A stretch of 64,000 nucleotides of DNA from Alphaproteobacteria bacterium (GTDB taxonomy: Bacteria; Pseudomonadota; Alphaproteobacteria; Micavibrionales; Micavibrionaceae). The stretch is taken from positions 1 through 64,000 of the forward strand of contig JAGRKA010000003.1 of the NCBI GenBank assembly GCA_020442475.1, in the 5' to 3' direction. A program made the translations under genes and the position numbers. Shown here in pieces: positions 1 through 64,000 of this stretch; the stretch's first letter is position 1, and every line of letters starts with the position of its first letter. The notes under the pieces are model-generated. The model was not told the origin of the DNA and searched no databases. It saw only the letters and a list, made by a program, of their open reading frames with translations.

Positions 1-555
1 GTTCATCGCAATTCTGCCATTCGTTTCTTTCATAAATTGCGCTGCGCGATTGCCTCCAAACAGCAAAATCGGGCAGCGCAATTTTGTGGGGCAATCGAAA
101 TTGACGAAAGCTATTTTGGCGGTGTGCGCAAAGGAAAACGCGGCCGAGGTGCGGCTGGAAAAGTCATCGTCTTCGGCCCTTTAAAACGGGGCGGTAAAGT
201 CTATACACTGCCTGTCGAAAACGTCAGGAGAGATACCTTATTGCCTGTAATCCAGCGGAAAGTGCGCCCCGATAGCGTGGCCTATACGGACGGGTATACC
301 GCATATAACGCTTTGGACGTGTCCGAATTTACACATTTTAGGATCAACCATTCCCGCGAATTTGTCGACAAGCACAATCACATAAACGGTATTGAAAATT
401 TCTGGAATCAGGTAAAACGGCACCTGCGAAAATATAATGGTATACCAAAACAGAACTTTGAATTATTCCTGAAAAAATGTGAATGGAGATTCAACGAAGG
501 CTCTCCAAAACAGCTCTTAGAGGACCTCAAAATCATCCTCAAAGAACAATATTAG
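1..555 (+). CDS. IS1595-family (ISXO2-like) transposase, 5'-truncated by window edge
   Basis: This is the C-terminal DDE catalytic part of an IS1595/ISXO2-like transposase. The frame is open back to base 1 and its first residues (AIRFFHKLR) already look like transposase, so the gene begins outside the window; the TTG at 37 is not a convincing start. Acidic residues expected for the DDE fold are visible in IEIDESYFGG, in YTDGYTAYN and near GIENFWNQVK. The family moves DNA by cut-and-paste. The stop is at 553-555. The bases just after it (GTGTCAGCCCC) could belong to the right terminal repeat, but the left end is missing so this cannot be confirmed. Its neighbour is a decayed tRNA array, a common kind of insertion neighbourhood. 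Confidence 0.85.
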   Translation, partial: VHRNSAIRFFHKLRCAIASKQQNRAAQFCGAIEIDESYFGGVRKGKRGRGAAGKVIVFGPLKRGGKVYTLPVENVRRDTLLPVIQRKVRPDSVAYTDGYTAYNALDVSEFTHFRINHSREFVDKHNHINGIENFWNQVKRHLRKYNGIPKQNFELFLKKCEWRFNEGSPKQLLEDLKIILKEQY

Positions 556-606
556 GTGTCAGCCCCAAGATTTTTCATTAAGGTGCATTATTTAAGTTGT
601 GGTTAG

Positions 607-678
607 TAGCGGTGGAGAGATTTGAACTCCCGACCAAAGGATTATGATTCCTCTGCTCTACCGCTGAGCTACACAGCC
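607..678 (-). tRNA. degenerate tRNA-Met (CAT) copy
   Basis: Read on the minus strand this folds as a tRNA with D arm, anticodon arm (loop ATCATAA, anticodon CAT) and a T arm with the TTCAAAT loop. Compared with the copy at 790-865, the acceptor stem has a T:C mismatch at the fourth pair plus a terminal G:T, the D loop is one base shorter, and the encoded CCA is replaced by CTA. It is probably a decaying duplicate, although a tRNA finder may still call it tRNA-Met. Confidence 0.6.
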
Positions 679-789
679 ATATAAATGGCCTTGATGGCCG
701 TTTTGTTACCCCAATGATACCCCAAGGAATTTTGGCATTGAGGCTCTGAAGGCTTTGGCTCTATAGGATTATGATTTTCATGGGGAAAA

Positions 790-865
790 TGGTAGCGGTG
801 GAGAGATTTGAACTCCCGACACAAGGATTATGATTCCTCTGCTCTAACCCCTGAGCTACACCGCC
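790..865 (-). tRNA. tRNA-Met (CAT)
   Basis: Minus-strand cloverleaf with a well paired acceptor stem (GGCGGTG with CACCGCT, one G:T at the end). The D stem is GCTC/GAGC, the anticodon stem GAGGA/TCCTT encloses loop ATCATAA (anticodon CAT), the T arm has the TTCAAAT loop, and the 3' CCA is encoded. It looks like an elongator-type tRNA-Met. It is the intact member of a tandem group; a diverged copy lies 187 bp to the left and a fragment about 120 bp to the right. Confidence 0.88.
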
Positions 866-983
866 GTAACCTAAATGGTCAAGAAGACCGATTTGTTACC
901 CCAATGGTACCCGTAAAGGGCAGGGTTATGATTTTATACTTCCCAAGGCTTTGTATTTCAAGCCATTTAGAGCGTACCTCATT

Positions 984-1034
984 TGAGACACAAGGATTAC
1001 TTACTCTACTCTAACCGGCCAGACTACTTTTGCC
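984..1034 (-). pseudogene. tRNA-Met fragment
   Basis: The minus strand here matches the 5' two thirds of the tRNA-Met at 790-865 with many substitutions. GGTTAGAG, AGAG and ATCCTTGTGTC are retained in the right order, but the acceptor 5' half, the anticodon and the whole T arm are lost. It appears to be a third, heavily decayed copy. No function is proposed. Confidence 0.5.
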
Positions 1035-1103
1035 ACGGTTCAGGCTGAGAAACCTTTAAAACCGTTATTGGTTCGAGATATATGTCGTGAGTTAGCAGGT
1101 TTG

Positions 1104-2297
1104 TCAAGATAATAGGGCATCAGCGGCGGGATCTTTTGCGGCGTCATCCTCAAGCCATGTTTCTGTCGCATAAATCCAGCCACCGCCCAGAAGGCGTTCT
1201 CCATCATAACAGACAGCGGCTTGTCCGGGAGAAATCCCGAAATGCAAATCTTCAAGCCGGATTTGTGCACGACCGTCCGCCGCCGCCGTTACCTTGGCCG
1301 CTACGGGTTGCATGACCGATCTGAATTTTACAAGGACCGGGCGGGCCTCTTGCAAAAGACCTTGATCCAGCCAGTTGCACTCTTTGATATGAATGATATT
1401 ACGGCCCAGCGCCTCTTTCGGTCCTACAATGACGGCATTCGCTTGTGCGTCCAGACGGATCACGTAAAGCGGCGTATTGCCGTCCGAAACACCCCCGCCA
1501 ATCCCAAGCCCTTTGCGCTGGCCTACCGTATAGTGGATGATGCCTTCATGTGCACCCAAAACCCGCCCGTCAATATGAATGATGTCTCCGGGTTTTTCAG
1601 CTTCGGGGCGCAGAGCTTTGACGACTTTTGCGTAATCACCGTGCGGGACAAAGCATATATCCTGTGAATCCGGCTTGTGTGCCGTGCGCAGGCCCAGCCG
1701 TTCGGCCTCCTTGCGCGTCGCGGCTTTTTCCCACGTCCCTAAAGGGAAGCGTAGAAAATCGAGCTGTTCTTGCGTCGTGGCGAACAGGAAATAACTCTGG
1801 TCTTTGAGCGGGTCAGCGGCTCGGCGCATTTCGCTGCGCCCGGTATCATCGTCAACCGCACGTTCGATATAATGCCCTGTAGCCATGCAATCTGCGCCCA
1901 GATCACGCGCGACCTTCAGCAAATCACGAAACTTGACGGTCTGATTGCAGCGTACGCACGGGATCGGAGTTTCACCACGCAAATAGGACTCTGCAAAATC
2001 TTCGATGACGCTTTCGCGGAAATTGCTTTCATAGTTCAGCACGTAATGCGGAAATCCACAGGATTCCGCAACACGCTTCGCATCGTGGATATCCTGCCCG
2101 GCGCAGCAGGTTTTCGACCGGCTTGTCGCTTCGCCATAATCAAACAGTTGGAGTGTGACACCGACAACATCATAGCCTTGCTCGTGGAGTAAAGCTGCGG
2201 CAACGGACGAGTCAACGCCGCCGGACATCGCCACGACAACGCGCGTCTCTTCCGGGGCTTTATCAAATCCAAGGCTGTTCAAACCGGGCTTGTTCAT
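1104..2297 (-). CDS. mnmA: tRNA-specific 2-thiouridylase MnmA
   Basis: MnmA makes the 2-thio group of uridine 34 in tRNAs for Lys, Glu and Gln, in the cytoplasm, taking sulfur from a persulfide relay. The N terminus has the PP-loop ATP-binding motif SGGVDSS (residues 25-31). Catalytic cysteines are C114 in [10 protein letters not shown] and C215 in SQDICFV, as in the family. GHYIERAV and DQSYFLF are further conserved blocks, and a C-terminal beta-barrel tail ([20 protein letters not shown]) completes it. At 397 residues it is slightly longer than the E. coli enzyme because of about 17 extra N-terminal residues. The start is ATG at 2297. It seems to be transcribed alone, toward the tRNA array. 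Confidence 0.96.
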
Positions 2298-2375
2298 AAT
2301 AGCCGGGAATATAGAGCGTTTTTCAAAAAGTGCAAGAAAACGGAGAAAACCGTGCCGGATGTCCGATATCGGATC

Positions 2376-2846
2376 CTAGGCCGCCAGAAGCCATTCGCCG
2401 GGGTCAAGCAGCAGCGCTTCAATCTCAGAGGCGCTTTGAGCTGTGCGCAGTTTTTCGCAAAGCGCTTCGTTTTTCAGCAGGCGGGAAACGCGTGAGAGGC
2501 GGCGCAAATGATAGGGGCCATCGGATTCTGGCGATAGCACGAGGCATACGATATCAACCGGGATATTGTCTACCGCGTCGAAATCAACCGGATTTTCAAG
2601 AGTGACCAGCGCCGTAAACGGCCTGCGGGCGCGGTGCATTTTCAGATGCTCAATAGCAACGCCGCCGCCGATACCGGACCCTGTCGATGTGTCCTTATCG
2701 ACGAGCCTTTGGAAAATGGTCTGCTCGGGGAGGCGTAAATGCGCCGAGGCTTGTTGTGCCAGCATTTGAAACAGCGGTTTACGAGCCGTCATTTTTTGAC
2801 AGGGCGCGATCAAATCGAAATGCACGTCTTTTTCGAGATCCTTCAT
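2376..2846 (-). CDS. ptsN: PTS EIIA-Ntr-like phosphocarrier (PtsN family)
   Basis: A single-domain PTS EIIA type 2 protein of 156 residues, the size of PtsN. In the nitrogen PTS it accepts phosphate from the HPr-like carrier and acts as a regulator rather than a transporter. The active-site region reads STGSGIGGGVAIEHLKM, with the phosphorylatable histidine at about residue 67 (IEH where IPH is usual). Residues around FTALVTLENPVDFDAVDN and the C-terminal VSRLLKNEALCEKLRTAQS helix match the family. It lacks the usual neighbours rpoN and hpf, so the pathway assignment rests on the domain only. The ATG start is at 2846 and about 270 bp of AT-rich DNA lie upstream. Confidence 0.8.
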   Translation of the reverse strand: MKDLEKDVHFDLIAPCQKMTARKPLFQMLAQQASAHLRLPEQTIFQRLVDKDTSTGSGIGGGVAIEHLKMHRARRPFTALVTLENPVDFDAVDNIPVDIVCLVLSPESDGPYHLRRLSRVSRLLKNEALCEKLRTAQSASEIEALLLDPGEWLLAA

Positions 2847-3116
2847 TTTTTCGCCTCCGCTTCTAGAGTATTTTCATACGAAAGAGAAAAGCGCTAAACA
2901 CACTTGACCCTAACATGAAAGGCTACCTACACTCAAAAAAACAGAGCGTCCAGTAAAAACTGTATCGCGCTGCAATATAGGATTTCCGCGCTTTACAGGA
3001 TTTTTATACACTTTTGGTTGTGTGGGTATTTTTGATGTATGTTCGTATATAAAAAAGATATTCTAGGCCTCTGGATAATGCTCGCACGGTAATTTGTCAA
3101 ACCGGGGATAAAAACT

Positions 3117-4175
3117 ATGACGACATTTTTAGCCATCGGGCTGATGTCCGGGACCTCCCTTGATGGAGAAATCGACGTGGCCCTATTGGAGACGGATGGG
3201 GAGGCGATCGTCAGGCCGATTGATTTTAGACCTTATCCCTACGATGCGCATGTCCGCGATAGGGTTCGCGCCTGTTTTGGCAAACGTGTTTCTGATGAGC
3301 AGACCCGTGAAGCAGAAAAACTGGTGACAGACCTCCATATCGAGGCAGTACGGGCCTCAGGATTTCAGGCTGATATTATCGGCTTTCACGGGCAGACGAT
3401 TACGCACGACCCGGCAAATGCCCTGACATGGCAGCTTGGGGACGGAGCGGCACTTGCGCGTGCAAGCGGCATGGATGTGATTTGTGATTTTCGGCAGGCC
3501 GATATCAGGGCCGGAGGGCAGGGCGCACCTTTGATTCCGCTTTATCATGCTGCGCTGTTGACGGAGCATGATAAGCCTGCCGCAATCCTCAATCTCGGTG
3601 GCGTGGCCAATGTGACTTATGCTACCGCAAATGGAGATATTATCGCCTTCGATACCGGTCCGGCGAATGCCATGATGGACGATTTTATCAGGCTGCGTAC
3701 AGGGGCGCCTTTTGATGCCGGTGGAGAAACAGCAGCGAGGGGCAAGCCGGACAGCGCGACACTCGAGGCCTTTTTATCCCATCCCTATTTTGAACGGCCT
3801 GCGCCGAAATCGCTGGACCGGAACGAATGGAGCGCCGACATGGTTTCGCATCTTTCGACCGAAGACGGAATGGCGACGTTGATGGCGATGGTCTCGGCCA
3901 GTCTGGAAAAGGCATTTGAAGAGGCGCTGCCGGAAAAGCCGCAGCATGTTTATGCCTGTGGAGGCGGACGGAAAAATACGGTGCTGATGGATATGCTAGC
4001 TAAGAGCCGCACGGTGCGGCCGATTGAGGATTTAGGCCGAAACGGTGATGCGATCGAGGCGGAGGGCTTTGCCTATCTGGCAGTGCGTTCAAAGCGAGGC
4101 CTGCCACTGACATTGCCCTCTACGACGGGTGTAAGAGCGCCTCAGACCGGTGGAGTGTTTCATTTATGCGCATAA
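3117..4175 (+). CDS. anmK: anhydro-N-acetylmuramic acid kinase
   Basis: AnmK phosphorylates and opens 1,6-anhydro-MurNAc, giving MurNAc-6-phosphate in peptidoglycan recycling in the cytoplasm. The N terminus carries the ATP-binding signature GLMSGTSLDG. GFHGQTI, the metal/phosphate region LNLGGVANVTY, FDTGPANAMMDD and the C-terminal YACGGGRKN are all family hallmarks. There is one extra residue (E) after SLDG before IDVAL. At 352 residues it is of normal size. The ATG at 3117 follows a GGGGA sequence. Its last 10 bp overlap the following gene, so the two are probably co-translated. Confidence 0.95.
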   Translation: MTTFLAIGLMSGTSLDGEIDVALLETDGEAIVRPIDFRPYPYDAHVRDRVRACFGKRVSDEQTREAEKLVTDLHIEAVRASGFQADIIGFHGQTITHDPANALTWQLGDGAALARASGMDVICDFRQADIRAGGQGAPLIPLYHAALLTEHDKPAAILNLGGVANVTYATANGDIIAFDTGPANAMMDDFIRLRTGAPFDAGGETAARGKPDSATLEAFLSHPYFERPAPKSLDRNEWSADMVSHLSTEDGMATLMAMVSASLEKAFEEALPEKPQHVYACGGGRKNTVLMDMLAKSRTVRPIEDLGRNGDAIEAEGFAYLAVRSKRGLPLTLPSTTGVRAPQTGGVFHLCA

Positions 4176-5152
4176 AAACGGCAAATCCGGAAACGATCAA
4201 GGAGGCCGCGTCTTTGTTGAATGCCGGGAAGCTGGTTGCCTTGCCGACCGAAACGGTTTACGGGCTGGGCGCTAATGCTCTGGACGGGGAGGCCGTTGCC
4301 CGGATTTTCGAAGCCAAGGGCCGTCCTGCTTTTAATCCGCTCATTAGTCATTTTTATACGGCGGAGCAGGTGCGAGAGCAGGCGGACATGGATGAGCGGG
4401 CCCGCCTTGTGGCCCATCATTTTTGGCCGGGGCCGTTAACGCTTATCCTGCCTAGGAAGAAGAGCAGTACTATATCGGAACTGGTGACGGCAGGGCTGGA
4501 GACACTGGCTGTACGGGTGCCCGCGCATAAAACGGCGCAGGCGCTCCTGAAAAGTGCAGGAATTCCGATCGCCGCGCCGAGCGCTAACGTATCAGGCACG
4601 CTCAGCCCGACAACACCCGCTCATGTGGCGGCATCTCTTGGCGATAAGGTCGATTTGATTCTGGCCGCAGGGCCGTGCGCGGTCGGGCTGGAATCAACTG
4701 TTCTGGATTTAAGCGGTCCAGCCCCGCTCATTTTACGGCCCGGCGCGATTACCGCCGAAGATATCGAACATGTTCTGGGTGTGGCGGTGCCTTATGCGAC
4801 GTGCGAAGTCGGGCAAGCACCCAAATCGCCCGGCATGGTGCTAAAGCATTACGCGCCGGAGACAAAAATCCGGCTGAATGCGATTGATCTGGAACCCGGT
4901 GAAGCGCTTCTGGCTTTCGGTTCGGATAAATTTATGGGGATCAAGGGCGGCGGTGCGGCGAAGGATTTACCCGGCAGCATGCGCCGTAACCTCAGCGAAA
5001 ACGCTGATTTGCACAAGGCTGCCGCGAATTTGTTTGCGATGCTCAAAGAGCTGGACAGGCCGGGCGAGCACAAGGCTATCGCCGTCATGGCTATCCCGGA
5101 CACCGGGCTGGGCGTGGCGATCAATGACCGCCTCCGCCGCGCGGCGGAGTAG
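4166..5152 (+). CDS. tsaC: L-threonylcarbamoyladenylate synthase (Sua5/TsaC type)
   Basis: This enzyme makes threonylcarbamoyl-AMP from threonine, bicarbonate and ATP for t6A37 formation in ANN-decoding tRNAs. The N-terminal YrdC domain (about residues 5-200) shows ALPTETVYGLGANALDG, KGRPAFNPLISH, WPGPLTLIL and APSANVSGTLSPT. Residues about 210-328 form the extra C-terminal domain of the longer Sua5 form, joined by SPGMVLKHYAPETKIRL. The 328-residue length therefore fits Sua5 rather than short TsaC. The ATG overlaps the end of anmK by 10 bp. The following gene is convergent, with 10 bp between stop codons. Confidence 0.93.
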   Translation: MRIKTANPETIKEAASLLNAGKLVALPTETVYGLGANALDGEAVARIFEAKGRPAFNPLISHFYTAEQVREQADMDERARLVAHHFWPGPLTLILPRKKSSTISELVTAGLETLAVRVPAHKTAQALLKSAGIPIAAPSANVSGTLSPTTPAHVAASLGDKVDLILAAGPCAVGLESTVLDLSGPAPLILRPGAITAEDIEHVLGVAVPYATCEVGQAPKSPGMVLKHYAPETKIRLNAIDLEPGEALLAFGSDKFMGIKGGGAAKDLPGSMRRNLSENADLHKAAANLFAMLKELDRPGEHKAIAVMAIPDTGLGVAINDRLRRAAE

Positions 5153-5162
5153 GGATGAATTT

Positions 5163-5888
5163 TTATGCAGCGATATCCGCCAAAGACAGAAATGATTGGA
5201 GACGGTTGCTGTCCGGCTTATCCAGGATTTTCGGCGGGCCCTGCTCCACGATCTTACCGCCTTCCATGAAAATAACCTCATCCGCTGCGCGCTTCGCAAA
5301 GCCCAGCGCATGCGTAATCATGAATATCCCGATCCCGCGTTCTTTGAGGTGTTCCAGCTTCGTCAGGATACGGGCGGATTGCTCAATATCCAGTGCCGAG
5401 GTGATCTCGTCGAGGAATAGATAACGCGGATTGAGGATCAGCGCCCGGGCAACCGCTACGCGCTGCCGCTGGCCGATCGAGGCCTGATTGGGGTAGTTGT
5501 CGATAAAATGGCGCATCTCGAACAGCTCGATCAGGCCGTGAATATCCTTCTCGGCGTTTTCATTGCAGTTTTGCGCCGGGAGCATGATATTCTCCCGCAA
5601 AGTCAAATGTGGCCAGAGAAAGAGCGATTGGAACACCGCCGTTACACGTGGCCATGGCGCGGGTGTATGGCCGTTTTTTGGCAGTGGAAAATCATACGTC
5701 TTAGAATCAATCTCGATCCTGCCGCGATCCGGGTAATCCAGCAGGGCTAGCGCGCGCAGCAGTGTTGTTTTGCCGCATCCGCTCGGCCCGATCAGGCAGG
5801 TGATGGCTCCGGGTGCGATCCTGATATTTACCCCTTTGAGGATATGCTGATCCCCGAAGGCTTTATGAATACCGGAAGCTTTGAGCAT
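5163..5888 (-). CDS. polar amino acid ABC transporter, ATP-binding subunit (GlnQ/HisP type)
   Basis: The nucleotide-binding subunit that powers the importer encoded just upstream. Walker A is GPSGCGKTTLL, the Q-loop is AVFQSLFLWPHLT, Walker B is YLFLDEITSALD and the switch histidine is in MITHALGFAKR. The ABC signature is unusual: ASIGQRQR replaces the canonical LSGGQQQR, and the D-loop region reads ITSALD rather than PTSALD. Length 241 is normal for the family. It is the last gene of a minus-strand operon (permease, two binding proteins, ATPase) and follows the second binding protein by 3 bp. Confidence 0.9.
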   Translation of the reverse strand: MLKASGIHKAFGDQHILKGVNIRIAPGAITCLIGPSGCGKTTLLRALALLDYPDRGRIEIDSKTYDFPLPKNGHTPAPWPRVTAVFQSLFLWPHLTLRENIMLPAQNCNENAEKDIHGLIELFEMRHFIDNYPNQASIGQRQRVAVARALILNPRYLFLDEITSALDIEQSARILTKLEHLKERGIGIFMITHALGFAKRAADEVIFMEGGKIVEQGPPKILDKPDSNRLQSFLSLADIAA

Positions 5889-5891
5889 TGA

Positions 5892-6707
5892 TTACGGCAT
5901 CGCGTACGGGGCGGCGGGCATGAGGAACTCGCCCTCATGTTTCTGGTATTGATCCAAAATCAGCTCCAGCTTCCCGGACAGGATCAAAGAGTCGATCCCG
6001 GCATTTAGGAACGCCACAAGCGGATATTCATCCTGTGGCAACAGAATAACGCTCGCCCCCATTGAAACGGGAGGGCCAAGCGGTTTCAGCTTGCCGGGAT
6101 TATTAGCCATGTAATCCAGCCCCAGCGCGCTTTCTGCGATTGTAAAATCAGCCTTCCCCGTAGCGATCAGCTCGAAACGCTCAGCGGCGGAGCTTAGGCC
6201 CATAAGTGAGACAGGCTGTGTCTTCGGGAAGCGCTGGTTCCTAAGGACGTCGGAATATTCGCCGTCCATGACGCCCATCTTCACGGCTTCCGCATTCAGG
6301 TCTTTAGCCCCCTGAAAACGGGTTTCATCGGCGCGAACATAGATATATGTCGGTGAATAAATCACATGCTTCGTGAAATCCGCCCCGTTCGCACGGGAGG
6401 GTGTCGTGAAATAGCCCGCGCACACAGCGTCATAGCGGCCTGTTTCAAGCCCCTGCAAAATCCCGTCCGAGCCGACTTCCTCCGTCCACTGCACGTCAAT
6501 AGAGAGCTCTTCGCCAACCGCCTCCACAGCATCATAAAAAATGCCGGAAAATTCGCCGGTATTCGGGTTCTTGGAAACAAAAGGCGGATAGATCGTGTAG
6601 GCGCACCGCAAAACCCGGTCCTTCATCACCCGGTCGAAAACTTCACCGGCCTGCGCAGGCGCGGCAAAAACAATCATAACACACAGGGAAAGAATAAGTT
6701 TTTTCAT
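5892..6707 (-). CDS. periplasmic amino acid-binding protein (SBP family 3), second of two
   Basis: An exported solute-binding protein. A signal peptide (residues 1-20, ending APAQA) precedes a family 3 fold: LRCAYTIYPPFV, NTGEFSGIFYDAVEAVGEEL, GLETGRYDAVCAGYFTTPSRA and IATGKADFTIAESALGLDYMA. The ligand is not predictable. The ATG overlaps the stop of the upstream paralogue in an ATGA junction. Its first 57 coding bases are almost identical to those of the paralogue, while the mature proteins are only distantly alike. This implies recent copying or gene conversion of the signal-peptide segment. Confidence 0.88.
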   Translation of the reverse strand: MKKLILSLCVMIVFAAPAQAGEVFDRVMKDRVLRCAYTIYPPFVSKNPNTGEFSGIFYDAVEAVGEELSIDVQWTEEVGSDGILQGLETGRYDAVCAGYFTTPSRANGADFTKHVIYSPTYIYVRADETRFQGAKDLNAEAVKMGVMDGEYSDVLRNQRFPKTQPVSLMGLSSAAERFELIATGKADFTIAESALGLDYMANNPGKLKPLGPPVSMGASVILLPQDEYPLVAFLNAGIDSLILSGKLELILDQYQKHEGEFLMPAAPYAMP

Positions 6708-7549
6708 TTTGATGCCTCATAGGGTTTGGAAACACGTCTGAAACTGCCGGGATAATCCTTTTCATACCGATCCAGAATACGATCAACAACGCCTGAGTTC
6801 AGCAATTCCGCTGTAGCGGCGTTCAGAACCTGCAAGAGCTCATATTCATGAATATCAACACCTATCGTGTTTTCAAAAACACGCACAGGGTGCGCGGGCA
6901 CGAAACGAACGATCTTGCCGGGATTGTTTTCACGAAAACCGATGGCAATGGCCTCACTGGTAAAAGTCACATCCGCCTTACCCGTGGCTACATCCATCAA
7001 AAGATGCGCATCCGTTACAAGCGTAGGCGCGGAGAGCTTTTGAGCCTTCGGAAAGTCAAAATCGGCAATCTCATCGGCGATATCGTTGTCAATCACCGCA
7101 ATTGTGATATTTTCATCGTTCAGATCGGCAAGACTTTTGCCGGCCAGCTTTTCATGACCTTCGCGGACATAAGCCTCGACGACGTTGTAATAAACCGGGT
7201 CGCTAAAAGCCATAACGCGGGCCTTTTTAGAGCTCGGCCACATGCTCGCGCACATAGCGTCAATCTTGCCGGTTTTAAGCGCTTCGGGAACCTGCCCCCA
7301 ATCCGTCTCCTGCGTCCATTCTATTTCCAGCCCTGTGGCCTTGCCCAGAGCATTCATAAATTCGACAAACGCGCCTGTCATCTCCCCGGTTTCCGGGTCC
7401 TTTATGAGCGCCGGATCCCAGAGCGCATAACCGCACCTGAGCTTAGCGGTTTGCTGCATCCGTTCGTACGCGCCGCCTTCCTCCGCACCCGCCTGCGCAG
7501 GCGCGGCAAAAACAATCATAACACACAGGGAGAGAATAAGTTTTTTCAT
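6704..7549 (-). CDS. periplasmic amino acid-binding protein (SBP family 3), first of two
   Basis: A secreted family 3 solute-binding protein of 281 residues. It has a 20-residue signal peptide identical to that of the next gene. Mature features include KLRCGYALWDPALI, ETGEMTGAFVEFMNALG, TGKIDAMCASMWPSSKKARV and VATGKADVTFTSEAIA. It lies between the single permease gene (12 bp upstream) and the second binding protein (4 bp overlap). Two receptors feeding one permease and one ATPase would broaden substrate range; that is inference. The substrate is unknown. Confidence 0.88.
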   Translation of the reverse strand: MKKLILSLCVMIVFAAPAQAGAEEGGAYERMQQTAKLRCGYALWDPALIKDPETGEMTGAFVEFMNALGKATGLEIEWTQETDWGQVPEALKTGKIDAMCASMWPSSKKARVMAFSDPVYYNVVEAYVREGHEKLAGKSLADLNDENITIAVIDNDIADEIADFDFPKAQKLSAPTLVTDAHLLMDVATGKADVTFTSEAIAIGFRENNPGKIVRFVPAHPVRVFENTIGVDIHEYELLQVLNAATAELLNSGVVDRILDRYEKDYPGSFRRVSKPYEASK

Positions 7550-7561
7550 CGGGAAATCTCC

Positions 7562-8227
7562 TCACTGTTCAGATAGGTTTCGAGTAAAGCGCGTTTTCAA
7601 CCAGAATGCAAATCCGTTGATCGGCAGGGATACGAGAAGGAAGAAAACGCCAAGCGCCGTGTAGATTTCCACGGGGCGGTAAACTTGCGCGTTGATTCTT
7701 TGCGCAACGCGGAAAATTTCCTCCACGGAAATGAGCGAAGCAAAAAGCGTCGTATGCATCATCGTGACTTGCAGCAACAGCAAACCGGGTATGATTTGCC
7801 GCAGCACAAGCGGGAGCTGGATCCGGAAGATCGTTTGCCTGCGTGTAAGCCCCGTCACCTTGGCTGCTATAAGATATTGCCGCGGAAAATCCTGCAACAC
7901 GCCGCGTACCTGATCGGCCACGGCAAAAATATTGATAATCGACAGTGTGAGGGCTGCGGTGTAGAAGGGGTTAATCACCAGATCGAACATTGCCTGCGCC
8001 GGGTAATGCAGCCAGAAGAGGAAAACCAGAACCGGCACGCCTGAGAGCATAAAAGACAGAAATCGTGACGGCCAGCCGACTGCACAGTTAAACTTCGCCC
8101 CCGCCAGCCCGAGCGCACCGCCGATGATAAGGCCGCTCGACCATATAATGGCGCTAAGCTGGATCGTGACAGCCAGCCCCTTCAGGAACGCCGGGTGGTA
8201 ATGTATAAGGATATCCCAAACATTCAT
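7562..8227 (-). CDS. polar amino acid ABC transporter permease (HisM/GlnP type)
   Basis: An inner-membrane permease of 221 residues with about five hydrophobic segments, beginning around residues 15-40 (LAVTIQLSAIIWSSGLIIGG). The EAA-like loop that contacts the ATPase is in AAKVTGLTRRQTIFRIQLP. It is the only permease in the operon, so the channel may be a homodimer. The ATG at 8227 was taken; a second in-frame ATG lies nearby at 8223. It is the first gene of the transporter operon and sits 18 bp downstream of accC, so it could also be read through from the acc genes. Confidence 0.9.
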   Translation of the reverse strand: MNVWDILIHYHPAFLKGLAVTIQLSAIIWSSGLIIGGALGLAGAKFNCAVGWPSRFLSFMLSGVPVLVFLFWLHYPAQAMFDLVINPFYTAALTLSIINIFAVADQVRGVLQDFPRQYLIAAKVTGLTRRQTIFRIQLPLVLRQIIPGLLLLQVTMMHTTLFASLISVEEIFRVAQRINAQVYRPVEIYTALGVFFLLVSLPINGFAFWLKTRFTRNLSEQ

Positions 8228-8245
8228 TACCCGTACCTTTTATCT

Positions 8246-9586
8246 TCAGCGGTTTTTGAGCTGATTTTCGAGCCAGTGGATCGTGTAGTTACCGGTTACA
8301 AAATCTTCTTGGTTAAGAATCCACTCATGCAAGGGAAGCGTCGTTTTTACCCCGTCGATCACCGTTTCACGGATAGCGCGTTTAAGCCGCCGGATGCACT
8401 CTCCGCGGTTGCGCCCGTGGACGATTAGCTTACCGATCATGGAATCGTAATAAGGCGGGATCGAATACCCGCCGTAAATCGCTGAATCGAATCGTACGCC
8501 CAGCCCGCCCGGCGCGTGGAACTGCGTAATTTTTCCGGGGGAGGGGGTAAAGGTCGAGGGGTCTTCGGCGTTAATCCGGATTTCAATCGCATGACCGCGG
8601 AAGCGCAGCCGCTCTTTCTTGACGCTCAGCTCTTCACCCGCGGCAACACGGATCTGCTCGGCGATCAGGTCGATGCCGGTGATCATCTCTGTGACCGGGT
8701 GTTCGACCTGAATCCGCGTATTCATCTCCATGAAGTAGAACTTTCCGTCCTCGTAGAGAAATTCGATCGTTCCGGCGCCGCGATAGCCAAGCTCACGAAC
8801 CGTACGTGCAGCCAGAGAGCCGATCTCTTCCCGCAACTCGTCGGACAGGACAGGCGAGGGGCCTTCCTCGACAAGTTTCTGGTGACGGCGCTGGATCGAA
8901 CAATCCCGCTCGCCGAGATGGATGGCGTTGCCATGCGTATCGGCAAAAACCTGAATTTCAATATGGCGCGGATTGCCGAGGAATTTTTCAATATAAACCG
9001 TGTCGTCGCCGAAATTCGCTTTGGCTTCGGCACGCGCGCGGTTAAAGCGCTCTATAAATTCGCTTGGTTCGTGCAGGACCTGCATCCCCTTGCCGCCACC
9101 GCCGGATGCGGCTTTGATGATGACCGGGAAGCCCATCTCTTCAGCGATTTTCAGGCCTTCCGCCGCGGTCGCAACGCTCCCGTCCGATCCGGGAACGACC
9201 GGCAAGCCAAGTTTTTTGACCGTCGTTTTGGCCGTGACCTTGTCACCCATCATCTCAATATGTTCGGGTTTGGGGCCAATGAAGGTGAAGCCGTGTTCTT
9301 CGACCATCCGGGCGAATTGTGCGTTTTCCGAGAGAAACCCATAGCCGGGATGGATTGCGTCCGCGCCGGTCAGGGAGGCGGCGCTGAGGATCGCCGGGAT
9401 GTTGAGGTAGCTGTCGCGGCTCTGGGGCGGGCCGATACAAACCGATTCATCGGCCAGCCGGACTGCCATGGAGCTTGCATCTGCTGTAGAGTGGACGGCT
9501 ACGGTCTCAATGCCGATCTCCCGGCAGGCCCGGATAATACGAAGGGCGATTTCGCCTCTGTTTGCAATCAGTATCTTTTTAAACAT
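8246..9586 (-). CDS. accC: acetyl-CoA carboxylase, biotin carboxylase subunit
   Basis: AccC carboxylates the biotin on AccB using ATP and bicarbonate, the first half of malonyl-CoA synthesis. The sequence starts [20 protein letters not shown] and carries the ATP-grasp loop [47 protein letters not shown] and RINAEDP, all diagnostic. Its 446 residues match the family. In most proteobacteria accB lies immediately upstream; here a four-helix-bundle gene with inverted repeats separates the two, leaving 476 bp between the accB stop and the accC start. Confidence 0.97.
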
Positions 9587-9598
9587 GGTTGTCAGACT

Positions 9599-10052
9599 TT
9601 CAGAATCTCGGAATTACAGAATCTCAGAAGTTATATTGAAATCATGTTTTTGAGTACAAGGATTGTAGCATACGGACAATTTCATCATATTTGCAGCTCC
9701 ATGAGTGGCTGGTGTCACTGTCTACATAACCCAGATTAATACAATAATCTATCCAGACCTGCATTTCATGAGCAGACCCGATAGCAATGAGTAGAAAACG
9801 TTTAAATTCAGCTTTCGAGCGTTGTTGTTTAGCATAGCCTTCCGCAATATTGGCGCAGATACTCTTAGATGCGCGGCGCATTTGGTCTGCCAGTCCGCCA
9901 TATTGTTCCGTTTTAGGGAATATCATGCTTTCTTTATGAATATCTAAAGATGCTTCAAAGGCCTTTTGGTAGACTGCTAAATCTCTAAAACGCGAGACGA
10001 AAACTTTTTTGTTTTCACTTAAGATTCTGAGATTCTGGGATTCTGAATTTCG
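9599..10052. repeat. inverted-repeat-bounded insertion between accB and accC
   Basis: The unit CAGAATCTC recurs at 9601-9609 and 9617-9625. The opposite flank at 10022-10045 carries the reverse complement of the same iterated motif (GATTCTGAGATTCTGGGATTCTG). The outermost parts align as TTCAGAATCYCRGAAT in inverted orientation, with about 14 of 16 bases matching. The two arms enclose exactly the four-helix-bundle protein gene, suggesting that the gene and its arms entered as one cassette between accB and accC. Confidence 0.6.
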
Positions 10053-10058
10053 GGTCAT
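9642..10058 (-). CDS. four-helix-bundle protein (23S rRNA IVS / TIGR02436-like)
   Basis: A 138-residue all-helical protein of the family found in 23S rRNA intervening sequences and related to Avd of diversity-generating retroelements. Typical blocks are FRDLAVYQKAFE, MRRASKSICANIAEGYAKQ and KRFLLIAIGSAHEMQVWID. The ATG at 10058 was chosen, 4 bp after the accB stop; the longer TTG option at 10070 would overlap accB. The first dozen or so codons are encoded by the right inverted-repeat arm. Function is unknown; members are thought to bind nucleic acid. Its position inside a usually tight accB-accC operon marks it as an insertion. Confidence 0.82.
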   Translation of the reverse strand: MTRNSESQNLRILSENKKVFVSRFRDLAVYQKAFEASLDIHKESMIFPKTEQYGGLADQMRRASKSICANIAEGYAKQQRSKAEFKRFLLIAIGSAHEMQVWIDYCINLGYVDSDTSHSWSCKYDEIVRMLQSLYSKT

Positions 10059-10062
10059 CCAA

Positions 10063-10536
10063 TCACTCAATCACCATCAGCACGTCGCCGAATTCTACCG
10101 GCTGGCCGTCTTCAATCATGATATGTGTGACTGTACCCGCGCTCTCGGCTTTGATCGGGTTCATAACCTTCATGGCCTCGATAATCACAAGCGTGTCACC
10201 CGGCTTTACAGTGCTGCCCTTTTGGACGAAGGGCGCAGCACCCGGTTCGGACTGCCTATAGGCCGTGCCGACCATGGGCGAGGTTACGGCGCCGGGATGC
10301 GTGTGAGCGGTTGTGTCCGGTGCATCCATATTCGCACGCTGGGGCAGGGTGGGGTCGGAGGGCATGGAGCCGTTTGCAGCAATACCGCCACCTGTAAGCA
10401 TATTACCGGATACAATAACGCCGCCGCCACGGCTCACACGGACAGATTGGTCGCCATCTGCGAATTCAATCTCGCTTAAGCCCGTTTCCTCAAGGAGTTC
10501 GGCCAGTTCCCGGATAGCATTTGCATCAATTTTCAT
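10063..10536 (-). CDS. accB: acetyl-CoA carboxylase biotin carboxyl carrier protein
   Basis: AccB carries the biotin that shuttles CO2 from AccC to the carboxyltransferase. The N-terminal helix (MKIDANAIRELAELLEETGL) and EIEFADGDQSVRVSR are typical. A Gly/Pro/Thr-rich linker follows (about residues 40-80), then the biotinyl domain with the target lysine in EAMKVMNPI (about residue 122). Length 157 is normal. It lies 50 bp after aroQ in the same direction, giving the common aroQ-accB-accC order, interrupted after accB by an inserted gene. Confidence 0.95.
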   Translation of the reverse strand: MKIDANAIRELAELLEETGLSEIEFADGDQSVRVSRGGGVIVSGNMLTGGGIAANGSMPSDPTLPQRANMDAPDTTAHTHPGAVTSPMVGTAYRQSEPGAAPFVQKGSTVKPGDTLVIIEAMKVMNPIKAESAGTVTHIMIEDGQPVEFGDVLMVIE

Positions 10537-10586
10537 AAGAAAAACTCTTCCCGATTCTTCATTATTTTTTTCAGTAACTCTCCTAC

Positions 10587-11015
10587 CTACAAGAGGTGGG
10601 CGAGTTTTTCAAGGGCGATCGCGTACCCCTTTATGCCGAGGCCCTTCACATGGATATTTGCAAGAGGCTCGATATAGGAGAAATGGCGAAAGGATTCGCG
10701 GCTGGAGGGATCGGAAATATGGACTTCCGCTACCGGCAGATTTACGGCTTTCAGCGCGTCGTGGATTGCAAGTGATGTGTGGGTATAGGCAGCGGCATTG
10801 ATGACAATGGCGTCAAATTCCGGGCGGGCCTTTTGAATCCAGTCTACAAGCTCGCCCTCATGATTGGATTGGCGAAAATCGATCCGCATACCCAGCCCGT
10901 CGGCAGTTTTTTCACAGAGCGTTTCGACGTCAGCCAGCGTTTCCGTTCCGTAAATTTCCGGCTCGCGCGTGCCAAGCATGTTTAGATTCGGGCCGTTCAG
11001 GATCAGGATTTTCAT
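10587..11015 (-). CDS. aroQ: type II 3-dehydroquinate dehydratase
   Basis: Converts 3-dehydroquinate to 3-dehydroshikimate in the shikimate pathway. Diagnostic motifs are ILILNGPNLNMLGTREPEIYG at the N terminus, INAAAYTHTSLAIHDAL in the middle and EVHISDPSSRESFRHFSY, containing the catalytic histidine region. The length of 142 matches the dodecameric type II family. The ATG at 11015 overlaps the stop of the upstream copper-chaperone gene by 4 bp (ATGA), so the two are likely translationally coupled. Confidence 0.96.
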   Translation of the reverse strand: MKILILNGPNLNMLGTREPEIYGTETLADVETLCEKTADGLGMRIDFRQSNHEGELVDWIQKARPEFDAIVINAAAYTHTSLAIHDALKAVNLPVAEVHISDPSSRESFRHFSYIEPLANIHVKGLGIKGYAIALEKLAHLL

Positions 11016-11521
11016 TCGGCAGGCGGCTCCCCACCGGGCGGTACGATTTGAATTTCGACCGGTATCTGGCCGTAGCCATGTGAAAAACCGTCACCAATGA
11101 GCAGTGTAAGCGGGAAACTTTCCCCGGCCTTCAGAGGGTCTTTCAGACCAAACAGCATGATGTGGCGTCCCATCGGCTCAAGGGTAAGCGTTTCACCCGC
11201 GGGTACGCTATATTGCCCGGCTTCACGCATCATCATCACGCCGTTATCCATACTCATAATGTGGAGCTCCGCCCGGTCTGCGATATCGGTTTGAACGCCC
11301 GTTACGGCCAAGTCTCGTCCGCTCAGATGCTCGATACCGGGATTTTCTATCGTCATGAAAACAGCGCCGTTTTTTTGCGTCGGCGCTGTTGCAAAGGCAT
11401 AGGCTTTTTTGACGTGCAGCGTGGGAGACTCTTGTGCAAAAGCAGAGATGCTGGCTACCATAAAGATAAGAGCCAGCCACGCAAAAAGTACAGGCCGTTT
11501 TTCAAACAAGGCTAAAATCAT
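11012..11521 (-). CDS. PCu(A)C-type periplasmic copper chaperone
   Basis: A periplasmic Cu(I) chaperone of the DUF461 family that helps assemble the CuA/CuB sites of cytochrome c oxidase. A signal peptide covers about residues 1-29 (ends ISAFAQ). The metal-binding motif is visible as ELHIMSMDNGVMMM followed by MGRHIMLFGL, the H-x-M ... M ... H-x-M arrangement of the family. It overlaps the neighbouring thioredoxin-fold gene and aroQ by 4 bp on each side. The pairing with two DsbA-fold proteins upstream suggests a copper or disulfide maturation group. Confidence 0.88.
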   Translation of the reverse strand: MILALFEKRPVLFAWLALIFMVASISAFAQESPTLHVKKAYAFATAPTQKNGAVFMTIENPGIEHLSGRDLAVTGVQTDIADRAELHIMSMDNGVMMMREAGQYSVPAGETLTLEPMGRHIMLFGLKDPLKAGESFPLTLLIGDGFSHGYGQIPVEIQIVPPGGEPPAE

Positions 11522-12132
11522 TCGTGTCCCCTGGCCTCATTGAACATTTTCAAAAATTCCTCGACAGTCGGCAGGCGGCCTTCAGGCACATAGACCATTT
11601 TTTTACCGATGAAATAAGTCGGTGTCCCCCGCTGGGCCAGTGTTTTGAGGATATGGTCGTTTTCCCGGATTTTTTTGAGCGTGTCCGGTGAAAGGGCATC
11701 CGTCTTCAGGGCGTCCGCATCCAGATCCAACTCGCGCGCGACATCGCGCAGGAGAGGATCGTTATTCAGAAGCACTTGATAGGTGCCGATCAGTTTTTCG
11801 TGCGTCTCCATGAATTTGCCTTGCCGCCCTGCGGCGTAAACAACGGAGGCCGCATACAGCCCTTCCGGTCCCAGATAAGATACGGGGCGGGGGATATAGC
11901 GAATCCGCCCGTCTTTTCGGAGCGCCTCGGTCAGGATCGGGTGAACGCTCTGGCAGTGCGGGCAGCTATAATCCAGAAACTCCACAACGGTCAGGTCCGC
12001 ATCCGCAGGCGCACTCAAATATCCGTCTTCAGCGGCCATGAGGGCGTGGCGGGCCTGCATTCTCTGAAAGGTGTCGTAAGAGAGATACAGGACCGCCAGC
12101 GCCAAAACGACATAAGTTATCCGGAGAAACAT
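11518..12132 (-). CDS. DsbA-family thiol-disulfide protein (Com1-like), membrane-anchored
   Basis: A 204-residue thioredoxin-fold protein with an N-terminal hydrophobic anchor (about residues 3-19) and a CPHC active site at C57/C60 (FLDYSCPHCQSVHP). The cis-proline loop is QRGTPTYFIG. The family oxidises or isomerises disulfides in periplasmic proteins. It is followed with a 4 bp overlap by the PCu(A)C chaperone, hinting that one client may be the cysteines of the copper-binding oxidase subunit. It lies 28 bp downstream of a second DsbA-like gene. Confidence 0.87.
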   Translation of the reverse strand: MFLRITYVVLALAVLYLSYDTFQRMQARHALMAAEDGYLSAPADADLTVVEFLDYSCPHCQSVHPILTEALRKDGRIRYIPRPVSYLGPEGLYAASVVYAAGRQGKFMETHEKLIGTYQVLLNNDPLLRDVARELDLDADALKTDALSPDTLKKIRENDHILKTLAQRGTPTYFIGKKMVYVPEGRLPTVEEFLKMFNEARGHE

Positions 12133-12160
12133 AAGTGGGAAGTCTTCCTCTTACTGTATA

Positions 12161-12949
12161 TTAGCCGTCTTTACCGGTATCGGCCCGCGCGTCCTTGATG
12201 CTTTGCTTTAGACCGTCCTCGCCGACATAACCCGGAATCAGGGTTTCCCCTACGATAAAGGCCGGTGTACCGCTAATCCCGATAGAGCGGGCCAGTGCGA
12301 CATCGCGCTCAATTTCAGCTTGAACCGCTTCTGATTGCGCGTCTTTGCGCAGGCGCTCGACATCCAGCCCTGTGTCCTTGGCAATTTTGGCTAGCACCTC
12401 CTCATTTTTGGGGCCTTTGTAGCTCATCAGAGCGACATGGTAATCAAAATACTTTCCCTGCTTGTGTGCGGCCAGTGCCCATTGGGAGGCTGTACGGGAT
12501 GTAGGGCCGAGAATCGGCATTTCCCGGAAAACGAAACGGACGTTATTGTCGGCTTTCAGGATGTTTTGGATATCGGGCAGGGCGCGCTTGCAATAGCCGC
12601 AATTATAGTCAAAAAATTCAACGATGGTGACATCCGCATCCGGATTGCCGATAGAGGGCGCGTTTGCGTCTGTTAAGGCTTCCAGATTGCTACTGATGGC
12701 TGTCTGCGCGTCAAGCTGGCGCTGTTGCGCCTCTTTGGCTTGCCCGGCCTGAAGCGATTTCAGAAGCACGTCCGGGTTGTCCAGAATATAGGCCTGAATC
12801 ATGGATTCGATTTCTTTTTTCTGGGCTGCGTTAAAGGCCGCGCCGCTTTCCTCGGCGTGCACTCCGGGAGCAAGGCATAAAAGAGCCATGGCCGCGACTC
12901 CGGCACTCAGAAGGGGCAGTCTTGAAGGCTTTTTAAATGTCAGATACAC
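12161..12949 (-). CDS. DsbA-family thioredoxin protein (ScsC/Com1-like), secreted
   Basis: A 262-residue exported protein. A signal peptide (about residues 1-32, ends PGVHA) precedes a helical N-terminal segment (QKKEIESMIQAYILDNPDVL) that in ScsC-like relatives mediates oligomerisation. The thioredoxin-fold domain follows, with a CGYC active site at C117/C120 (FFDYNCGYCKRALP) and cis-proline loop ISGTPAFIVG. The start is a GTG at 12949 preceded by a good AGGAG site. It heads the minus-strand run leading to aroQ and accB. Likely a periplasmic oxidase or isomerase. Confidence 0.87.
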   Translation of the reverse strand: MYLTFKKPSRLPLLSAGVAAMALLCLAPGVHAEESGAAFNAAQKKEIESMIQAYILDNPDVLLKSLQAGQAKEAQQRQLDAQTAISSNLEALTDANAPSIGNPDADVTIVEFFDYNCGYCKRALPDIQNILKADNNVRFVFREMPILGPTSRTASQWALAAHKQGKYFDYHVALMSYKGPKNEEVLAKIAKDTGLDVERLRKDAQSEAVQAEIERDVALARSIGISGTPAFIVGETLIPGYVGEDGLKQSIKDARADTGKDG

Positions 12950-13204
12950 GGGGCGGTCTCCTTTTTATGTGCAAATGTGATTACACTCCAGTTTAGCCCA
13001 TAAAAGCGGGCCATGAATAGCTATTCTCCTTAAATAGCAATAAAGTTACACATTTCAAAGCGGTGCGCAGCGAATAAAAGTAAGGGATTCACAAGCCCGC
13101 TTTCATATGGTTAACTGTCGAAGCGGGCAAAGCCTGCGGGATGGATTTTATAGATAAGGGCTCTATTTTTACGTATACGGATCTCTTTTGAAAGACGGCG
13201 CGGG

Positions 13205-14371
13205 ATGAAAAGCAAACAGGCCATGAATAATCAATTCAGTTTCTTAAAAAAAGCAATACACGTTAAAGTGTTGGCTGCTCTGTGTGTCGTGTCCGGCGCT
13301 ACCGGGGCGTTGGCGGCTTATGATAAGCCTTATATCGGTGAAACGATCGAATACACCGCTAAATACGAAGACACGTTCGTTCATCTGGCGCGGGATTATA
13401 ATCTGGGATTCGTCGAGATGCGGGCTGCGAACCCGGATGCCGACCCGTGGATTCCCGGAGAGGGCAAAAAACTGATTTTGCCGACGCGGCATATCTTGCC
13501 GGACGCGCCGCATGAAGGTGTCGTGATCAACTTGCCGGAAATGCGCCTCTATGCCTATCTGAATGGCGATAATGAGCCGTTCAGCTTTCCCATCGGTATA
13601 GGGCGGGAGGGGCTGGATACGCCGATTGGCGGTACAAAAGTCGTTCGGAAAACCGAGGGACCTGTTTGGAGGCCGACCGCCCGGATGCGTAAAGAGAAGC
13701 CCGAATTGCCTGAGGCTGTTCCGCCGGGGCCTGAGAATCCTTTGGGAACGCATGCGCTGTATCTGGGGTGGCCGACCTATGCAATCCATGGGACGAACAA
13801 GCCTTTTGGAATCGGGCGGCGTGTCAGCAGCGGCTGTATACGCATGTATCCGGAAGGGATTACGCGCTTGTACGAACTTGTACCCGTTGGAACGCCCGTG
13901 CAGGTCGTCAACCAGCCTGTGAAACTCGCCTGGATCGGGGATGAGTTGTTTATAGAGGCGCATCCGGATATTGAGCAGGCCATACAGATGGAAGAAACCG
14001 GCTTTGTGTCTTCGCCGAAATTGTCGGATGAGGATATGAAGCGTATCCTCAAAGTGGCCGGGCCCTACAAAGAGCGGCTTCGCTGGGCTGCGATTCGGAC
14101 GGCTATTAAGGAGCGCCGCGGTTATCCGGTTCCGGTTGCGCGCAGGCCTTCAATCGTGGTCAATGGCGAGGCGGAAGAGGTTGACGGCGGGGCTGCGCAG
14201 GATGCACCGTCTGAGCAGGCCGGACTTGCTGTGGAAAGTGATGGCGATCAGGGTGATAAGGAGGCCGGGCCTTTAGAAGAGATCTATGCGGCTGATCATA
14301 TTGATATTGCCGCCGGAGGCGATGAGTCTGCCTATAGTGGCAGTCCCAAGAAGAGAACGCTCAACCCGTAG
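13205..14371 (+). CDS. L,D-transpeptidase with LysM-like N-terminal domain
   Basis: A YkuD-family L,D-transpeptidase that forms 3-3 peptidoglycan cross-links or anchors proteins to peptidoglycan in the periplasm. A signal-like hydrophobic segment is at about residues 20-38. A LysM-like peptidoglycan-binding stretch (residues about 48-93) has YEDTFVHLARDYNLG and IPGEGKKLILP. The catalytic YkuD domain follows, with H195 in AIHGTNKPFGIG and the nucleophile C211 in RRVSSGCIRMYPEGI. An acidic, low-complexity C-terminal tail (about 320-388) has no clear role. Its 3' end overlaps the convergent small membrane protein gene by 40 bp. Confidence 0.93.
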   Translation: MKSKQAMNNQFSFLKKAIHVKVLAALCVVSGATGALAAYDKPYIGETIEYTAKYEDTFVHLARDYNLGFVEMRAANPDADPWIPGEGKKLILPTRHILPDAPHEGVVINLPEMRLYAYLNGDNEPFSFPIGIGREGLDTPIGGTKVVRKTEGPVWRPTARMRKEKPELPEAVPPGPENPLGTHALYLGWPTYAIHGTNKPFGIGRRVSSGCIRMYPEGITRLYELVPVGTPVQVVNQPVKLAWIGDELFIEAHPDIEQAIQMEETGFVSSPKLSDEDMKRILKVAGPYKERLRWAAIRTAIKERRGYPVPVARRPSIVVNGEAEEVDGGAAQDAPSEQAGLAVESDGDQGDKEAGPLEEIYAADHIDIAAGGDESAYSGSPKKRTLNP

Positions 14372-14631
14372 CCATACGGGATCAGAACCGGTGCCAGAAG
14401 AAACAGGTAGCGAATTTTTTCCTCAAAAAAGAAATAGGCTAGGCTGCACAGGGCGCAGCTTGCCCATATGATCATGATTGTCGTGATGTATGTATGGGGG
14501 TTAAAAGCTTCGATCGTATCGATTGAAATCGTACCGTTTAACTGCCCGATCGTATAGCACACGCCCGCGCTGACAAAGCCGATCAGGTTAGCCAGAAGAA
14601 GGATTAAAACACGGGGGAGTGATAAGTTCAT
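14332..14631 (-). CDS. small membrane protein, hypothetical
   Basis: A 99-residue protein with three hydrophobic segments, at about residues 6-28, 48-68 and 74-95 (the last contains YLFLLAPVLIPYGYGLSVLF). I do not recognise a family. The ATG at 14631 is plausible. The last 13 codons overlap the L,D-transpeptidase gene in antiparallel. Being hydrophobic over nearly its whole length supports a real gene more than a shadow. Confidence 0.6.
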   Translation of the reverse strand: MNLSLPRVLILLLANLIGFVSAGVCYTIGQLNGTISIDTIEAFNPHTYITTIMIIWASCALCSLAYFFFEEKIRYLFLLAPVLIPYGYGLSVLFLGLPL

Positions 14632-14783
14632 GGGTATGGCTTTCTCGCAGCTTGGATACTGTCGAATATAGTTTACACAAAATAGAATGATTCAAAATCC
14701 GAATTTTTTATCTTCTCCGTTTTCGCGGAGGACGCATCGTCATGTTATCCAAGGCAAGCTACATACGATCAGTTTTATTGTTA

Positions 14784-14820
14784 TAAAAAAAGGCTGCCCC
14801 TGTGAAACAAGGACAGCCCT
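14784..14820 (-). terminator. Rho-independent terminator of the small lipoprotein gene
   Basis: On the minus strand a stem of GGCTGTCC with GGGGCAGCC and a loop of about ten bases is followed directly by a run of seven T. It lies about 20 bp beyond the stop of the lipoprotein gene at 14840. Confidence 0.85.
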
Positions 14821-14839
14821 CTTAAAGCCTGCAAGTGGT

Positions 14840-15049
14840 TTACTTGCTTTGAACCTGACGGAACACACGCTCTTCACGTGCCGGTGCCTGACGAACAGGT
14901 GCCGGAGCGGCTTCTTGCGACCAGCCTGCCGTCCGCTCACTTGCGTAAGGAGGCGCTGTGTCAACATCGCCCATGCCGCCGTTTGTTTCACATGCGGAAA
15001 GAGCCATAGCCGTTCCCAAGATACATACTGTAGCTGCTAGTTTTTTCAT
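14840..15049 (-). CDS. small lipoprotein, hypothetical
   Basis: A 69-residue putative lipoprotein. The signal peptide has the lipobox LSAC with the lipidated cysteine at about residue 20. The mature part is short, Ala/Pro/Arg/Glu-rich (for example APAPVRQAPAREERVF) and probably unstructured. It has its own strong terminator and lies alone, which suggests a monocistronic, possibly abundant transcript. No family recognised. Confidence 0.75.
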   Translation of the reverse strand: MKKLAATVCILGTAMALSACETNGGMGDVDTAPPYASERTAGWSQEAAPAPVRQAPAREERVFRQVQSK

Positions 15050-15264
15050 TGTATGGTCCTCATAATCCTTAATTCGTTAAACCGGAAAAACACTGCCGCT
15101 TCTTAAAGCGTTGTGTATTCTCCTGCGTCTGTCCGTATACAGATGATAATATTATGCGGTGCTTTTCAAGAGGTTTTTTATTTTTTCCCCGGCCCTGTTG
15201 TAAAAAAGAGACAGTGTTTACTATAGAAAAAACAGTGAAGGTGGACGGAGCCGGGAGGGTGCTT

Positions 15265-16737
15265 TTAAAGCTTTTGAATATCTGCGCCGCAGGCTGAGAG
15301 CTTGCCGACGATATTCTCGTAGCCGCGCTCCAGATGGTAGATGCGGTTGACCACCGTTTCCCCTTCGGCGACAAGTCCGGCCAGCACGAGGGCGACCGAG
15401 GCTCTCAGATCTGTGGCCATCACCTCCGCACCGGTCAGTTTAGGGACGCCGCGTACGATGGCCGAATGCCCCTGTACCGTGATATCCGCACCCATGCGGT
15501 TGAGTTCCGGCACATGCATGAAACGGTTTTCAAAAATCGTCTCCGTAACCATGCCTGCCCCCTCGCACAAAGTCAGCATCGCCATGAATTGCGCTTGCAT
15601 GTCCGTCGGGAAACCCGGATAGGGTTCCGTCATGATGTCGATCCCTTTCAGGCGCAGGCCGTTGCGGGAGACAATAATATCGGTGCCGTCCTGTTCGATT
15701 TCCATTCCTGCCTGCGAGAGCAGCCCCAGAACAGCGCCTAGGTGAGAGATCTGCGCGTTTTGCAGGCGCAGCGTTCCACCCGCCATACCGGCGGCAATCG
15801 CATAGGTGCCGGTTTCGATCCGGTCCGGTAGAACAGGGTGATGGGCACCGCTCAGGTTCTTGATGCCTTCGATGCGGATCGTCTCGGTTCCAAGCCCTTC
15901 AATCTTCGCCCCCATCTTGATCAAGCATTCGCCCAGATCTTTTATTTCCGGCTCTTTAGCGGCGTTGCCCAGAACTGTTTCGCCGTTTGCCAGCGTCGCG
16001 GCCATCAGCAGATTTTCCGTTGCACCGACCGAGACTTTCGGGAACAGAATTTTTGCGCCTTGAAGGCCGCCTTTTGGAGCCTTCGCATTGATATAGCCCT
16101 GTTCGATCGTGATGTGTGCGCCCAGCTCCTCGAGCGCCTTGATATGCATGTCCACAGGCCGCGTCCCGATCGCGCAGCCGCCGGGGAGCGATACGCTCGC
16201 CTGTCCGAAGCGTGCCAGAAGCGGGCCGAGCACAAGGATGGAGCCGCGCATCTTGCGCACGATATCGTAAGGCGCAGTATAGGTTTCAACGCCGGAGGCA
16301 TTAATAGCCATGAGATCGTTTTGGGTTTCAATCCGGCATCCCAGATGTGTCAGAAGCTCCGTTTGGGATGCAATATCCCGCAGGCCGTTCGGCATGTTTT
16401 CAAAGCGCAAGGTCTCGCCGGTCAAAAGCGCTGCGCACATCAGCTTGAGTGCGGCATTCTTCGCGCCGCTGATCGGGATTGTGCCGTTCAGCTCTTTACC
16501 GCCGCGTATCAGGATTTTATCCAAAGGCTTGGGCTTCGGGTAAATGTCGGGGCGTAAATCGTAGCGGCTGACTTTGCCTTCAAGAGCGGTTTCGATTTTG
16601 AGAACGTCTTCTGCTGGGACTTTCTGTGTCGTATTGAGCCAGGCCCACACAGCCTTCTGGTCGCGCGCGATCAAACGGCCCAGAGCGGATTGGCCCCCGG
16701 CGATCTCTACAGCTTTTTTCAGGGCTTCAACGCTCAT
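15265..16737 (-). CDS. murA: MurA (UDP-GlcNAc enolpyruvyl transferase) fused to N-terminal YdaS-like HTH
   Basis: MurA transfers enolpyruvate from PEP to UDP-GlcNAc, the first committed step of peptidoglycan synthesis. Residues 73-490 are a complete Mur[25 protein letters not shown], the nucleophile C188 in [16 protein letters not shown], and [13 protein letters not shown]. Residues 1-66 are an extra domain resembling YdaS/Cro-type HTH proteins: [29 protein letters not shown] and [11 protein letters not shown]. Usual MurA is about 419 residues; this is 490. The frame is open throughout, and the only alternative MurA start is an internal TTG (codon 72) without a ribosome site, so a real fusion is favoured. 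An 18 bp palindrome lies just upstream. Confidence 0.9.
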
Positions 16738-16747
16738 AAAATATGAT

Positions 16748-16765
16748 TTACTAAAAAATTAGTAA
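16748..16765. promoter_or_regulatory. perfect palindrome upstream of HTH-murA (putative operator)
   Basis: TTACTAA and TTAGTAA are exact inverted repeats separated by four A. The palindrome lies 11-28 bases before the ATG of the HTH-MurA fusion, where a promoter or leader would sit. No Shine-Dalgarno sequence is seen between it and the start. Autoregulatory binding by the HTH domain is inference. Confidence 0.5.
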
Positions 16766-16805
16766 CCGGTCAACTTTTATTGTTTGATGGGAGCGGTGTT
16801 TCAAT

Positions 16806-17441
16806 CTACAACTTCGGCAACGTGACCCCGCGCTGGCCCATATATTTCCCGGAGCGGGCCGCATAGCTTGTTTCGCAAGGGGTGCTGCCCTTGAAAAACA
16901 GGAACTGCGCGACGCCTTCATTCGCGTAGACGCGCGCGGGCAGGGGGGTCGTGTTGGAGATTTCCAGCGTCACATGGCCTTCCCAGCCCGGCTCCAGCGG
17001 GGTGACATTGACGATCAGGCCGCAGCGTGCATAGGTGCTTTTGCCAAGGCAAATGACCAGTACGTCCTCCGGAATCCGGAAATATTCCGTCGTATGGGTC
17101 AGGGCGAAGCTGTTGGGCGGGATAACGCAGATATCGGTCCGCCTGTCTACGAAGCTTTGTTCGGAGAAGGCCTTGGGGTCGACCAGCGCGTTATCGACAT
17201 TGGTAAAAATCTTGAAATCAGGCGCACAGCGCGCGTCATAGCCATAGGAGGACAGGCCGTAAGAAATAACGCCCTGCCGCTGTTGTTTCTCAACGAAAGG
17301 CTCGATCATGCCGTGCGTGCGGACCAGATCGCGAATCTGGGAATCGGCTAGCAGGCCGGGAGCTGCGCTAAGGTCTGTAAAGCTCACCGCTTGGGTGCTG
17401 TCCTCGTTTTTGACCGTTCTGTTCGGTTCCGGAGCGTTCAA
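16806..17441 (-). CDS. dcd: dCTP deaminase
   Basis: Deaminates dCTP to dUTP for thymidylate synthesis. Recognisable blocks are [68 protein letters not shown] with the catalytic glutamate region, and [12 protein letters not shown]. The 211 residues include an N-terminal extension of about 30 residues relative to common homologues. No ATG is available upstream of the conserved core; the TTG at 17441 has a good GGGAG site in the preceding small gene and overlaps its TGA stop, so it was chosen. Confidence 0.93.
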
Positions 17442-17599
17442 CTTGTTTCTCCCTTGTCTGTTTTATCTGTGGTCGCTTCGCTACCTTGCGGCGTTGCGTT
17501 GGCTCGGCGGCCTTCTTTGCGTTGCAGGTTGCGCTTTTTCAGATTTTCCCGTAAAGCCGCCGCCCGCTTGTCCTGCTTTGTTTGCTTTTGTTCGCTCAT
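17438..17599 (-). CDS. small basic protein upstream of dcd, hypothetical
   Basis: A 53-codon frame running from ATG (17599) to TGA (17438-17440). It begins [20 protein letters not shown] and continues with a Lys/Arg-rich stretch before a Thr/Asp/Lys-rich tail. It resembles short basic coiled proteins seen in alphaproteobacteria, but I cannot name a family. Its stop codon overlaps the TTG start of dcd, and the dcd ribosome site lies in its last codons, so translation of the two is probably coupled. Confidence 0.6.
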
Positions 17600-17787
17600 G
17601 GCTTGTATTCCGCTTTACTAGGCTTTTATACGCATTCTAACCGGACATGCCGGGGGCTACTCTGAAAAAGAGAGGCGTTCATACGGCAAATCAAGATGCA
17701 TAATCCTCATTACACGAGGACAGTCCCGCAGGCAACGCCTTTTCAAAGGATATGCCCAGATACGCGCAGTTTGCGGTTATTTTAATA

Positions 17788-17816
17788 TTGACAGCCCAAG
17801 AGCAACTGGGGTACTC
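17788..17816 (+). promoter_or_regulatory. possible sigma-70 promoter of tRNA-Asn
   Basis: A perfect TTGACA at 17788-17793 is followed after 17 bases by GTACTC, a weak -10 match. The implied start would be about 9 bases before the mature tRNA. The -35 match and position support it; the -10 is poor. Confidence 0.4.
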
Positions 17817-17831
17817 AGGACCAATCGGTGT

Positions 17832-17906
<75 letters not shown>

Positions 17907-17956
17907 TTTTCTCGAGACGTGTCAGGCTTTCCTCAGTATCTCTTTTAACGCTTTTC

Positions 17957-18703
17957 TTAAATAATTGCTTTTGCCTTGGAAAGAATTTCTTCCGCTTCTG
18001 CCGTGTAGGCGCCGTTATCCCGGTGCAGGGTAATGCCCGGATGCAAGGTCACCGGGGAACGGCGATCCTTGAGGGTGCGGATAATTACACGCTTGGCAGG
18101 GATGCCGCTCTTTGGCCATAGGGGGATGATCTCGGTCGCGCCGAAACGTTTTCCCATCGCCCGGATGATTGTATCCGTGTGATCCGCGCGGTGGATCATG
18201 GTCAGGGAGCCTTTTGATTTCAGGTTATAAAAGGCGCAATCGATCCAGTCTTTTAGTTCCGTATCATCGCTGTGCCCGTGGGCGGTAGCCTTTGCAGCAT
18301 GTGGAGAGGGGGCGTGCGCCCCGGCCTCCAGATAGGGCGGGTTGCAGATCACATGGTCGAAGAGGGATTGTGCTTTGTAATCCGGTACGCGCGCGGCGAT
18401 GAACGATGCGCGGTTGTCCATCCCGTTCAGCGCTGCATTTTGGGATGCCAATGCGATATGGTCGCTCTGGATATCGATACCGGTCAGTTTTGTGTCCGGG
18501 ATACGGGTGAGGACGCATAGTCCTGCGCCGCCAACCCCGCAACCCAAATCGAGAAGGCTTTGGCCCTTTTCTGCGCGGCAGGCCGCAGCGAGCATGACCG
18601 AATCCAGAGAGGTCCGGAAGCCCCGTAAAGGCTGGAGCAGGCGTACCCGCTTGCCCAGAATTCGGATTTCTTCAGATGTGCTTTGATCCGCTGGAGTACT
18701 CAT
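17957..18703 (-). CDS. tRNA1(Val) (adenine37-N6)-methyltransferase-like (TrmN6 family)
   Basis: A class I SAM methyltransferase of 248 residues with the N6-adenine motif NPPY (DHVICNPPYLEAG). Motif I is LLDLGCGVGGAGLCVL, and LTGIDIQSDHIALASQNAALNG is the following acidic loop. The N-terminal GKRVRLLQPLRGFRTSLDSVML is typical of the TrmN6/YfiC group, which methylates A37 of a tRNA. The substrate tRNA cannot be read from sequence. Its ATG overlaps the stop of the upstream oxidoreductase gene by 4 bp. Confidence 0.85.
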   Translation of the reverse strand: MSTPADQSTSEEIRILGKRVRLLQPLRGFRTSLDSVMLAAACRAEKGQSLLDLGCGVGGAGLCVLTRIPDTKLTGIDIQSDHIALASQNAALNGMDNRASFIAARVPDYKAQSLFDHVICNPPYLEAGAHAPSPHAAKATAHGHSDDTELKDWIDCAFYNLKSKGSLTMIHRADHTDTIIRAMGKRFGATEIIPLWPKSGIPAKRVIIRTLKDRRSPVTLHPGITLHRDNGAYTAEAEEILSKAKAII

Positions 18704-19848
18704 CTTCTGAAACGCGCGGGAGAGAGCGCTTCCTTGGTTATCCCGCGTTTGCAGAAGTCTTCGGGAATCGTTGCTGAAACAATCAAGGATTCGGCAATGC
18801 GGGAAAGGGCTGGCGCGGTCTTGATCCCGAATCCGCCTTGCCCCGCCAGCCAGAAAAATCCGGGTGCTTCGTTATCAAAGCCGATGACAGGTGCACGGTC
18901 GGGGGCGAAGCTCCGCAGGCCCGCCCATTTATGCGCAATCTGGCGGATTGGAAAAATGATGGCTTCTTCGACATGGTAGGCTGCAGTTGCAATATCGATT
19001 TCCTCAGGCTGTGCGTCACAGGGCGGTGAGGGGATCTCGTCTGACGGGGAGGCCAGAATTTGTCCACGCCCTTCGGGCCGGAAATAAAAGCTGTGTTGGA
19101 TGTCCCGTGTGAAATGGAGTTGCTCAGTGTCGATATCCTGAGGAACGCCGCCGAAGGTAATGACGGTCCGGCGTTTTGGCTCCAGCCCTATTGGACGCAC
19201 ACCGGCGAGCCTGGCGATTTCATCAGCCCACGCGCCGCTTGCGTTGATCACGGTTTTGGCCTCAATATCGCCTTGTGGCGTTTGCGCATGCCACAGTCCG
19301 TTTTCATGGCGTAATGAAAGAATTTCCGCGTTGAGCAGTAGGGCGCCGCCATGGTGTTTGAGCTGTTTAAGATAGCCTTGATGCAGAGCGTGAACATCGA
19401 TGTCACGGGCATCAGGCTCCAGAACGCTTCCGGCGATGATCTCCGGTTTAAGGATTTTTGCACCCGGTAGGGCCAGCGTCTCTGCCTTGTCCAGTTTTTG
19501 CAGACTTTCAACGGTCGGAAGGAACTGTGTGTAAAAGGCGTCAAGCTCAGCCAGTCGCTCTTCTGATGCGATGCAGAGCGTGCCACGGGGAGAGAGAATC
19601 GGATTGGATGAAAACCCCGTTTCATGGGCTGTTTCAAGGAAGGGGACGCTCGCGGAAATCAGGGTGCTGACCAGAGCATTTTCATAGGCGCGGGTGAGAG
19701 TCGCTGCGCTGCGGCCGGTCGTATGAATATCCGGCGCGTTTTCACGCTCGGCAATCAGAGTCTTGCCGTGAGGCGAGAGCGCGCACGCCGCCGAAGCGCC
19801 TGCAATGCCGCCGCCAATCACCAGAAATTCACAAGTCCTGTTTCCCAT
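18700..19848 (-). CDS. FAD-dependent amine/amino acid oxidoreductase (DAO family)
   Basis: A D-amino-acid-oxidase-fold flavoprotein of 382 residues. It has the FAD-binding Rossmann motif VIGGGIAGASAACAL at the N terminus, a second block VINASGAWADEIARLAGV, and the C-terminal WAGLRSFAPDRAPVIGFD ... FFWLAGQGGFGIKTAPA. Substrate candidates are glycine, D-amino acids or sarcosine-like amines; nothing here distinguishes them. The ATG at 19848 (MGNRTCEF) is preferred over the upstream TTG at 19884. It overlaps the tRNA methyltransferase gene by 4 bp. Confidence 0.87.
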   Translation of the reverse strand: MGNRTCEFLVIGGGIAGASAACALSPHGKTLIAERENAPDIHTTGRSAATLTRAYENALVSTLISASVPFLETAHETGFSSNPILSPRGTLCIASEERLAELDAFYTQFLPTVESLQKLDKAETLALPGAKILKPEIIAGSVLEPDARDIDVHALHQGYLKQLKHHGGALLLNAEILSLRHENGLWHAQTPQGDIEAKTVINASGAWADEIARLAGVRPIGLEPKRRTVITFGGVPQDIDTEQLHFTRDIQHSFYFRPEGRGQILASPSDEIPSPPCDAQPEEIDIATAAYHVEEAIIFPIRQIAHKWAGLRSFAPDRAPVIGFDNEAPGFFWLAGQGGFGIKTAPALSRIAESLIVSATIPEDFCKRGITKEALSPARFRR

Positions 19849-19924
19849 GCGCGCGATGTTATAGGCGGGCGCTGAGGAAGACAAGCGGGAAGGAGGGGGG
19901 GTATTCTTTCGCAGAAAGGGAGGG

Positions 19925-20692
19925 TTACGGGTAGGGCCTGTTATCGATCAGGCGCGTCTTACCGATCCAGACGGCGGCAAGGCGGCGGCCCCAGCGCTCC
20001 GCAACATAATCGACCTTGTCGAATCCGGCCTCAAGCAGCGCTGTTTCAGCGCTTTTTGTCGAGTCGGCTTCTTTTAGAACGCGGTTGAGGGTGCGGGCAA
20101 TCTCAAGCTCCGGTGCGGAGAGATAAGCGTTCCGGGAGGATAGAGCCAGCCCGTATTCATCCCGGATAATGGGTGCACCGATAATTTCGATCGGGAGATG
20201 CTCCGCTTCGACCATGTCCTTGATGACCATAAGCTGCTGAAAATCTTTTTCGCCGAAAACAGCCAGATCGGGGCGGACATGATCGAATAGCCGCGCCACG
20301 ACATTGACGATGCCGCCGAAAAAATGAGGCCGGAAATCGCTTTCCAGTCCTTCCGCTGCCGGGCCGGTCGAGACCCTTGATTGCGTACCGCCGGGGTAAA
20401 TGGCCGCTTCGGTTGGCATATAAACAAGGTTTGCGCCCGCCTGTTTGAGTTTTTCCAGATCCTGTTCCGGTGTGCGCGGATAGGCGTCGAAATCTTCGTG
20501 AGGGGCGAATTGCGTGGGGTTTACAAAAATGCTGACCACGCATTTATCAGCGTGTTCGAGGGCCAGCTTGATGAGGCTTATATGGCCGTCATGAAGTGCG
20601 CCCATTGTCGGGACGAAGGCGACGCGAAGCTTTTTCAGGCGCCATGAATCGCTGTAAGGTTTCAGCTCTTTGGGGGAGCGGACTGTTTTCAT
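19925..20692 (-). CDS. panC: pantothenate synthetase
   Basis: Joins pantoate and beta-alanine using ATP in coenzyme A synthesis. Family motifs are FVPTMGALHDGHISLI with the HxGH-type loop, VVSIFVNPTQFAPHEDFDAYPR, DLAVFGEKDFQQLMVIKDMV and GLALSSRNAYLS. At 255 residues it is a little shorter at the C terminus than E. coli PanC (283). The ATG overlaps the panB stop by 4 bp, giving a panB-panC operon. Confidence 0.95.
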   Translation of the reverse strand: MKTVRSPKELKPYSDSWRLKKLRVAFVPTMGALHDGHISLIKLALEHADKCVVSIFVNPTQFAPHEDFDAYPRTPEQDLEKLKQAGANLVYMPTEAAIYPGGTQSRVSTGPAAEGLESDFRPHFFGGIVNVVARLFDHVRPDLAVFGEKDFQQLMVIKDMVEAEHLPIEIIGAPIIRDEYGLALSSRNAYLSAPELEIARTLNRVLKEADSTKSAETALLEAGFDKVDYVAERWGRRLAAVWIGKTRLIDNRPYP

Positions 20693-21543
20693 GAGGCTTT
20701 TTCTTTAAGGCGCGCAGCAGGCTGCGTGTAAAGATTTTTAATATCTGGAAACGCACGGGTACGGACTTCTTGAGCGTAAAGGGCGACGGCTTTTTCAATA
20801 TCTTCGGAAATCTGTGCGTAGTGCTTTACGAATTTAGGTACATGATCACCGGTGATGCCGAGCATATCTTCGGTCACAAGGATCTGGCCGTCGCATTCCG
20901 GTGAGGCGCCGATCCCGATCGTAGGTACGGAAACCGTGCGGGTGATCAACGCGGCAACGCTGTCGATCGTGGCTTCGATGACAATGGCGAAGGCCCCGGC
21001 CTCTTCGACGGCCTTGGCGTCTTCCAGAAGTTGCTGTTGATCGTCATTGCTTTTACCCTGCACTTTAAATCCGCTCGCATCTTCGACGGATTGGGGCAGA
21101 AGGCCAATATGGGCGACGACCGGAATATCGTGTGAGACAAGCGTTTGAATCGTCGGGGCGAAAGCGGCGCCACCCTCCAGCTTAACACCCCCGCAGCCTG
21201 TTTCTTCCATGATGCGCCGGGCGCTGGCCAGTGCCTGCTCCGGGCTGCTCTCATAGGTTCCGAAGGGCATATCGACGATCACGCAGGCTTTTTCAGAGCC
21301 GCGCATTACGGCTTTGCCGTGGTTGATCATCATGTCCAGCGTTACGCCGCGCGTGTTGTCCATGCCATAGAGCACCATGCCCATCGTGTCGCCGACAAGC
21401 AGGAGATCACAGTGTGCATCTAGAATCTGGGCGATGCGCGCCGTATAGGCGGTGAGGCAGACCAGCGGTTCCGCAAGGGTTTTGACGGCACGAATGTCGT
21501 TTGTCGTTATGCGTATTGCAGTATCATCTGTTTTTTTATGCAT
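20689..21543 (-). CDS. panB: 3-methyl-2-oxobutanoate hydroxymethyltransferase
   Basis: Transfers a hydroxymethyl group from methylene-THF to ketoisovalerate, the first step of pantothenate synthesis. Visible motifs are LTAYTARIAQILD, LLVGDTMGMVLYGMDNT, VDMPFGTYESSPEQAL, VKLEGGAAFAPTI, VVAHIGLLPQS and IGIGASPECDGQILVTEDMLG. Length 284 is slightly above average. It is the first gene of the panB-panC pair; about 250 bp of noncoding DNA upstream hold no motif I can call. Confidence 0.96.
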   Translation of the reverse strand: MHKKTDDTAIRITTNDIRAVKTLAEPLVCLTAYTARIAQILDAHCDLLLVGDTMGMVLYGMDNTRGVTLDMMINHGKAVMRGSEKACVIVDMPFGTYESSPEQALASARRIMEETGCGGVKLEGGAAFAPTIQTLVSHDIPVVAHIGLLPQSVEDASGFKVQGKSNDDQQQLLEDAKAVEEAGAFAIVIEATIDSVAALITRTVSVPTIGIGASPECDGQILVTEDMLGITGDHVPKFVKHYAQISEDIEKAVALYAQEVRTRAFPDIKNLYTQPAARLKEKAS

Positions 21544-21796
21544 GGCTCTTGAGCTTCCAAAAGACTCGGCCTAAATCCCGATTTATGTCGAGGCCCATCC
21601 TTATCAGAATTTTTCCGGCCTTTCTAGCTTTGTGGCATTCATAGGCGCCGGTCCCGGAAACACACTCTTAAAAAAGCGAATAAAAAAAGCGAAGGGTTCA
21701 TGGAGATTGAACGTATATCTTGTGTCGGCGAGTATGTTTGAGGTATAGGTGATGCTCTATTCTGAAATATAGTCGCTCAATAACGAAAGGCGAAGA

Positions 21797-22276
21797 TTGA
21801 TGAAAAATACCATATTAACAGTGATCATAATGGCTGCTTTTTCCCTGAGCGCTTGCCAGACTTTGGACGGGCGGGGCAATAAGGAGCTGTTTGGCGGTGC
21901 CAGCGGTGCAGTGCTTGGCGGCGTGCTCGGTTCTCAGGTCGGCAGCGGTTCTGGCCGCCTTTGGGCGACAGGGGCGGGTGTTCTGCTCGGAACTTTACTT
22001 GGAAGCGAAATTGGCCGTTCTTTGGATCAGGCCGATATGGCTTACGCTAATCAGGCGGCACACCGCGCATATTCCGCACCGGTTGGTGAGACGATTTCCT
22101 GGAACAACCCGGAAAGCGGTAACTACGGGACGTATACGCCTGTTCGTGACGGGCGCAGCTCCGCGGGGCGTTATTGCCGGGAATATCAGCAGACGATTAT
22201 CGTCGGTGGCCGTAAGGAAGAAGGCTACGGTACGGCTTGTCAGCAGCCTGACGGCAGTTGGGAAATCGTGAAGTAA
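21797..22276 (+). CDS. glycine-zipper outer-membrane lipoprotein (17 kDa antigen-like)
   Basis: A 159-residue lipoprotein with lipobox LSAC (cysteine at about residue 20). It has a glycine-zipper segment (FGGASGAVLGGVLGSQVGSG and GAGVLLGTLLGSEIGRSLD, about residues 33-80) like the rickettsial 17 kDa surface antigen and related 2TM glycine-zipper proteins. The C-terminal domain contains YCREYQQTIIVGG and YGTACQQPDGSWEIV, the RT0821/Lpp0805-type surface domain. Envelope role; exact function unknown. A Rho-independent terminator follows. Confidence 0.87.
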   Translation: MMKNTILTVIIMAAFSLSACQTLDGRGNKELFGGASGAVLGGVLGSQVGSGSGRLWATGAGVLLGTLLGSEIGRSLDQADMAYANQAAHRAYSAPVGETISWNNPESGNYGTYTPVRDGRSSAGRYCREYQQTIIVGGRKEEGYGTACQQPDGSWEIVK

Positions 22277-22318
22277 GCGCCGGTACCCTGCGCATATAGA
22301 TTTATTTGAAACAAAATA

Positions 22319-22352
22319 AGCCGCTCCGGGAGATATTCGGGGCGGTTTTTTT
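22319..22352 (+). terminator. Rho-independent terminator of the lipoprotein gene
   Basis: CCGCTCCG pairs with CGGGGCGG (one T:G wobble) around a nine-base loop, followed by TTTTTTT. It lies about 45 bp after the stop at 22276. Confidence 0.85.
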
Positions 22353-22373
22353 ATGTCTATGCTGCGTGTTGTG

Positions 22374-22568
22374 TATAGCCTATCCCATATAAAATGATTC
22401 AGCTTTCGTCATCCCGGAGGCGATGCGCAGCATCGCTTAAACATCCGGGATCCACAAAGAGAGCCGCTAAAAGCGGCTCACATATAGATCCCCGCCGTTA
22501 ATGTCTTGCTCCGCAAGAATGCGGGGATGACATTTGCTTTGCAATCATTTTATAGCGGATTGGCTATA
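22374..22568. repeat. structured TIR element, copy A (MITE/palindromic element)
   Basis: A 195 bp element with 26-base terminal inverted repeats at 22374-22399 and 22543-22568 that match at 23 of 26 positions. They begin TATAGCC and end ATAAAATGATT. The core has three hairpins in order: CATCCCGG...CCGGGATC with an inner GCGATGC/GCATCGC stem, then GAGCCGC...GCGGCTC, then GATCCCCGC...GCGGGGAT with an inner TCTTGC/GCAAGA stem. The right end lies inside the 3' end of the adjacent hypothetical gene and supplies its last codons and stop. Confidence 0.88.
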
Positions 22569-23932
22569 GTGTGCTGCAGGGTAGACTCAAAAATACCGCC
22601 TATTTTTGAGAGTTTTTCATTATTCAAAAGCATTCTGGTCGCTTTGTTCATATCCGGTTTAAAGCCCTGTCGGCGCCGGCCCATAAAAAAGCGGTTGGCA
22701 AGGCAAATTTTCTCCCATGAAACACAGGCTTCTGCGGCATAAAAGGCATCTTCCGTTTTCTGAGCGATCCGGCGTTCGTCGGCGTTCTCCTCGGCCATAG
22801 CGCTTTGAAATGCTTCGGCAGCCTCAAGAAGAGGGCCTGCGCACCAGCCGATCGGCTTGTTGCCGAGTAAATCCTCATTGCATTGGCGCGCCCTGTCATA
22901 AAAATGGACTGTGGATTGTTCTGAAAGCGCCTTGGACAGGGTTGTCCGTAATATTCTACCGCATGTTTTACGGTGCAGCCGTTCATTCGCTTCCTGATCT
23001 GCAAAGGGATTGTAGATATCCCCGCGAGCAGGAGGGGCCGGCTCCAGATGCAAAGACTCGGCAACGATATAGGCGATCGGGCGGATGTAGGACTCTTCGC
23101 TGGTATAAGTTGCCGCGCTCAGGATCGTATTTTTACAGGATTCGCCCCATGCCATCTCCTGCGCCGCTGATGCAAAGGCCGCCCACTGGCGTAAGGAAAG
23201 ATCGTCAAAAGTATCCCCGATTTCGCGGGTCATCTGTACTGCGCGTGCTACAGGGCACAGTTTCGGTTTGAGTACATCTTCGAGGTCCCTGTAGATGAGC
23301 TTGGCGGCATCCGTCACAATCGGAAAGGGGTAAAGCTCGGCCTTGTAAGCCGGTACAGGCGAAACACTCATCAGACTGCGTTGTCCGGCCAGGCCGGTGA
23401 TCGCGTTCTTATGGCCTTCAATGCGCCTCATCAGGGCGCAGAACGTATCGGCCAGCATGTTTGTACGGGCCTGATAAAGAGGCGGAAAGTCAGGGATAAT
23501 GAACGAACCTTTAACCTTGAAAAGCTTCTCCTGTCCGGATTGGCGCAGTTCAAGAAGTGCGATAGCGTCCCAACTGAGCGTATAGATACCCTGTTCCGCA
23601 TCGTCCCGGGTTTCAAAAATGCCTGCCGGAATAAGCAGCAAGGCATAGTTCTGTCCTTTTTTCCATAGGCCTGAAAAAGTTTTGGACGGACTTTCAAGCA
23701 GGCAGGCCATAGCCGGTTTTCCAGCTTTTACGGATTTTAGAGCTGCTATACGCAAGGGCTCCATATCTAGTACAGGCGGCTCATTTTCTTTTGCGCAGGC
23801 ATCCTCCAGCGCTTGCTCCCATTCCTTATCCTTGTAGATTGCGAGCACAAGGGTGAGATCCGGAAAAGCCTCCGCAACCTTGCGTTTAATCGTGTTGCCT
23901 ATATGTTGCAGAATGGGCGTTTCAAGACTCAT
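22550..23932 (-). CDS. hypothetical protein, 460 aa
   Basis: A long frame with a good ATG (23932) that I cannot assign to a family. It has no signal peptide or membrane segment and appears to be a soluble, mixed alpha/beta protein. Notable blocks are LLIPAGIFETRDDAEQGIYT, SFIIPDFPPLYQAR and a Cys-containing C-terminal half (KTCGRILR, GWCAGPLLEAAEAF, EACVSWEKICLANRFFMG). The last residues (IANPL) and the stop come from the terminal inverted repeat of element A, so the original C terminus may have been replaced. It diverges from fabI with about 115 bp between them. Confidence 0.75.
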   Translation of the reverse strand: MSLETPILQHIGNTIKRKVAEAFPDLTLVLAIYKDKEWEQALEDACAKENEPPVLDMEPLRIAALKSVKAGKPAMACLLESPSKTFSGLWKKGQNYALLLIPAGIFETRDDAEQGIYTLSWDAIALLELRQSGQEKLFKVKGSFIIPDFPPLYQARTNMLADTFCALMRRIEGHKNAITGLAGQRSLMSVSPVPAYKAELYPFPIVTDAAKLIYRDLEDVLKPKLCPVARAVQMTREIGDTFDDLSLRQWAAFASAAQEMAWGESCKNTILSAATYTSEESYIRPIAYIVAESLHLEPAPPARGDIYNPFADQEANERLHRKTCGRILRTTLSKALSEQSTVHFYDRARQCNEDLLGNKPIGWCAGPLLEAAEAFQSAMAEENADERRIAQKTEDAFYAAEACVSWEKICLANRFFMGRRRQGFKPDMNKATRMLLNNEKLSKIGGIFESTLQHTIANPL

Positions 23933-24048
23933 ACATCTATTCTACCAAGAATGATTCCATGCTCCAAGCAGAACAAGGCGCTGGACGCGGCGGCGTAATT
24001 GTGTAGGATATTACGGTTTTAAAAATATTGTCTATGTAGAGAACGGTT

Positions 24049-24906
24049 ATGGATTCGAACAATAATTTTCTAAAAGGGAAAAAGGGCCTTGTGATGGGCG
24101 TAGCTAACGATCGCTCGATCGCATGGGGGATCGCAGCGTTAGCAGCGCAGAGCGGGGCTGAGCTGGCCTTTACCTATCAGGGGGAAGCGCTGGAGAAGCG
24201 GGTGCGCCCGCTGGCCGAGAGCGTCGGGTCTTCGATCATTCTGCCGTGCGATGTTACGGATGAGGCCAGCATAGACAAGACATTCGCTGCGATTGAAAAA
24301 GAGTGGGGACAGCTTGATTTCATTGTTCACGCTATCGCTTTTTCCGACAAAAACGAACTAGATGGACTCTATCTGGATACGACGCGCGCGAATTTCCTGA
24401 AAACGATGGATATCTCGGTTTATTCCTTTACGGCCATTGCGCAAAGGGCCGTGCCCCTGATGAAAGAGGGCGGGAGCCTTCTGACGCTGACCTATTACGG
24501 TGCTGAGCGCGTTATGCCGCATTATAACGTGATGGGTGTGGCTAAGGCCGCGCTGGAGGCCTCTGTACGCTATCTGGCCGCCGATCTGGGCGAAAAAAAT
24601 ATCCGCGTCAACGCGATTTCTGCCGGGCCGATCAAGACGCTCGCAGCCAGCGGTATCGGCGATTTCCGCTATATCCTCAAATGGAACGAGCTGAACGCAC
24701 CGCTCAAGCGGAACGTGACGATTGAAGATGTCGGCCGCTCCGGGCTGTTCCTCCTCTCTGACCTGGGGAGCGGTGTAACCGGTGAAGTCATGCATGTGGA
24801 TGCGGGCTATCACACGGTCGGTATGTGCTCTGTGGAGAGCGCGGCTGAAACCGGTGCTTTGCTGCAATCTATCGCCCCCAAAGGCAAGGGCGAAGAAGCA
24901 GCTTAG
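24049..24906 (+). CDS. fabI: enoyl-[acyl-carrier-protein] reductase (NADH)
   Basis: FabI reduces the enoyl-ACP in the last step of each fatty-acid elongation cycle. The protein has the SDR-like nucleotide-binding start GLVMGVANDRSIAWGIA, LPCDVTDEAS, FIVHAIAFSDKNELDG, and the catalytic Y-(x6)-K as YNVMGVAK following TYYGAERVMPHY. The C-terminal GVTGEVMHVDAGYHTVGM is typical. Length 285 is slightly above the average of about 260. It is followed 13 bp later by a YciI-family gene in the same direction. Confidence 0.96.
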   Translation: MDSNNNFLKGKKGLVMGVANDRSIAWGIAALAAQSGAELAFTYQGEALEKRVRPLAESVGSSIILPCDVTDEASIDKTFAAIEKEWGQLDFIVHAIAFSDKNELDGLYLDTTRANFLKTMDISVYSFTAIAQRAVPLMKEGGSLLTLTYYGAERVMPHYNVMGVAKAALEASVRYLAADLGEKNIRVNAISAGPIKTLAASGIGDFRYILKWNELNAPLKRNVTIEDVGRSGLFLLSDLGSGVTGEVMHVDAGYHTVGMCSVESAAETGALLQSIAPKGKGEEAA

Positions 24907-24919
24907 AGGGCGCAGTTTC

Positions 24920-25222
24920 ATGCATTTTCTGATCATCGCCAGAGACGGAACGGATGCGCAGGCGCTGGAGCGGCGGATGGCTGCGCGGGAAGCGCATATT
25001 GCAGTGTTTCGTGAAGGGCTGGAGGCTGGCCAAAACCTTGTTGGCGGCGCACTTTTGAGCGAAGAGGGCGCGATGCAAGGCTCCATGCTGGTCGTCGAAT
25101 TCGATGATCGCGAGACCCTTAATGAATGGCTGAAGACCGATCCGTACGTTACGGGCGATGTCTGGCAGGATATTGAGGTTATTCCCTTCAAGCTGGCGGG
25201 AATGGTGGGAAAAGCTGCTTGA
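24920..25222 (+). CDS. YciI family protein
   Basis: A 100-residue YciI-like protein with a ferredoxin-like dimeric alpha/beta barrel fold. Typical features are HFLIIARDGTDAQALERR, AHIAVFREGLEAG, LVVEFDDRETLNEWLKTDPYV and VWQDIEVIPFKLA. The catalytic role of the family is mostly undefined. A longer upstream frame start exists, but the ATG at 24920 begins at the conserved MHFLII and lies just after the fabI stop, so it was chosen. Confidence 0.87.
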   Translation: MHFLIIARDGTDAQALERRMAAREAHIAVFREGLEAGQNLVGGALLSEEGAMQGSMLVVEFDDRETLNEWLKTDPYVTGDVWQDIEVIPFKLAGMVGKAA

Positions 25223-25231
25223 TATAGTATT

Positions 25232-26119
25232 TTACCGGACAGACCTATAGAGGCTGTTTTCTCTCTCAAACATGTTGTTATAAGCGTTATTGTCCTCTTG
25301 CCCACTGTCAATACCGGGAAGGCTGAGCTGTGCGAGGAGCATGATTTCAACGGGGCTGTGAACGAGCCGTTGGAACGGAATCGCGCCGAGGGTACCTGAC
25401 GGGCGGCTGATTGTCTTATAAGTCAAAGCGTTATAGGCGGGTTGGTTTGCCGCGACAAATGCGGGAGACTCTATTCCTTGTTTCAACTTCGCAGGTTCGG
25501 GGGCAGATTCAACGGCACCGCCGGAGAATTTTTTGTCAAAAAAGCTGTAAACCTCATCGAGTGTACGAGCGCGCCCGGTCTGAGAATCATAAAAGACGTT
25601 CCGGTTTGCCTTGGCGGCTTTTGGGAAGAGGAGGGCCGCTTCCTGCATGGGGTTGTCATCTTTTGCCTTCAGGAAGGCCGCTGCGCCGCCCGCACCCATG
25701 AAATGTGCAAAATATAGCTCTGTTTCGCCGACTTTGCCGCCCCAATGCGCATCCAGAAAACGCTCATTTTCGCTGGCGAAGGCTGCCGCCATGAAAGAGG
25801 CCGTTTTAGGATCATTACGCAGCGCCAGAAGCTCCTCTCGGCTTTTACCTTCTGTCTCAATGCCGTATTGGGAGCCGTGCTTTTCGATCATGTTCAGCCA
25901 TGTGCTCTCGATGAACTGATACAGGCCTGAGGCGCTGGAAGTTTTGGCTTTCGCAACCGGGTTAAAGCTGCTCTCGGCGGCTGCTTGCTTGACCATATAG
26001 GCAAAATTGACCCCTGTTTTCGCGCTGGCGTGCTTGATCGCATGCAGGATGTTCCGGGGCGCGCCGGCAGTAATATTCTCTAACATGTTGTTTTGTATAG
26101 TGTTCATTAACATGCTCAT
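25232..26119 (-). CDS. lytic transglycosylase-like (SLT domain) protein
   Basis: A 295-residue protein whose residues about 25-170 form a lysozyme-like transglycosylase domain. The candidate catalytic glutamate is in VKQAAAESSFNP, and the following block ASGLYQFIESTWLNMIEKHG and AELYFAHFMGAGGA-type region (here ELYFAHFMGAGGAAAF) are SLT-like. No signal peptide is obvious at the N terminus, so export may use another route, for example a flagellar or type I system. The C-terminal 100 residues are unassigned. The gene is convergent with the YciI gene (9 bp apart). Confidence 0.78.
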   Translation of the reverse strand: MSMLMNTIQNNMLENITAGAPRNILHAIKHASAKTGVNFAYMVKQAAAESSFNPVAKAKTSSASGLYQFIESTWLNMIEKHGSQYGIETEGKSREELLALRNDPKTASFMAAAFASENERFLDAHWGGKVGETELYFAHFMGAGGAAAFLKAKDDNPMQEAALLFPKAAKANRNVFYDSQTGRARTLDEVYSFFDKKFSGGAVESAPEPAKLKQGIESPAFVAANQPAYNALTYKTISRPSGTLGAIPFQRLVHSPVEIMLLAQLSLPGIDSGQEDNNAYNNMFERENSLYRSVR

Positions 26120-26212
26120 GGGATAATGTTTTAAGGGCCAAAACCCGCTATACTAAGCATTGCAATGGTCGTGCCAGATTGACGGCACCCCCAAGAGAGG
26201 AACTTTTTAAGA

Positions 26213-27862
26213 ATGTCCGATTACACGCCTCCCGTGGAAGAGATGCTGTTTCTCCTGTTTGACGTGCTGGGATTTACGCATGAGGATCTGGACAGGGAAA
26301 CGGTGCAGGCAGCACTGGAGGAGGCCGCAAAGCTGGCTTCCGGCGAACTGGCGCCGTTGAATGCGGACGGGGATAAGGCTGGGGCTACGCTGGAGGGGGA
26401 AACGGTGAAAACGGCACCCGGCTTTAAAGAGGCTTACCGGCATTATTGCGAGGGCGGGTGGAACGCCGTGCCGTTTGATCCGGAATATGGCGGACAGGGC
26501 TTGCCTTGGGCGCTGGCTTTTCCGGTTCAGGAAATGTGGCAAGGTGCGAATCTGTCCTTCGGCCTGTGCCCGCTCCTGAATCAGGGTGCGGTCGAAGCTA
26601 TATCTACGCATGGAACGGCGGCGCAAAAGGAGTTGTACCTGCCGCATTTGATCTCCGGAGAATGGACCGGCACGATGAACCTGACGGAATCTCAGGCCGG
26701 GTCCGACCTTGGATTGCTCAGAGCCAAGGCTGAACGAGGCAAAGATGGCACATACATCATCACAGGGCAGAAGATCTTTATTACCTATGGCGAGCACGAC
26801 ATGGCGGAGAATATTATTCATCTCATCCTCGCTCGTTTGCCGGATGCGCCCGAAGATGTGAGGGGCATATCGCTTTTTATCGTCCCTAAAATTCTGGAAG
26901 ATGGAACCCGTAATGCGGTGCGCTGTATAGGGTTGGAGCACAAACTCGGTATTCATGCTTCCCCGACCTGTACGATGGAATTTGATGGGGCGACCGGTTA
27001 TCTGCTCGGTACGGAAAATGAAGGCCTGAAATGCATGTTCACCATGATGAATAATGCGCGTCTGTCCGTAGGATTACAGGGGGTGGCGCTCGCAGAGCGG
27101 GCATATCAGCATGCGGCCTCTTACGCGCAAGAGCGCATGCAGGGAAAGAGTCTGGCAAATGGTGAGCGCGTTGTAATCGGCGAACATCCTGATGTGAAGC
27201 GGATGCTTTTGATGATGCGGGCGAAAATCTGCGCGGCGCGGGCTTTGACGTATGAGGCCGCAATGGCGCTGGATAAGGCGCAGGCCGGAGACGAGGCGGC
27301 ACAGTTTGAAGCCAGCCTCCTTACACCGCTGGTTAAAGGCTGGGGGACGGATCTGGCTGTAGAGGTCGCCTCGACAGGGATACAGGTTTTTGGCGGGATG
27401 GGTTTTATCGAGGAAACGGGCGCGGCGCAATTTTACAGGGATGCACGGATTTTACCGATTTATGAAGGGACGAACGGGATTCAGGCGCTTGATCTCGTAT
27501 TCCGCAAGCTGGTGCAGGATCAGGGGCAGGCCGCGCGGGCGTATATCGAGAAGATGGAAGCCCGCGTAGAAGGAGATGAGGTTTGCCTGGCGGCCCTTTC
27601 AGCTTTACGGCAGGCCACAGATACGCTGTCGTCTTATATAGCGGAAGGGCGCACAGAGGTAGCGGCCTTTGTGGCGAGTCCCTATATGACGGGCTTCGCG
27701 CAGATTGCGGGCGGCGCGTTATTGGTTTCATCCGCGCGGGCCGCAAAAGAAAATGAATGCGGCACTTTAAGCGCGGCCTATGATGAACTGGCCGTTTTTT
27801 ACCGTGCGCATCTTTTGCCGATCGCTGTTGCGCGCCTGTCTGCGCTTACTCATCAGATTTAG
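26213..27862 (+). CDS. acyl-CoA dehydrogenase
   Basis: A FAD-dependent acyl-CoA dehydrogenase of 549 residues, for beta-oxidation or short-branched acyl-CoA oxidation. It has the N-terminal extension YTPPVEEMLFLLFDVLGF seen in the large bacterial subgroup, MNLTESQAGSDLGLLRAKA, KIFITYGEHDM, HASPTCTMEF and GLQGVALAERAYQHAASYA. The catalytic glutamate region is LPIYEGTNGIQALDL. It is somewhat shorter at the C terminus than the usual 590-600 residues. The ATG follows AGAGAGG. Its stop lies inside the convergent regulator gene (17 bp overlap). Confidence 0.93.
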   Translation: MSDYTPPVEEMLFLLFDVLGFTHEDLDRETVQAALEEAAKLASGELAPLNADGDKAGATLEGETVKTAPGFKEAYRHYCEGGWNAVPFDPEYGGQGLPWALAFPVQEMWQGANLSFGLCPLLNQGAVEAISTHGTAAQKELYLPHLISGEWTGTMNLTESQAGSDLGLLRAKAERGKDGTYIITGQKIFITYGEHDMAENIIHLILARLPDAPEDVRGISLFIVPKILEDGTRNAVRCIGLEHKLGIHASPTCTMEFDGATGYLLGTENEGLKCMFTMMNNARLSVGLQGVALAERAYQHAASYAQERMQGKSLANGERVVIGEHPDVKRMLLMMRAKICAARALTYEAAMALDKAQAGDEAAQFEASLLTPLVKGWGTDLAVEVASTGIQVFGGMGFIEETGAAQFYRDARILPIYEGTNGIQALDLVFRKLVQDQGQAARAYIEKMEARVEGDEVCLAALSALRQATDTLSSYIAEGRTEVAAFVASPYMTGFAQIAGGALLVSSARAAKENECGTLSAAYDELAVFYRAHLLPIAVARLSALTHQI

Positions 27863-28184
27863 CTTCGCAAACTGTCTGAAGAATCGAAATAACCTGCTCG
27901 ATTTTTCCTCTAAGCTCCGAGCCTGTCACTTGGCCGTCCATCCCTTCGAAGAAATAGGGGTAGGGGACGCCGTAAAATTTTTTAAGTCTGTAAAGTGTTT
28001 CCGCCGGGAAGCGGTTTTTCCCCGCCTCATATTTCTGGATTTGCTGAAAAGATACGCCAAGTGCTTTTGCGATATCTTGCTGGGAATAACCGGCGCGTGT
28101 CCTTAAATTGCGTATATTACGTCCTATGATTGTGGTTTCATGGGTAACGCGCTTATTCTTATCTTCGGTGGTTTGCTGTTTCAT
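27846..28184 (-). CDS. XRE-family HTH transcriptional regulator
   Basis: A 112-residue DNA-binding protein. The HTH_3 domain covers about residues 20-75: NIRNLRTRAGYSQQDIAKAL, GVSFQQIQKYEAGKNRFP and LYRLKKFYGVPYPYFF. It resembles the SinR/ClpR-like regulators common in alphaproteobacteria. The C-terminal tail is short and without an effector domain. It diverges from an S24-like repressor gene across a 127 bp region with palindromes, suggesting shared or mutual control. Confidence 0.88.
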   Translation of the reverse strand: MKQQTTEDKNKRVTHETTIIGRNIRNLRTRAGYSQQDIAKALGVSFQQIQKYEAGKNRFPAETLYRLKKFYGVPYPYFFEGMDGQVTGSELRGKIEQVISILQTVCEAKSDE

Positions 28185-28232
28185 GTGTTTTACCTATGGG
28201 TTTATAAGGAGGGTGCTGAGTACAATCTTTAG

Positions 28233-28282
28233 TTTCTATTTTAGAAATTTTCAATCATTTTTTCCAAAATGGAAATATTTCC
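28233..28282. promoter_or_regulatory. palindromic operator-like sites between divergent regulators
   Basis: TTTCTA and TAGAAA form an inverted repeat at 28233-28247. GGAAATATTTCC at 28271-28282 is a perfect 12-base palindrome, and its left half also pairs with TTTCC at 28261-28265. The sites lie in the gap between the divergently transcribed genes starting at 28184 and 28312. Which protein binds is unknown. Confidence 0.5.
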
Positions 28283-28311
28283 GCTTGCTATGAGGTGGCA
28301 TAGTAAAGCCC

Positions 28312-28926
28312 ATGAATGCGGAATGGCTCAAGGCGCAGTTTGATATGAATCCCGGTAAAACGAAGGCCGGACTTGCGCAGCTGCTTGGTCTTGAGCCTCC
28401 GGCCGTCAGTAAAATCTTGAATGGGACACGGCAAGTTAAAGCCCGTGAGTACACGTTGATGCGCCGCTATTTCGGCCTTCCCGTCGATGGAGAGGGTGCC
28501 GTGGAGGCTCGTTTAATGCATGTATCGGCAGGCAGTCCGGATTTAGAGGACGGGTTGCACGAAGGTCAATCCGTATTTTACGATCCGTCGCCTGTTTATA
28601 CCGGTACGGCTGATTCTGTAGCGCAGTCGGGGCATTCTGCGGGGCGGTACGATATTTTCCGCGTACGGGGACATGCGATGGAGCCGGATTTTTCAAAAGG
28701 AGAAAGCGTTCTGCTTGACCTATCGGATACGATCCCCTCCGTTGCGGGAAATTTTGTTATATCAGACGGCTTTGAGCCTATGATCCGTCACTGCGCGTTT
28801 ATTCCCGATTCGGACCCGCCCATCGTAAAGATATCAGCGCGTAGCGGCGCCTTTCAGCCTCAAATGCTGTCTTTGAGCGAGTTTCGGATTGTCGGACGGG
28901 TCGTTGCCAAAGTGAAATGGGTTTAA
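28312..28926 (+). CDS. HTH / S24 LexA-like repressor lacking the peptidase serine
   Basis: A 204-residue protein with an N-terminal HTH (TKAGLAQLLGLEPPAVSKIL, about residues 17-36) and a C-terminal LexA/CI-type S24 domain (YDIFRVRGHAMEPDFSKGES). In active S24 peptidases the motif is G-D-S-M-E-P; here it reads GHAMEP, with alanine in place of the nucleophilic serine. The lysine region reads EPMIRHCAF without an obvious lysine. It is therefore probably a non-cleavable repressor that uses the S24 domain for dimerisation. The ATG is at 28312. Confidence 0.85.
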   Translation: MNAEWLKAQFDMNPGKTKAGLAQLLGLEPPAVSKILNGTRQVKAREYTLMRRYFGLPVDGEGAVEARLMHVSAGSPDLEDGLHEGQSVFYDPSPVYTGTADSVAQSGHSAGRYDIFRVRGHAMEPDFSKGESVLLDLSDTIPSVAGNFVISDGFEPMIRHCAFIPDSDPPIVKISARSGAFQPQMLSLSEFRIVGRVVAKVKWV

Positions 28927-28984
28927 AAGCATAGTGCTATCCTGTTTTTAGTTTCTCTGTAAAAAATAGACGATTATCGGATAC

Positions 28985-29245
28985 ATGTCAATAAACGGCT
29001 CTGTATTTTTAGTCATGGACAGGGCAAATATATGCGGAATGCGGGTGCATCAGGCCCGGACACAACACAAGTTGCAGCAGATTGAGCTGTCCGCCGCTCT
29101 GGAGGTCGAATGCGGCGTTAAAATTTCACAATCGGATGTTTCTGAGATTGAACGGGGGGTGCGCGGCGTCAAAGACTATGAACTGGACGCGCTTGCCCGA
29201 GTACTCTCTGTGAGCCCGTCTTGGCTTTTGCGTGGGCAGGAATAA
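28985..29245 (+). CDS. XRE-family HTH protein
   Basis: An 86-residue HTH_3 protein: MRVHQARTQHKLQQIELSAA, SQSDVSEIERGVRGVKDYEL and LDALARVLSVSPSWLLRG. The first ten residues before the conserved region are odd, and the ATG at 29015 (MDRANICG) is an alternative start. Upstream it shares the sequence TTAGTTTCT with the operator-like region at 28230. With the two neighbouring regulators it makes a compact cluster of three HTH genes, as in prophage control regions, but no phage structural genes are present. Confidence 0.8.
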   Translation: MSINGSVFLVMDRANICGMRVHQARTQHKLQQIELSAALEVECGVKISQSDVSEIERGVRGVKDYELDALARVLSVSPSWLLRGQE

Positions 29246-29280
29246 AGTAACAGGAGTATAGTACGTTATCCGCTTGTATT

Positions 29281-29847
29281 TTACGCTTGGCCGTAAAACA
29301 TCTTCCATAAATTTAAAGGGTTGCTTTTCTCAAAGGCGCGTTTCAGGTGCATTTTGAGTGCGGCGTTGCGCAAGGCGATCTTATAGTCGGGGCCGACACC
29401 GGCGCTGCCATCCTTCATACGAACAACGGTGACTCTGCGGTTAGAGGTTGGAATATCGAAAATTTCTGTGTCCTGAACCTGATCATGATCCAAAGATAAT
29501 GAACGTGTGCGGTGAAATCCGGGATAGTCTCTGAAGACATTAATATCGTTAAGGGCCCCCAGATCGTGCCTGCGATGGTCCGGAGCAACCCAGATCAGGT
29601 GCTTGCCGTCATGTTCATTTTCAATATGGTGTTTTCCGATATGGAGAACGGCGTTAATGCTGAGCTCGCGGTTAAGAATCTTGAAGTGCTCAGGGGTTAG
29701 GCTGGCTTCCCCAAGACAAAACATTTCAAATTCTTCCAGGCGCTCCAGCACCTTTTTAGGGTGGATGCGCAATGTCTGCAATCCGCTCATCATACCGCCA
29801 TTTACGGCATTTCGCCGTGATTTCTGTAAAGTGCTCGCTTCTTTCAT
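29281..29847 (-). CDS. hypothetical protein, 188 aa
   Basis: No family recognised. The protein is soluble, rich in His, Asp and Arg (KHHIENEHDGKHLIWV, DHRRHDLG), with a basic C-terminal helix LRNAALKMHLKRAFEKSNPL. There is no signal peptide. A perfect 12-base inverted repeat with TATGTA half-sites lies 20-48 bases before the ATG. Downstream it converges with the HTH gene ending at 29245. Single gene; function unknown. Confidence 0.7.
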   Translation of the reverse strand: MKEASTLQKSRRNAVNGGMMSGLQTLRIHPKKVLERLEEFEMFCLGEASLTPEHFKILNRELSINAVLHIGKHHIENEHDGKHLIWVAPDHRRHDLGALNDINVFRDYPGFHRTRSLSLDHDQVQDTEIFDIPTSNRRVTVVRMKDGSAGVGPDYKIALRNAALKMHLKRAFEKSNPLNLWKMFYGQA

Positions 29848-29866
29848 TATATATAGGGTTTATGTA

Positions 29867-29895
29867 TATGTAAAATTTATTTAAAATTTTACATA
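29867..29895. promoter_or_regulatory. perfect 12 bp inverted repeat upstream of the 188 aa gene
   Basis: TATGTAAAATTT at 29867-29878 is repeated exactly in inverted orientation at 29884-29895 around a 5-base spacer. Extra TATGTA half-sites occur at 29861-29866 and 29901-29906. The very AT-rich setting and position before a start codon fit an operator over a promoter. Confidence 0.5.
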
Positions 29896-29925
29896 ATTTT
29901 TATGTATTTATAAGAGCAAGCCTTT

Positions 29926-30065
29926 TATAGCCTGCCCAAAATAAATTGATTCAAAATTTAAAACTTTTTGCTTTCCCCGCGAAAGCGGGGATCTTTTCAC
30001 GTCATATACTTAAGGCCCCCGCTTTCGCGGGGGAGGCACAATCATTTTAAAATGGTTAGGCTATA
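29926..30065. repeat. structured TIR element, copy B (short form)
   Basis: A 140 bp element with 26-base inverted ends (29926-29951 and 30040-30065) matching at about 20 positions. The ends start TATAGCC and finish TTGATT/TGATT like copy A. The core holds two GC hairpins, CCCCGCGAAAGCGGGG and CCCCCGCTTTCGCGGGGG, instead of the three-hairpin core of copies A and C. It is intergenic. Confidence 0.8.
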
Positions 30066-30084
30066 TATCTGTTTTTTATTAAGA

Positions 30085-30295
30085 TATAGCCATCCCAGTT
30101 AAAAATTGGGTATATCTCCCAAACGTCATCCCGTTGGCGCTTTCGCGAAGGCGAAAGCTTGCACGAACGGGATCCAGAGAGGTCAGCCGCGAAATGCGGC
30201 TGGCATTAAACAGATCCCCGCCGTTTCAGCACGCCACAGGCGTGCCGCGGGGATGACAGTATAAGGATGTCCAATTTTTAACCGGGATGGCTATA
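30085..30295. repeat. structured TIR element, copy C
   Basis: A 211 bp element. Its ends (TATAGCCATCCC, then GTTAAAAATTGG after one variable base) are inverted repeats differing at one position over about 25 bases. The core follows copy A: a CATCCCGTT/AACGGGATC hairpin with inner GCTTTCGC/GCGAAAGC, a CAGCCGC/GCGGCTG hairpin, and a GATCCCCGC/GCGGGGAT hairpin with inner GCACGCC/GGCGTGC. Its right end overlaps the last codons and stop of the glycosyltransferase gene at 30291. Confidence 0.88.
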
Positions 30296-31442
30296 CAAGG
30301 TGCGGTAAAATCTTACGCTCTTGCTCGAAGCACAGTTCGCGAGCGGCGATGTCGGCAGCATTTTTGGCGCCATCGATCTGTGATTGTGTCAGGCTTTGGA
30401 GCAAGGTCATCAGGTCTGCGGTCTGAAAACCCTCACTGACAAACCCACAACCATAATGTTGGATGAGGGTCGCCATATCCGGGGAGGGGCCGCTTAGAAC
30501 GGCAAGGCGGGCTTGTATGCATTCGAAGAACTTATTCGGCAGGCAATAGCGCAGATTGACGTTAGACGGCTCCAGCAGGCACAGGCCAAGATCATAGCCT
30601 GTCAGCATCGTGTGAATTTCATCGAGCGGCACGGGGGGCGGGAAGCCTATATGCGGGAAGGGCGCGGCCAGCTTTTTGAGCGTTTCGATATAATCCTGCG
30701 GCCCGGTCAGATAGAAATCAAGGCTGTAGCGTGGGCCAAGCGTTCCGGCGGCTTCAATCATGGTTTCAAGCTGTCTGTCGGGCACGGCGCGGCCATGATG
30801 AACCATGCGGATATGTTTGGCAGGAGTCGGGGTGGGGGTGGCTTCCCTATACAAAGGTGCGCTGCGCATCAGGGTACATTCGATACCAAAATGCTCCCGG
30901 TAGAGATTTTGCAGCCCTTCGGAAACGGTTAGAACGCTATCGCAGGCGGCCATATAGCGTGCGCATAGGTGGTTTCGGTAGGGTTTTTCGAACAGGTTCC
31001 ATTTCCAGTCATTCCCCGTTTCCTCCGGGTAATATTCCCGCGCATCGCAGATAATTTTACCCCTCTTTCTGATCTGGAAAGCGAGCGGCAGCAGGTACAG
31101 ATTTTCAACAAAAATCAGGTCAAAATCTTCATCGGCTGTTTCGTATTCGACACGGCTTGTCCGCCACCTGTTGTCATGGAGGAGGGTGATCAGCTTTTCA
31201 TGTTTGAGGAGTGCTATACCGAGTTTAAGCACGATACGGCGGAGCTTGTTGAGGCGGCCCGGCGCAGGCTGCGGCTCCAGCGTGTAAAAGCGCTTATGAT
31301 CCAGAGGCGTTTTCATCGGAAATCCGGCAATCGAGACTCTATGGCCCAGTTCTGTGCAGTAATCCGCAAGCCGTCTGGGGCGGGGGTTCGTGCTGACATC
31401 GGCCAGCGCCATGATCAGGATGTTTAAAGGGGCTTTGCTCAT
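30291..31442 (-). CDS. glycosyltransferase family 4-like
   Basis: A 383-residue GT-B type glycosyltransferase, the last gene of the glycan operon. The N terminus has NILIMALADVSTNPRPRRL and the C-terminal donor domain has LTGPQDYIETLKKLA, GYDLGLCLLEPS and LPNKFFECIQARLAVL, with the acidic pattern of GT4-like enzymes. Donor and acceptor are unknown. Its stop codon is part of the right end of repeat element C, so the C terminus may be slightly altered. It lies 6 bp after the AsnB-like gene. Confidence 0.82.
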   Translation of the reverse strand: MSKAPLNILIMALADVSTNPRPRRLADYCTELGHRVSIAGFPMKTPLDHKRFYTLEPQPAPGRLNKLRRIVLKLGIALLKHEKLITLLHDNRWRTSRVEYETADEDFDLIFVENLYLLPLAFQIRKRGKIICDAREYYPEETGNDWKWNLFEKPYRNHLCARYMAACDSVLTVSEGLQNLYREHFGIECTLMRSAPLYREATPTPTPAKHIRMVHHGRAVPDRQLETMIEAAGTLGPRYSLDFYLTGPQDYIETLKKLAAPFPHIGFPPPVPLDEIHTMLTGYDLGLCLLEPSNVNLRYCLPNKFFECIQARLAVLSGPSPDMATLIQHYGCGFVSEGFQTADLMTLLQSLTQSQIDGAKNAADIAARELCFEQERKILPHLV

Positions 31443-31448
31443 GGCCGG

Positions 31449-33383
31449 CTATACCTTCACAGAGAAGACACGCAGCCATTGCGCGAAGTTGATAATCCGC
31501 CAGAGCGTGAAATTGAAGGGCTTCCGGCCCGCAAGCACATCGTCGAAATAGGTGAGGGCTTCACGGGTGATCAGGCCTTGGGACTGTTCGATTGTCTCTT
31601 CGATTTTCGTGCGGAACAGGTCCGGGGCGCGGTCTTTTATCCAGATTTCCTCAGGTGTAGCAAAGCCGATCTTGTCCACCCGGTCGCGGATTTCATTGGG
31701 GATCGTACCGCTCATCCCTGTGCGCAGAACCCGTTTGGTTACGGCATCGGCAATCTTGTAATCTGCGGGTAGACCCAGCACGAATTCAACCAGCCGGTAA
31801 TCAAGGAAGGGCACGCGGGCTTCGATTCCATGTGCCATGGAGTCCCGGTCTTCCCAATGCAGCAGCTTTTGCAGATTGGTATGGAGAAGCTGCATCCGTG
31901 AAAGTCCCTGAATGGAGCGGGCGGCAGGAGGGTTCGGGTTGACAGGGTTCGCGTGCAAAATATTCAGGTTCAGCCAGTCAGGCGCCTTGTAGGTGCGGCC
32001 TGAAAGTTTGCGTAAGGGGCCGCGCAGCCGGTTCGGTATCAGGGAATCGGCGGTTTGTGCGGCGATCCATGTCCATGGGCGGCCATGGCGGTGATGGATG
32101 AGCAAGGCTTCGCGGGCGAGCGTGATCCAGCGCAGGCTGCGGAATAGATCGGCCAGCCGCGGGCCGAAGAAGGCGTGATAACCGGCTAGCATCTCGTCGG
32201 CGCCTTGCCCGTCAAGCATTACCGTTACGCCGTTTTCCTTGGCTAGTGCGAAGACATGCCATTGCGCATAAATGCTGGAGGAGCCGAACGGCTCGTCCAG
32301 ATGCCATGTGATCTGCTCGCTGAGCGGGAATAAATGTGAAAGATCCGGATAGGTGAAATGAGGCTCCACACCGGTACGGGCTGTGACCTTATCGATCCAT
32401 TTGCGCTCATCCACGCTTGCGACATCCGAACAGGCGGAAAAAGTTTTTTGGAGGTGCCGGGCATCGCTTTCTTCAAGCAGGGCACTCATCAGGCAGACGA
32501 TCGAGGACGAATCCAGCCCGCCGGAAAGGCAAGAGCCGACCGGGACATCTGCCCGCAGACGCAGGCGCACCGAATCTTCCAGTAGCGTTTTGAAGTGCGC
32601 CGCCGCTTGCTCGAAGGACAGCGTGTTATTCTGTGGCGTTAAGACGTACCATTGCTCTACCGGTGCGCGCCCGTTATCAAAGGTCGGTGGGTTTGTCAGA
32701 TCGAGTGTAAGGCAGTGCCCCGGTGCGATTTGATAGACGCCTTCGAAAAAGGTTTCATCCGTGTGGTCGCTCATGGCCCAGACAAGGAAATCATAAGCGC
32801 GTTGATGGTTCAGGCGGGCGTCCCAACCGGGCAGAACCGTAAATTGCTTGATTTCCGAGCCGAAGAAAAAAGCGCTGTCAGGCGTGGTCCAGTAATAAAG
32901 CGGTTTGATCCCAAAGCGGTCGCGGGCGAGGAACAGTGTTTTTTCTTGTGTATCGAACAGCGCAAAAGCCCACATACCGTTAAAGCGGTGGAGGCATTCT
33001 TGCCCCCAAGCATCATAGGCCGCCGGGATGATCTCACTATCCGTGCCGGACATGAAGCCGTAGCCAAGCGATTCCAGCTCTGCGCGAAGTTCGACATGAT
33101 TGTAAATCTCGCCGTTATAGGTCAGCCAGTAGCGTCCGTCCTTATAGGGCATAGGTTGATGGCCGTGCGCGGATAAATCGACGATAGAAAGCCTTCTGTG
33201 ACCGAGGGCAAGTCGGGCGGTATCGTTGCTGCCGATTTGGGAGGAGGGGGAGGGGGCTTCGAGCGTTTTCCAGAGTGCCGCGCCGGAATCGTCGGGACCG
33301 CGATGGGCGATGATATCGCTCATCCGGGTGATCAGGTCACTTTCCAGCCCGTTGGGGCTAAAAAAACCGGCGATCCCGCACAT
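31449..33383 (-). CDS. asnB: asparagine synthase-like glutamine amidotransferase (AsnB type), copy 1
   Basis: A 644-residue two-domain protein. The N-terminal class II glutaminase starts MCGIAGFF with nucleophile Cys2 and has RLALGHRRLSIVDLS, YNGEIYNHVELR and MWAFALFD. The C-terminal ATP-pyrophosphatase domain has the PP-loop SCLSGGLDSSSI and MLDGQGADEMLAGYHA. In glycan clusters such proteins often amidate sugar acids instead of aspartate; which applies here is not shown. The gap to the next gene is 2 bp, within the operon. A second copy lies at 48240. Confidence 0.92.
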   Translation of the reverse strand: MCGIAGFFSPNGLESDLITRMSDIIAHRGPDDSGAALWKTLEAPSPSSQIGSNDTARLALGHRRLSIVDLSAHGHQPMPYKDGRYWLTYNGEIYNHVELRAELESLGYGFMSGTDSEIIPAAYDAWGQECLHRFNGMWAFALFDTQEKTLFLARDRFGIKPLYYWTTPDSAFFFGSEIKQFTVLPGWDARLNHQRAYDFLVWAMSDHTDETFFEGVYQIAPGHCLTLDLTNPPTFDNGRAPVEQWYVLTPQNNTLSFEQAAAHFKTLLEDSVRLRLRADVPVGSCLSGGLDSSSIVCLMSALLEESDARHLQKTFSACSDVASVDERKWIDKVTARTGVEPHFTYPDLSHLFPLSEQITWHLDEPFGSSSIYAQWHVFALAKENGVTVMLDGQGADEMLAGYHAFFGPRLADLFRSLRWITLAREALLIHHRHGRPWTWIAAQTADSLIPNRLRGPLRKLSGRTYKAPDWLNLNILHANPVNPNPPAARSIQGLSRMQLLHTNLQKLLHWEDRDSMAHGIEARVPFLDYRLVEFVLGLPADYKIADAVTKRVLRTGMSGTIPNEIRDRVDKIGFATPEEIWIKDRAPDLFRTKIEETIEQSQGLITREALTYFDDVLAGRKPFNFTLWRIINFAQWLRVFSVKV

Positions 33384-33385
33384 CG

Positions 33386-34549
33386 TTAAGAGCCTGCTTT
33401 CCGGGGGTGCTTACGGGCATAAACCTGCTCATAATCATCCAGAACCTGCCGGGCGATTTTATGCGGGTCATGCCATTTTTCGGCGAAGACGCGTCCTTGC
33501 CGTCCGCGCTCGGCCAGCTCATTTTTCCGGGTTGTCAGCCATTCCTTGAGTACCTCGTAAAGCGTATCGGGCTCGGCATTGATAATCGGCATGTCTTCGC
33601 GCATGCCTTTCGGCAGGTGGTGCATATCCTCTTCGCGTAAATAGCAAACAACCGGTTTGCCCATAGCCATCAGCTCGACCGCCAATGCGCCGTAAAACCC
33701 GGCCAAAACCTGATCAATCAGAATGTCCGCGCTTTTATACGCTTCCTTGGCTTGCGCGTGCGGCATATTTTCCACCAGCGTATAGCGGAAAGGGATTCCC
33801 TCCTGTTCCAGCCGCTCAAAGGCGGCAAGGATATGGGGCGTGCCTTTGAAGCCTCGGTGGCTGGGTGCGTGGATGATATGCGGGACGGAGAGATCTTCTG
33901 CTATGCCGATGAGGGGCCACTGCGCGGGATCGACGCTGGCATAGGGCAGGAATTTCGTGCGCGCGGGCAGGACGTTCATCAAGTCCGGATTGAGCGCATA
34001 GAGCAAATCGGCGTATTTGTCGGCTGTCTTGATCCGCTTGCGTTTGAGGGCATCTGAGCGGTCCGTGTAATAGCCCGGCTCGACTTTGCGCGGTGGGCAA
34101 ATCGGGTAATGCGAAAGGCAGTAATCGGCTTGCCGGGCATCGTCGCCCTGATAGGTTACAGCCGTGACACGGCCTAGCAGCTTCGCGATCTTCAGGTCCA
34201 GAAATTCACTGAGCCGCGTGTATATCCCGCTATAGATAAAAACTTTCCACGGGGTATAGTTTTTAGTCGCGGGGTAAGAGCGGATCGGTGCGATGCTTTG
34301 ACCGAAATTATAATGAAAAACGTTATATTTCAGCAAGGAGCGGAAAAGAGCCCGCCAGCGGCGCAACTCGTTGCCAACGGTAAAATCGCCGTTGGGCAGG
34401 ACGACCTCGTCCGCCGGGTAATCCAGATAGTTCTGGACCATACATAAAATCGTGCTGTTATAGCCGTGTTTTTTTTCCGCCTGCGAAAGACCGGGTGGAT
34501 TGCCGCCTACGGTCGTCGGGGCGTGAAGGATTTTCAGCCGCTCTTTCAT
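33386..34549 (-). CDS. glycosyltransferase (GT4-like)
   Basis: A 387-residue GT-B fold enzyme. Characteristic stretches are LKILHAPTTVGGNPPGLSQA, HIIHAPSHRGFKGTPHILAAF, YKSADILIDQVLAGFYGALA and ELMAMGKPVVCYLREED. The donor-site block HRGFKGT is shared with the glycosyltransferase at 38541, so the two are paralogues. The ATG at 34549 gives an ATGA overlap with the upstream formyltransferase; the longer start at 34564 is less likely. Substrates unknown. Confidence 0.82.
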   Translation of the reverse strand: MKERLKILHAPTTVGGNPPGLSQAEKKHGYNSTILCMVQNYLDYPADEVVLPNGDFTVGNELRRWRALFRSLLKYNVFHYNFGQSIAPIRSYPATKNYTPWKVFIYSGIYTRLSEFLDLKIAKLLGRVTAVTYQGDDARQADYCLSHYPICPPRKVEPGYYTDRSDALKRKRIKTADKYADLLYALNPDLMNVLPARTKFLPYASVDPAQWPLIGIAEDLSVPHIIHAPSHRGFKGTPHILAAFERLEQEGIPFRYTLVENMPHAQAKEAYKSADILIDQVLAGFYGALAVELMAMGKPVVCYLREEDMHHLPKGMREDMPIINAEPDTLYEVLKEWLTTRKNELAERGRQGRVFAEKWHDPHKIARQVLDDYEQVYARKHPRKAGS

Positions 34550-35460
34550 ACGATTTCTTCCCATTCGTCAAGGAGCAGCAAACCGCCCCGGCAACGGATA
34601 ATGAGTACGCCGTCAAATTCTTCTACAACCGACCCGTAAGGCGCAGAAGGGGTATGGGCATCAAGGCGCGTATCGAAGGGGCGGGCTTTCCAGATGCGGA
34701 TGTCCCGCCCGCCTATGGTCCCGAATGCGCCCGGATAGGGCTTTGTTTGCGCGCGGATGAAATTATAAATCTGTGTCAGGTCCATAGTTTCCCAATCGAT
34801 CCGGCCATCTTCCGGGCTGCGTTTGGGGTAGTATGACGGTTCGCCGATTTGCGACTGCACCTGCGCTGTTCCGGCTAGAATATCCGGCAGATATGCAAGC
34901 AAAAGCTCACGGTATGATATGGCGTATTTGTAATAGAGTGTGCGGATATCGTCATGCGCATTGATATCAAAGGGAAGAACGCCCAGAACGTCTCCATCAT
35001 CGACGCCCGGCTTGATCATGAACAGATGCATCAGGAAACGCTCTTTGCCTTCAATCAGGCTCCAGTTCATTGGCGAGCGGCCCCGCCCTTTGGGAAGGCG
35101 GTCTGCGCTGCCATGCAGGCCGAGTGCGCCGACAGACAGGGTTTCCAGCACGTTTTCCGGGAACAGGCGTTGCCAGCCGCCCTGAACCAAGAGATCGAAT
35201 CTGTGTTCGCTGAAGAAACGCTGATCTTCCGGATGGTCCAGCGTATAAGCACGGGGACTATAGACTGGAATATTGTGTTTTTCAGCGAGAGGGCGGTAGT
35301 CGTAATAGCCTGAAATCGCGTGTTTTTCGGCTTGCTCCGGTGTCAGGCAGACAAAATGATCAAAAGCGTAGCCTGCCTCGATCAGGGCGCGCACAGCCAA
35401 AGCGCCGCCTTCGTGACAGCCGCACATAACCAGCTTTTTGTTCTGATTGAGGCCGCTCAT
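34546..35460 (-). CDS. formyltransferase-like protein, altered active site
   Basis: A 304-residue methionyl-tRNA-formyltransferase-fold protein of the kind that N-formylates nucleotide-linked amino sugars using formyl-THF. Recognisable parts are ALGLHGSADRLPKGRGRSPMNW, PGVDDGDVLG and GRIDWETMDLTQIYNFIRA. The family catalytic triad is N-H-D; in the usual N-x-H position this protein has GLH, so the asparagine is replaced by glycine, whereas the paralogue at 39848 keeps NLH. It may be inactive, or specific for a different substrate. It overlaps both neighbours by 4 bp. Confidence 0.8.
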   Translation of the reverse strand: MSGLNQNKKLVMCGCHEGGALAVRALIEAGYAFDHFVCLTPEQAEKHAISGYYDYRPLAEKHNIPVYSPRAYTLDHPEDQRFFSEHRFDLLVQGGWQRLFPENVLETLSVGALGLHGSADRLPKGRGRSPMNWSLIEGKERFLMHLFMIKPGVDDGDVLGVLPFDINAHDDIRTLYYKYAISYRELLLAYLPDILAGTAQVQSQIGEPSYYPKRSPEDGRIDWETMDLTQIYNFIRAQTKPYPGAFGTIGGRDIRIWKARPFDTRLDAHTPSAPYGSVVEEFDGVLIIRCRGGLLLLDEWEEIV

Positions 35461-36254
35461 GCCGCATCCTCTTTCCGGGTGCCGGAAGATTGGAAGAGAA
35501 TATTCCGCGCCGGGCCGTAAGCACGCTCTGTGTCTAGAATCTGGCGCTGCATCCGTCCGATATTGGTGGCGATGGCCTTATCCCAAACATGCTCGGTGGT
35601 CATACATTCGCCGTAGACCCACCAGAGCGGGTGTATCAGGAGTTGCAACCGTTTATAGCGTTTTGCTGCAAAGGCGTCCTCTGCCGATTCCTTTGCCCAT
35701 TGCCGGTTTGAATCGGAGATGTAGTGAAAGCCTTTCGAGGCCGGGTCCGTATAGGTGTTCAGGAAACGGCCCGTTTCTATGCGGCCTTCCAAAACGGCTG
35801 GAGAGGGTTGGTGAAAAGAGATCGTGCTGATTTCGACATCCAGAAGTCCTTCAAGAAAAGCGGCCTCGAACGCCATCCATTCAGCTTCGCTGCGCTGATC
35901 CCCCGGATGGTAGGCCTGATCGTAGTGCAGGCCGACATCATGGCCGAGCGCGGTGATTTGCCGGGCGAAATCGTTATTGGCGCGGGCCGTGAGGTTATAG
36001 ACGGGCGAACGCAGCATGAAGAAATAGGTCGCGCGGACGCCCCGCGCATGCTCAAGTTTGGCCATACGCAGCGCGGCTTCCATATCCACGTCGATATCGT
36101 GGCGCAAAAGGCAGATATGCGCCTCGTCCGGGATGGAGGCTTCGTGCAGGCACTTGAAAGACTCGAATCTATAGCCGTTATCTTGCGCGGTTTTGAGAAG
36201 GGAGTCGTAGGCTGTCAGGTTAAAATCAGGGTGCTGCGGCATCGTGCGGGTCAT
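35457..36254 (-). CDS. polysaccharide deacetylase-like protein
   Basis: A 265-residue NodB-homology-like protein. The metal-binding opening is CLLRHDIDVDMEAALRMAKL, followed by GVRATYFFMLRSPVYNL and GHDVGLHYDQAYHPG, with candidate His/Asp ligands. Such proteins deacetylate N-acetyl sugars or act on nucleotide sugars before formylation. It sits between an epimerase and a formyltransferase, each with a 4 bp overlap, which fits a deacetylation-then-formylation route. That route is inference. Confidence 0.75.
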   Translation of the reverse strand: MTRTMPQHPDFNLTAYDSLLKTAQDNGYRFESFKCLHEASIPDEAHICLLRHDIDVDMEAALRMAKLEHARGVRATYFFMLRSPVYNLTARANNDFARQITALGHDVGLHYDQAYHPGDQRSEAEWMAFEAAFLEGLLDVEISTISFHQPSPAVLEGRIETGRFLNTYTDPASKGFHYISDSNRQWAKESAEDAFAAKRYKRLQLLIHPLWWVYGECMTTEHVWDKAIATNIGRMQRQILDTERAYGPARNILFQSSGTRKEDAA

Positions 36255-37120
36255 AACAGGTCTTTCAGGCCTTCGGCGAGCGGAATTTTCGGTGCGCCGA
36301 AATATTGCCCCATCAGCGAAATATCCGCAAGCAGGTTACGCGCCTTGCCATCCGTATGCTCGAAAAGCGGAGTCGTCCCGGTTAGATTTTCGATCATGGT
36401 CGCGATCGCTTTAAGTGAGTAGGTGTCTTTCCCGGCGATGTTGATCGTCTGGCTGCCTTCAAGTGTAAGCGATTTTTCAAGGCACAGGGCCGCATCGCTG
36501 ACATGGATGGGGTTGAGGGCCAGCCCTTCACGCCCTTGAAGATAGAGAGGGCGACCTTCGCGGATATTATCAACCAGCCGGGGCAGCAGCATGGAGCGGT
36601 TCTGCCGTTTGCCGTAGAGGAAGAAAAAGCGCAGGATTGATACATCCATATGTTTCGTATAGTTCTGCGCTAAAATTTCTCCGCAGAGCTTGCTGCCCAG
36701 ATAATAGCCCAGATCGTATTTGACATCGATGGGGGCGTTCTCGTCGAATGTTCCGCCTTCTGCGCCGTAGACGCCGCCGGAGGAGGCGTAGACAAAGCGT
36801 TTTACACCTTGCCGGTATGCATAATCCAGCAGCATCGCTGTTGAGCGGATATTGACGTCGAACACGTCCAGCGCTGAATCCGGGAAGTCCCGGAATTTCG
36901 AGGATTGGGCCAGATGAAAGACGGCCTCTATCCCGTCAGGGAGATCGGTTGCGCTCCACGGCCCGGCAAAGTCGATCATATGATAATGCACACCCGGCAC
37001 AGGATCGGATGGTTCTCCATGGACCAGCGCATGAATATGATGTGTCGGCGCAAGACGTACGCAGGCCTCATGGCCGAGCAGGCCATTCGCGCCGGTGATC
37101 AGGACGGAGTATTTGCTCAT
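36251..37120 (-). CDS. NAD-dependent epimerase/dehydratase (SDR)
   Basis: A 289-residue extended SDR protein. It has the NAD-binding motif ITGANGLLGHEACVRL, VKRFVYASSGGVYG and the catalytic YYLGSK (Y-x3-K). It probably epimerises, dehydrates or reduces a nucleotide sugar for the operon's glycan. The exact reaction cannot be read. It overlaps the flippase gene and the deacetylase-like gene by 4 bp. Confidence 0.87.
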   Translation of the reverse strand: MSKYSVLITGANGLLGHEACVRLAPTHHIHALVHGEPSDPVPGVHYHMIDFAGPWSATDLPDGIEAVFHLAQSSKFRDFPDSALDVFDVNIRSTAMLLDYAYRQGVKRFVYASSGGVYGAEGGTFDENAPIDVKYDLGYYLGSKLCGEILAQNYTKHMDVSILRFFFLYGKRQNRSMLLPRLVDNIREGRPLYLQGREGLALNPIHVSDAALCLEKSLTLEGSQTINIAGKDTYSLKAIATMIENLTGTTPLFEHTDGKARNLLADISLMGQYFGAPKIPLAEGLKDLL

Positions 37121-38544
37121 GGCTTAAAAACTCTTTTTAAAGGGAATATCCAGTATCCGGCTCCCAGACATGTGAGGGCAAAAAATATTTTCCCTAATAT
37201 TATGTGTACGCTTAACCGGTCCGTATTATATACAATTGAGACACAAAGAACAGCCAGACCTAAGGCGGAAATGAGCGCAAGCTTTATCCACGGGATCGGC
37301 AGAGTATGCAGTTTCTGGGTGAAATACAGGTAGCCGCTGGTGATAAAAAGATATGAGAGCAGTGTGCTTATAGAGGCGCCAATTGCCCCCAGAGGAGGGA
37401 TTAAGAGCGCGTTCCCAATCAGGTTAAAAGCTGCCGCTGCCCATGTGACATAGGCCAGAATATGGGTTTTTCGTTCGAGAGAAATGCCAGAGGCTGTGAT
37501 TTGCTGTGTAGATTGAAGGATAATCGCAAAACACAGTATTGCGAAGGGGACTGCGCTGGCCCGATAATCGTCGGGCATGATCAGGCCGATGATCTCGCCT
37601 GAGAACAGTGCCAGCCCCCCGCCGGCAACCAGCATGGCAAAGAGGAGGAGCATCAGCACATCGGCATACATTTTTCGGTATGTGTTTGGTTCTTCCGTTT
37701 TCATCTTTATGGCATAGGGACTCCACGCTTGCCCGAAAGCTGAAGACAGCAACAGGACAAGAGAGGAAAAACGGAATGCGACAGAATATTGGCCGGTTTC
37801 TTCCAGACTTGATAAAGAGGATAACATCCAGCGGTCCATGGAACTGAAGAGCCAGTAAGCCAGCCCCATGAAAATAAAAGGATAGCCGTACTGAAAGATG
37901 GTTTTGGCTGTTTTTATATCAATCGCCGTACCCAAGTCACGCCTGATGAGAAAAAGGCCAAGCGGAAGGACGGACAATCCGATCAGAACCTGCGCCGCCA
38001 GCAGGCCGTCGATCCCTTTGGCAAGAAATACGACGGCTATGAGCCCTGCTATTGCGGTTAAGGCCCGGCTTAGAAAGTTAAAGAGCAGGAAAAGAAGCGG
38101 TTTGAAGTGAAGGCGTATAACATCTTGAATATATTGGCTTGCCTGTATTACAAAAATCAAAAAAACGGCGCTTACAATGGCGGTCTGCGTGAATCCGTAA
38201 GCCTTAAAATCGATAAAACCTGCTATTAGAGGGTATGCCATGAGAATGCTTCCGGCGATCAAAAGCCAGAATATGGCCTGCATGACAATCCCGGTCGTAA
38301 CAAGCGTGTTTTTTTGCAGATCATTTTCTTCTGTGTCCCAGTAAAAGCGGTGCAGGGCGTTGTTCAAACCGCAATTCATGAACAGGCCCAGAAGGCCGAT
38401 CAGTGTCGTGATTAACTCCAGAACGCCAAAAGAGGAGGGCGTAAGCGCCGCGGCTATAAGCGGGAAGGTAAAAAACGTAATCAGCTTAATCAGGATATCG
38501 CTGCTGCCGTAGATAAGCGTGTCTTTTCCAAGCGATGCGATCAT
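37117..38544 (-). CDS. lipid-linked oligosaccharide flippase (Wzx/MATE-like)
   Basis: A 475-residue polytopic membrane protein with about 12-14 hydrophobic segments. It has the polysaccharide-biosynthesis N terminus KDTLIYGSSDILIKLITFFTF-like (first 20 residues of the frame include GKDTLIYGSSDILIKLI). Internal segments such as FPLIAAALTPSSFGVLELI and YGYPFIFMGLAYWLFSSMD fit Wzx flippases, which turn undecaprenyl-linked repeat units across the inner membrane. No clear Wzy polymerase is in the window. It overlaps the flanking genes by 4 bp. Confidence 0.87.
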   Translation of the reverse strand: MIASLGKDTLIYGSSDILIKLITFFTFPLIAAALTPSSFGVLELITTLIGLLGLFMNCGLNNALHRFYWDTEENDLQKNTLVTTGIVMQAIFWLLIAGSILMAYPLIAGFIDFKAYGFTQTAIVSAVFLIFVIQASQYIQDVIRLHFKPLLFLLFNFLSRALTAIAGLIAVVFLAKGIDGLLAAQVLIGLSVLPLGLFLIRRDLGTAIDIKTAKTIFQYGYPFIFMGLAYWLFSSMDRWMLSSLSSLEETGQYSVAFRFSSLVLLLSSAFGQAWSPYAIKMKTEEPNTYRKMYADVLMLLLFAMLVAGGGLALFSGEIIGLIMPDDYRASAVPFAILCFAIILQSTQQITASGISLERKTHILAYVTWAAAAFNLIGNALLIPPLGAIGASISTLLSYLFITSGYLYFTQKLHTLPIPWIKLALISALGLAVLCVSIVYNTDRLSVHIILGKIFFALTCLGAGYWIFPLKRVFKP

Positions 38545-39842
38545 GCCGGTAATTTATTATGGATGAGTGGGTGCGATATAACAGGTCTCGACCGAGGATA
38601 CGCGCCTTTCAGAGGATGGTAAAGGTTGATGAGGTCGATATCTTTGCCGTGCCAGATTTTGTCGATGATACTGCCGAACATATATTGGGCGGCCTCATAG
38701 GAGTGATATTTTTCAGTGTATTCACGGCCTGCCTTGCCGATTTGCGCTCTTAGATCCGGATTGGTCACCAGCGTTCTGAGTGTATCCTTGATTGTTTCCG
38801 GGCACGATGAGACGAGCGGACATTCATTCATAAAAGACCAGCGGCGGAACGGGAGTGTGATGTTTTCATCCTCGAGATTGCTGATGACCGGCAGTCCGGA
38901 GGCCAGCCCTTCAAGAGCGTTAAGGCCGTGCCCCGTATAAATAAGCTGTTCTACGAGTATGTCCGCTTCTTGTTCAAAAATCGTCTGGACCTGATGATTT
39001 TGCAGTTTTTCCAGCAACAGCAGTTCAATCTGCAAACCTTCTTCCTTAAGCTGCTCTACGGCGTCGATAATGAATTCCGTACCCTTGAATCCTCTGTGGT
39101 TTGGGGCATGTGCGATATAAACCGGCTTATTGTAGCCGTCTGCGTTGCTTTGCTTTTGGGAGGGTTTCCATTGCCTGAGGTCGATCTGCAAAACCGATGT
39201 CATGATAAGATCCCACCGGCCAAAGCCGTTGGCTCCGAGGAAACCGGGGATGAAACAATCCGCATTTTTGACCCAGTAATCAAGGCGTGATCCGATCTGC
39301 TTTTGTCTTCGGGCATGCTCCGGGTAAGAAATAAGCAGGCAATGCGCTAGTGATTGAGAGAGGATACGGTTGTAAACAAAAGAATCGCTTCCATAAGGGA
39401 ACACAATGGTTTTTTTTCCGGCTATGCGCAGGAGAAAAGCTTCAAAACGCCATAAGGGAGTCAAGCCCAGAAAGTAGCCGTTGCAGGATGTGATAAAAAC
39501 ATCATATTTCCAAAGAGATTCTAAAAAGGCCAGATACGGTTTTAAAAAGCGCGGACAGAAGAGGTAATGCTCATCGATCAGGATATCCCAGTCTTCGCGC
39601 TTATTTATACTTTCATAAAATGCCGTCGTATATGTCTCGGATACAAAACCGGCTTCTCGCATGGCACGGGCCCAATAGCTGTAATTAATAACCGGCGTAT
39701 ACCCGCAGACGAGTCTTGGGTGTTCTTTTTTAGGGGGTGCTGAAGCCCTCACCGCGAAGGCCGTTAAGAGGGCCGGCAGAAGGTAAAGAGGCATAAGGCC
39801 GAGAATCGTATATTTATAAATAAGCTTCAGAATCTTTTTCAT
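38541..39842 (-). CDS. glycosyltransferase (GT4-like)
   Basis: A 433-residue glycosyltransferase. A hydrophobic N-terminal stretch (about residues 8-32) may associate with the membrane. The C-terminal half has PVYIAHAPNHRGFKGTEFI, FEQEADILVEQLIYTGHGLN and LEGLASGLPVISNLED. The shared HRGFKGT block makes it a paralogue of the transferase at 33386. Donor and acceptor unknown. The stop overlaps the flippase ATG by 4 bp, and 5 bp separate it from the formyltransferase gene. Confidence 0.82.
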   Translation of the reverse strand: MKKILKLIYKYTILGLMPLYLLPALLTAFAVRASAPPKKEHPRLVCGYTPVINYSYWARAMREAGFVSETYTTAFYESINKREDWDILIDEHYLFCPRFLKPYLAFLESLWKYDVFITSCNGYFLGLTPLWRFEAFLLRIAGKKTIVFPYGSDSFVYNRILSQSLAHCLLISYPEHARRQKQIGSRLDYWVKNADCFIPGFLGANGFGRWDLIMTSVLQIDLRQWKPSQKQSNADGYNKPVYIAHAPNHRGFKGTEFIIDAVEQLKEEGLQIELLLLEKLQNHQVQTIFEQEADILVEQLIYTGHGLNALEGLASGLPVISNLEDENITLPFRRWSFMNECPLVSSCPETIKDTLRTLVTNPDLRAQIGKAGREYTEKYHSYEAAQYMFGSIIDKIWHGKDIDLINLYHPLKGAYPRSRPVISHPLIHNKLPA

Positions 39843-39847
39843 TTTGA

Positions 39848-40864
39848 TCAGGTTCGGTGTTTGCGTATTTCATTCAAAAGAGTTTCAGTGTCCAGTCCTA
39901 AACGCTGGCGAATAGTTTTGAAATAGTCTGCCGGAGAGATGCTTTGTCCATCTATCTTTATGTCCCGTAGAATGAGTAACTTCATATCGCCACAGACGAC
40001 AGCCCATTTTTTTCCATTATCCAATTTGAGCACATGGCCGGGGACGGCACAAAAATCAGTGTCATGCTTTTCTATGGAAGCGCTGAGTATGGTCAGCTTT
40101 TTAATCGCCATTTTATCTTTGATGTCTGCAAAATAGCTGTAAGCGCCGGGATAGGGATCACCGGCGACCCGGATCAAGCATTCAATATCGTCGGCAGATC
40201 TGGACCAGTCTATCTCCCCATCACGCGGCAAGCGGGGGTAGCAACGCAACGCCTTTGTCTCATCTTGTTGAACGGGTGTATGGCGGCCATCTAAAATAAG
40301 ATTAATGGCATCCAGAACCATTTCTCCGCCCCGCGACATAATATGATCCATCAGGTATTTAATCGTCGTCGTATCGTCCATCGGGATCGGTTCTTGCAAA
40401 ATCACAGGGCCGCTATCCAGCTTGCCGGGGTCCATAAGGTGGACGCTCAGGCCTTGTTCAGTTTCCCTGTTCAAAATGGCCCAGTTCGAGCAGGCATTCC
40501 CCCGATAGCGCGGGAGCATCCCTCCGTGAAGATTTAAAAACCCTATACGGGCTGTCGAAAGAACAGGGGCCTGTAATGTGTAAAGCCAGAGCATTGCGAC
40601 AGCAAGGTCAAGCGACATGTCATTAAGGCGATCAACCCATTCCTGTGAGTTAACCCGGTTGGTTCTATAAAAGGGTATGCCGTGGTCGTTCGCCAGCTTT
40701 TCAAAGGCTTGCTCTTCATCTCCAACTTCCGGGCTGGCCGCGCAGACGATGATCACAGGGACTTCGATCCGGGGATTGTTTAAAAGTCCGTTGAGAACGA
40801 ACAGCCCCAGAGAGCCGCGCCCCAAAAAAGCCACCCGTATTTTTTTATCTATTTTTTCCGGCAT
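39848..40864 (-). CDS. sugar N-formyltransferase-like
   Basis: A 338-residue formyltransferase-fold protein with the intact active-site block GFLNLHGGMLPRYRGN (N-x-H kept) and the aspartate-containing MDPGKLDSGPVI. A C-terminal domain begins at DGEIDWSRSADDIECLIRVA. Relatives in glycan clusters formylate dTDP- or UDP-amino sugars with N10-formyl-THF. The ATG at 40864 has a GGGAAG site; an ATG at 40876 is the alternative and overlaps the methyltransferase gene more. It is probably an active counterpart to the altered protein at 34546. Confidence 0.85.
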   Translation of the reverse strand: MPEKIDKKIRVAFLGRGSLGLFVLNGLLNNPRIEVPVIIVCAASPEVGDEEQAFEKLANDHGIPFYRTNRVNSQEWVDRLNDMSLDLAVAMLWLYTLQAPVLSTARIGFLNLHGGMLPRYRGNACSNWAILNRETEQGLSVHLMDPGKLDSGPVILQEPIPMDDTTTIKYLMDHIMSRGGEMVLDAINLILDGRHTPVQQDETKALRCYPRLPRDGEIDWSRSADDIECLIRVAGDPYPGAYSYFADIKDKMAIKKLTILSASIEKHDTDFCAVPGHVLKLDNGKKWAVVCGDMKLLILRDIKIDGQSISPADYFKTIRQRLGLDTETLLNEIRKHRT

Positions 40865-41610
40865 AAGGCTTCCCATACAGTCTCATATCCACAATAGCTT
40901 TTATTAGCATAAAAAGGTGCCGTTCGGTGTTTATCCGCATGAAGGCTTCCGTCAGGGCCGGACGCTAGCACCTCCCAGCCGTGATCTGCAAGATAAGGGA
41001 TGATTACGTCTTTCGGCATGACTAAAGAGGCACCCGGTGGCGTCGTACCGGTGTTGTGATAATTAAGCGTATTGGCGAGCGTATCGGCCGCCATTTGCCG
41101 CGAAGAGAAGTCATCGCTGTCATTATGAGTTTCTATCAGATTGTATAAATACCATCCCAGCCCGTTTGTGCTGAAATAAAGCAGGCCTCCGGGTTTCAGA
41201 ACGCGGCGGAACTCTTCCAGAGATTTTTTGTAATCGCTGAGGTACAGGACACTATAAGAAAAAACGCCGTCAAAACTTTCATTTTTATAGGGTAGGTTTT
41301 CAATGCTGCTGCTGTCGAATTTTATATTGCCGTGCCCAAGGCGGGTTGCGATCTGTTCAGCAATATTGATACGTAAGGGGTCGTAATCACAGGCTGATAT
41401 TTGCGTGTTGAGCTTAGCAAGGCACATGCTCCATTGCCCGTAGCCGCAACCGGCGTCAAGTACCTCCGCCATATTTTCAAATCCAAGCGCCTGAATCCGC
41501 GCAGCGTACCGAGAGGAATCGCCGCTCCAAACCCGCTTTAAAAAGTTTTTTTGATTCTCTGAAGGAAGAGCGCTCGAAATTTTTTCAATAAACGCTGAAA
41601 GGTCATTCAT
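40849..41610 (-). CDS. class I SAM-dependent methyltransferase (candidate phosphoramidate O-methylation)
   Basis: A 253-residue methyltransferase with SAM motif I VLDAGCGYGQWSMCLA, ISACDYDPLRI and the post-motif SYSVLYLSDYKKSLEEFRRVLKPGGLLYFS. Its size and its place two genes after the phosphoramidate enzymes match the methyltransferases of the Campylobacter MeOPN locus (Cj1419/Cj1420), and O-methylation is the expected role. The sequence alone does not show the acceptor. It overlaps the deacetylase-like gene by 4 bp and the formyltransferase by 16 bp or more. Confidence 0.75.
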   Translation of the reverse strand: MNDLSAFIEKISSALPSENQKNFLKRVWSGDSSRYAARIQALGFENMAEVLDAGCGYGQWSMCLAKLNTQISACDYDPLRINIAEQIATRLGHGNIKFDSSSIENLPYKNESFDGVFSYSVLYLSDYKKSLEEFRRVLKPGGLLYFSTNGLGWYLYNLIETHNDSDDFSSRQMAADTLANTLNYHNTGTTPPGASLVMPKDVIIPYLADHGWEVLASGPDGSLHADKHRTAPFYANKSYCGYETVWEALCRKK

Positions 41611-42323
41611 TCATTTGCCCCCGTCAGTTGGCGTAAGGAGCTGCGTGAACCATGACCGTCATGTCGGTGGCTGCGGAGCGCGTCAATATCCCGATGTATG
41701 GGTCTGGTTCGCTCATACCGGTCCAGCGATTCCGTATTCAAATAAACATGAATGGGATGGAAGTCAAAAATCTTCAGGCCGGGGCGGGTTTTCAGATCGA
41801 TGATCGGGGTATTGTCTTCGTAAAGGCAAACCACGTCGTCCTCCCAGAAATAGGGGGCTTTGATCAGGCCGTTCCAGACATGCCAAGGTGCGAGCGCACA
41901 GTTGATCTGTTCGGGGATGAAATGGTTGGAATCGTGTGTCAGGCCGAGATCGACGAAAATATCAAGAATATTCGAGTTTTGAGTCATGGAGTGGCTACGG
42001 ACTGTTTTGGCTTCGGGCACGACGTTTAGGATACGCTCGACAACCTCTTTCGCCGTCTTTCCCTGCCGGTCGTCGCCATTGAGCAAAAAGTTGAAATTGG
42101 GATGAATACCCAGTTCGAAGAGCGGATTACGCCTCAGCCGCTCAAGGACTTCCGTATCATGGGTTACAAACCATGTCGCCGCAACGCCCGCCTTTTCAAC
42201 CAGATCAATCGTGTCGTGTAATACGTCGTCGCAGGCCCAATCTATATCGAATGTCAGGAACAGTTTGTCTTCCCAAGTCTTCTTGTTGTCCGGGGCAATG
42301 TCTTTGAGACGAGCAAAAATCAT
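41607..42323 (-). CDS. polysaccharide deacetylase-like protein
   Basis: A 238-residue protein with NodB-like landmarks: KLFLTFDIDWACDDVLHDTI, GVAATWFVTHDT, ELGIHPNFNFL and HSMTQNSNIL. Aspartates and histidines suited to metal binding are present. The ATG at 42323 forms an ATGA overlap with the nucleotidyltransferase gene; the longer start at 42371 would run into it. It lies between the cytidylyltransferase and a methyltransferase, so it may act on the same intermediate or glycan, but no homologue is among the four characterised MeOPN enzymes. Confidence 0.75.
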   Translation of the reverse strand: MIFARLKDIAPDNKKTWEDKLFLTFDIDWACDDVLHDTIDLVEKAGVAATWFVTHDTEVLERLRRNPLFELGIHPNFNFLLNGDDRQGKTAKEVVERILNVVPEAKTVRSHSMTQNSNILDIFVDLGLTHDSNHFIPEQINCALAPWHVWNGLIKAPYFWEDDVVCLYEDNTPIIDLKTRPGLKIFDFHPIHVYLNTESLDRYERTRPIHRDIDALRSHRHDGHGSRSSLRQLTGANE

Positions 42324-43039
42324 GACTGTGCGTAAACTCCCAGATCCGTAATGTTGTCTACCTCTCCCCATTCATTTTCGTAGGGGATGGCGCGGATGTC
42401 CATATGTCCGTCCTCAATTACTTTTTGCAGCATACCTGTCATGTGTGCGCGCGCGCGCGCCTCATCGTCAAGAGCAAGCCATATATCGTGAAAATGTCGC
42501 CATCCGGTGGGTGTGAATTTTAACAGGCCCATATATTGGCCTTGTATATCGTCAACGGAGGCAGGCGTGTTTCCAATTTCCAAAAGTTTGTAGGTCTGGT
42601 CAATTTTAAACGTTTCGGCATCGTCAAGCGGGTTGTCGAAGCGTTTTTTCCACAAGGAAAGCCAGTGCGGGTCATAAGTGATTGCAATGTCTTCGGACGC
42701 CTCCATGAGAGAGATAACCGCGGCGCTTTCATAAAATATGTCGGAATAGCTGATGATACATGGCTCTTTGGAGAGTAGCGTATCGGCGCAGGTCAGCGAA
42801 CTAACCATATTCGTTGTTTCCCAGTGCGCGTTGTGAAAGGAGGGCAGGCCGTAAGGTGCAAAGGATTCGCTTTTGTAACCCGTGATCAATGAGATGTCGC
42901 TGATTTCCGCATGCCGTAAAGCATCAATTTGCCACTCGAGGAGCGGTTTGCCGTTTAACTCGACAAGGGCTTTGGGGCGGTCGTCTGTTTTTTCCCGCAT
43001 GCGGCTGCCGCGTCCTGCTGCGAGTATAAGGGCTTTCAT
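42320..43039 (-). CDS. CTP:phosphoglutamine cytidylyltransferase-like (Cj1416 type)
   Basis: A 239-residue nucleotidyltransferase. The N-terminal signature is ALILAAGRGSRMREKTDDRPK, followed by ALVELNGKPLLEWQIDAL. A metal/sugar-site block is CIISYSDIFYESAAV. It resembles LicC/phosphocholine-type and Cj1416-type enzymes. In C. jejuni, Cj1416 joins CTP and L-glutamine phosphate to CDP-L-glutamine. The assignment here rests on adjacency to the Cj1417-like and Cj1418-like genes (3 bp and further upstream), since the family itself is broad. Confidence 0.8.
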   Translation of the reverse strand: MKALILAAGRGSRMREKTDDRPKALVELNGKPLLEWQIDALRHAEISDISLITGYKSESFAPYGLPSFHNAHWETTNMVSSLTCADTLLSKEPCIISYSDIFYESAAVISLMEASEDIAITYDPHWLSLWKKRFDNPLDDAETFKIDQTYKLLEIGNTPASVDDIQGQYMGLLKFTPTGWRHFHDIWLALDDEARARAHMTGMLQKVIEDGHMDIRAIPYENEWGEVDNITDLGVYAQS

Positions 43040-43042
43040 ATC

Positions 43043-43660
43043 CTAGGCTCTTTCTCGTTGATTAAAAAAAGCTGCCATCTCTTGCAGATCCGGATTGTCC
43101 TGTTCCAGATAGCGCTCTTCTCGTTCGGGATGCCACATCCAGCCTTTAAGGGGGAGTGACTTGTGTTCTATCGCCTCAATTTCTCCATCTTCAGAAAAGG
43201 CTAGAGCTTCAAATGACGGCGGGAGCGTCTCAATGGAAAAATTGTGATAGCTGTTCACTGTGCGGTTGATCGTTCCAGTGAGCACGTGTCTTGCTCTGAC
43301 ATGTCCCTCCACCGGCTTAAGCGAAGTGCCGTAATGGACGGCAATCATCTGCATGCCCCGGCATATGCCCAGAACGGGTGTTTTACGCTCTATAGCCCAC
43401 GAGAGTATGTTTTGCTCGGTTTTATCACGGTTTTCATACTGGCCTATATCATTGCCGCCGCTAAGAATAATGCCCTTTATGTCTAGGTTTTCCAGCCATT
43501 GCCGGGTATCGCCATCTTTTTCAAGGCAGTTCGGTACGGGAAGAGGCATATATCCCATTTCCCGGATCATCTGCGGCAGTCTTTGGTCGAGAGAGTCACG
43601 GCGCTCGTTGCGGTCGGGCAGATCGTCTATCCTTTGGGTAATAGCGATGCGTTTTGTCAT
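43043..43660 (-). CDS. gamma-glutamyl-CDP-amidate hydrolase-like (peptidase C26, Cj1417 type)
   Basis: A 205-residue class I glutamine amidotransferase-like hydrolase. The nucleophile is C100 in VLGICRGMQMIAVHYG, after GIILSGGNDIGQYE. A His/Glu pair follows in GWMWHPEREER near the C terminus. In C. jejuni, Cj1417 cleaves CDP-L-glutamine to cytidine diphosphoramidate and glutamate, and this protein is of the same size and family. The ATG at 43660 gives an ATGA overlap with the glutamine-kinase-like gene; a longer start at 43684 is less likely. Confidence 0.83.
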   Translation of the reverse strand: MTKRIAITQRIDDLPDRNERRDSLDQRLPQMIREMGYMPLPVPNCLEKDGDTRQWLENLDIKGIILSGGNDIGQYENRDKTEQNILSWAIERKTPVLGICRGMQMIAVHYGTSLKPVEGHVRARHVLTGTINRTVNSYHNFSIETLPPSFEALAFSEDGEIEAIEHKSLPLKGWMWHPEREERYLEQDNPDLQEMAAFFNQRERA

Positions 43661-45978
43661 GAAAGAATTTCCACACGCCGGCAAGCGCAGTCTATATGTA
43701 TTTTTTGAGCCTTTGCCCAGCGCTCGTACAGCACTTCTCCCGCACCGATGACGGCAGGCAGATTCAACTCGTTAGCGCGAATGGCCATATGGCTGTTTGC
43801 ACCGCCATAAGCTGTGACAAGCCCGCCGATCTTATAGGAAAACAGCCAATCATAACCGGGATCTGCGCTTGGAATAAAGACAATGGCCCCTTCAAGGTGT
43901 GCTGTGTTATCCGGTGTCGTAACCGGTGCGGTCACGTTCCCTTGCGTGATGAAGTTCGGTTCCGCTTCCATCTGTTCAAAGGCGAAAACATCGTCGGCAT
44001 CGGTGATTAAAGGCGGCAACCATATCCGGCAGGTTTCAGCGTATCTTTTTTTGCCTTCCGATATGGAGTTTTCCAGGATTTGCTTCGGGTCATGGGCACA
44101 TGAATATAATTCATAGATGCAGTGGATATTGGCATGGGACAGGTCATCCTCTGAAAATCCGAGACGTTGTCCCCATGCTTTAAAAAGAGAAAGCGCATCC
44201 GACAAGTTCCGGGTAAAGGTGAATTTGGAATATTCCCGCATTTCAATGCCGGATTGGAGAAAGTCGAACAGCTTGACCACGTCCGAAGACAGGCCGTGTT
44301 CTTCTAGAAGGCGGGATATCCGGTTCATTTGCTCTAAAGAGAGTTTGAACGGCTTCCGGTTTTCGTTGGCCTGCGCACTTGTTTGCGGTTTTCCAAGATA
44401 GTCGTCAGGCGCCTCGTCGTAGCGTTTAGAGCAGATATCGTAAGTGCCGGGCCTTAAATGGCCGTAGCGGGAGAGAAAGCTTGTTCGTTCCATGGAGCTG
44501 AGATCTCGAGAGAGCTGACTGCTGACAGTGTTCAAGCCCGTCATGAAAGAATCGTAATCTTCTTGTGTGAAAATCCCTACCGTCACCAGAGATTTAAGCA
44601 TCTGAACGGCGATAAAACCTGCTCTGGCCAAGCCTGCGAAGGGAAGGGTGCCATAGCGTTTACAATCTTCAAGCAGCCAGTATATTTTGGAAATATCGTC
44701 CATATCGGCGGCCATGATTTCTTCGCGGCGCTGGGAGAGTATTTCAACCTTTCGTGCATCCTGCCGCCAAAGGCCGCTATCGTGATCGATCACGTTATTT
44801 GTCAGGGTGCGTAGCCCTTCGGTCAGTGCGGCCTGTTCCCGGTCTGTGAAGCCTGCATCTTTGAGCATCTTCATGCGTGTCGGCAAATCGAGCGTATAGC
44901 ATGACAAAACGATTTCAAACTCTATCTTGTCGTGCAGCTTAGGTGAGGCATTCAGTGTGTCAATATAGTAATCCACAAGCCTGTCGGCTAAAGAGCTTTC
45001 GACGCCTGCCGGAATAAAGGAGTTAAAAGACAGGCGAACATCGACATAGGGCAGGCCTGCAAAGCTGACGATGAGCGGAAAGCTTCTTAAGTTGCGGTAG
45101 CCGTAATTATGGCGTTGATAGGCCCAGATCGAGTCTGTGACAAGTTCCTTATAAAGGGAAAGTGCGAGTGGGCGGGGCCGAATGCCTATGATTTCGGCAG
45201 GATTCCAATCCGGCATGACGCCGAACACCGTAGAGTGGCCGCGCAAAAAAGGGTGCGGTTTCTGGGCCTGCCTTATTTTGGTATGAAGCCTTTCCAGCAG
45301 GCTTTTATGGGCGTCGTGGTCGATAGCTTCTTTATTGAGAATCAAGGGCCTGACTTGCAGCAAAACAGGCAGGTCGTTTTCGTCGTTTTCTTGCAGGGCA
45401 AATTCAATATCCAGCGGTTGCCCGGGAAACAGGTTTTCAAGCTCGTCTATCATGGCTTTGACAGATGCTAACTTATCCGGGACGGATTGTGCGCCTGCCG
45501 TGTAAACAAACATGCTCGTATTTTTCGTACCCGAGGTTACGGCAGTCGTATCGTGTCCGCTCACGTAATTTATGATTTTATAGGGCGCGCCCGTGGCCGG
45601 GTCATGTGTAAAGGCGACACCAGAAACCGTCACATGGTCCAGCATAGGCTGGACAAGAACGAGATCAGAGTCGGCATTATCGCTTTGATAGGATTCGATG
45701 ACTTCGTCTATGGCAGCGCGGAGGGCTTGTTCACCACAGATATCAAGGCAGCTTTTATAGGCACCGGCTTTGGATTCTGTAAGGCTGTCTTCATTGGCTG
45801 CACTTGAACGAACGATCAGGCTTTGGCCGGGAAAGGCGCTTAAGATGTCGTCAACCAGACGGTTTTGATCTTCGGACCATGCCTGAACCGTGAAAAAACG
45901 GCAGGGAAGCACGCGCGAAGCTTTAACGCAATCGCGTAAAGAGAGAAGTGTTTCAGCTTTGGTCGATAAGGACGGCAT
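43657..45978 (-). CDS. L-glutamine kinase-like, PEP-synthase/PPDK-type protein (Cj1418 type)
   Basis: A 773-residue protein of PEP-synthase architecture. An N-terminal ATP-grasp region has QSLIVRSSAANEDSLTESKA and SGVAFTHDPATGAPYKII. A C-terminal phosphohistidine domain has TAYGGANSHMAIRANELNLP with the catalytic histidine at about 730. The central part is unlike PPDK, and no C-terminal PEP/pyruvate barrel is present. In C. jejuni Cj1418 (about the same length) phosphorylates the amide nitrogen of L-glutamine using ATP. With its three partners alongside, this is the best functional call. It follows a methyltransferase by 9 bp. Confidence 0.83.
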   Translation of the reverse strand: MPSLSTKAETLLSLRDCVKASRVLPCRFFTVQAWSEDQNRLVDDILSAFPGQSLIVRSSAANEDSLTESKAGAYKSCLDICGEQALRAAIDEVIESYQSDNADSDLVLVQPMLDHVTVSGVAFTHDPATGAPYKIINYVSGHDTTAVTSGTKNTSMFVYTAGAQSVPDKLASVKAMIDELENLFPGQPLDIEFALQENDENDLPVLLQVRPLILNKEAIDHDAHKSLLERLHTKIRQAQKPHPFLRGHSTVFGVMPDWNPAEIIGIRPRPLALSLYKELVTDSIWAYQRHNYGYRNLRSFPLIVSFAGLPYVDVRLSFNSFIPAGVESSLADRLVDYYIDTLNASPKLHDKIEFEIVLSCYTLDLPTRMKMLKDAGFTDREQAALTEGLRTLTNNVIDHDSGLWRQDARKVEILSQRREEIMAADMDDISKIYWLLEDCKRYGTLPFAGLARAGFIAVQMLKSLVTVGIFTQEDYDSFMTGLNTVSSQLSRDLSSMERTSFLSRYGHLRPGTYDICSKRYDEAPDDYLGKPQTSAQANENRKPFKLSLEQMNRISRLLEEHGLSSDVVKLFDFLQSGIEMREYSKFTFTRNLSDALSLFKAWGQRLGFSEDDLSHANIHCIYELYSCAHDPKQILENSISEGKKRYAETCRIWLPPLITDADDVFAFEQMEAEPNFITQGNVTAPVTTPDNTAHLEGAIVFIPSADPGYDWLFSYKIGGLVTAYGGANSHMAIRANELNLPAVIGAGEVLYERWAKAQKIHIDCACRRVEILS

Positions 45979-45987
45979 CTGTATGGA

Positions 45988-46761
45988 TCATAAAGGTTTT
46001 CTGGCCGCCCATGCGCGGGTCAGATATGTCGCTTCAATCGTTTCTACGGAGGAAATCTTATCCTCTACCCAGTCCAGAAACGCAGAAAATTTTTCGGCGC
46101 CCAACTGGACACGCATATCATTGACCGAGCGCCATGCGCCCATATAGCGCTCGGGTGTGAACTTGATAATATGTTTTGATTCCAGATAGGTCGCTTCGGA
46201 GAATCTTCCGCATGTTTCCAATCGCGACAGCAACGTCTCCGTAAAGTCCGAACGGCCTGAAGAGACACGTTTGATATCCGCGCCTTTAAGCTTTTTGGCG
46301 TAGTCCTCGATTTCAACAAGCAACGGATTGGCTTCGATAAAGCGGGGGTTCCAGAGGGCCACGAAATGACCGCCGGGCTTAAGGACCCGTATGAACTCAT
46401 CCGTGCCTTTATCGAAATCGACCCAATGAAACGAAGAAGCCATAGTCAGCAGGTCTTTACTCCCGGAGGGAAGGGTGGTCTCCTCTCCGGAGCCTTTCAA
46501 CCACGAGGTGGCACCGTTATCCGGGTGGGCTTTTCCTTGTTGTCTCATATCGTCATTCGGTTCGACGGCGATAATGGATTGCGGGTTTAACCCGGCCATC
46601 ATACGCGTCCATATACCGGTGCCTGCGCCGACATCGGCAATATCGAGTTTATCTGCGGGTTTACCGGTAAGTCCTGTCAGGGCACGCAATATGGAGGGGG
46701 CGTAGTCGGGTCTGTATTTGGTGTAATCTTCCGCCAGCCCTGTAAAATCTCCATGTTTCAT
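45988..46761 (-). CDS. class I SAM-dependent methyltransferase
   Basis: A 257-residue methyltransferase with motif I DIADVGAGTGIWTRMMA, IIAVEPNDDMRQQG, and the block GSKDLLTMASSFHWVDFDKG followed by IRVLKPGGHFVALW. It resembles ubiE/BioC-like or trans-aconitate-type small-molecule methyltransferases. Its place directly between the CDP-amidate-kinase-like and glutamine-kinase-like genes suggests a role in the phosphoramidate pathway, as for Cj1419/Cj1420 in C. jejuni. Substrate unproven. Confidence 0.78.
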   Translation of the reverse strand: MKHGDFTGLAEDYTKYRPDYAPSILRALTGLTGKPADKLDIADVGAGTGIWTRMMAGLNPQSIIAVEPNDDMRQQGKAHPDNGATSWLKGSGEETTLPSGSKDLLTMASSFHWVDFDKGTDEFIRVLKPGGHFVALWNPRFIEANPLLVEIEDYAKKLKGADIKRVSSGRSDFTETLLSRLETCGRFSEATYLESKHIIKFTPERYMGAWRSVNDMRVQLGAEKFSAFLDWVEDKISSVETIEATYLTRAWAARKPL

Positions 46762-46772
46762 ATATCTGTCCT

Positions 46773-47333
46773 TTATCCGTTATCCATGATCTGTGTGTTT
46801 TTATGATGTTCTATCGTGCGGAGCGTATCAATAATGAATTCTGCCGCATTGTGCGCCGAAGATTCAGGCGACCACCGGTAATGTATATCAGGTGTGGGCG
46901 GGATATCTACCCTTAGATCAAGCCCGGCCACATCTTTAAGCAGCCCCCGGTCTGCTCTTTTATAGATATCCTTAGGGTCGCGTTTTCTGAGCTCTTCCAG
47001 CGGCACGTCCAGAAATATCTCTATATAGCCCGGTATATGCGCACGGTTCCAGGCATAGACAGGGTCATACATCGAAATGGTGGCGATAACGACGTCCAAG
47101 CCTTGATCTGCCAGAAATTTGCAGAGGCGTCCGTAGCGTGAAGCCAGTTCAATGCGCTCCTCCCGTGTGTGGGCATGTATCGCATCCATAATCGCGCGGA
47201 GTTCGTCCCCATCGAGAAAGATTGGAGATCGCCCCTGTTCTTTCAAATGTGCAATAAGCGCTTGTGCGGTCGTGCTTTTGCCTGCACCGGAGAGGCCTGT
47301 AATCCAGAAAACATTTGGTTGTGTCTGCGTCAT
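46773..47333 (-). CDS. CysC-like kinase, probable CDP-amidate 3'-kinase (Cj1415 type)
   Basis: A 186-residue P-loop kinase resembling APS kinase. It has Walker A GLSGAGKSTTAQAL, the DGDELR loop, FLDVPLEELRKRDPKDIY and KRADRGLLKDVAGLD. The APS-binding loop differs: the usual FISP..R..R stretch reads TISMYDPVYAWNR here. No ATP sulfurylase gene is nearby. In C. jejuni, Cj1415 is an APS-kinase homologue that phosphorylates the 3'-OH of cytidine diphosphoramidate. The ATG at 47333 gives an ATGA overlap with the sulfotransferase-like gene. A PAPS-forming role remains the alternative. Confidence 0.8.
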   Translation of the reverse strand: MTQTQPNVFWITGLSGAGKSTTAQALIAHLKEQGRSPIFLDGDELRAIMDAIHAHTREERIELASRYGRLCKFLADQGLDVVIATISMYDPVYAWNRAHIPGYIEIFLDVPLEELRKRDPKDIYKRADRGLLKDVAGLDLRVDIPPTPDIHYRWSPESSAHNAAEFIIDTLRTIEHHKNTQIMDNG

Positions 47334-48250
47334 GCCCAATCCGATAAATCAAAATCAACCATGTTTTGCAAGAGCGCGATATCGTCTGCAAAAACATCCT
47401 GAAGATAGGCGCGGCTTTGCGCAGGCATCGGCATTTTTTCACCGGCCATATTGTCACGGAGGCGCTCCATATTACGTTCGTCCTCCTCGTTGCTTAGAAA
47501 AGGTGCCGGATCTTCGTTTTTGCGAAGGGCTTCGATAATCTTGTCGAAACGGGCTTCGAAATAATCGCGTAACTCTTTTTGTACAGCCGGAACTTTGACG
47601 TTCACGCTCGTATGGTCAGGCGCTCTGGCCGGTTCGAAATCTTTATCCGTCAATCCAAGGAAGTCATATAGTTTAAGAAGTTCGCCGTGTGTATCGGAGG
47701 AGAGTGTTTCCGATTTAATGAGTAGAATTTGCTCGCGCGGGAAAAATTCCAGAAAATCCTGAATTTGTCGGCCGTAAAAACCTCTGCCCGTATAATTATG
47801 CGGCTGGATTTCGGCCCAAATGCCATCTTGCGCCGCTATGCGGGCCTTTTCGTGGAGCAGGGCATCGTGAAATTCGTGATCCTCCAGCCCTTGTAGCGCC
47901 GTATAGCGGTAATTCGCCCATGTGCGCTCTATCGGGTTGCGTACGGTGAAAATAAGCTTCATCTCCGGGTTGAATTTTGCGATTTTTTCAGCCGTGTCTT
48001 TCCCGCCGAACATATAGGACGAAGAGCGTTCGCCAATCGCGATATGATCATCGTTAACAGCACTAAACCAGCGCTCAAGGAAGTATTCATCCCCTTTCTC
48101 ATATTCCCAGCTTTTGTAGAAATAGTGAGGTTCGGGCCGCATCTCTTTGGGTAGGTAAATTTGCGGGTGCTGCACGAGCATGGCGCTGAGGAAGCTTGTT
48201 CCTCCAGCTGATGTCCCGCCTATCAAGAAATTCGGTCTTTTAGCAGACAT
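47330..48250 (-). CDS. sulfotransferase-fold protein with altered donor-site residues
   Basis: A 306-residue protein of the sulfotransferase family. The 5' phosphate loop is FLIGGTSAGGTSFLSAML, where usual enzymes have G-x-x-K-[AG]-G-T; here the lysine position is serine. The 3' phosphate block is VRNPIERTWANYRY, where a serine is usual at the A-N position. Both changes touch the PAPS-binding residues. It is encoded with an ATGA overlap before the Cj1415-like kinase, whose product also carries a 3'-phosphate. It may therefore transfer phosphoramidate rather than sulfate; that is a hypothesis. Confidence 0.75.
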   Translation of the reverse strand: MSAKRPNFLIGGTSAGGTSFLSAMLVQHPQIYLPKEMRPEPHYFYKSWEYEKGDEYFLERWFSAVNDDHIAIGERSSSYMFGGKDTAEKIAKFNPEMKLIFTVRNPIERTWANYRYTALQGLEDHEFHDALLHEKARIAAQDGIWAEIQPHNYTGRGFYGRQIQDFLEFFPREQILLIKSETLSSDTHGELLKLYDFLGLTDKDFEPARAPDHTSVNVKVPAVQKELRDYFEARFDKIIEALRKNEDPAPFLSNEEDERNMERLRDNMAGEKMPMPAQSRAYLQDVFADDIALLQNMVDFDLSDWA

Positions 48251-50138
48251 CGCGGACGCTCCCTTCGCTGCGCTGTTTCATGTTATATTCCGTATTGAGT
48301 AATGACCAGATCAGAAGCCGCCGGTTTTTTTCACCGGATAAATGTTCATTGATCAGCGTTTGCGTGGCATCTTTATCAAGATAGTCGTAAAGCCGTGCCT
48401 TATCGTTCATCAGGGCCTTCTTGACAAATTCGATGCTTTCTCCCTTAAACCAGCTTGCATCCGGTGCGGAGAAGCCTTTTTTCTCCGCCGAGGAGATATC
48501 TTCCGGCATATAGCGGCGCATCACGTCGCGCAGGATTTGCTTTCCATCATTTGTTTTCTGGAAGTAGCCTTTGGTTTTGTTACCCGGCGTGTTTTCATCG
48601 ATCCGGACGACTTCGGACAAGTTGTTGAGCTTCAGATGGACTGGGCATTGCATAGCAAAATCCACGAGATCATTGTCGAGGAACGGCACGCGGCTTTCCA
48701 GCCCGTGCGCCATAGAGAGCTTGTCCTCTACGACGAGAAGTCCGTGCAAAAAGGTTTTGGCCTCGAAATAGAGGGAATGGTTGATGTAATCTTCGGGTCG
48801 GGTCAGTTCAGGTGCGTGATGGCGGAATACGTCGCGGAAAATATCGCGGGTCCAGACATCTTTTACATCGTCCCAGATAGGTGCGAAAACGTCCCGGATC
48901 ACGGCGTTAGGAATAAGGCGCTGCCAGAACAGGTAATATTTATCGATATAGTCTTCGAAATTGTCATTGACGACCGCGCGGTAGTAGCGCCACGGATAGC
49001 CGCCGAACATCTCATCTCCGCCAGCACCGCTCAGGACGACCTTAACGAATTTGGAGGCAAGTTGTGCGGCGTAATAATTCGGATAGCTCTGCCCGACGCG
49101 CGGCTCTTCAAGATGCCACGCCAGCTTCGGCAGGCAGCGCTCCATATCCCCGGCTTTGAGCACCATTTCGTAATGCTCTGTCTTGCAGTGATAGGACATG
49201 TACTCGGCGCGCTCGCGCTCGTCGAAACCAAGCTCCAGCCCGGAGGCGGAGCGCAGGTCGAATCCGCAGGTGAAAGTCTTCATATAAGGGTGGGAGCGTG
49301 AAGCCACAGCCGTAATGGCACCGGAATCGATCCCGCCGCTAAGATAACTGCCAAGTTCTACATCGCTCACAAGCTGGCGGTTGACAGCCTGTACGAACAG
49401 ACGGTCCAACTCTTCTCGGTATTCGCGGTCATCGGCCTTGATCGAGGGCTCGCGGAAATTGAAATCCCAAAACTGGCGGATACGGATTTTCTGGTCTTTT
49501 TCCGGGTCTACCACCATAAAATGCCCGGCGGGGAGAAGCTTGATATCGTCTTCGAAGGTTCGGTTGGTAAAGAGATTTTGGAAGGTGAAATATTCCAGCA
49601 GCGCACGCTTATCCATTTTGCGCTTGAACGCGGTATCGGCGAGAATGGCTTTTTGCTCGGAGCCGAAGCGGAAAGTGCCGTTTTGTAAAGAATAGTAAAG
49701 CGGTTTGATCCCGTAGCGGTCGCGGGCCAGCACCATATGCTTGAGTTGCGTGTCCCAAAGGGCGAAGGCAAACATGCCGTTCAGCTTTGTCAAAGCCCGC
49801 AGGCCCCATTCCATATAGGCATGCAGCAGCACTTCCGTATCGCTGGCGGAATGGAAGCGGTGGCCCTTGGATTCCAGCTCTGTACGCAACTCGCGGTAAT
49901 TATAGATTTCACCGTTATAGGTCAGGATATAGCGCCCGTCTGCCGAGAGCATCGGCTGGTGCGCACCGGGGGACAAATCGATAATCGCAAGGCGGCGGTG
50001 GCCCAGCCCGATCGCGCCGTCGATCCACTGACCTTCCCCGTCCGGCCCGCGATGCGCAATTGCCCCGGTCATATTTTTGAGCGTAACAGGGGAGACGGGC
50101 TGTCCGTCAAGATGGAGGAGGCCCGCAATCCCGCACAT
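48240..50138 (-). CDS. asnB: asparagine synthase-like glutamine amidotransferase (AsnB type), copy 2
   Basis: A 632-residue AsnB-like enzyme. The ATG at 50138 places the catalytic cysteine at position 2 (MCGIAGLLHLDGQP); a longer start at 50171 is not used. The glutaminase domain shows GLGHRRLAIIDLSPGAHQPM and YNGEIYNYRELR. The synthase domain shows GSYLSGGIDSGAITAV and VVLSGAGGDEMFGGYPW. It differs clearly from copy 1 at 31449, so the two may amidate different substrates. The stop overlaps the sulfotransferase-like gene by 11 bp. Confidence 0.92.
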   Translation of the reverse strand: MCGIAGLLHLDGQPVSPVTLKNMTGAIAHRGPDGEGQWIDGAIGLGHRRLAIIDLSPGAHQPMLSADGRYILTYNGEIYNYRELRTELESKGHRFHSASDTEVLLHAYMEWGLRALTKLNGMFAFALWDTQLKHMVLARDRYGIKPLYYSLQNGTFRFGSEQKAILADTAFKRKMDKRALLEYFTFQNLFTNRTFEDDIKLLPAGHFMVVDPEKDQKIRIRQFWDFNFREPSIKADDREYREELDRLFVQAVNRQLVSDVELGSYLSGGIDSGAITAVASRSHPYMKTFTCGFDLRSASGLELGFDERERAEYMSYHCKTEHYEMVLKAGDMERCLPKLAWHLEEPRVGQSYPNYYAAQLASKFVKVVLSGAGGDEMFGGYPWRYYRAVVNDNFEDYIDKYYLFWQRLIPNAVIRDVFAPIWDDVKDVWTRDIFRDVFRHHAPELTRPEDYINHSLYFEAKTFLHGLLVVEDKLSMAHGLESRVPFLDNDLVDFAMQCPVHLKLNNLSEVVRIDENTPGNKTKGYFQKTNDGKQILRDVMRRYMPEDISSAEKKGFSAPDASWFKGESIEFVKKALMNDKARLYDYLDKDATQTLINEHLSGEKNRRLLIWSLLNTEYNMKQRSEGSVRDVC

Positions 50139-50139
50139 A

Positions 50140-51315
50140 TCAGCCGATCTCCTTGATGGCCTTGACGACATAGGCGTAGTCTTCCGCCGTCATGCGGTTA
50201 TGGAGCGGGATCGCCATCGTGTTGTCGTTGCAATCGCGCGCGGCGGTGAAATCCTCCGGCGTCAGGCTGAAACGCTCCCGGTAATAACCCAGCATATGTA
50301 CGGCATGGGTGCCGGGGCGGGTCGAAACACCGCGCTCTTGCAGGATTTCCATGATCTCATTGCGGGGGATGGGCGCTTTGTCCGGATCAACGTAAGTGAC
50401 ATAGGCCTGCCAGCCGTGGCGGCTTCCTGCCGGAGCCGCAGGCGTGCGCAGCCAGTCGATTCCGGCCAACTCTTCCGCGTAATAGGATGCCCACTGATTG
50501 CGCTCGTCGATAAAGCCGTCCAGCTTGCCGAGTTGCACAAGCCCGACTGCGCCTTGCAGATCCGTCATGCGGTAATTATAGCCGAGTATATCAAAATCTG
50601 GCAGGAGGTAAGGGCGCGGGCCGTGATGACGCTGTTCTTCGGACAGGCTCGCCCCGTGATTGCGCATACGGTTCATACGCTCCGCCAGAGCGGGGTCATT
50701 CGTTGTGACCATGCCGCCTTCGCCGGTCGTGACCGATTTGCGCGGGTGAAAGGAAAAGGCCGCCACATCGCCCAAAGAGCCTGCGGGGCGGCCTTGCCAG
50801 TCTGCTCCGGCGGCGCAGGCTGCATCCTCAACGATCTTAACTTCCGGCGGCAGCGCAGCACGGAGCGCATCCATATCAAGGCAGCGTCCGAACAGGTGAA
50901 CCGCGATCACGGCTTTGGTGCGCGTTGTCACCTTCGCGGCAATTTGCGTGATGTCGATATTGAAGCTTTCGCGGTCCACATCGACAAACACAGGCGTTGC
51001 ACCGCAATAGAGGACGACATTGGCGGTCGCCACCCATGTAAAGGCCGGGACGATGACTTCGTCGCCCGGTCCGACTCCCAGCCCGGCCAGCGCCAGATGC
51101 AGGCCGGTCGTGCAAGAGGTGACAGCCAGCGCATGCCGGACCTTATGACGCTCGGCGAAAGCCTGTTCGAAGGCCGCGACTTTCGGCCCCTGCGTCAGCC
51201 AGCCGCTCATAAGCGGTTCGCGCACGGCCTGCCATTCCTCTTCGCCCGTAACGGGCAGGGCGATGGCGATGGAGCGCTTTTCCGGATTTACGTTTTCAGG
51301 GTTATTCGCTGTCAA
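50140..51315 (-). CDS. DegT/DnrJ/EryC1-type sugar aminotransferase
   Basis: A 391-residue PLP-dependent aminotransferase that puts an amino group on a keto sugar nucleotide. The PLP lysine lies in FSFHPRKSVTTGEGGMVTTN. Other blocks are PGDEVIVPAFTWVATANVVL, CDMDALRAALP-type (here RCLDMDALRAALPPEVKIVEDAA) and GYNYRMTDLQGAVGLVQL. The TTG at 51315 is supported by an AAGGAG site 7 bp upstream, within the end of the epimerase gene. Its product could be the amino sugar that is later formylated. Confidence 0.92.
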   Translation of the reverse strand: MTANNPENVNPEKRSIAIALPVTGEEEWQAVREPLMSGWLTQGPKVAAFEQAFAERHKVRHALAVTSCTTGLHLALAGLGVGPGDEVIVPAFTWVATANVVLYCGATPVFVDVDRESFNIDITQIAAKVTTRTKAVIAVHLFGRCLDMDALRAALPPEVKIVEDAACAAGADWQGRPAGSLGDVAAFSFHPRKSVTTGEGGMVTTNDPALAERMNRMRNHGASLSEEQRHHGPRPYLLPDFDILGYNYRMTDLQGAVGLVQLGKLDGFIDERNQWASYYAEELAGIDWLRTPAAPAGSRHGWQAYVTYVDPDKAPIPRNEIMEILQERGVSTRPGTHAVHMLGYYRERFSLTPEDFTAARDCNDNTMAIPLHNRMTAEDYAYVVKAIKEIG

Positions 51316-52282
51316 CGCCGTGCTCCTTGCGCCAGTCGATCAGGCGTTGCAACCCTTCGCGCAATTCGATTGTGTATTTGAAGCCCAGATCTTTTTCGGC
51401 TTTCAGCGGGCAGCCAATCCGGTTTTGCACGAGGCGGCGGGCATCGTCTGCGCTATAGGGGTTGTACTGTACTTTAAGATCAGAGTTTTTCAACTCCAGA
51501 ATCGTATCGCACAACTCCTTGATCGTTGTTTGTACGCCAGTGCCGACATTGTAGCATTCATCTGTGGCTTCGGCCTGCAAGGCCAATACGTTCGCGCGGG
51601 CCGTGTCATAGACCGAGACGAAATCGTAGGCTTGCGTGCCGTCGCCGTTAATCTGCGGGGCTTCGTTCGCGGCAACCTTATTGAGCATGATCGGAATGAC
51701 CCCGGTATAGGCGGCTGTCTGGTCCTGATGCGGGCCGTAGACATTCATATAGCGCAGGCCGACATAATCCAGCCCGTAACGGTCGTGGAAGGCGTGGCAC
51801 ATGGCCTCGCCGCAGATTTTTGATGCACCGTAGAAATTGCGGTTATTGTAAGGGTGCTTTTCCGTCATCGGGACTTCGAGCGCATCGCCGTAGACGGAGG
51901 CCGAAGAGGAGTAGACCAGCCGTTCAATATTGTTGTTCACACAGGCTTCCAGTACGTTAAATGTTCCCTCAATGTTGACGTGGAAGGCTGTGCGCGGGAA
52001 ATCCTTACAGTGCAGGAGCCACATCGCAGCCAGATGTACCACGCCGTCCGCGTCTTTCATCGCGTCGTTCAGCACATCCGTATCGCGGATGTCGCCACCG
52101 TTCGGATAAATCACACAGCGCTCGTTTTTCAGCGAGTCTTCAAGGTTGCTCATTTTGCCGCGGGTAAAATTGTCGTAGATTGTGACGCGGCCCACATCGG
52201 TTTTCAGCAGCTCCGCTACGACGTGAGAGCCGATAAAGCCGCCGCCACCGATCACCAGAATATTTTTACCCGTCAGTTTCAC
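51302..52282 (-). CDS. NAD-dependent nucleotide-sugar epimerase (SDR)
   Basis: A 326-residue extended SDR epimerase, the first gene of the operon. The NAD motif is ILVIGGGGFIGSHVVAELL, then VYSSSASVYGDALEVPMTE, the catalytic YGASK and GLRYMNVYGPHQD. It is similar to UDP-glucose/UDP-GlcNAc 4-epimerase-like enzymes. The start is GTG at 52282 behind a good AGGAG site. A divergent oxidoreductase gene begins 130 bp away, so the operon promoter should lie in that gap. Confidence 0.88.
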   Translation of the reverse strand: MKLTGKNILVIGGGGFIGSHVVAELLKTDVGRVTIYDNFTRGKMSNLEDSLKNERCVIYPNGGDIRDTDVLNDAMKDADGVVHLAAMWLLHCKDFPRTAFHVNIEGTFNVLEACVNNNIERLVYSSSASVYGDALEVPMTEKHPYNNRNFYGASKICGEAMCHAFHDRYGLDYVGLRYMNVYGPHQDQTAAYTGVIPIMLNKVAANEAPQINGDGTQAYDFVSVYDTARANVLALQAEATDECYNVGTGVQTTIKELCDTILELKNSDLKVQYNPYSADDARRLVQNRIGCPLKAEKDLGFKYTIELREGLQRLIDWRKEHGVDSE

Positions 52283-52411
52283 TTTGAGAGTCTCCTGTTG
52301 TTTGCTTATATGCGCGTCTATAAAACGCCCCGACTATACAAGCTGAAATCCGCGCCGTAAACGAAATATCAAGTGATTGATAGGCAAACGCTTTTATCAT
52401 AGTTTGACCGG

Positions 52412-53515
52412 ATGGAAAGGCTGGATGTCATCGTTATCGGGGCAGGAGTCGTCGGGCTTGCGGTAGCCAGAGCGCTTGCGCTGGCCGGGCGGGAGGTCGT
52501 CGTCGCTGAAAAAGAGCCGGGTTTCGGTTCAGGGATCAGCGCGCGCAACTCCGGGGTTATTCATGCCGGGATCTATTATCCGCAAGACTCGCTCAAGGCC
52601 CGATTATGTGTGGCTGGACGGCAGAAGCTTTATGAATATGCGGAGGCGCGGGGCGTGCCCTACCGGCATTGTGGAAAGCTTTTGGTGGCTTGCGATGGAG
52701 AGGATGAGGCGAAGCTCGACTCTATTGTCGCTCGCGCAGCGGCTAACGGCGTCAATGATTTGCGCACTCTGTCCGTGGCGGAGGCAAGGGCGCTGGAGCC
52801 GGAACTATCCTGCACGGCGGCGCTGCTGTCGCCCTCGACGGGGATTATTGATATTCACAGCCTGATGGAGGCGTTTATCGCGGATATCGAAGATTCGGGT
52901 GGTGTGCTGGCCTGCGGAAACGGGATCGAATCGATCCGCGCCATAGAAGACGGATTTTTAATCGAAACAGGCGGGGAAAGCCTGATCGCGCAGAATGTTG
53001 TGAACGCGGCGGGGCTGGATGCGCAAGGGCTGGCCTCCCGTATTGAAGGGTTGGATTCGGCTTTTGTTCCAAAGCTTGCGCGGGCCAAGGGCAATTATTT
53101 CAGCGTAAGCGGTAAGGCACCTTTTTCCCGGCTGGTTTATCCTGTGCCGGTGCCGGGCGGTCTGGGCGCGCATTTTACGATGAATATCGCGGGAGAAAGC
53201 CTGTTCGGCCCGGATGTGGAATGGCTGGAGGAAGGGCAGGCGGAGGATTACACGGTTGATCCGGCGCGGGCTGAAAGCTTTTACCGCTCGGTCGAACGCT
53301 TCTGGCCGGGCGTCAAGGCGCGGACGCTTATCCCGGCCTATGCGGGGATTCGCCCGAAAATTGTCGGTCCGGGAGAAAAAGACGGGGATTTCGTGATTCA
53401 GGATGAGCGCATCCACGGTCTCAAAGGACTGGTCAACCTCTTCGGAATTGAAAGTCCCGGTCTGACGGCCTCCATGGCAATCGCGGAGGAAGTGGCAAGG
53501 CGATTGTCCGGGTAG
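52412..53515 (+). CDS. L-2-hydroxyglutarate oxidase/dehydrogenase-like flavoprotein (LhgO)
   Basis: A 367-residue FAD enzyme of the DAO/LhgO group. It has the FAD motif VIVIGAGVVGLAVARALA, GFGSGISARNSGVIHAGIYY, CAALLSPSTGIIDIHSLM-like (TAALLSPSTGIIDIHSLMEA), and NAAGLDAQGLASRI. The stretch GLGAHFTMNIAGESLFGPDV matches LhgO. The predicted reaction is L-2-hydroxyglutarate to 2-oxoglutarate; the closely related family has other substrates. The C terminus has GLVNLFGIESPGLTASMAIA. The ATG is at 52412, divergent from the glycan operon. Confidence 0.87.
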   Translation: MERLDVIVIGAGVVGLAVARALALAGREVVVAEKEPGFGSGISARNSGVIHAGIYYPQDSLKARLCVAGRQKLYEYAEARGVPYRHCGKLLVACDGEDEAKLDSIVARAAANGVNDLRTLSVAEARALEPELSCTAALLSPSTGIIDIHSLMEAFIADIEDSGGVLACGNGIESIRAIEDGFLIETGGESLIAQNVVNAAGLDAQGLASRIEGLDSAFVPKLARAKGNYFSVSGKAPFSRLVYPVPVPGGLGAHFTMNIAGESLFGPDVEWLEEGQAEDYTVDPARAESFYRSVERFWPGVKARTLIPAYAGIRPKIVGPGEKDGDFVIQDERIHGLKGLVNLFGIESPGLTASMAIAEEVARRLSG

Positions 53516-53591
53516 AAGTATACCCAGTTTATATAATCTTAAATATTGCCTGTTATCCTGTTCTTCAATCAGGAATTGAGGAGGTTGTTTT

Positions 53592-54146
53592 ATGAGTTCA
53601 GATAGAGAAAATCCAGATTGGGATGAGGGGCTTTCTCCTGATACGGAGTATCCTGAAAACGCTCATGAAGAGCTTGAGATAGAGAACGAACACGAAAGCC
53701 AGCCCGGTGATCTTTTTGAGGCGCTTGCAGAGATTGTGAACAATGAGCCTGAGCATGGTTACGTAGCGCGTGAATATCATGAAGTGTTCCTGCATTTTTT
53801 TCCGGAATTGCAATCGGCTTTTGCCGTGGCGGCTGCAGACGGATATCTGGAAGCAAAAGAGTTTTTGGGGCTTTTAGCTGGCAAAATGCATGATAGCGGT
53901 GATATTGATGATATGTTTGTGAGTCTACAGGCTGTACGCGAAGCACAGGCTCTGGTCGTAAATAGCGGTATGCATGATCCGGATGGTTTGTATGTGACGG
54001 GGATCGCTGCGGCACTTCAGAAAAGTTATAATTCGCCGGAGTTTCAGACAGAAATTCGCAGCAGGTTGGATAGAGAAAACCCTTTAGAGGAGCAGCCTGC
54101 TCGTCATAGCATAACTGCGCCGCCTATTGATCGGCACAAATTATAA
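53592..54146 (+). CDS. acidic hypothetical protein, 184 aa
   Basis: No family recognised. The first 40 residues are very acidic and probably disordered (WDEGLSPDTEYPENAHEELE). The middle has helical blocks such as EYHEVFLHFFPELQSAFAVA and LEAKEFLGLLAGKMHDSGDI. No signal peptide or membrane segment. An ATG with a GAGGAGG site upstream supports translation. It converges with flgH across a short hairpin. Confidence 0.7.
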   Translation: MSSDRENPDWDEGLSPDTEYPENAHEELEIENEHESQPGDLFEALAEIVNNEPEHGYVAREYHEVFLHFFPELQSAFAVAAADGYLEAKEFLGLLAGKMHDSGDIDDMFVSLQAVREAQALVVNSGMHDPDGLYVTGIAAALQKSYNSPEFQTEIRSRLDRENPLEEQPARHSITAPPIDRHKL

Positions 54147-54153
54147 CCCACCC

Positions 54154-54169
54154 TAGGGTCAGGACCCTA
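54154..54169. terminator. short hairpin between convergent genes
   Basis: TAGGGT and ACCCTA form a perfect six-base stem around CAGG. It overlaps the flgH stop codon and lies between the convergent genes. No T-run follows in either direction, so a terminator role is uncertain. Confidence 0.35.
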
Positions 54170-54949
54170 AAACGGGAAGATAATATCGTAAAGCTGCTGC
54201 CCGTAGCGGGGTTGCTGCATATCCGAGATCTGGCCTTCACCGCCATAGACGATCCGGGCTTCGGCGATCTGCTCGTAAGAGATCGTGTTGGTTGTCGTGA
54301 TGTCTTCGGGGCGGATCACGCCGTCAACCTGCAAAATCCGCTTTTCGAAATTGACCAGCACCTCTTGCCGGCCATGAATGACCATGTTGCCGTTAGGCAG
54401 AATTTGTGTAACCAGCCCGGCGACTTTGACCTCGATTTTTTCGTCGCGGTCCACGGTGCCTGAGCCGACATGGCTGGAGTTGGAGTCAAACCCGGTCAGG
54501 CTCGTATTGTCTACGGCCTCCGGCAAAACCCGGTCAAGCGCCTGCTCATAGCCGAGGAGGGCCGGCAGGCCCGCATCTTCATTGCTGGCGCGTGTGCGTT
54601 CCGTTTCGTTGGCAAGCTCTGCCTTGTCGTCAATATCGATCAGGACCGTAATAATGTCGCCGACATTGCTGGCACGCTGATCCTTAAAAAAGGTCGTGCG
54701 GCTGGAATCCCAAAGTGAGTTTTTCTGGGGGCTGACATTTTGCGGGACGGGCATCGGGAGACTGACAGGCTGGTAGTCGCGTTCGGCGACCGGATTTGCG
54801 ATTTTGGTCATTTCGGGCGCTTTACCGATATTGGCGATTCGGTCTGCCGTGCTGCTGCAGGCGCTCAGGGCCGTGCAAGTGATAAGGGCAAGGCCCAGCA
54901 CTGTGATGGATTTACGGGAATGGATCATGGGTTTACGCTTTCCGTTCAT
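54167..54949 (-). CDS. flgH: flagellar L-ring protein FlgH
   Basis: The outer-membrane L-ring lipoprotein of the flagellar basal body. A lipobox ALSACSS lies at about residues 28-34. Typical FlgH blocks are SLWDSSRTTFFKDQRASNVGDIITVLID, split here as FKDQRASNVGDIITVLIDI, then EIKVAGLVTQILPNGNMVI, GRQEVLVNFEKRILQVDG and GVIRPEDITTTNTISY. Length 260 is normal. The ATG at 54949 is used; the one at 54928 (MIHSRKS) is a plausible alternative. It is the last gene of the flgF-flgG-flgA-flgH run. Confidence 0.94.
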   Translation of the reverse strand: MNGKRKPMIHSRKSITVLGLALITCTALSACSSTADRIANIGKAPEMTKIANPVAERDYQPVSLPMPVPQNVSPQKNSLWDSSRTTFFKDQRASNVGDIITVLIDIDDKAELANETERTRASNEDAGLPALLGYEQALDRVLPEAVDNTSLTGFDSNSSHVGSGTVDRDEKIEVKVAGLVTQILPNGNMVIHGRQEVLVNFEKRILQVDGVIRPEDITTTNTISYEQIAEARIVYGGEGQISDMQQPRYGQQLYDIIFPF

Positions 54950-54964
54950 TGTCTCAAGAGCCGT

Positions 54965-55951
54965 CTAAAGATTATCCACGCTGACCTCACCCGGCGCGGT
55001 GACGATCGCTTCAATGTTGCGGCTGCTGGCTGTGTTGACGACGCGCACGACATCGCCTTTCGCGCCGTTTTCCAGCGCCTTGCCTTTCGCGGTCAGGTTC
55101 AGCCCGCCGCTTTTGAAAATCATGGTGACGCTCTCTCCGCGTTTGACGATCCGGGGCGCTTCGATATCGCCATCCTTAACGGGCTGGCCGGGGAAGAGCA
55201 TCCGGCGGGGCGTCATACCGACCAGTGATTCGGCATCCAGAACAACATCATGGTTGAGGCTGCGTTCGTAAGTTTCAAGCATCCGGATATCGTTTCGGCC
55301 AATGATATCGCCGTTGCGCAGCGTGTCTTTCAGCACCGGCACACTGATCACAGGGCGAAGCGTTCCCGATACCCGGAGTTCTTGCAAGGGAGCTTCTTTC
55401 GAGGGCGCGACAAGCGTGGCTTCAAACAGGCCGCGAGTCATATCCGGATTGAAATCCTTGATTTCGACGCTGGCTTCGCTGCTTGCAGGGAGAGTCATTT
55501 CCGCTATTTGTCCGGGGGATAGGGCAAGCTTGTAGCGCCCGGCCATACTGTTTTGTTCCAGCGCCTCTTGCAGGGCCGATTCGATTCGCTCTTGCCCGAT
55601 CACGGTCGCAGCCCGCCGGATCACGGCATAATCGGCACTGGAGACGGGTCTCCACGATAAATCAAGCGCCAGCGCAATCCGCATCAATGTTCGGGCGTTC
55701 AGGACCATATCCTGCCCCGGCTGTGGCGCTACGCCGAGCACGCGGTCCGCCTTATCCGCAGGAACGCCGTAAAAGACATCGCCCAGTGTGATCGTGCGGC
55801 CCTCTATAACGCTGTTGCGTTTGAGGCTGATGCCGGAGCCTGCGTAGCCCGGATGAGTTAAAGGCAGGATCGTCCCGACCGCCAGCAGCAGGATAAAAAG
55901 CCGAAAGACGCGGCTGCAGGATTTGAGTATGAATTTCGTATGTTTCATCAT
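54965..55951 (-). CDS. flgA: flagellar P-ring assembly protein FlgA
   Basis: The periplasmic chaperone for P-ring (FlgI) assembly. A signal-like hydrophobic stretch is at about residues 15-35. The C-terminal SAF domain has VLKDTLRNGDIIGRNDIRM, ESLVGMTPRRMLFPGQPVKDGDI and VKRGESVTMIFKSGGLNLTA, followed by GDVVRVVNTASSRNIEAIV. At 328 residues it is longer than the E. coli form (219), as is common in alphaproteobacteria. It lies 25 bp after flgG and 15 bp before flgH. Confidence 0.92.
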   Translation of the reverse strand: MMKHTKFILKSCSRVFRLFILLLAVGTILPLTHPGYAGSGISLKRNSVIEGRTITLGDVFYGVPADKADRVLGVAPQPGQDMVLNARTLMRIALALDLSWRPVSSADYAVIRRAATVIGQERIESALQEALEQNSMAGRYKLALSPGQIAEMTLPASSEASVEIKDFNPDMTRGLFEATLVAPSKEAPLQELRVSGTLRPVISVPVLKDTLRNGDIIGRNDIRMLETYERSLNHDVVLDAESLVGMTPRRMLFPGQPVKDGDIEAPRIVKRGESVTMIFKSGGLNLTAKGKALENGAKGDVVRVVNTASSRNIEAIVTAPGEVSVDNL

Positions 55952-55976
55952 TCTTCTCCTTACCCTTGTCCGGTTA

Positions 55977-56762
55977 TTACCGGAGCTGCGATACGGTCTG
56001 CATCATCTCATCGCTTGTAGAGATCACGTTCGAGTTCATCTCGTAAGAGCGCTGAGCCGTGATGAGTGCCGTAATTTCCTCTACGACATTGACGTTTGAT
56101 TGTTCGAGTGCGCCTTGCCGGATCGCGCCGAATTCATCCTGTCCCGGATTGCCGGTGATGGCCGAACCGGAAGCGTCCGTTTCCAGAAACAGATTGTCGC
56201 CGATTGCTTCCAGACCGGCGGGATTCACGAAATTTGCAAGCTGGAGTTGCCCGACATTCTGGGACGCCGTCTGGTTTGGGAGCTTGACGATCACCTCACC
56301 TTGCTCATTCACGTCGATGGAGAGTGCATCCTGCGGGATTGTGACACCCGGATCGACCAAGTAACCCTGAACCGTTACCAATTCGCCGTTTTCATTCATC
56401 TGGAAGGTTCCGTCCCGCGTATAGGCCGTTTCCCCGCCCGGAAGCTGGATCTGGAAATAGCCTTCGCCCGTGACGGCCAAATCAAGCGGGTTCTCCGTGA
56501 TTCGGATCGCGCCTTGTGAGTGGAGGCGGTAAACGCTGCCTGTTCGTACGCCAAGCCCAATCTGGAGGCCGGAAGGGACGATCGTGCCTGAGTCCGAGGA
56601 GGTCATGCCGGGCCGATCGATATTCTGGTAGATCAAATCCTGAAAGGCCGCTCTCTGGCGTTTATAGCCGGAGGTCGTCATATTGGCGATGTTGTTGGAA
56701 ATCACATCCACGTTGAGCTGTTGGGCCAGCATGCCCGTTGCGCCGATATCAAGCGATCTCAT
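55977..56762 (-). CDS. flgG: flagellar distal rod protein FlgG
   Basis: The distal rod protein of the basal body. The N terminus RSLDIGATGMLAQQLNVDVI and SNNIANMTTSGYKRQRAAF are FlgG hallmarks. SGLQIGLGVRTGSVYRLHSQG, NPLDLAVTGEGYFQIQLPGG and the C-terminal VVEEITALITAQRSYEMNSN complete it. Length 261 equals the family norm. It is secreted by the flagellar type III system and so has no signal peptide. It follows flgF by 45 bp. Confidence 0.96.
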   Translation of the reverse strand: MRSLDIGATGMLAQQLNVDVISNNIANMTTSGYKRQRAAFQDLIYQNIDRPGMTSSDSGTIVPSGLQIGLGVRTGSVYRLHSQGAIRITENPLDLAVTGEGYFQIQLPGGETAYTRDGTFQMNENGELVTVQGYLVDPGVTIPQDALSIDVNEQGEVIVKLPNQTASQNVGQLQLANFVNPAGLEAIGDNLFLETDASGSAITGNPGQDEFGAIRQGALEQSNVNVVEEITALITAQRSYEMNSNVISTSDEMMQTVSQLR

Positions 56763-56807
56763 GAGTTTGTCTCCTTGTTATTCATAGTCGTGGTGTTCTT
56801 CATAGAT

Positions 56808-57533
56808 TTACCCTTCCCGCGTGAGCTTTTGGATCGCGGAACGCAGGCGGTCATGTTCATTTTGCAAAAGGCGCTGAACCGATTGGTATGAGCGCAGCGT
56901 ATCAATCATCCGCGTCATTTCTATGACGGGTTTAACGTTGGAGCCTTCGACAAGCCCTTGCTTGACCCGCGTGTGCTCCGGGGGCAGGGGGGCTGATGTG
57001 GTTGTGTAAAGCGTATCTCCCATCGGATCGAGCGTTTGGAGATTATCAAATTCTGCGACCATGATTTGCCCAAGCTGGCCGTCCTGATTCGAAACAACGC
57101 CCTTTTCATCGATAGAAATATCCGTCGATCCCGGCGGAATGGTGATGCTGCCTCCGCCCGTATCCGCGACCGGATAGCCTGCCGAGTTCAAGAGTGTGCC
57201 TTCCGCATCCATCTGGAAATTACCGGCACGGCTATAGGCGATCTCGCCGCCCGGCGCCTGAATACCGATAAAGCCGGGCCCTTCAAGGGCGATATCAAGC
57301 GGATTGCCGGTAAAGGAGAGGGAGCCGGGCTGTGTGTTCTGATATTGCTTTTTGTCAAAAACGAAAGACATCGGGTCGTGCTCGCCCTGCGGCTTCGAGA
57401 TAAATTCGTCAAAAACCAGATTTTGCGCACGGTAGCCCGGTGTGCTCATATTCGCGACATTGTTCGCGATGATCTGCATATCGGTCCGAAGAACCATCTG
57501 TTTGGATAAGCCGATGTAAATACTGTTTTCCAT
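56808..57533 (-). CDS. flgF: flagellar proximal rod protein FlgF
   Basis: A proximal rod protein. It starts MENSIYIGLSKQMVLRTDMQ with IIANNVANMSTPGYRAQNL. Conserved parts are GNPLDIALEGPGFIGIQAPG, SRAGNFQMDAEGTLL, and the C-terminal KQGLVEGSNVKPVIEMTRMI with YQSVQRLLQNEHD. Length 241 is normal. It is the first gene of the rod operon; a sigma-54-like site lies about 100 bp upstream. Confidence 0.95.
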   Translation of the reverse strand: MENSIYIGLSKQMVLRTDMQIIANNVANMSTPGYRAQNLVFDEFISKPQGEHDPMSFVFDKKQYQNTQPGSLSFTGNPLDIALEGPGFIGIQAPGGEIAYSRAGNFQMDAEGTLLNSAGYPVADTGGGSITIPPGSTDISIDEKGVVSNQDGQLGQIMVAEFDNLQTLDPMGDTLYTTTSAPLPPEHTRVKQGLVEGSNVKPVIEMTRMIDTLRSYQSVQRLLQNEHDRLRSAIQKLTREG

Positions 57534-57866
57534 CTTATCGTGAACCTTTCACGTGCGTATGCGTTTTGTATTCTTTTTGTCTTATTGCCTTGTGCAGCGC
57601 GTATTCTTTTTCGCGCTTCTTGTCGTAACCTGCACAAGCTATGCCAAAGTGAAAAATATTTATTTTCAGATAGTTAAGTTTATTTTACGCCAGTGTTCTG
57701 GGTGCAGAGGTCAGAAGCAGACCGTCCTTGCCGAGGCATGCGGCAAAATTTTCCGGGGAGTGTTCGGGGCTGTTTGGGACAGGGTCTTTTATTTTGTGAT
57801 CCTGCGGGGCTATAATGCCGTGTTTTCTGTATAGATCCTATTACTCACGCTGAAAGAGCAGACATC
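57534..57866. other. 333 bp divergent intergenic region between flgF and fliL
   Basis: This gap holds the promoters for the two divergent flagellar operons. On the minus strand a sigma-54-like element occurs at 57631-57647. On the plus strand a perfect TATAAT at 57811-57816 lies about 50 bp before fliL, but its -35 (TTTTAT) is poor. The frames crossing it look like chance. Confidence 0.55.
57631..57647 (-). promoter_or_regulatory. sigma-54-like promoter upstream of flgF
   Basis: The minus strand reads TTGGCATAGCTTGTGCA. The -24 GG and -12 GC are separated by exactly 10 bases as in the consensus TGGCAC-N5-TTGC; the -24 box has 5 of 6 matches and the -12 box is slightly off. RpoN control of rod genes is established in alphaproteobacteria such as Caulobacter. 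Confidence 0.45.
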
Positions 57867-58526
57867 ATGGCCGATGAAGACGAAAACGAAGACAAAGCCT
57901 CCGGTGAGGACAAAGATGAAAATGCCGGTGAGGGCGGTGAAGGCGCTGAGGAAAGCGATGGCGGCAAGTCGAAGAAAAAGCTGATTATTATTGCGGCGGC
58001 TCTTTTGATTCTTCTTCTCGGTGGCGGCGGCGCAGGGCTGTATTTTACCGGGATGCTTGATTCTCTTTTAGGTAAAGGGGATACCGAGCATGTAGAAGAC
58101 GGCGATCATGCCGCAGCCGATGATGGCGGCCACGGGACAAAAACGGCCCAGAAAAAGAAGGATAAAGGAGGCGATCACGGTGGCGGCCACGGCGGCGGAG
58201 ATGACGGGCATGGCGGTGGCGGTATCGCGTTTCTTGAAATACCGCCGATTATCGTCAATCTGAATACGGAAGACGGTACGCCACGCTATTTACGTTTATC
58301 GGTTCAGCTGGAGCTTGAAAATCAGGATGATTTACACGCGGTTGAGGCGATTATGCCGCGTGTTGTGGATCAGTTTCAGACCTATTTACGGGAACTGCGC
58401 GTTCAGGATTTGCGCGGATCTTCGGGCATGTACAGGATTCAGACGGAGCTGCTCTGGCGTGTGAACAGGGCGGCCGCGCCTGTTGAAGTCAAGGATGTTC
58501 TGTTTCAGGAATTTTTGATCCAGTGA
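57867..58526 (+). CDS. fliL: flagellar basal-body protein FliL
   Basis: An inner-membrane protein around the stator and MS ring. A very acidic cytoplasmic N terminus (about residues 1-33) is followed by a transmembrane helix at about 40-62 (LIIIAAALLILLLGGGGAGL). A Gly/His/Asp-rich linker (about 75-125, containing GGGHGGGDDGHGGG) leads to the conserved periplasmic domain EIPPIIVNLNTEDGTPRYLR and LQLELENQDD-like block, ending MYRIQTELLWRVNR and VKDVLFQEFLIQ. The linker is unusually rich in His and Gly. It starts the fliL-fliM operon. Confidence 0.92.
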   Translation: MADEDENEDKASGEDKDENAGEGGEGAEESDGGKSKKKLIIIAAALLILLLGGGGAGLYFTGMLDSLLGKGDTEHVEDGDHAAADDGGHGTKTAQKKKDKGGDHGGGHGGGDDGHGGGGIAFLEIPPIIVNLNTEDGTPRYLRLSVQLELENQDDLHAVEAIMPRVVDQFQTYLRELRVQDLRGSSGMYRIQTELLWRVNRAAAPVEVKDVLFQEFLIQ

Positions 58527-58631
58527 TGCTATACTTGAATGGCGGGAGCGTTTAGCGGCATGCTGGAAACGGCATGGTTTTTGCGTTGCTGCCCTATAGA
58601 ATGGATCTTTGAGGCTATTGAAGGCTGACAG

Positions 58632-59753
58632 ATGAGTGATACCGGCTCTGAAGAGCTCGAACAGATGAGTGATGAAGAAAAGGCCCTCATGGAGCAATGG
58701 GAAACCATGGCCGAGGAGGGTGACGGCGGCGGTGACGGCGATGCCGTGCCGGCTTTTGATTCCGATCAGGAAGGCGAAGAGGGAAGCACCCGAATCCTCA
58801 ATCAGGAGGAAATCGATTCCCTTCTCGGTTTTGACGATGACGGTATGGGGGGCGGGGATGAGTCCGGCGTCATGGCCCTCATCAACTCTGCGATGGTCAA
58901 TTACGAGCGTCTTCCGATGCTCGATATTGTTTTTGACCGGCTTGTGCGTCTGATGTCCACCTCTTTGCGCAATCTAACGACTGACAATGTGGAGGTCTCG
59001 CTGGATCAGGTTTCAACCGTCCGGTTCGGCGACTATATGAACTCCATTCCACTTCCGGCGATGCTCTCGGTCTTTAAAGCCGAGGAATGGGACAATAACG
59101 GTCTGCTGACGACAGACAGCGCGCTCATTTATTCCATCGTGGATGTTCTGCTTGGCGGGCGGAAGGGGACTCCGGCCATCCGGGTCGAGGGGCGGCCCTA
59201 TACAACGATTGAAACCAAGCTGGTCGAAAAGATGGTCGAGGTCGCACTGGACGATTTGTCCTCGGCTTTCGACCCCTTATCGCCGGTGACGTTCAATCTG
59301 GACCGTATGGAGACAAACCCGCGTTTTGCGACGATCACGCAAAGCGGAAATGCTTGCGTGCTGGCCCGGCTTCGCGTGGATATGGGCGATCGGGGCGGAC
59401 GGATTGAGATTCTCATTCCCTATGCGACGCTGGAGCCGATCCGCGAACTTCTTCTCCAGATGTTCATGGGGGAAAAATTCGGGCGGGATTCGATCTGGGA
59501 AAGCCACTTGACGCAAGAGCTGTACAAAACAGACGTTCAGCTTCAGGCCATCTTGGGTGAGGCCATCGTGTCCTTGGGAGACATCCTCAACTGGCAAGTC
59601 GGCAGCCGTGTGATGTTGCCCACGAATATCGAGTCCGACCTTGAGCTGCGTTGCGGCCATTTCCCGATGTTCAAGGGGCCTGTGGGACAAAAACAGGGTA
59701 ATATCGCCGTGCGTATCGAAAATTATATCGAGCCTGAAAGGGAAGATGAGTAA
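58632..59753 (+). CDS. fliM: flagellar motor switch protein FliM
   Basis: The C-ring switch protein that binds CheY-P. The N-terminal CheY-binding motif is LNQEEIDSLLGF at about residues 57-68, after an acidic leader longer than usual. The CheC-like middle domain has RLPMLDIVFDRLVRLMSTSL and FGDYMNSIPLPAMLSVFKAE. The C-terminal SpoA domain ends with MLPTNIESDLELRCGHFPMF and GNIAVRIENYIE. Length 373 is slightly above average. A good ATG is at 58632. The last base of its stop codon is the first base of the next gene. Confidence 0.95.
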   Translation: MSDTGSEELEQMSDEEKALMEQWETMAEEGDGGGDGDAVPAFDSDQEGEEGSTRILNQEEIDSLLGFDDDGMGGGDESGVMALINSAMVNYERLPMLDIVFDRLVRLMSTSLRNLTTDNVEVSLDQVSTVRFGDYMNSIPLPAMLSVFKAEEWDNNGLLTTDSALIYSIVDVLLGGRKGTPAIRVEGRPYTTIETKLVEKMVEVALDDLSSAFDPLSPVTFNLDRMETNPRFATITQSGNACVLARLRVDMGDRGGRIEILIPYATLEPIRELLLQMFMGEKFGRDSIWESHLTQELYKTDVQLQAILGEAIVSLGDILNWQVGSRVMLPTNIESDLELRCGHFPMFKGPVGQKQGNIAVRIENYIEPEREDE

Positions 59754-60391
59754 TGGGCGGGACGCTGCTGGGGTTAATTATGGACGTTCTGCTTCTGGCC
59801 TGTATGGGCTGGACGATTTACTTCGCGCTTAAACTTTCGAAAAATCTTGAGAATTTCCGGAGGCAGCGTGGAGAGTTTGAGAAAGTCATACATGAACTAT
59901 CCCGCAATATTGATGCTGCGCAGCGGGCGGTGGAGTCCTTGAAAATATCGAGCCGCGAAGCCGGGGACACGCTTCAGGTCCGTCTGGAGGATGCAGGCGC
60001 GATGATTGATGAGTTGCAGCTTATGATGCAGAGCGGAGAAAGCCTTGCGCGGCGCCTTGAGGATATGGCGGCCCGTAGCGGCAAGGCTGTACGGCTGGAA
60101 AATCAGAAAGATAGGCCTTTTGCTATCCGGGATTACGAGTTTGAAGATCATACGGACGTATCCTCCGCTCCACAGCAAGTAGAAGCAGAAGAGGAGCAGA
60201 GTGCCTTGTATGCACCGCTCCCGGAAGATTTCGATATTTTCCATGGAGAGCCTGCTGCCGGCGCCGCAGCCGACAGTTCTTACGATCCTTATGACGACGG
60301 CATGGAAGAAGAGGAGGAGCGCCTGATCAGCCGCGCTGAAAGGGAACTGCTTCAGGCTTTGCGGCGGAATAAGCAAGCGGGGCAAAGATGA
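59753..60391 (+). CDS. DUF6468 flagellar-locus membrane protein
   Basis: A 212-residue protein with one N-terminal transmembrane helix (about residues 4-24, LLGLIMDVLLLACMGWTIYF). A long coiled-coil region follows (about 30-110: FRRQRGEFEKVIHELSRNID, then AGAMIDELQLMMQSGESLAR). It is the DUF6468 family gene that follows fliM in many alphaproteobacteria; its molecular role is unknown. The acidic C-terminal part is weakly conserved. It overlaps fliM by one base (TAATG) and the next gene by 4 bp. Confidence 0.85.
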   Translation: MGGTLLGLIMDVLLLACMGWTIYFALKLSKNLENFRRQRGEFEKVIHELSRNIDAAQRAVESLKISSREAGDTLQVRLEDAGAMIDELQLMMQSGESLARRLEDMAARSGKAVRLENQKDRPFAIRDYEFEDHTDVSSAPQQVEAEEEQSALYAPLPEDFDIFHGEPAAGAAADSSYDPYDDGMEEEEERLISRAERELLQALRRNKQAGQR

Positions 60392-61113
60392 GCGCTGCCC
60401 GGAATTTCAGAGTTTTGCCCGTTCTGGTTTTTGCGATCGCCTTGGCTTTTTCGCTAAAACTGGCTGATGTGGCCGGGCGCGTCTCAACCTTGTTCGATTC
60501 GGCCTATGCAGAAGAAAAGGCCGCTTTGCCGCCGCCTGAAGAGGCTGCCGTTCATGGTGCTGAAGGCAAAGATGCGGGGGACGCTCATCTTGCTGAAGGC
60601 GAAGCTGTGGATGAGGCTGCGCAGGGGGCCGACACGGATGAGGGCGCTCAGGCTACGGAGTGGCGAGACGCTGCCGATACGGATCTTGAGCTTTCCGATG
60701 TAAAAATGGAAATGCTGGACGATCTGTCGGCGCGCCGCAAGGAGCTGGAGGCGTTTGAAGCCAGTTTGCGCACGCGTGAGGCCTTGTTGCAGGCGGCGGA
60801 ACAGGAAATCGACAGGAAATATCAGGAACTCTCCAAGCTCAGGGGGGAAATCAAGGATTTGCTCGGCCAGCAGGCTAAGGAAGAAGATGAGCGGATTAAC
60901 AGCCTTGTAAAAATTTACGAGGGGATGAAGCCGAAAGACGCGGCGCGCATATTTGATACGCTCGATCTGGATATTCTTGTAACGGTGATGTCGCGCATGT
61001 CCGAGCGGAAACTCTCCCCGGTTCTGGCCAGTATGAACCCGGAACGCGCGCGGACCGTGACGATCATGCTCGCGGAGCAAAAGGCGCTCCCGTCATTGCC
61101 TGAGATGGAATAA
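60388..61113 (+). CDS. MotE-like periplasmic chaperone (MgtE N-domain-like)
   Basis: A 241-residue protein with an N-terminal signal or anchor helix (about residues 8-28) and an Ala/Glu/Asp-rich low-complexity segment (about 45-95). A coiled coil follows (SARRKELEAFEASLRTREAL and QEIDRKYQELSKLRGEIKDL). The C-terminal MgtE-N-like domain has IYEGMKPKDAARIFDTLDLD, MSRMSERKLSPVLASM and PERARTVTIMLAEQK. MotE-type proteins help the PomA/MotC side of the flagellar motor in alphaproteobacteria. It closes the fliL operon. Confidence 0.82.
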   Translation: MSAARNFRVLPVLVFAIALAFSLKLADVAGRVSTLFDSAYAEEKAALPPPEEAAVHGAEGKDAGDAHLAEGEAVDEAAQGADTDEGAQATEWRDAADTDLELSDVKMEMLDDLSARRKELEAFEASLRTREALLQAAEQEIDRKYQELSKLRGEIKDLLGQQAKEEDERINSLVKIYEGMKPKDAARIFDTLDLDILVTVMSRMSERKLSPVLASMNPERARTVTIMLAEQKALPSLPEME

Positions 61114-61350
61114 GCGGCTCTTTGCCGGAGAGGTTTATTTTTTCAGCTCCAAACACCAAGAAAATACAGCTTAGCAGTTTATCATTCGTCCGTGTTCGTG
61201 TAAGCTCTGGGCTATAAGTAAGTGAATTTTTTGTGTATGCTTACGAAGCGTTAACTTTTCTGACCCCATAATGTCCTTTCTGCGCGTTCATTGCGCAAGT
61301 CCCAAGTGTCGAAAATCTTTATCGAGCGATAAAAAAAAGGAGAGAGTTCG

Positions 61351-61740
61351 GTGGCTGTTGATAAGAATATGAATGTTTTGATCGTGGATGATTACAACAC
61401 GATGCTCCGTATTATCAAGAACCTGCTCAAGCAGCTTGGGTTCAACAATGTTGATGAGGCAACAGATGGGGCGATGGCTTTGGAGAAAATCAAGAACAAG
61501 CCTTACGGCCTTGTGATTTCCGACTGGAATATGGAGCCGATGACGGGAATTCAGCTTTTGCGCTCGATTCGCGGGTCCGGAGAGAGCTACAAGGACGTGC
61601 CGTTTATTATGATTACGGCGGAAAGCAAAACGGAAAATGTTGTTGAGGCCAAGAAGGCCGGTGTGAACAACTATATTGTAAAGCCGTTTAACGCTGAAAC
61701 GCTCAAATCGAAAATTGTTGCCGTTCTCGGTGAATTCTAG
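61351..61740 (+). CDS. cheY: chemotaxis response regulator CheY
   Basis: A 129-residue single receiver domain. The acidic pair is D13/D14 (LIVDDYNTM), the phosphorylation site is D58 (LVISDWNMEPMTG), with T89 (IMITAESK) and K111 (IVKPFNAET). It signals to FliM. The start is GTG at 61351 behind AAAGGAG with 10 bases spacing. About 240 bp of noncoding DNA precede it. cheZ follows 36 bp later in the same direction. Confidence 0.95.
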   Translation: MAVDKNMNVLIVDDYNTMLRIIKNLLKQLGFNNVDEATDGAMALEKIKNKPYGLVISDWNMEPMTGIQLLRSIRGSGESYKDVPFIMITAESKTENVVEAKKAGVNNYIVKPFNAETLKSKIVAVLGEF

Positions 61741-61776
61741 GTTTACATTTAAGGGATATTATAGAGGAGATGGACA

Positions 61777-62400
61777 ATGAGTGAGGCCATGCCTGAGCAG
61801 AATCATATAGAGGTCGGCGGTTCATATGGCCGCGATCAGGTGCTCAAGATTATCAATTCCGTTATTTCAAAGGTCGAGCATACGGGGGATGATGCCCGTG
61901 AATCGATCTTTAAAGAACTCAAGGAGTTGCGGGCGATTATTGATGAGGCGCGTGCCGAAATCGGTATGACGCGGCCTTCCGAGATTAAGGATAAGCATAT
62001 CCCAACTGCAACAGATGAGTTGGATGCCGTAGTGGAAGCGACTGCCGAAGCGACAGGCGCTATCATGGACTCCTGCGATGTGATCATGGACAAAGCCTCT
62101 GCCGTCGGCGGTGAAAACGGCGATGCCATGGTAAACGAGGTCACGAAGATCTATGAAGCTTGCTCATTTCAGGATATTACCGGGCAGCGCATCACAAAGG
62201 TTGTTAAAACGCTTAAAGATATCGAAGTTAAAGTTGAAAAGCTTCTGGCCGTTGTGTCTCACAAAATGCCGGGCAGCGCTGAAGAAGATAGCGGCGATGA
62301 GGGGAAAAGCGGTGACGCGGCGCTCCTCAACGGTCCGCAGCTTCCCGGCAGTGGGATATCTCAGGACGATATCGACAAGCTTTTGGCCGAGTTCGATTAG
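61777..62400 (+). CDS. cheZ: protein phosphatase CheZ
   Basis: Dephosphorylates CheY-P to end the motor signal. The catalytic block is ACSFQDITGQRITKVVKTLK with the glutamine in DITGQ. The long helices are amphipathic (RESIFKELKELRAIIDEARA and ELDAVVEATAEATGAIMDSC). The C terminus GISQDDIDKLLAEFD is a CheY-binding-like tail, as in CheZ. Length 207 is normal for the family. It lies 36 bp after cheY and probably shares its transcript. Confidence 0.9.
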   Translation: MSEAMPEQNHIEVGGSYGRDQVLKIINSVISKVEHTGDDARESIFKELKELRAIIDEARAEIGMTRPSEIKDKHIPTATDELDAVVEATAEATGAIMDSCDVIMDKASAVGGENGDAMVNEVTKIYEACSFQDITGQRITKVVKTLKDIEVKVEKLLAVVSHKMPGSAEEDSGDEGKSGDAALLNGPQLPGSGISQDDIDKLLAEFD

Positions 62401-62404
62401 GCGT

Positions 62405-63181
62405 TTACCCCATCCCGAGTGTATCAGGGGCCGAGTGCCCTCCCATCATTCTGGCGAAGGAAACGGCGGCCTGAGCAATTGTAGAATACATGGTGCCCAT
62501 ATCCGGCTGCTGCGGTGTCATCATATGCTGATTATAGCCCGGCCCGTGGGCTACCGCGAAATGCTCTCCCATAGGCGGCGGATTACCGGGAACTTGGTAG
62601 GCGCCGTATTCCGACGCACCGTAATATGAATCACGCCGTCCATATGGTGACGTAACAGGCGCGTTTAAGGCGATTTCACCATTATGCTGGCCTACCACAC
62701 CGGGAGTGTTGTAGCCATTAATTCCGTAAGGATTCCTGTATTCAGAATGGCCATGATGCCCGGCAATCCGGCCTGGAACACCGTATCCGGAGTGACTGTA
62801 GGCGCTGTGATAGGGATTGTTATTGTTGTAATCGCGCGTATTGTCATACCCGTTACCATATCCGTTGCGTCCACCCGCTAGCCCGCCAAGCCCTATACTG
62901 AGGGGGCCAAGCTGCATGCCCAGCATTCTGTCTTGCCCGTATCCGTGTCCGTGTCCGGGATGATTCATCGTATGATGGCTATATTGTCCGGGATGGCCTC
63001 TGTAGCCTGCGCCCCCCGGAATCTGGTTATAGCGGGGAGGGCCGCCTAAGCTTACATTCAAGGGGCCGAGATTGAACCCGAAATTGCCGCCTCCTAAAAA
63101 TGAAGAGGGGCCGCCGAAAGAACGGTTATTCAATAGCCCGCCGCCTTGCGTGTGTATGCCGGGCATAAAAAAATTCAACAT
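62405..63181 (-). CDS. low-complexity Gly/Asn/Tyr/His-rich hypothetical protein
   Basis: A 258-residue protein composed largely of G, N, Y, H, P and S, without a signal peptide (begins MLNFFMPGIHTQGGGLLNNR). Short near-repeats occur, such as NLGPLNVSLGG and QLGPLSIGLGG. Tyrosines and histidines are spread throughout (GHGHGYGQDRMLG-like stretches). No known domain. It could be a secreted or surface structural protein or a disordered scaffold; the sequence does not say. Its stop is 4 bp from the cheZ stop. Confidence 0.6.
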   Translation of the reverse strand: MLNFFMPGIHTQGGGLLNNRSFGGPSSFLGGGNFGFNLGPLNVSLGGPPRYNQIPGGAGYRGHPGQYSHHTMNHPGHGHGYGQDRMLGMQLGPLSIGLGGLAGGRNGYGNGYDNTRDYNNNNPYHSAYSHSGYGVPGRIAGHHGHSEYRNPYGINGYNTPGVVGQHNGEIALNAPVTSPYGRRDSYYGASEYGAYQVPGNPPPMGEHFAVAHGPGYNQHMMTPQQPDMGTMYSTIAQAAVSFARMMGGHSAPDTLGMG

Positions 63182-63293
63182 AGTGTCACCCTCTATTTTT
63201 TGTTTTTATATAAATTATTCTTATGGGAATATTGTACCTTGTCGCAGGTGCAATGTGCAACTTTTATACGGTATGAGTTTGTAAGGGGTGGGG

Positions 63294-64000
63294 TCAGGAG
63301 GGAGTCGGTGCAGTCGTTTGTGATGAGCGGTTCCCGCCATCAGTAGATTCGCCTGTTTTTTCGCCACCTTGAGTGCTGCCGCCCTGATATCCATCGCCTT
63401 GATGGCGACTGCTGCTTTGTGTCCCGGATGAGGAGTCTGCATTGTTGCCTTGGTGATGGTGTGCCTGATTGTCCGTTATAGAGGGGGAATGCTGTGAGGG
63501 CGTATTTGAAGTTGTCGGTTGACCGAACGGGTTATCCGGGTCAAGAGAAGGGTCTGTGAAAGCTGTTTGCGATTGAGGCGTACTCTTATTGCTATTGCTC
63601 TTTGGCTTGCTCTGTTTGGGCTTGCCCTGCGTGTGCTGAAGCGCCGGTGAGGCGTTCTTGACCTTCTCGACCTTCTGATCCAGCTTTTCATTGATTTCTT
63701 TCAAGCGTGTTTCAGACGGCGCATGATTGGCTTCCAGCTCTTGCCTGTAGGCTTGTGTTTTCTCCTTGATCTCTTCCAGCTCTTCCTTGCGGTCGGTCGC
63801 GTCTGTATAGCCAGCCTGAAGCATATCGCCGCTGCCTTCTTTGTCCTCGATTTCCGCTAGTGCCTCATCTACGGCCTCTTCAACTTCATTCAGCTTGGCA
63901 TAGACGCTGTGATAGAGCAGGAAATATTCGCGAAGCCTTTGAACCTCATCCAGAAGGTGATCAATGAATTTTTGTTTTTTTCTTTTGAATTCCTCGTCAC
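63294..64000 (-). CDS. coiled-coil protein with Q/S/N-rich tail, 5' end outside window
   Basis: The frame is open across the right edge, so the true start lies beyond 64000 and the ATG at 63824 is internal. The visible N-terminal part is strongly helical and charged (DHLLDEVQRLREYFLLYHSV, then YAKLNEVEEAVDEALAEIED) and continues as a coiled coil to about KLDQKVEKVKNAS. The C-terminal 110 residues are low-complexity: Ser, Thr, Gln, Asn, Gly and His rich. No family recognised. It shares direction with the Gly/Asn/Tyr/His-rich gene 112 bp downstream. Confidence 0.65.
   Translation of the reverse strand, partial: DEEFKRKKQKFIDHLLDEVQRLREYFLLYHSVYAKLNEVEEAVDEALAEIEDKEGSGDMLQAGYTDATDRKEELEEIKEKTQAYRQELEANHAPSETRLKEINEKLDQKVEKVKNASPALQHTQGKPKQSKPKSNSNKSTPQSQTAFTDPSLDPDNPFGQPTTSNTPSQHSPSITDNQAHHHQGNNADSSSGTQSSSRHQGDGYQGGSTQGGEKTGESTDGGNRSSQTTAPTPS

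Follow-up and report, generated by a model that had tools for sequence, protein, structure and literature searches.

The closest described systems are the CGTC-REPs, palindromes that occur mostly in Alphaproteobacteria and include a CGTC-1 family in Micavibrio aeruginosavorus (Di Nocera et al. 2013, PMC3733652). They are defined by a CGTC tag, a stem and a tail, and they form head-to-head dimers, among them heterodimers, with structured spacers and intragenic copies and without a transposase. Their loop is given as 4-5 nt in Table 1 of that paper, with exceptions noted. The same study describes, from a cyanobacterium, TATAG palindromes that contain REP dimers, and it identifies RPE-4 and RPE-6 of R. 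conorii as CGTC repeats (PMC3733652).

The present locus belongs to a Micavibrionaceae relative with a genome of 2.12 Mb in 131 contigs. The window, that is, the whole analysed stretch of 64,000 nucleotides, is contig C65. A first-pass annotation had reported two copies, A and C, of one structured inverted-repeat element. Their coordinates, their ends and every stem string quoted for them are present in the sequence, and both copies have exactly TATAGCC...GGCTATA at their ends. Two nested layers, a REP dimer core and an outer MITE shell, had however been read as one. The parts are as follows.

22374..22568, no strand: copy A, a composite with a TATAGCC...GGCTATA shell around a CGTC-REP head-to-head dimer
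22374..22401, plus strand: left terminal inverted repeat of A, TATAGCCTATCCCATATAAAATGATTCA
22408..22453, plus strand: arm 1 of A, type GGA, outer stem ATCCCGGA/TCCGGGAT, inner stem GGCGATGC/GCATCGCT, 3' bulge (64.5 bits with the arm model)
22461..22479, no strand: central hairpin of A, GAGCCGCT/AGCGGCTC
22486..22531, minus strand: arm 2 of A, type Q, outer stem ATCCCCGC/GCGGGGAT, inner stem TCTTGC/GCAAGA
22543..22568, minus strand: right terminal inverted repeat of A, with the last codons and stop codon of ORF 22550-23932(-)
29926..30065, no strand: B-type 140-bp TATAGCC element with two CCCCGCGAAAGCGGGG-type hairpins and no arm-model match
30085..30295, no strand: copy C, a composite of the subfamily with the most near-identical copies
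30085..30113, plus strand: left terminal inverted repeat of C, TATAGCCATCCCAGTTAAAAATTGGGTAT
30125..30175, plus strand: arm 1 of C, type P, outer stem ATCCCGTT/AACGGGAT, inner stem GCTTTCGC/GCGAAAGC
30182..30203, no strand: central hairpin of C, GTCAGCCGC/GCGGCTGGC
30212..30257, minus strand: arm 2 of C, type Q, outer stem ATCCCCGC/GCGGGGAT, inner stem GCACGCC/GGCGTGC
30267..30295, minus strand: right terminal inverted repeat of C, in which the glycosyltransferase-like ORF 30291-31442(-) has its stop codon (30291-30293)

Adjoining minus-strand ORFs thus take their stop codons from the right terminal repeats of both copies, at 22550-22568 in A and at 30290-30295 in C. The B-type element lies 19 bp to the left of copy C and has related copies at loci L028 and L064. 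Of two further window positions listed as similar, 14667 has at most a degenerate half end and 8199 no more than a chance match. The window also holds two 64-base stretches, 97% identical and 842 bp apart (6644-6707 and 7486-7549), perhaps a duplicated gene start with a signal peptide.

Taken together, the elements are probably a non-autonomous, two-layer mobile repeat, with an extended CGTC-REP dimer as core and a TA-target MITE as shell. A search of the whole genome, as proposed in the first-pass annotation, gives far more than two copies. With BLASTN, copy A has 28 matches and copy C has 40, and a covariance model built from 22 arms finds 75 arms, mostly as facing pairs, in roughly 40 elements. 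In the family the arms are patchy, occurring in 18 of 37 genomes. Among the core-pattern matches listed are at least Hyphomicrobiales, Sphingomonadales, unassigned alphaproteobacterial bins and a few others; some, for example those to Streptomyces and Chloroflexi, look like chance matches, and the viral contigs searched with the pattern gave no match. Rfam at the gathering score returned only tRNAs in the window and no family that matches the elements. The Hyphomicrobiales matches in Labrys, Alsobacter, Chelatococcus and Microvirga (L225-L304) have facing GTCATCCCCGG...GGGGATCC arms with variable inner hairpins and constitute a parallel large family. As these arms also have a variable inner stem and an additional 3' stretch, the extended loop is not confined to Micavibrio relatives.

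The inner layer, about 125 bp long, consists of two CGTC-type REP palindromes head to head with a central hairpin between them. Folded as single-stranded DNA, the cores of A and C give three hairpins in order (z = -7.6 and -7.0), and 0 of 200 dinucleotide shuffles fold as well. An arm reads GTC, outer stem of 8 bp, inner stem, loop of 3-4 nt, inner stem, bulge, outer stem and CC(A). The 3' bulge of 6-7 nt is conserved, its commonest forms being TTAAACG, TTAAACA and TTGCACG. Facing arms point their GTC ends outward and stand about 30-37 bases apart, with two longer exceptions; the spacer contains the third hairpin (CAGCAGC/GCTGCTG, for example), which varies in pairs. The usual dimer joins a type Q arm (ATCCCCGC or a variant of it) to an arm of type P (ATCCCGTT) or GGA, the combinations in the window being GGA with Q in A and P with Q in C. 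Flips of the central-hairpin loop were considered as a signal and rejected, since they depended on orientation.

Much of this anatomy is that of the CGTC-REPs: an unpaired tag, CGTC or TGTC, with a CC(A) tail at the opposite end, head-to-head dimers and heterodimers, structured spacers and no dedicated transposase. The stem also agrees, with 8 bp starting from A-T pairs where the definition has 8-9 bp with A-T pairs first, and helix 1 is paired in 98.3% of cells. Unlike in the published family, the place of the 4-5 nt loop is taken by an inner segment of about 22-45 nt, a variable second stem-loop followed by the conserved bulge; paired changes are also seen in the spacer hairpin, and some copies are enclosed in a TA-target MITE shell. 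Since the loop departs from the published length, we call the elements an extended form of the alphaproteobacterial CGTC-REPs and not plain members. The usual REP loop would here have been replaced by a second, freely varying stem-loop and the 3' bulge.

All 47 distinct dimers are head-to-head, and no other arrangement exists among the aligned arms. The two arms of a pair are almost always different. In 46 of the 47 dimers they share a prefix of at most 9 bases, which in 27 of these 46 is exactly the 8 bases GTCATCCC; a shared prefix of 11 or more bases is seen in 2% of dimers as against 21% on random re-pairing of arms. Di Nocera et al. proposed that heterodimers escape SbcCD, which needs stems of 8-16 bp (PMC3733652), and the present counts fit this idea. 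Unlike arms would each fold on themselves, and the formation of one long hairpin open to repair nucleases would be avoided.

The core also occurs alone. Dimers without inverted repeats are present in the same genome (L015, L016, L041, L127 and L373) and in the other genera sampled, and the three-hairpin core is a unit separate from the shell, namely a CGTC-REP head-to-head dimer. Whole dimers of about 42-44 codons each are also found in frame within genes: alaS, aroC and leuS in this genome, assigned by their domains, and uvrA in genome G026, named from the sequence of UvrA. Their positions are as follows.

L016, 1505-1629: in-gene dimer, this genome
L041, 1501-1625: in-gene dimer, this genome
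L127, 520-650: in-gene dimer, this genome
L360, 838-962: in-gene dimer, G026

All four are read in the same frame, and three of them encode a peptide H-P-V-G...L-H-E-R-D-P-E...R-G-D-D. Compared with relatives, the aroC insert measures exactly 42 codons (126 bases), near the size of the core, while the alaS site is in a length-variable stretch without an exact boundary. These copies are reminiscent of the Rickettsia palindromic elements in being in-frame palindromic repeats in housekeeping genes, which holds for some of the copies only; unlike in Rickettsia, the coding insert is a whole two-arm dimer.

The inner stems change their letters and remain paired. The 150 arms have 137 different inner segments, which pair in nearly every case (mean z -3.3), and 939 of about 1010 inner pairs are Watson-Crick. 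At unpaired inner positions, A/G or G/A oppositions account for 40 of the 52 non-wobble cases; A/G oppositions in tandem can still stack as a helix. Among 141 distinct arms taken from many genera, pairing extends to 92.9% of cells, with a covariation score of 0.537; shuffled alignments score 0.157, and sliding the partner by 1-3 columns gives 0.045-0.102. An earlier alignment that was not model-fitted gave 0.458 versus 0.166. Mutual information with average-product correction, calculated on ungapped 46-mers, served as an independent test, in which the 10 highest-scoring of 903 column pairs all belong to the structure. When the set is reduced to 17 representatives that share at most 80% identity, 8 pairs exceed the family-wise threshold, every one of them structural. 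The latter set is the fairer test because the method is not phylogeny-aware.

Selection for a folded nucleic acid, as proposed in the first-pass annotation from copies A and C, is therefore strongly borne out by the 141-arm score and the mutual-information test, and covariation over the large arm alignment is significant. Given covariation this decisive, the conclusion that the fold is under selection is supported. As to the compensatory change seen between A and C, the covariation itself is proven by the large alignment; compensation purely at matching positions is not upheld, since A has a first arm with outer stem ATCCCGGA and C one with ATCCCGTT, which are different arm types, so that a two-copy comparison overstates direct compensation. 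What is conserved is the shape together with the ends GTCATCCC and GGGATCC, and the stem letters can drift in pairs while the fold survives. The element is therefore probably moved by a trans-acting enzyme that recognises it as folded single-stranded DNA.

The hairpins could instead be kept for a function in host RNA, stabilising or ending transcripts from within 3' untranslated regions, their stems being compensated for that reason. Genomic context gives this idea some ground. With a simple codon-score gene finder, the 74 scored copies were divided into 32 at convergent, 34 at tandem and 8 at divergent gene pairs, as against 7, 27 and 8 for the gaps in the window, and the median distance of copies is 46 bp to the flanking 3' end and 113 bp to the 5' end. 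Published REPs have the same convergent and 3' preference (PMC3733652). The enrichment between convergent genes fits a 3'-end function as well as survival where insertion harms least, and a 3' bias is equally expected from the latter. Against the idea, no T-run follows the arms, which therefore are not intrinsic terminators, presence is patchy among the genera of one family, and copies lie in frame in alaS, aroC, leuS and uvrA. Counts of G-U versus A-C mismatches do not follow the transcript strand, in a small sample (30 versus 21; only 13 informative cells in the tandem-gene subset), and mismatch types do not distinguish selection on RNA from selection on DNA. A role in host RNA is thus possible but doubtful.

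A second alternative concerns the way in which the inner stems came to differ. They may have been rewritten by templated replacement, through strand switching at the hairpin during replication, and not by separate compensatory mutations. Inner stems differ wholesale and yet are perfectly Watson-Crick in 96 of 141 arms, with few intermediates, and some near-identical arms differ by a block of adjacent bases on one side only (GTTGGC versus GCCCGC). Single-pair changes occur too, however (GGGC/GCCT versus GGGT/ACCT, for example), and outer stems also covary, though among few types, which makes this explanation rather unlikely. It could also be imagined that CGTC-REP dimers are moved by a non-RAYT, shape-reading enzyme acting on folded single-stranded DNA and that their inner stems are rewritten block-wise by strand switching. 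This combination is unlikely as a whole; if true, the new stem of each copy would be paired from the outset.

In the preferred two-layer reading, the REP dimer is the cargo of a second unit. The outer TATAGCC/GGCTATA layer is a TA-target MITE confined to this genome. Flanking inverted repeats exceed the 97.5% control in 12 of the 27 dimers analysed here and in 0 of 21 in other genera, and the C-type shell has only weak, short matches outside this genome. Shell ends are of several sequences (types A and C, others in L007, L013 and L040), most of them starting with TATAG; single-arm loci in G021 have TATAG-type ends of different sequence. As TATAGCCNNNCC is no commoner genome-wide than its reversed control, ends alone are no evidence, and paired ends together with the core were used.

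The first-pass annotation had compared the TATA ends to the TA target sites of IS630/mariner-type MITEs, and insertion at TA holds for one B-type shell. In L028, a 140-bp B-type element like that at 29926-30065 is nested in a C copy. The filled site reads AACA-TATAGCCTAACC...GGGCAGGCTATA-TCTCCC, where sister copies have AACATATCTCTC or GACATATCTCCC; with longer flanks, TTGAACA-TATAGCC...GGCTATA-TCTCCC stands against TTGAACATATCTCTC (L031) and TTGGACATATCTCCC (L027). The B-type element was therefore inserted at TA with duplication of TA. For the A- and C-type composites themselves, no empty site turned up. At unrelated places, composite C copies share 80-95% identity over their whole length of about 209 bp, which indicates that shell and cargo multiplied together. 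REP dimers may have been captured by, or transferred into, the genome-specific shell and then amplified as its passengers.

Similar arrangements are known. The GTAG-15 dimers of Anabaena variabilis, within TATAGGA...TCCTATA, are likewise REP dimers in a TATAG...CTATA inverted repeat, but they are GTAG REPs in a cyanobacterium for which no REP-free palindromes were found (PMC3733652), whereas B-type shells without a CGTC-REP core exist here. As in the Correia/NEMIS, RUP and ERIC MITEs, also named in that paper, the shells are short, gene-free inverted repeats with strong folds. They differ in their ends and their REP-dimer cargo, and no partner transposase was found here. ERIC, RUP and Correia/NEMIS elements also use TA targets. 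A simple MITE derived from IS630/mariner, in which an IS630-type transposase cuts and pastes shell and hairpins together as a unit, would account for the TATAGCC inverted ends and for the TA duplication of the B-type shell. The IS630-like partner with the same ends that the first-pass annotation had looked to did not turn up: this draft genome has no DDE_3 (IS630) and no DDE_Tnp_1 (IS4/IS5) transposase and no TATAGCC end pairs at IS-length spacing, although the assembly of 131 contigs breaks at repeats, so that a transposase could be missing and its absence is unproven. IS630 copies in relatives were rejected as shell partner because their ends are different, and IS4/IS5 was rejected as resident mover since DDE_Tnp_1 is not in the genome. 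As the core moreover exists without the shell, this simpler origin is improbable.

Mobilisation by a RAYT as REPINs in the strict sense is very improbable: the REP-like, bulged arms do occur in inverted pairs that multiply within genomes, as in REPINs, but the tag is CGTC instead of GTAG, there is no RAYT here, and Y1_Tnp is absent from four arm-rich genomes (G010, G016, G028 and G029) and present in arm-free ones (G023, G033 and G035), so that a resident RAYT is not needed. A RAYT was also rejected as resident mover in this genome, where no intact Y1 transposase was found and the sole Y1 belongs to an IS200-like remnant and is split. That element, which has a CCCCGGGTTTACCCGGGG hairpin at its end, and a shortened derivative lie directly after the GGGATCCA tail of two different arms, at the following positions.

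L085, about 1270-1310 (G000, contig C67): IS200-like element or derivative behind an arm tail
L125, 430-510 (G000, contig C37): IS200-like element or derivative behind an arm tail

Since both insertions are behind this tail, the REP tail looks like a target of the IS200-like element.

Within the literature searched, several features are new: the variable inner stem and conserved bulge with their covariation, the constant plan of three hairpins, the shell that inserts at TA and carries REPs, the whole-dimer in-frame inserts and the tally of Y1 genes against arms. Sequence-based repeat finders list such a family, single by its structure, as many separate repeats. The paper that named the CGTC-REPs states as an open question how they multiply with no transposase of their own (PMC3733652). 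The elements described here offer a test bed for the spread of CGTC-REPs, with hundreds of copies, a conserved fold and free stem sequences, together with arm-rich relatives without Y1 transposases, copies in a TA shell and copies in essential genes.
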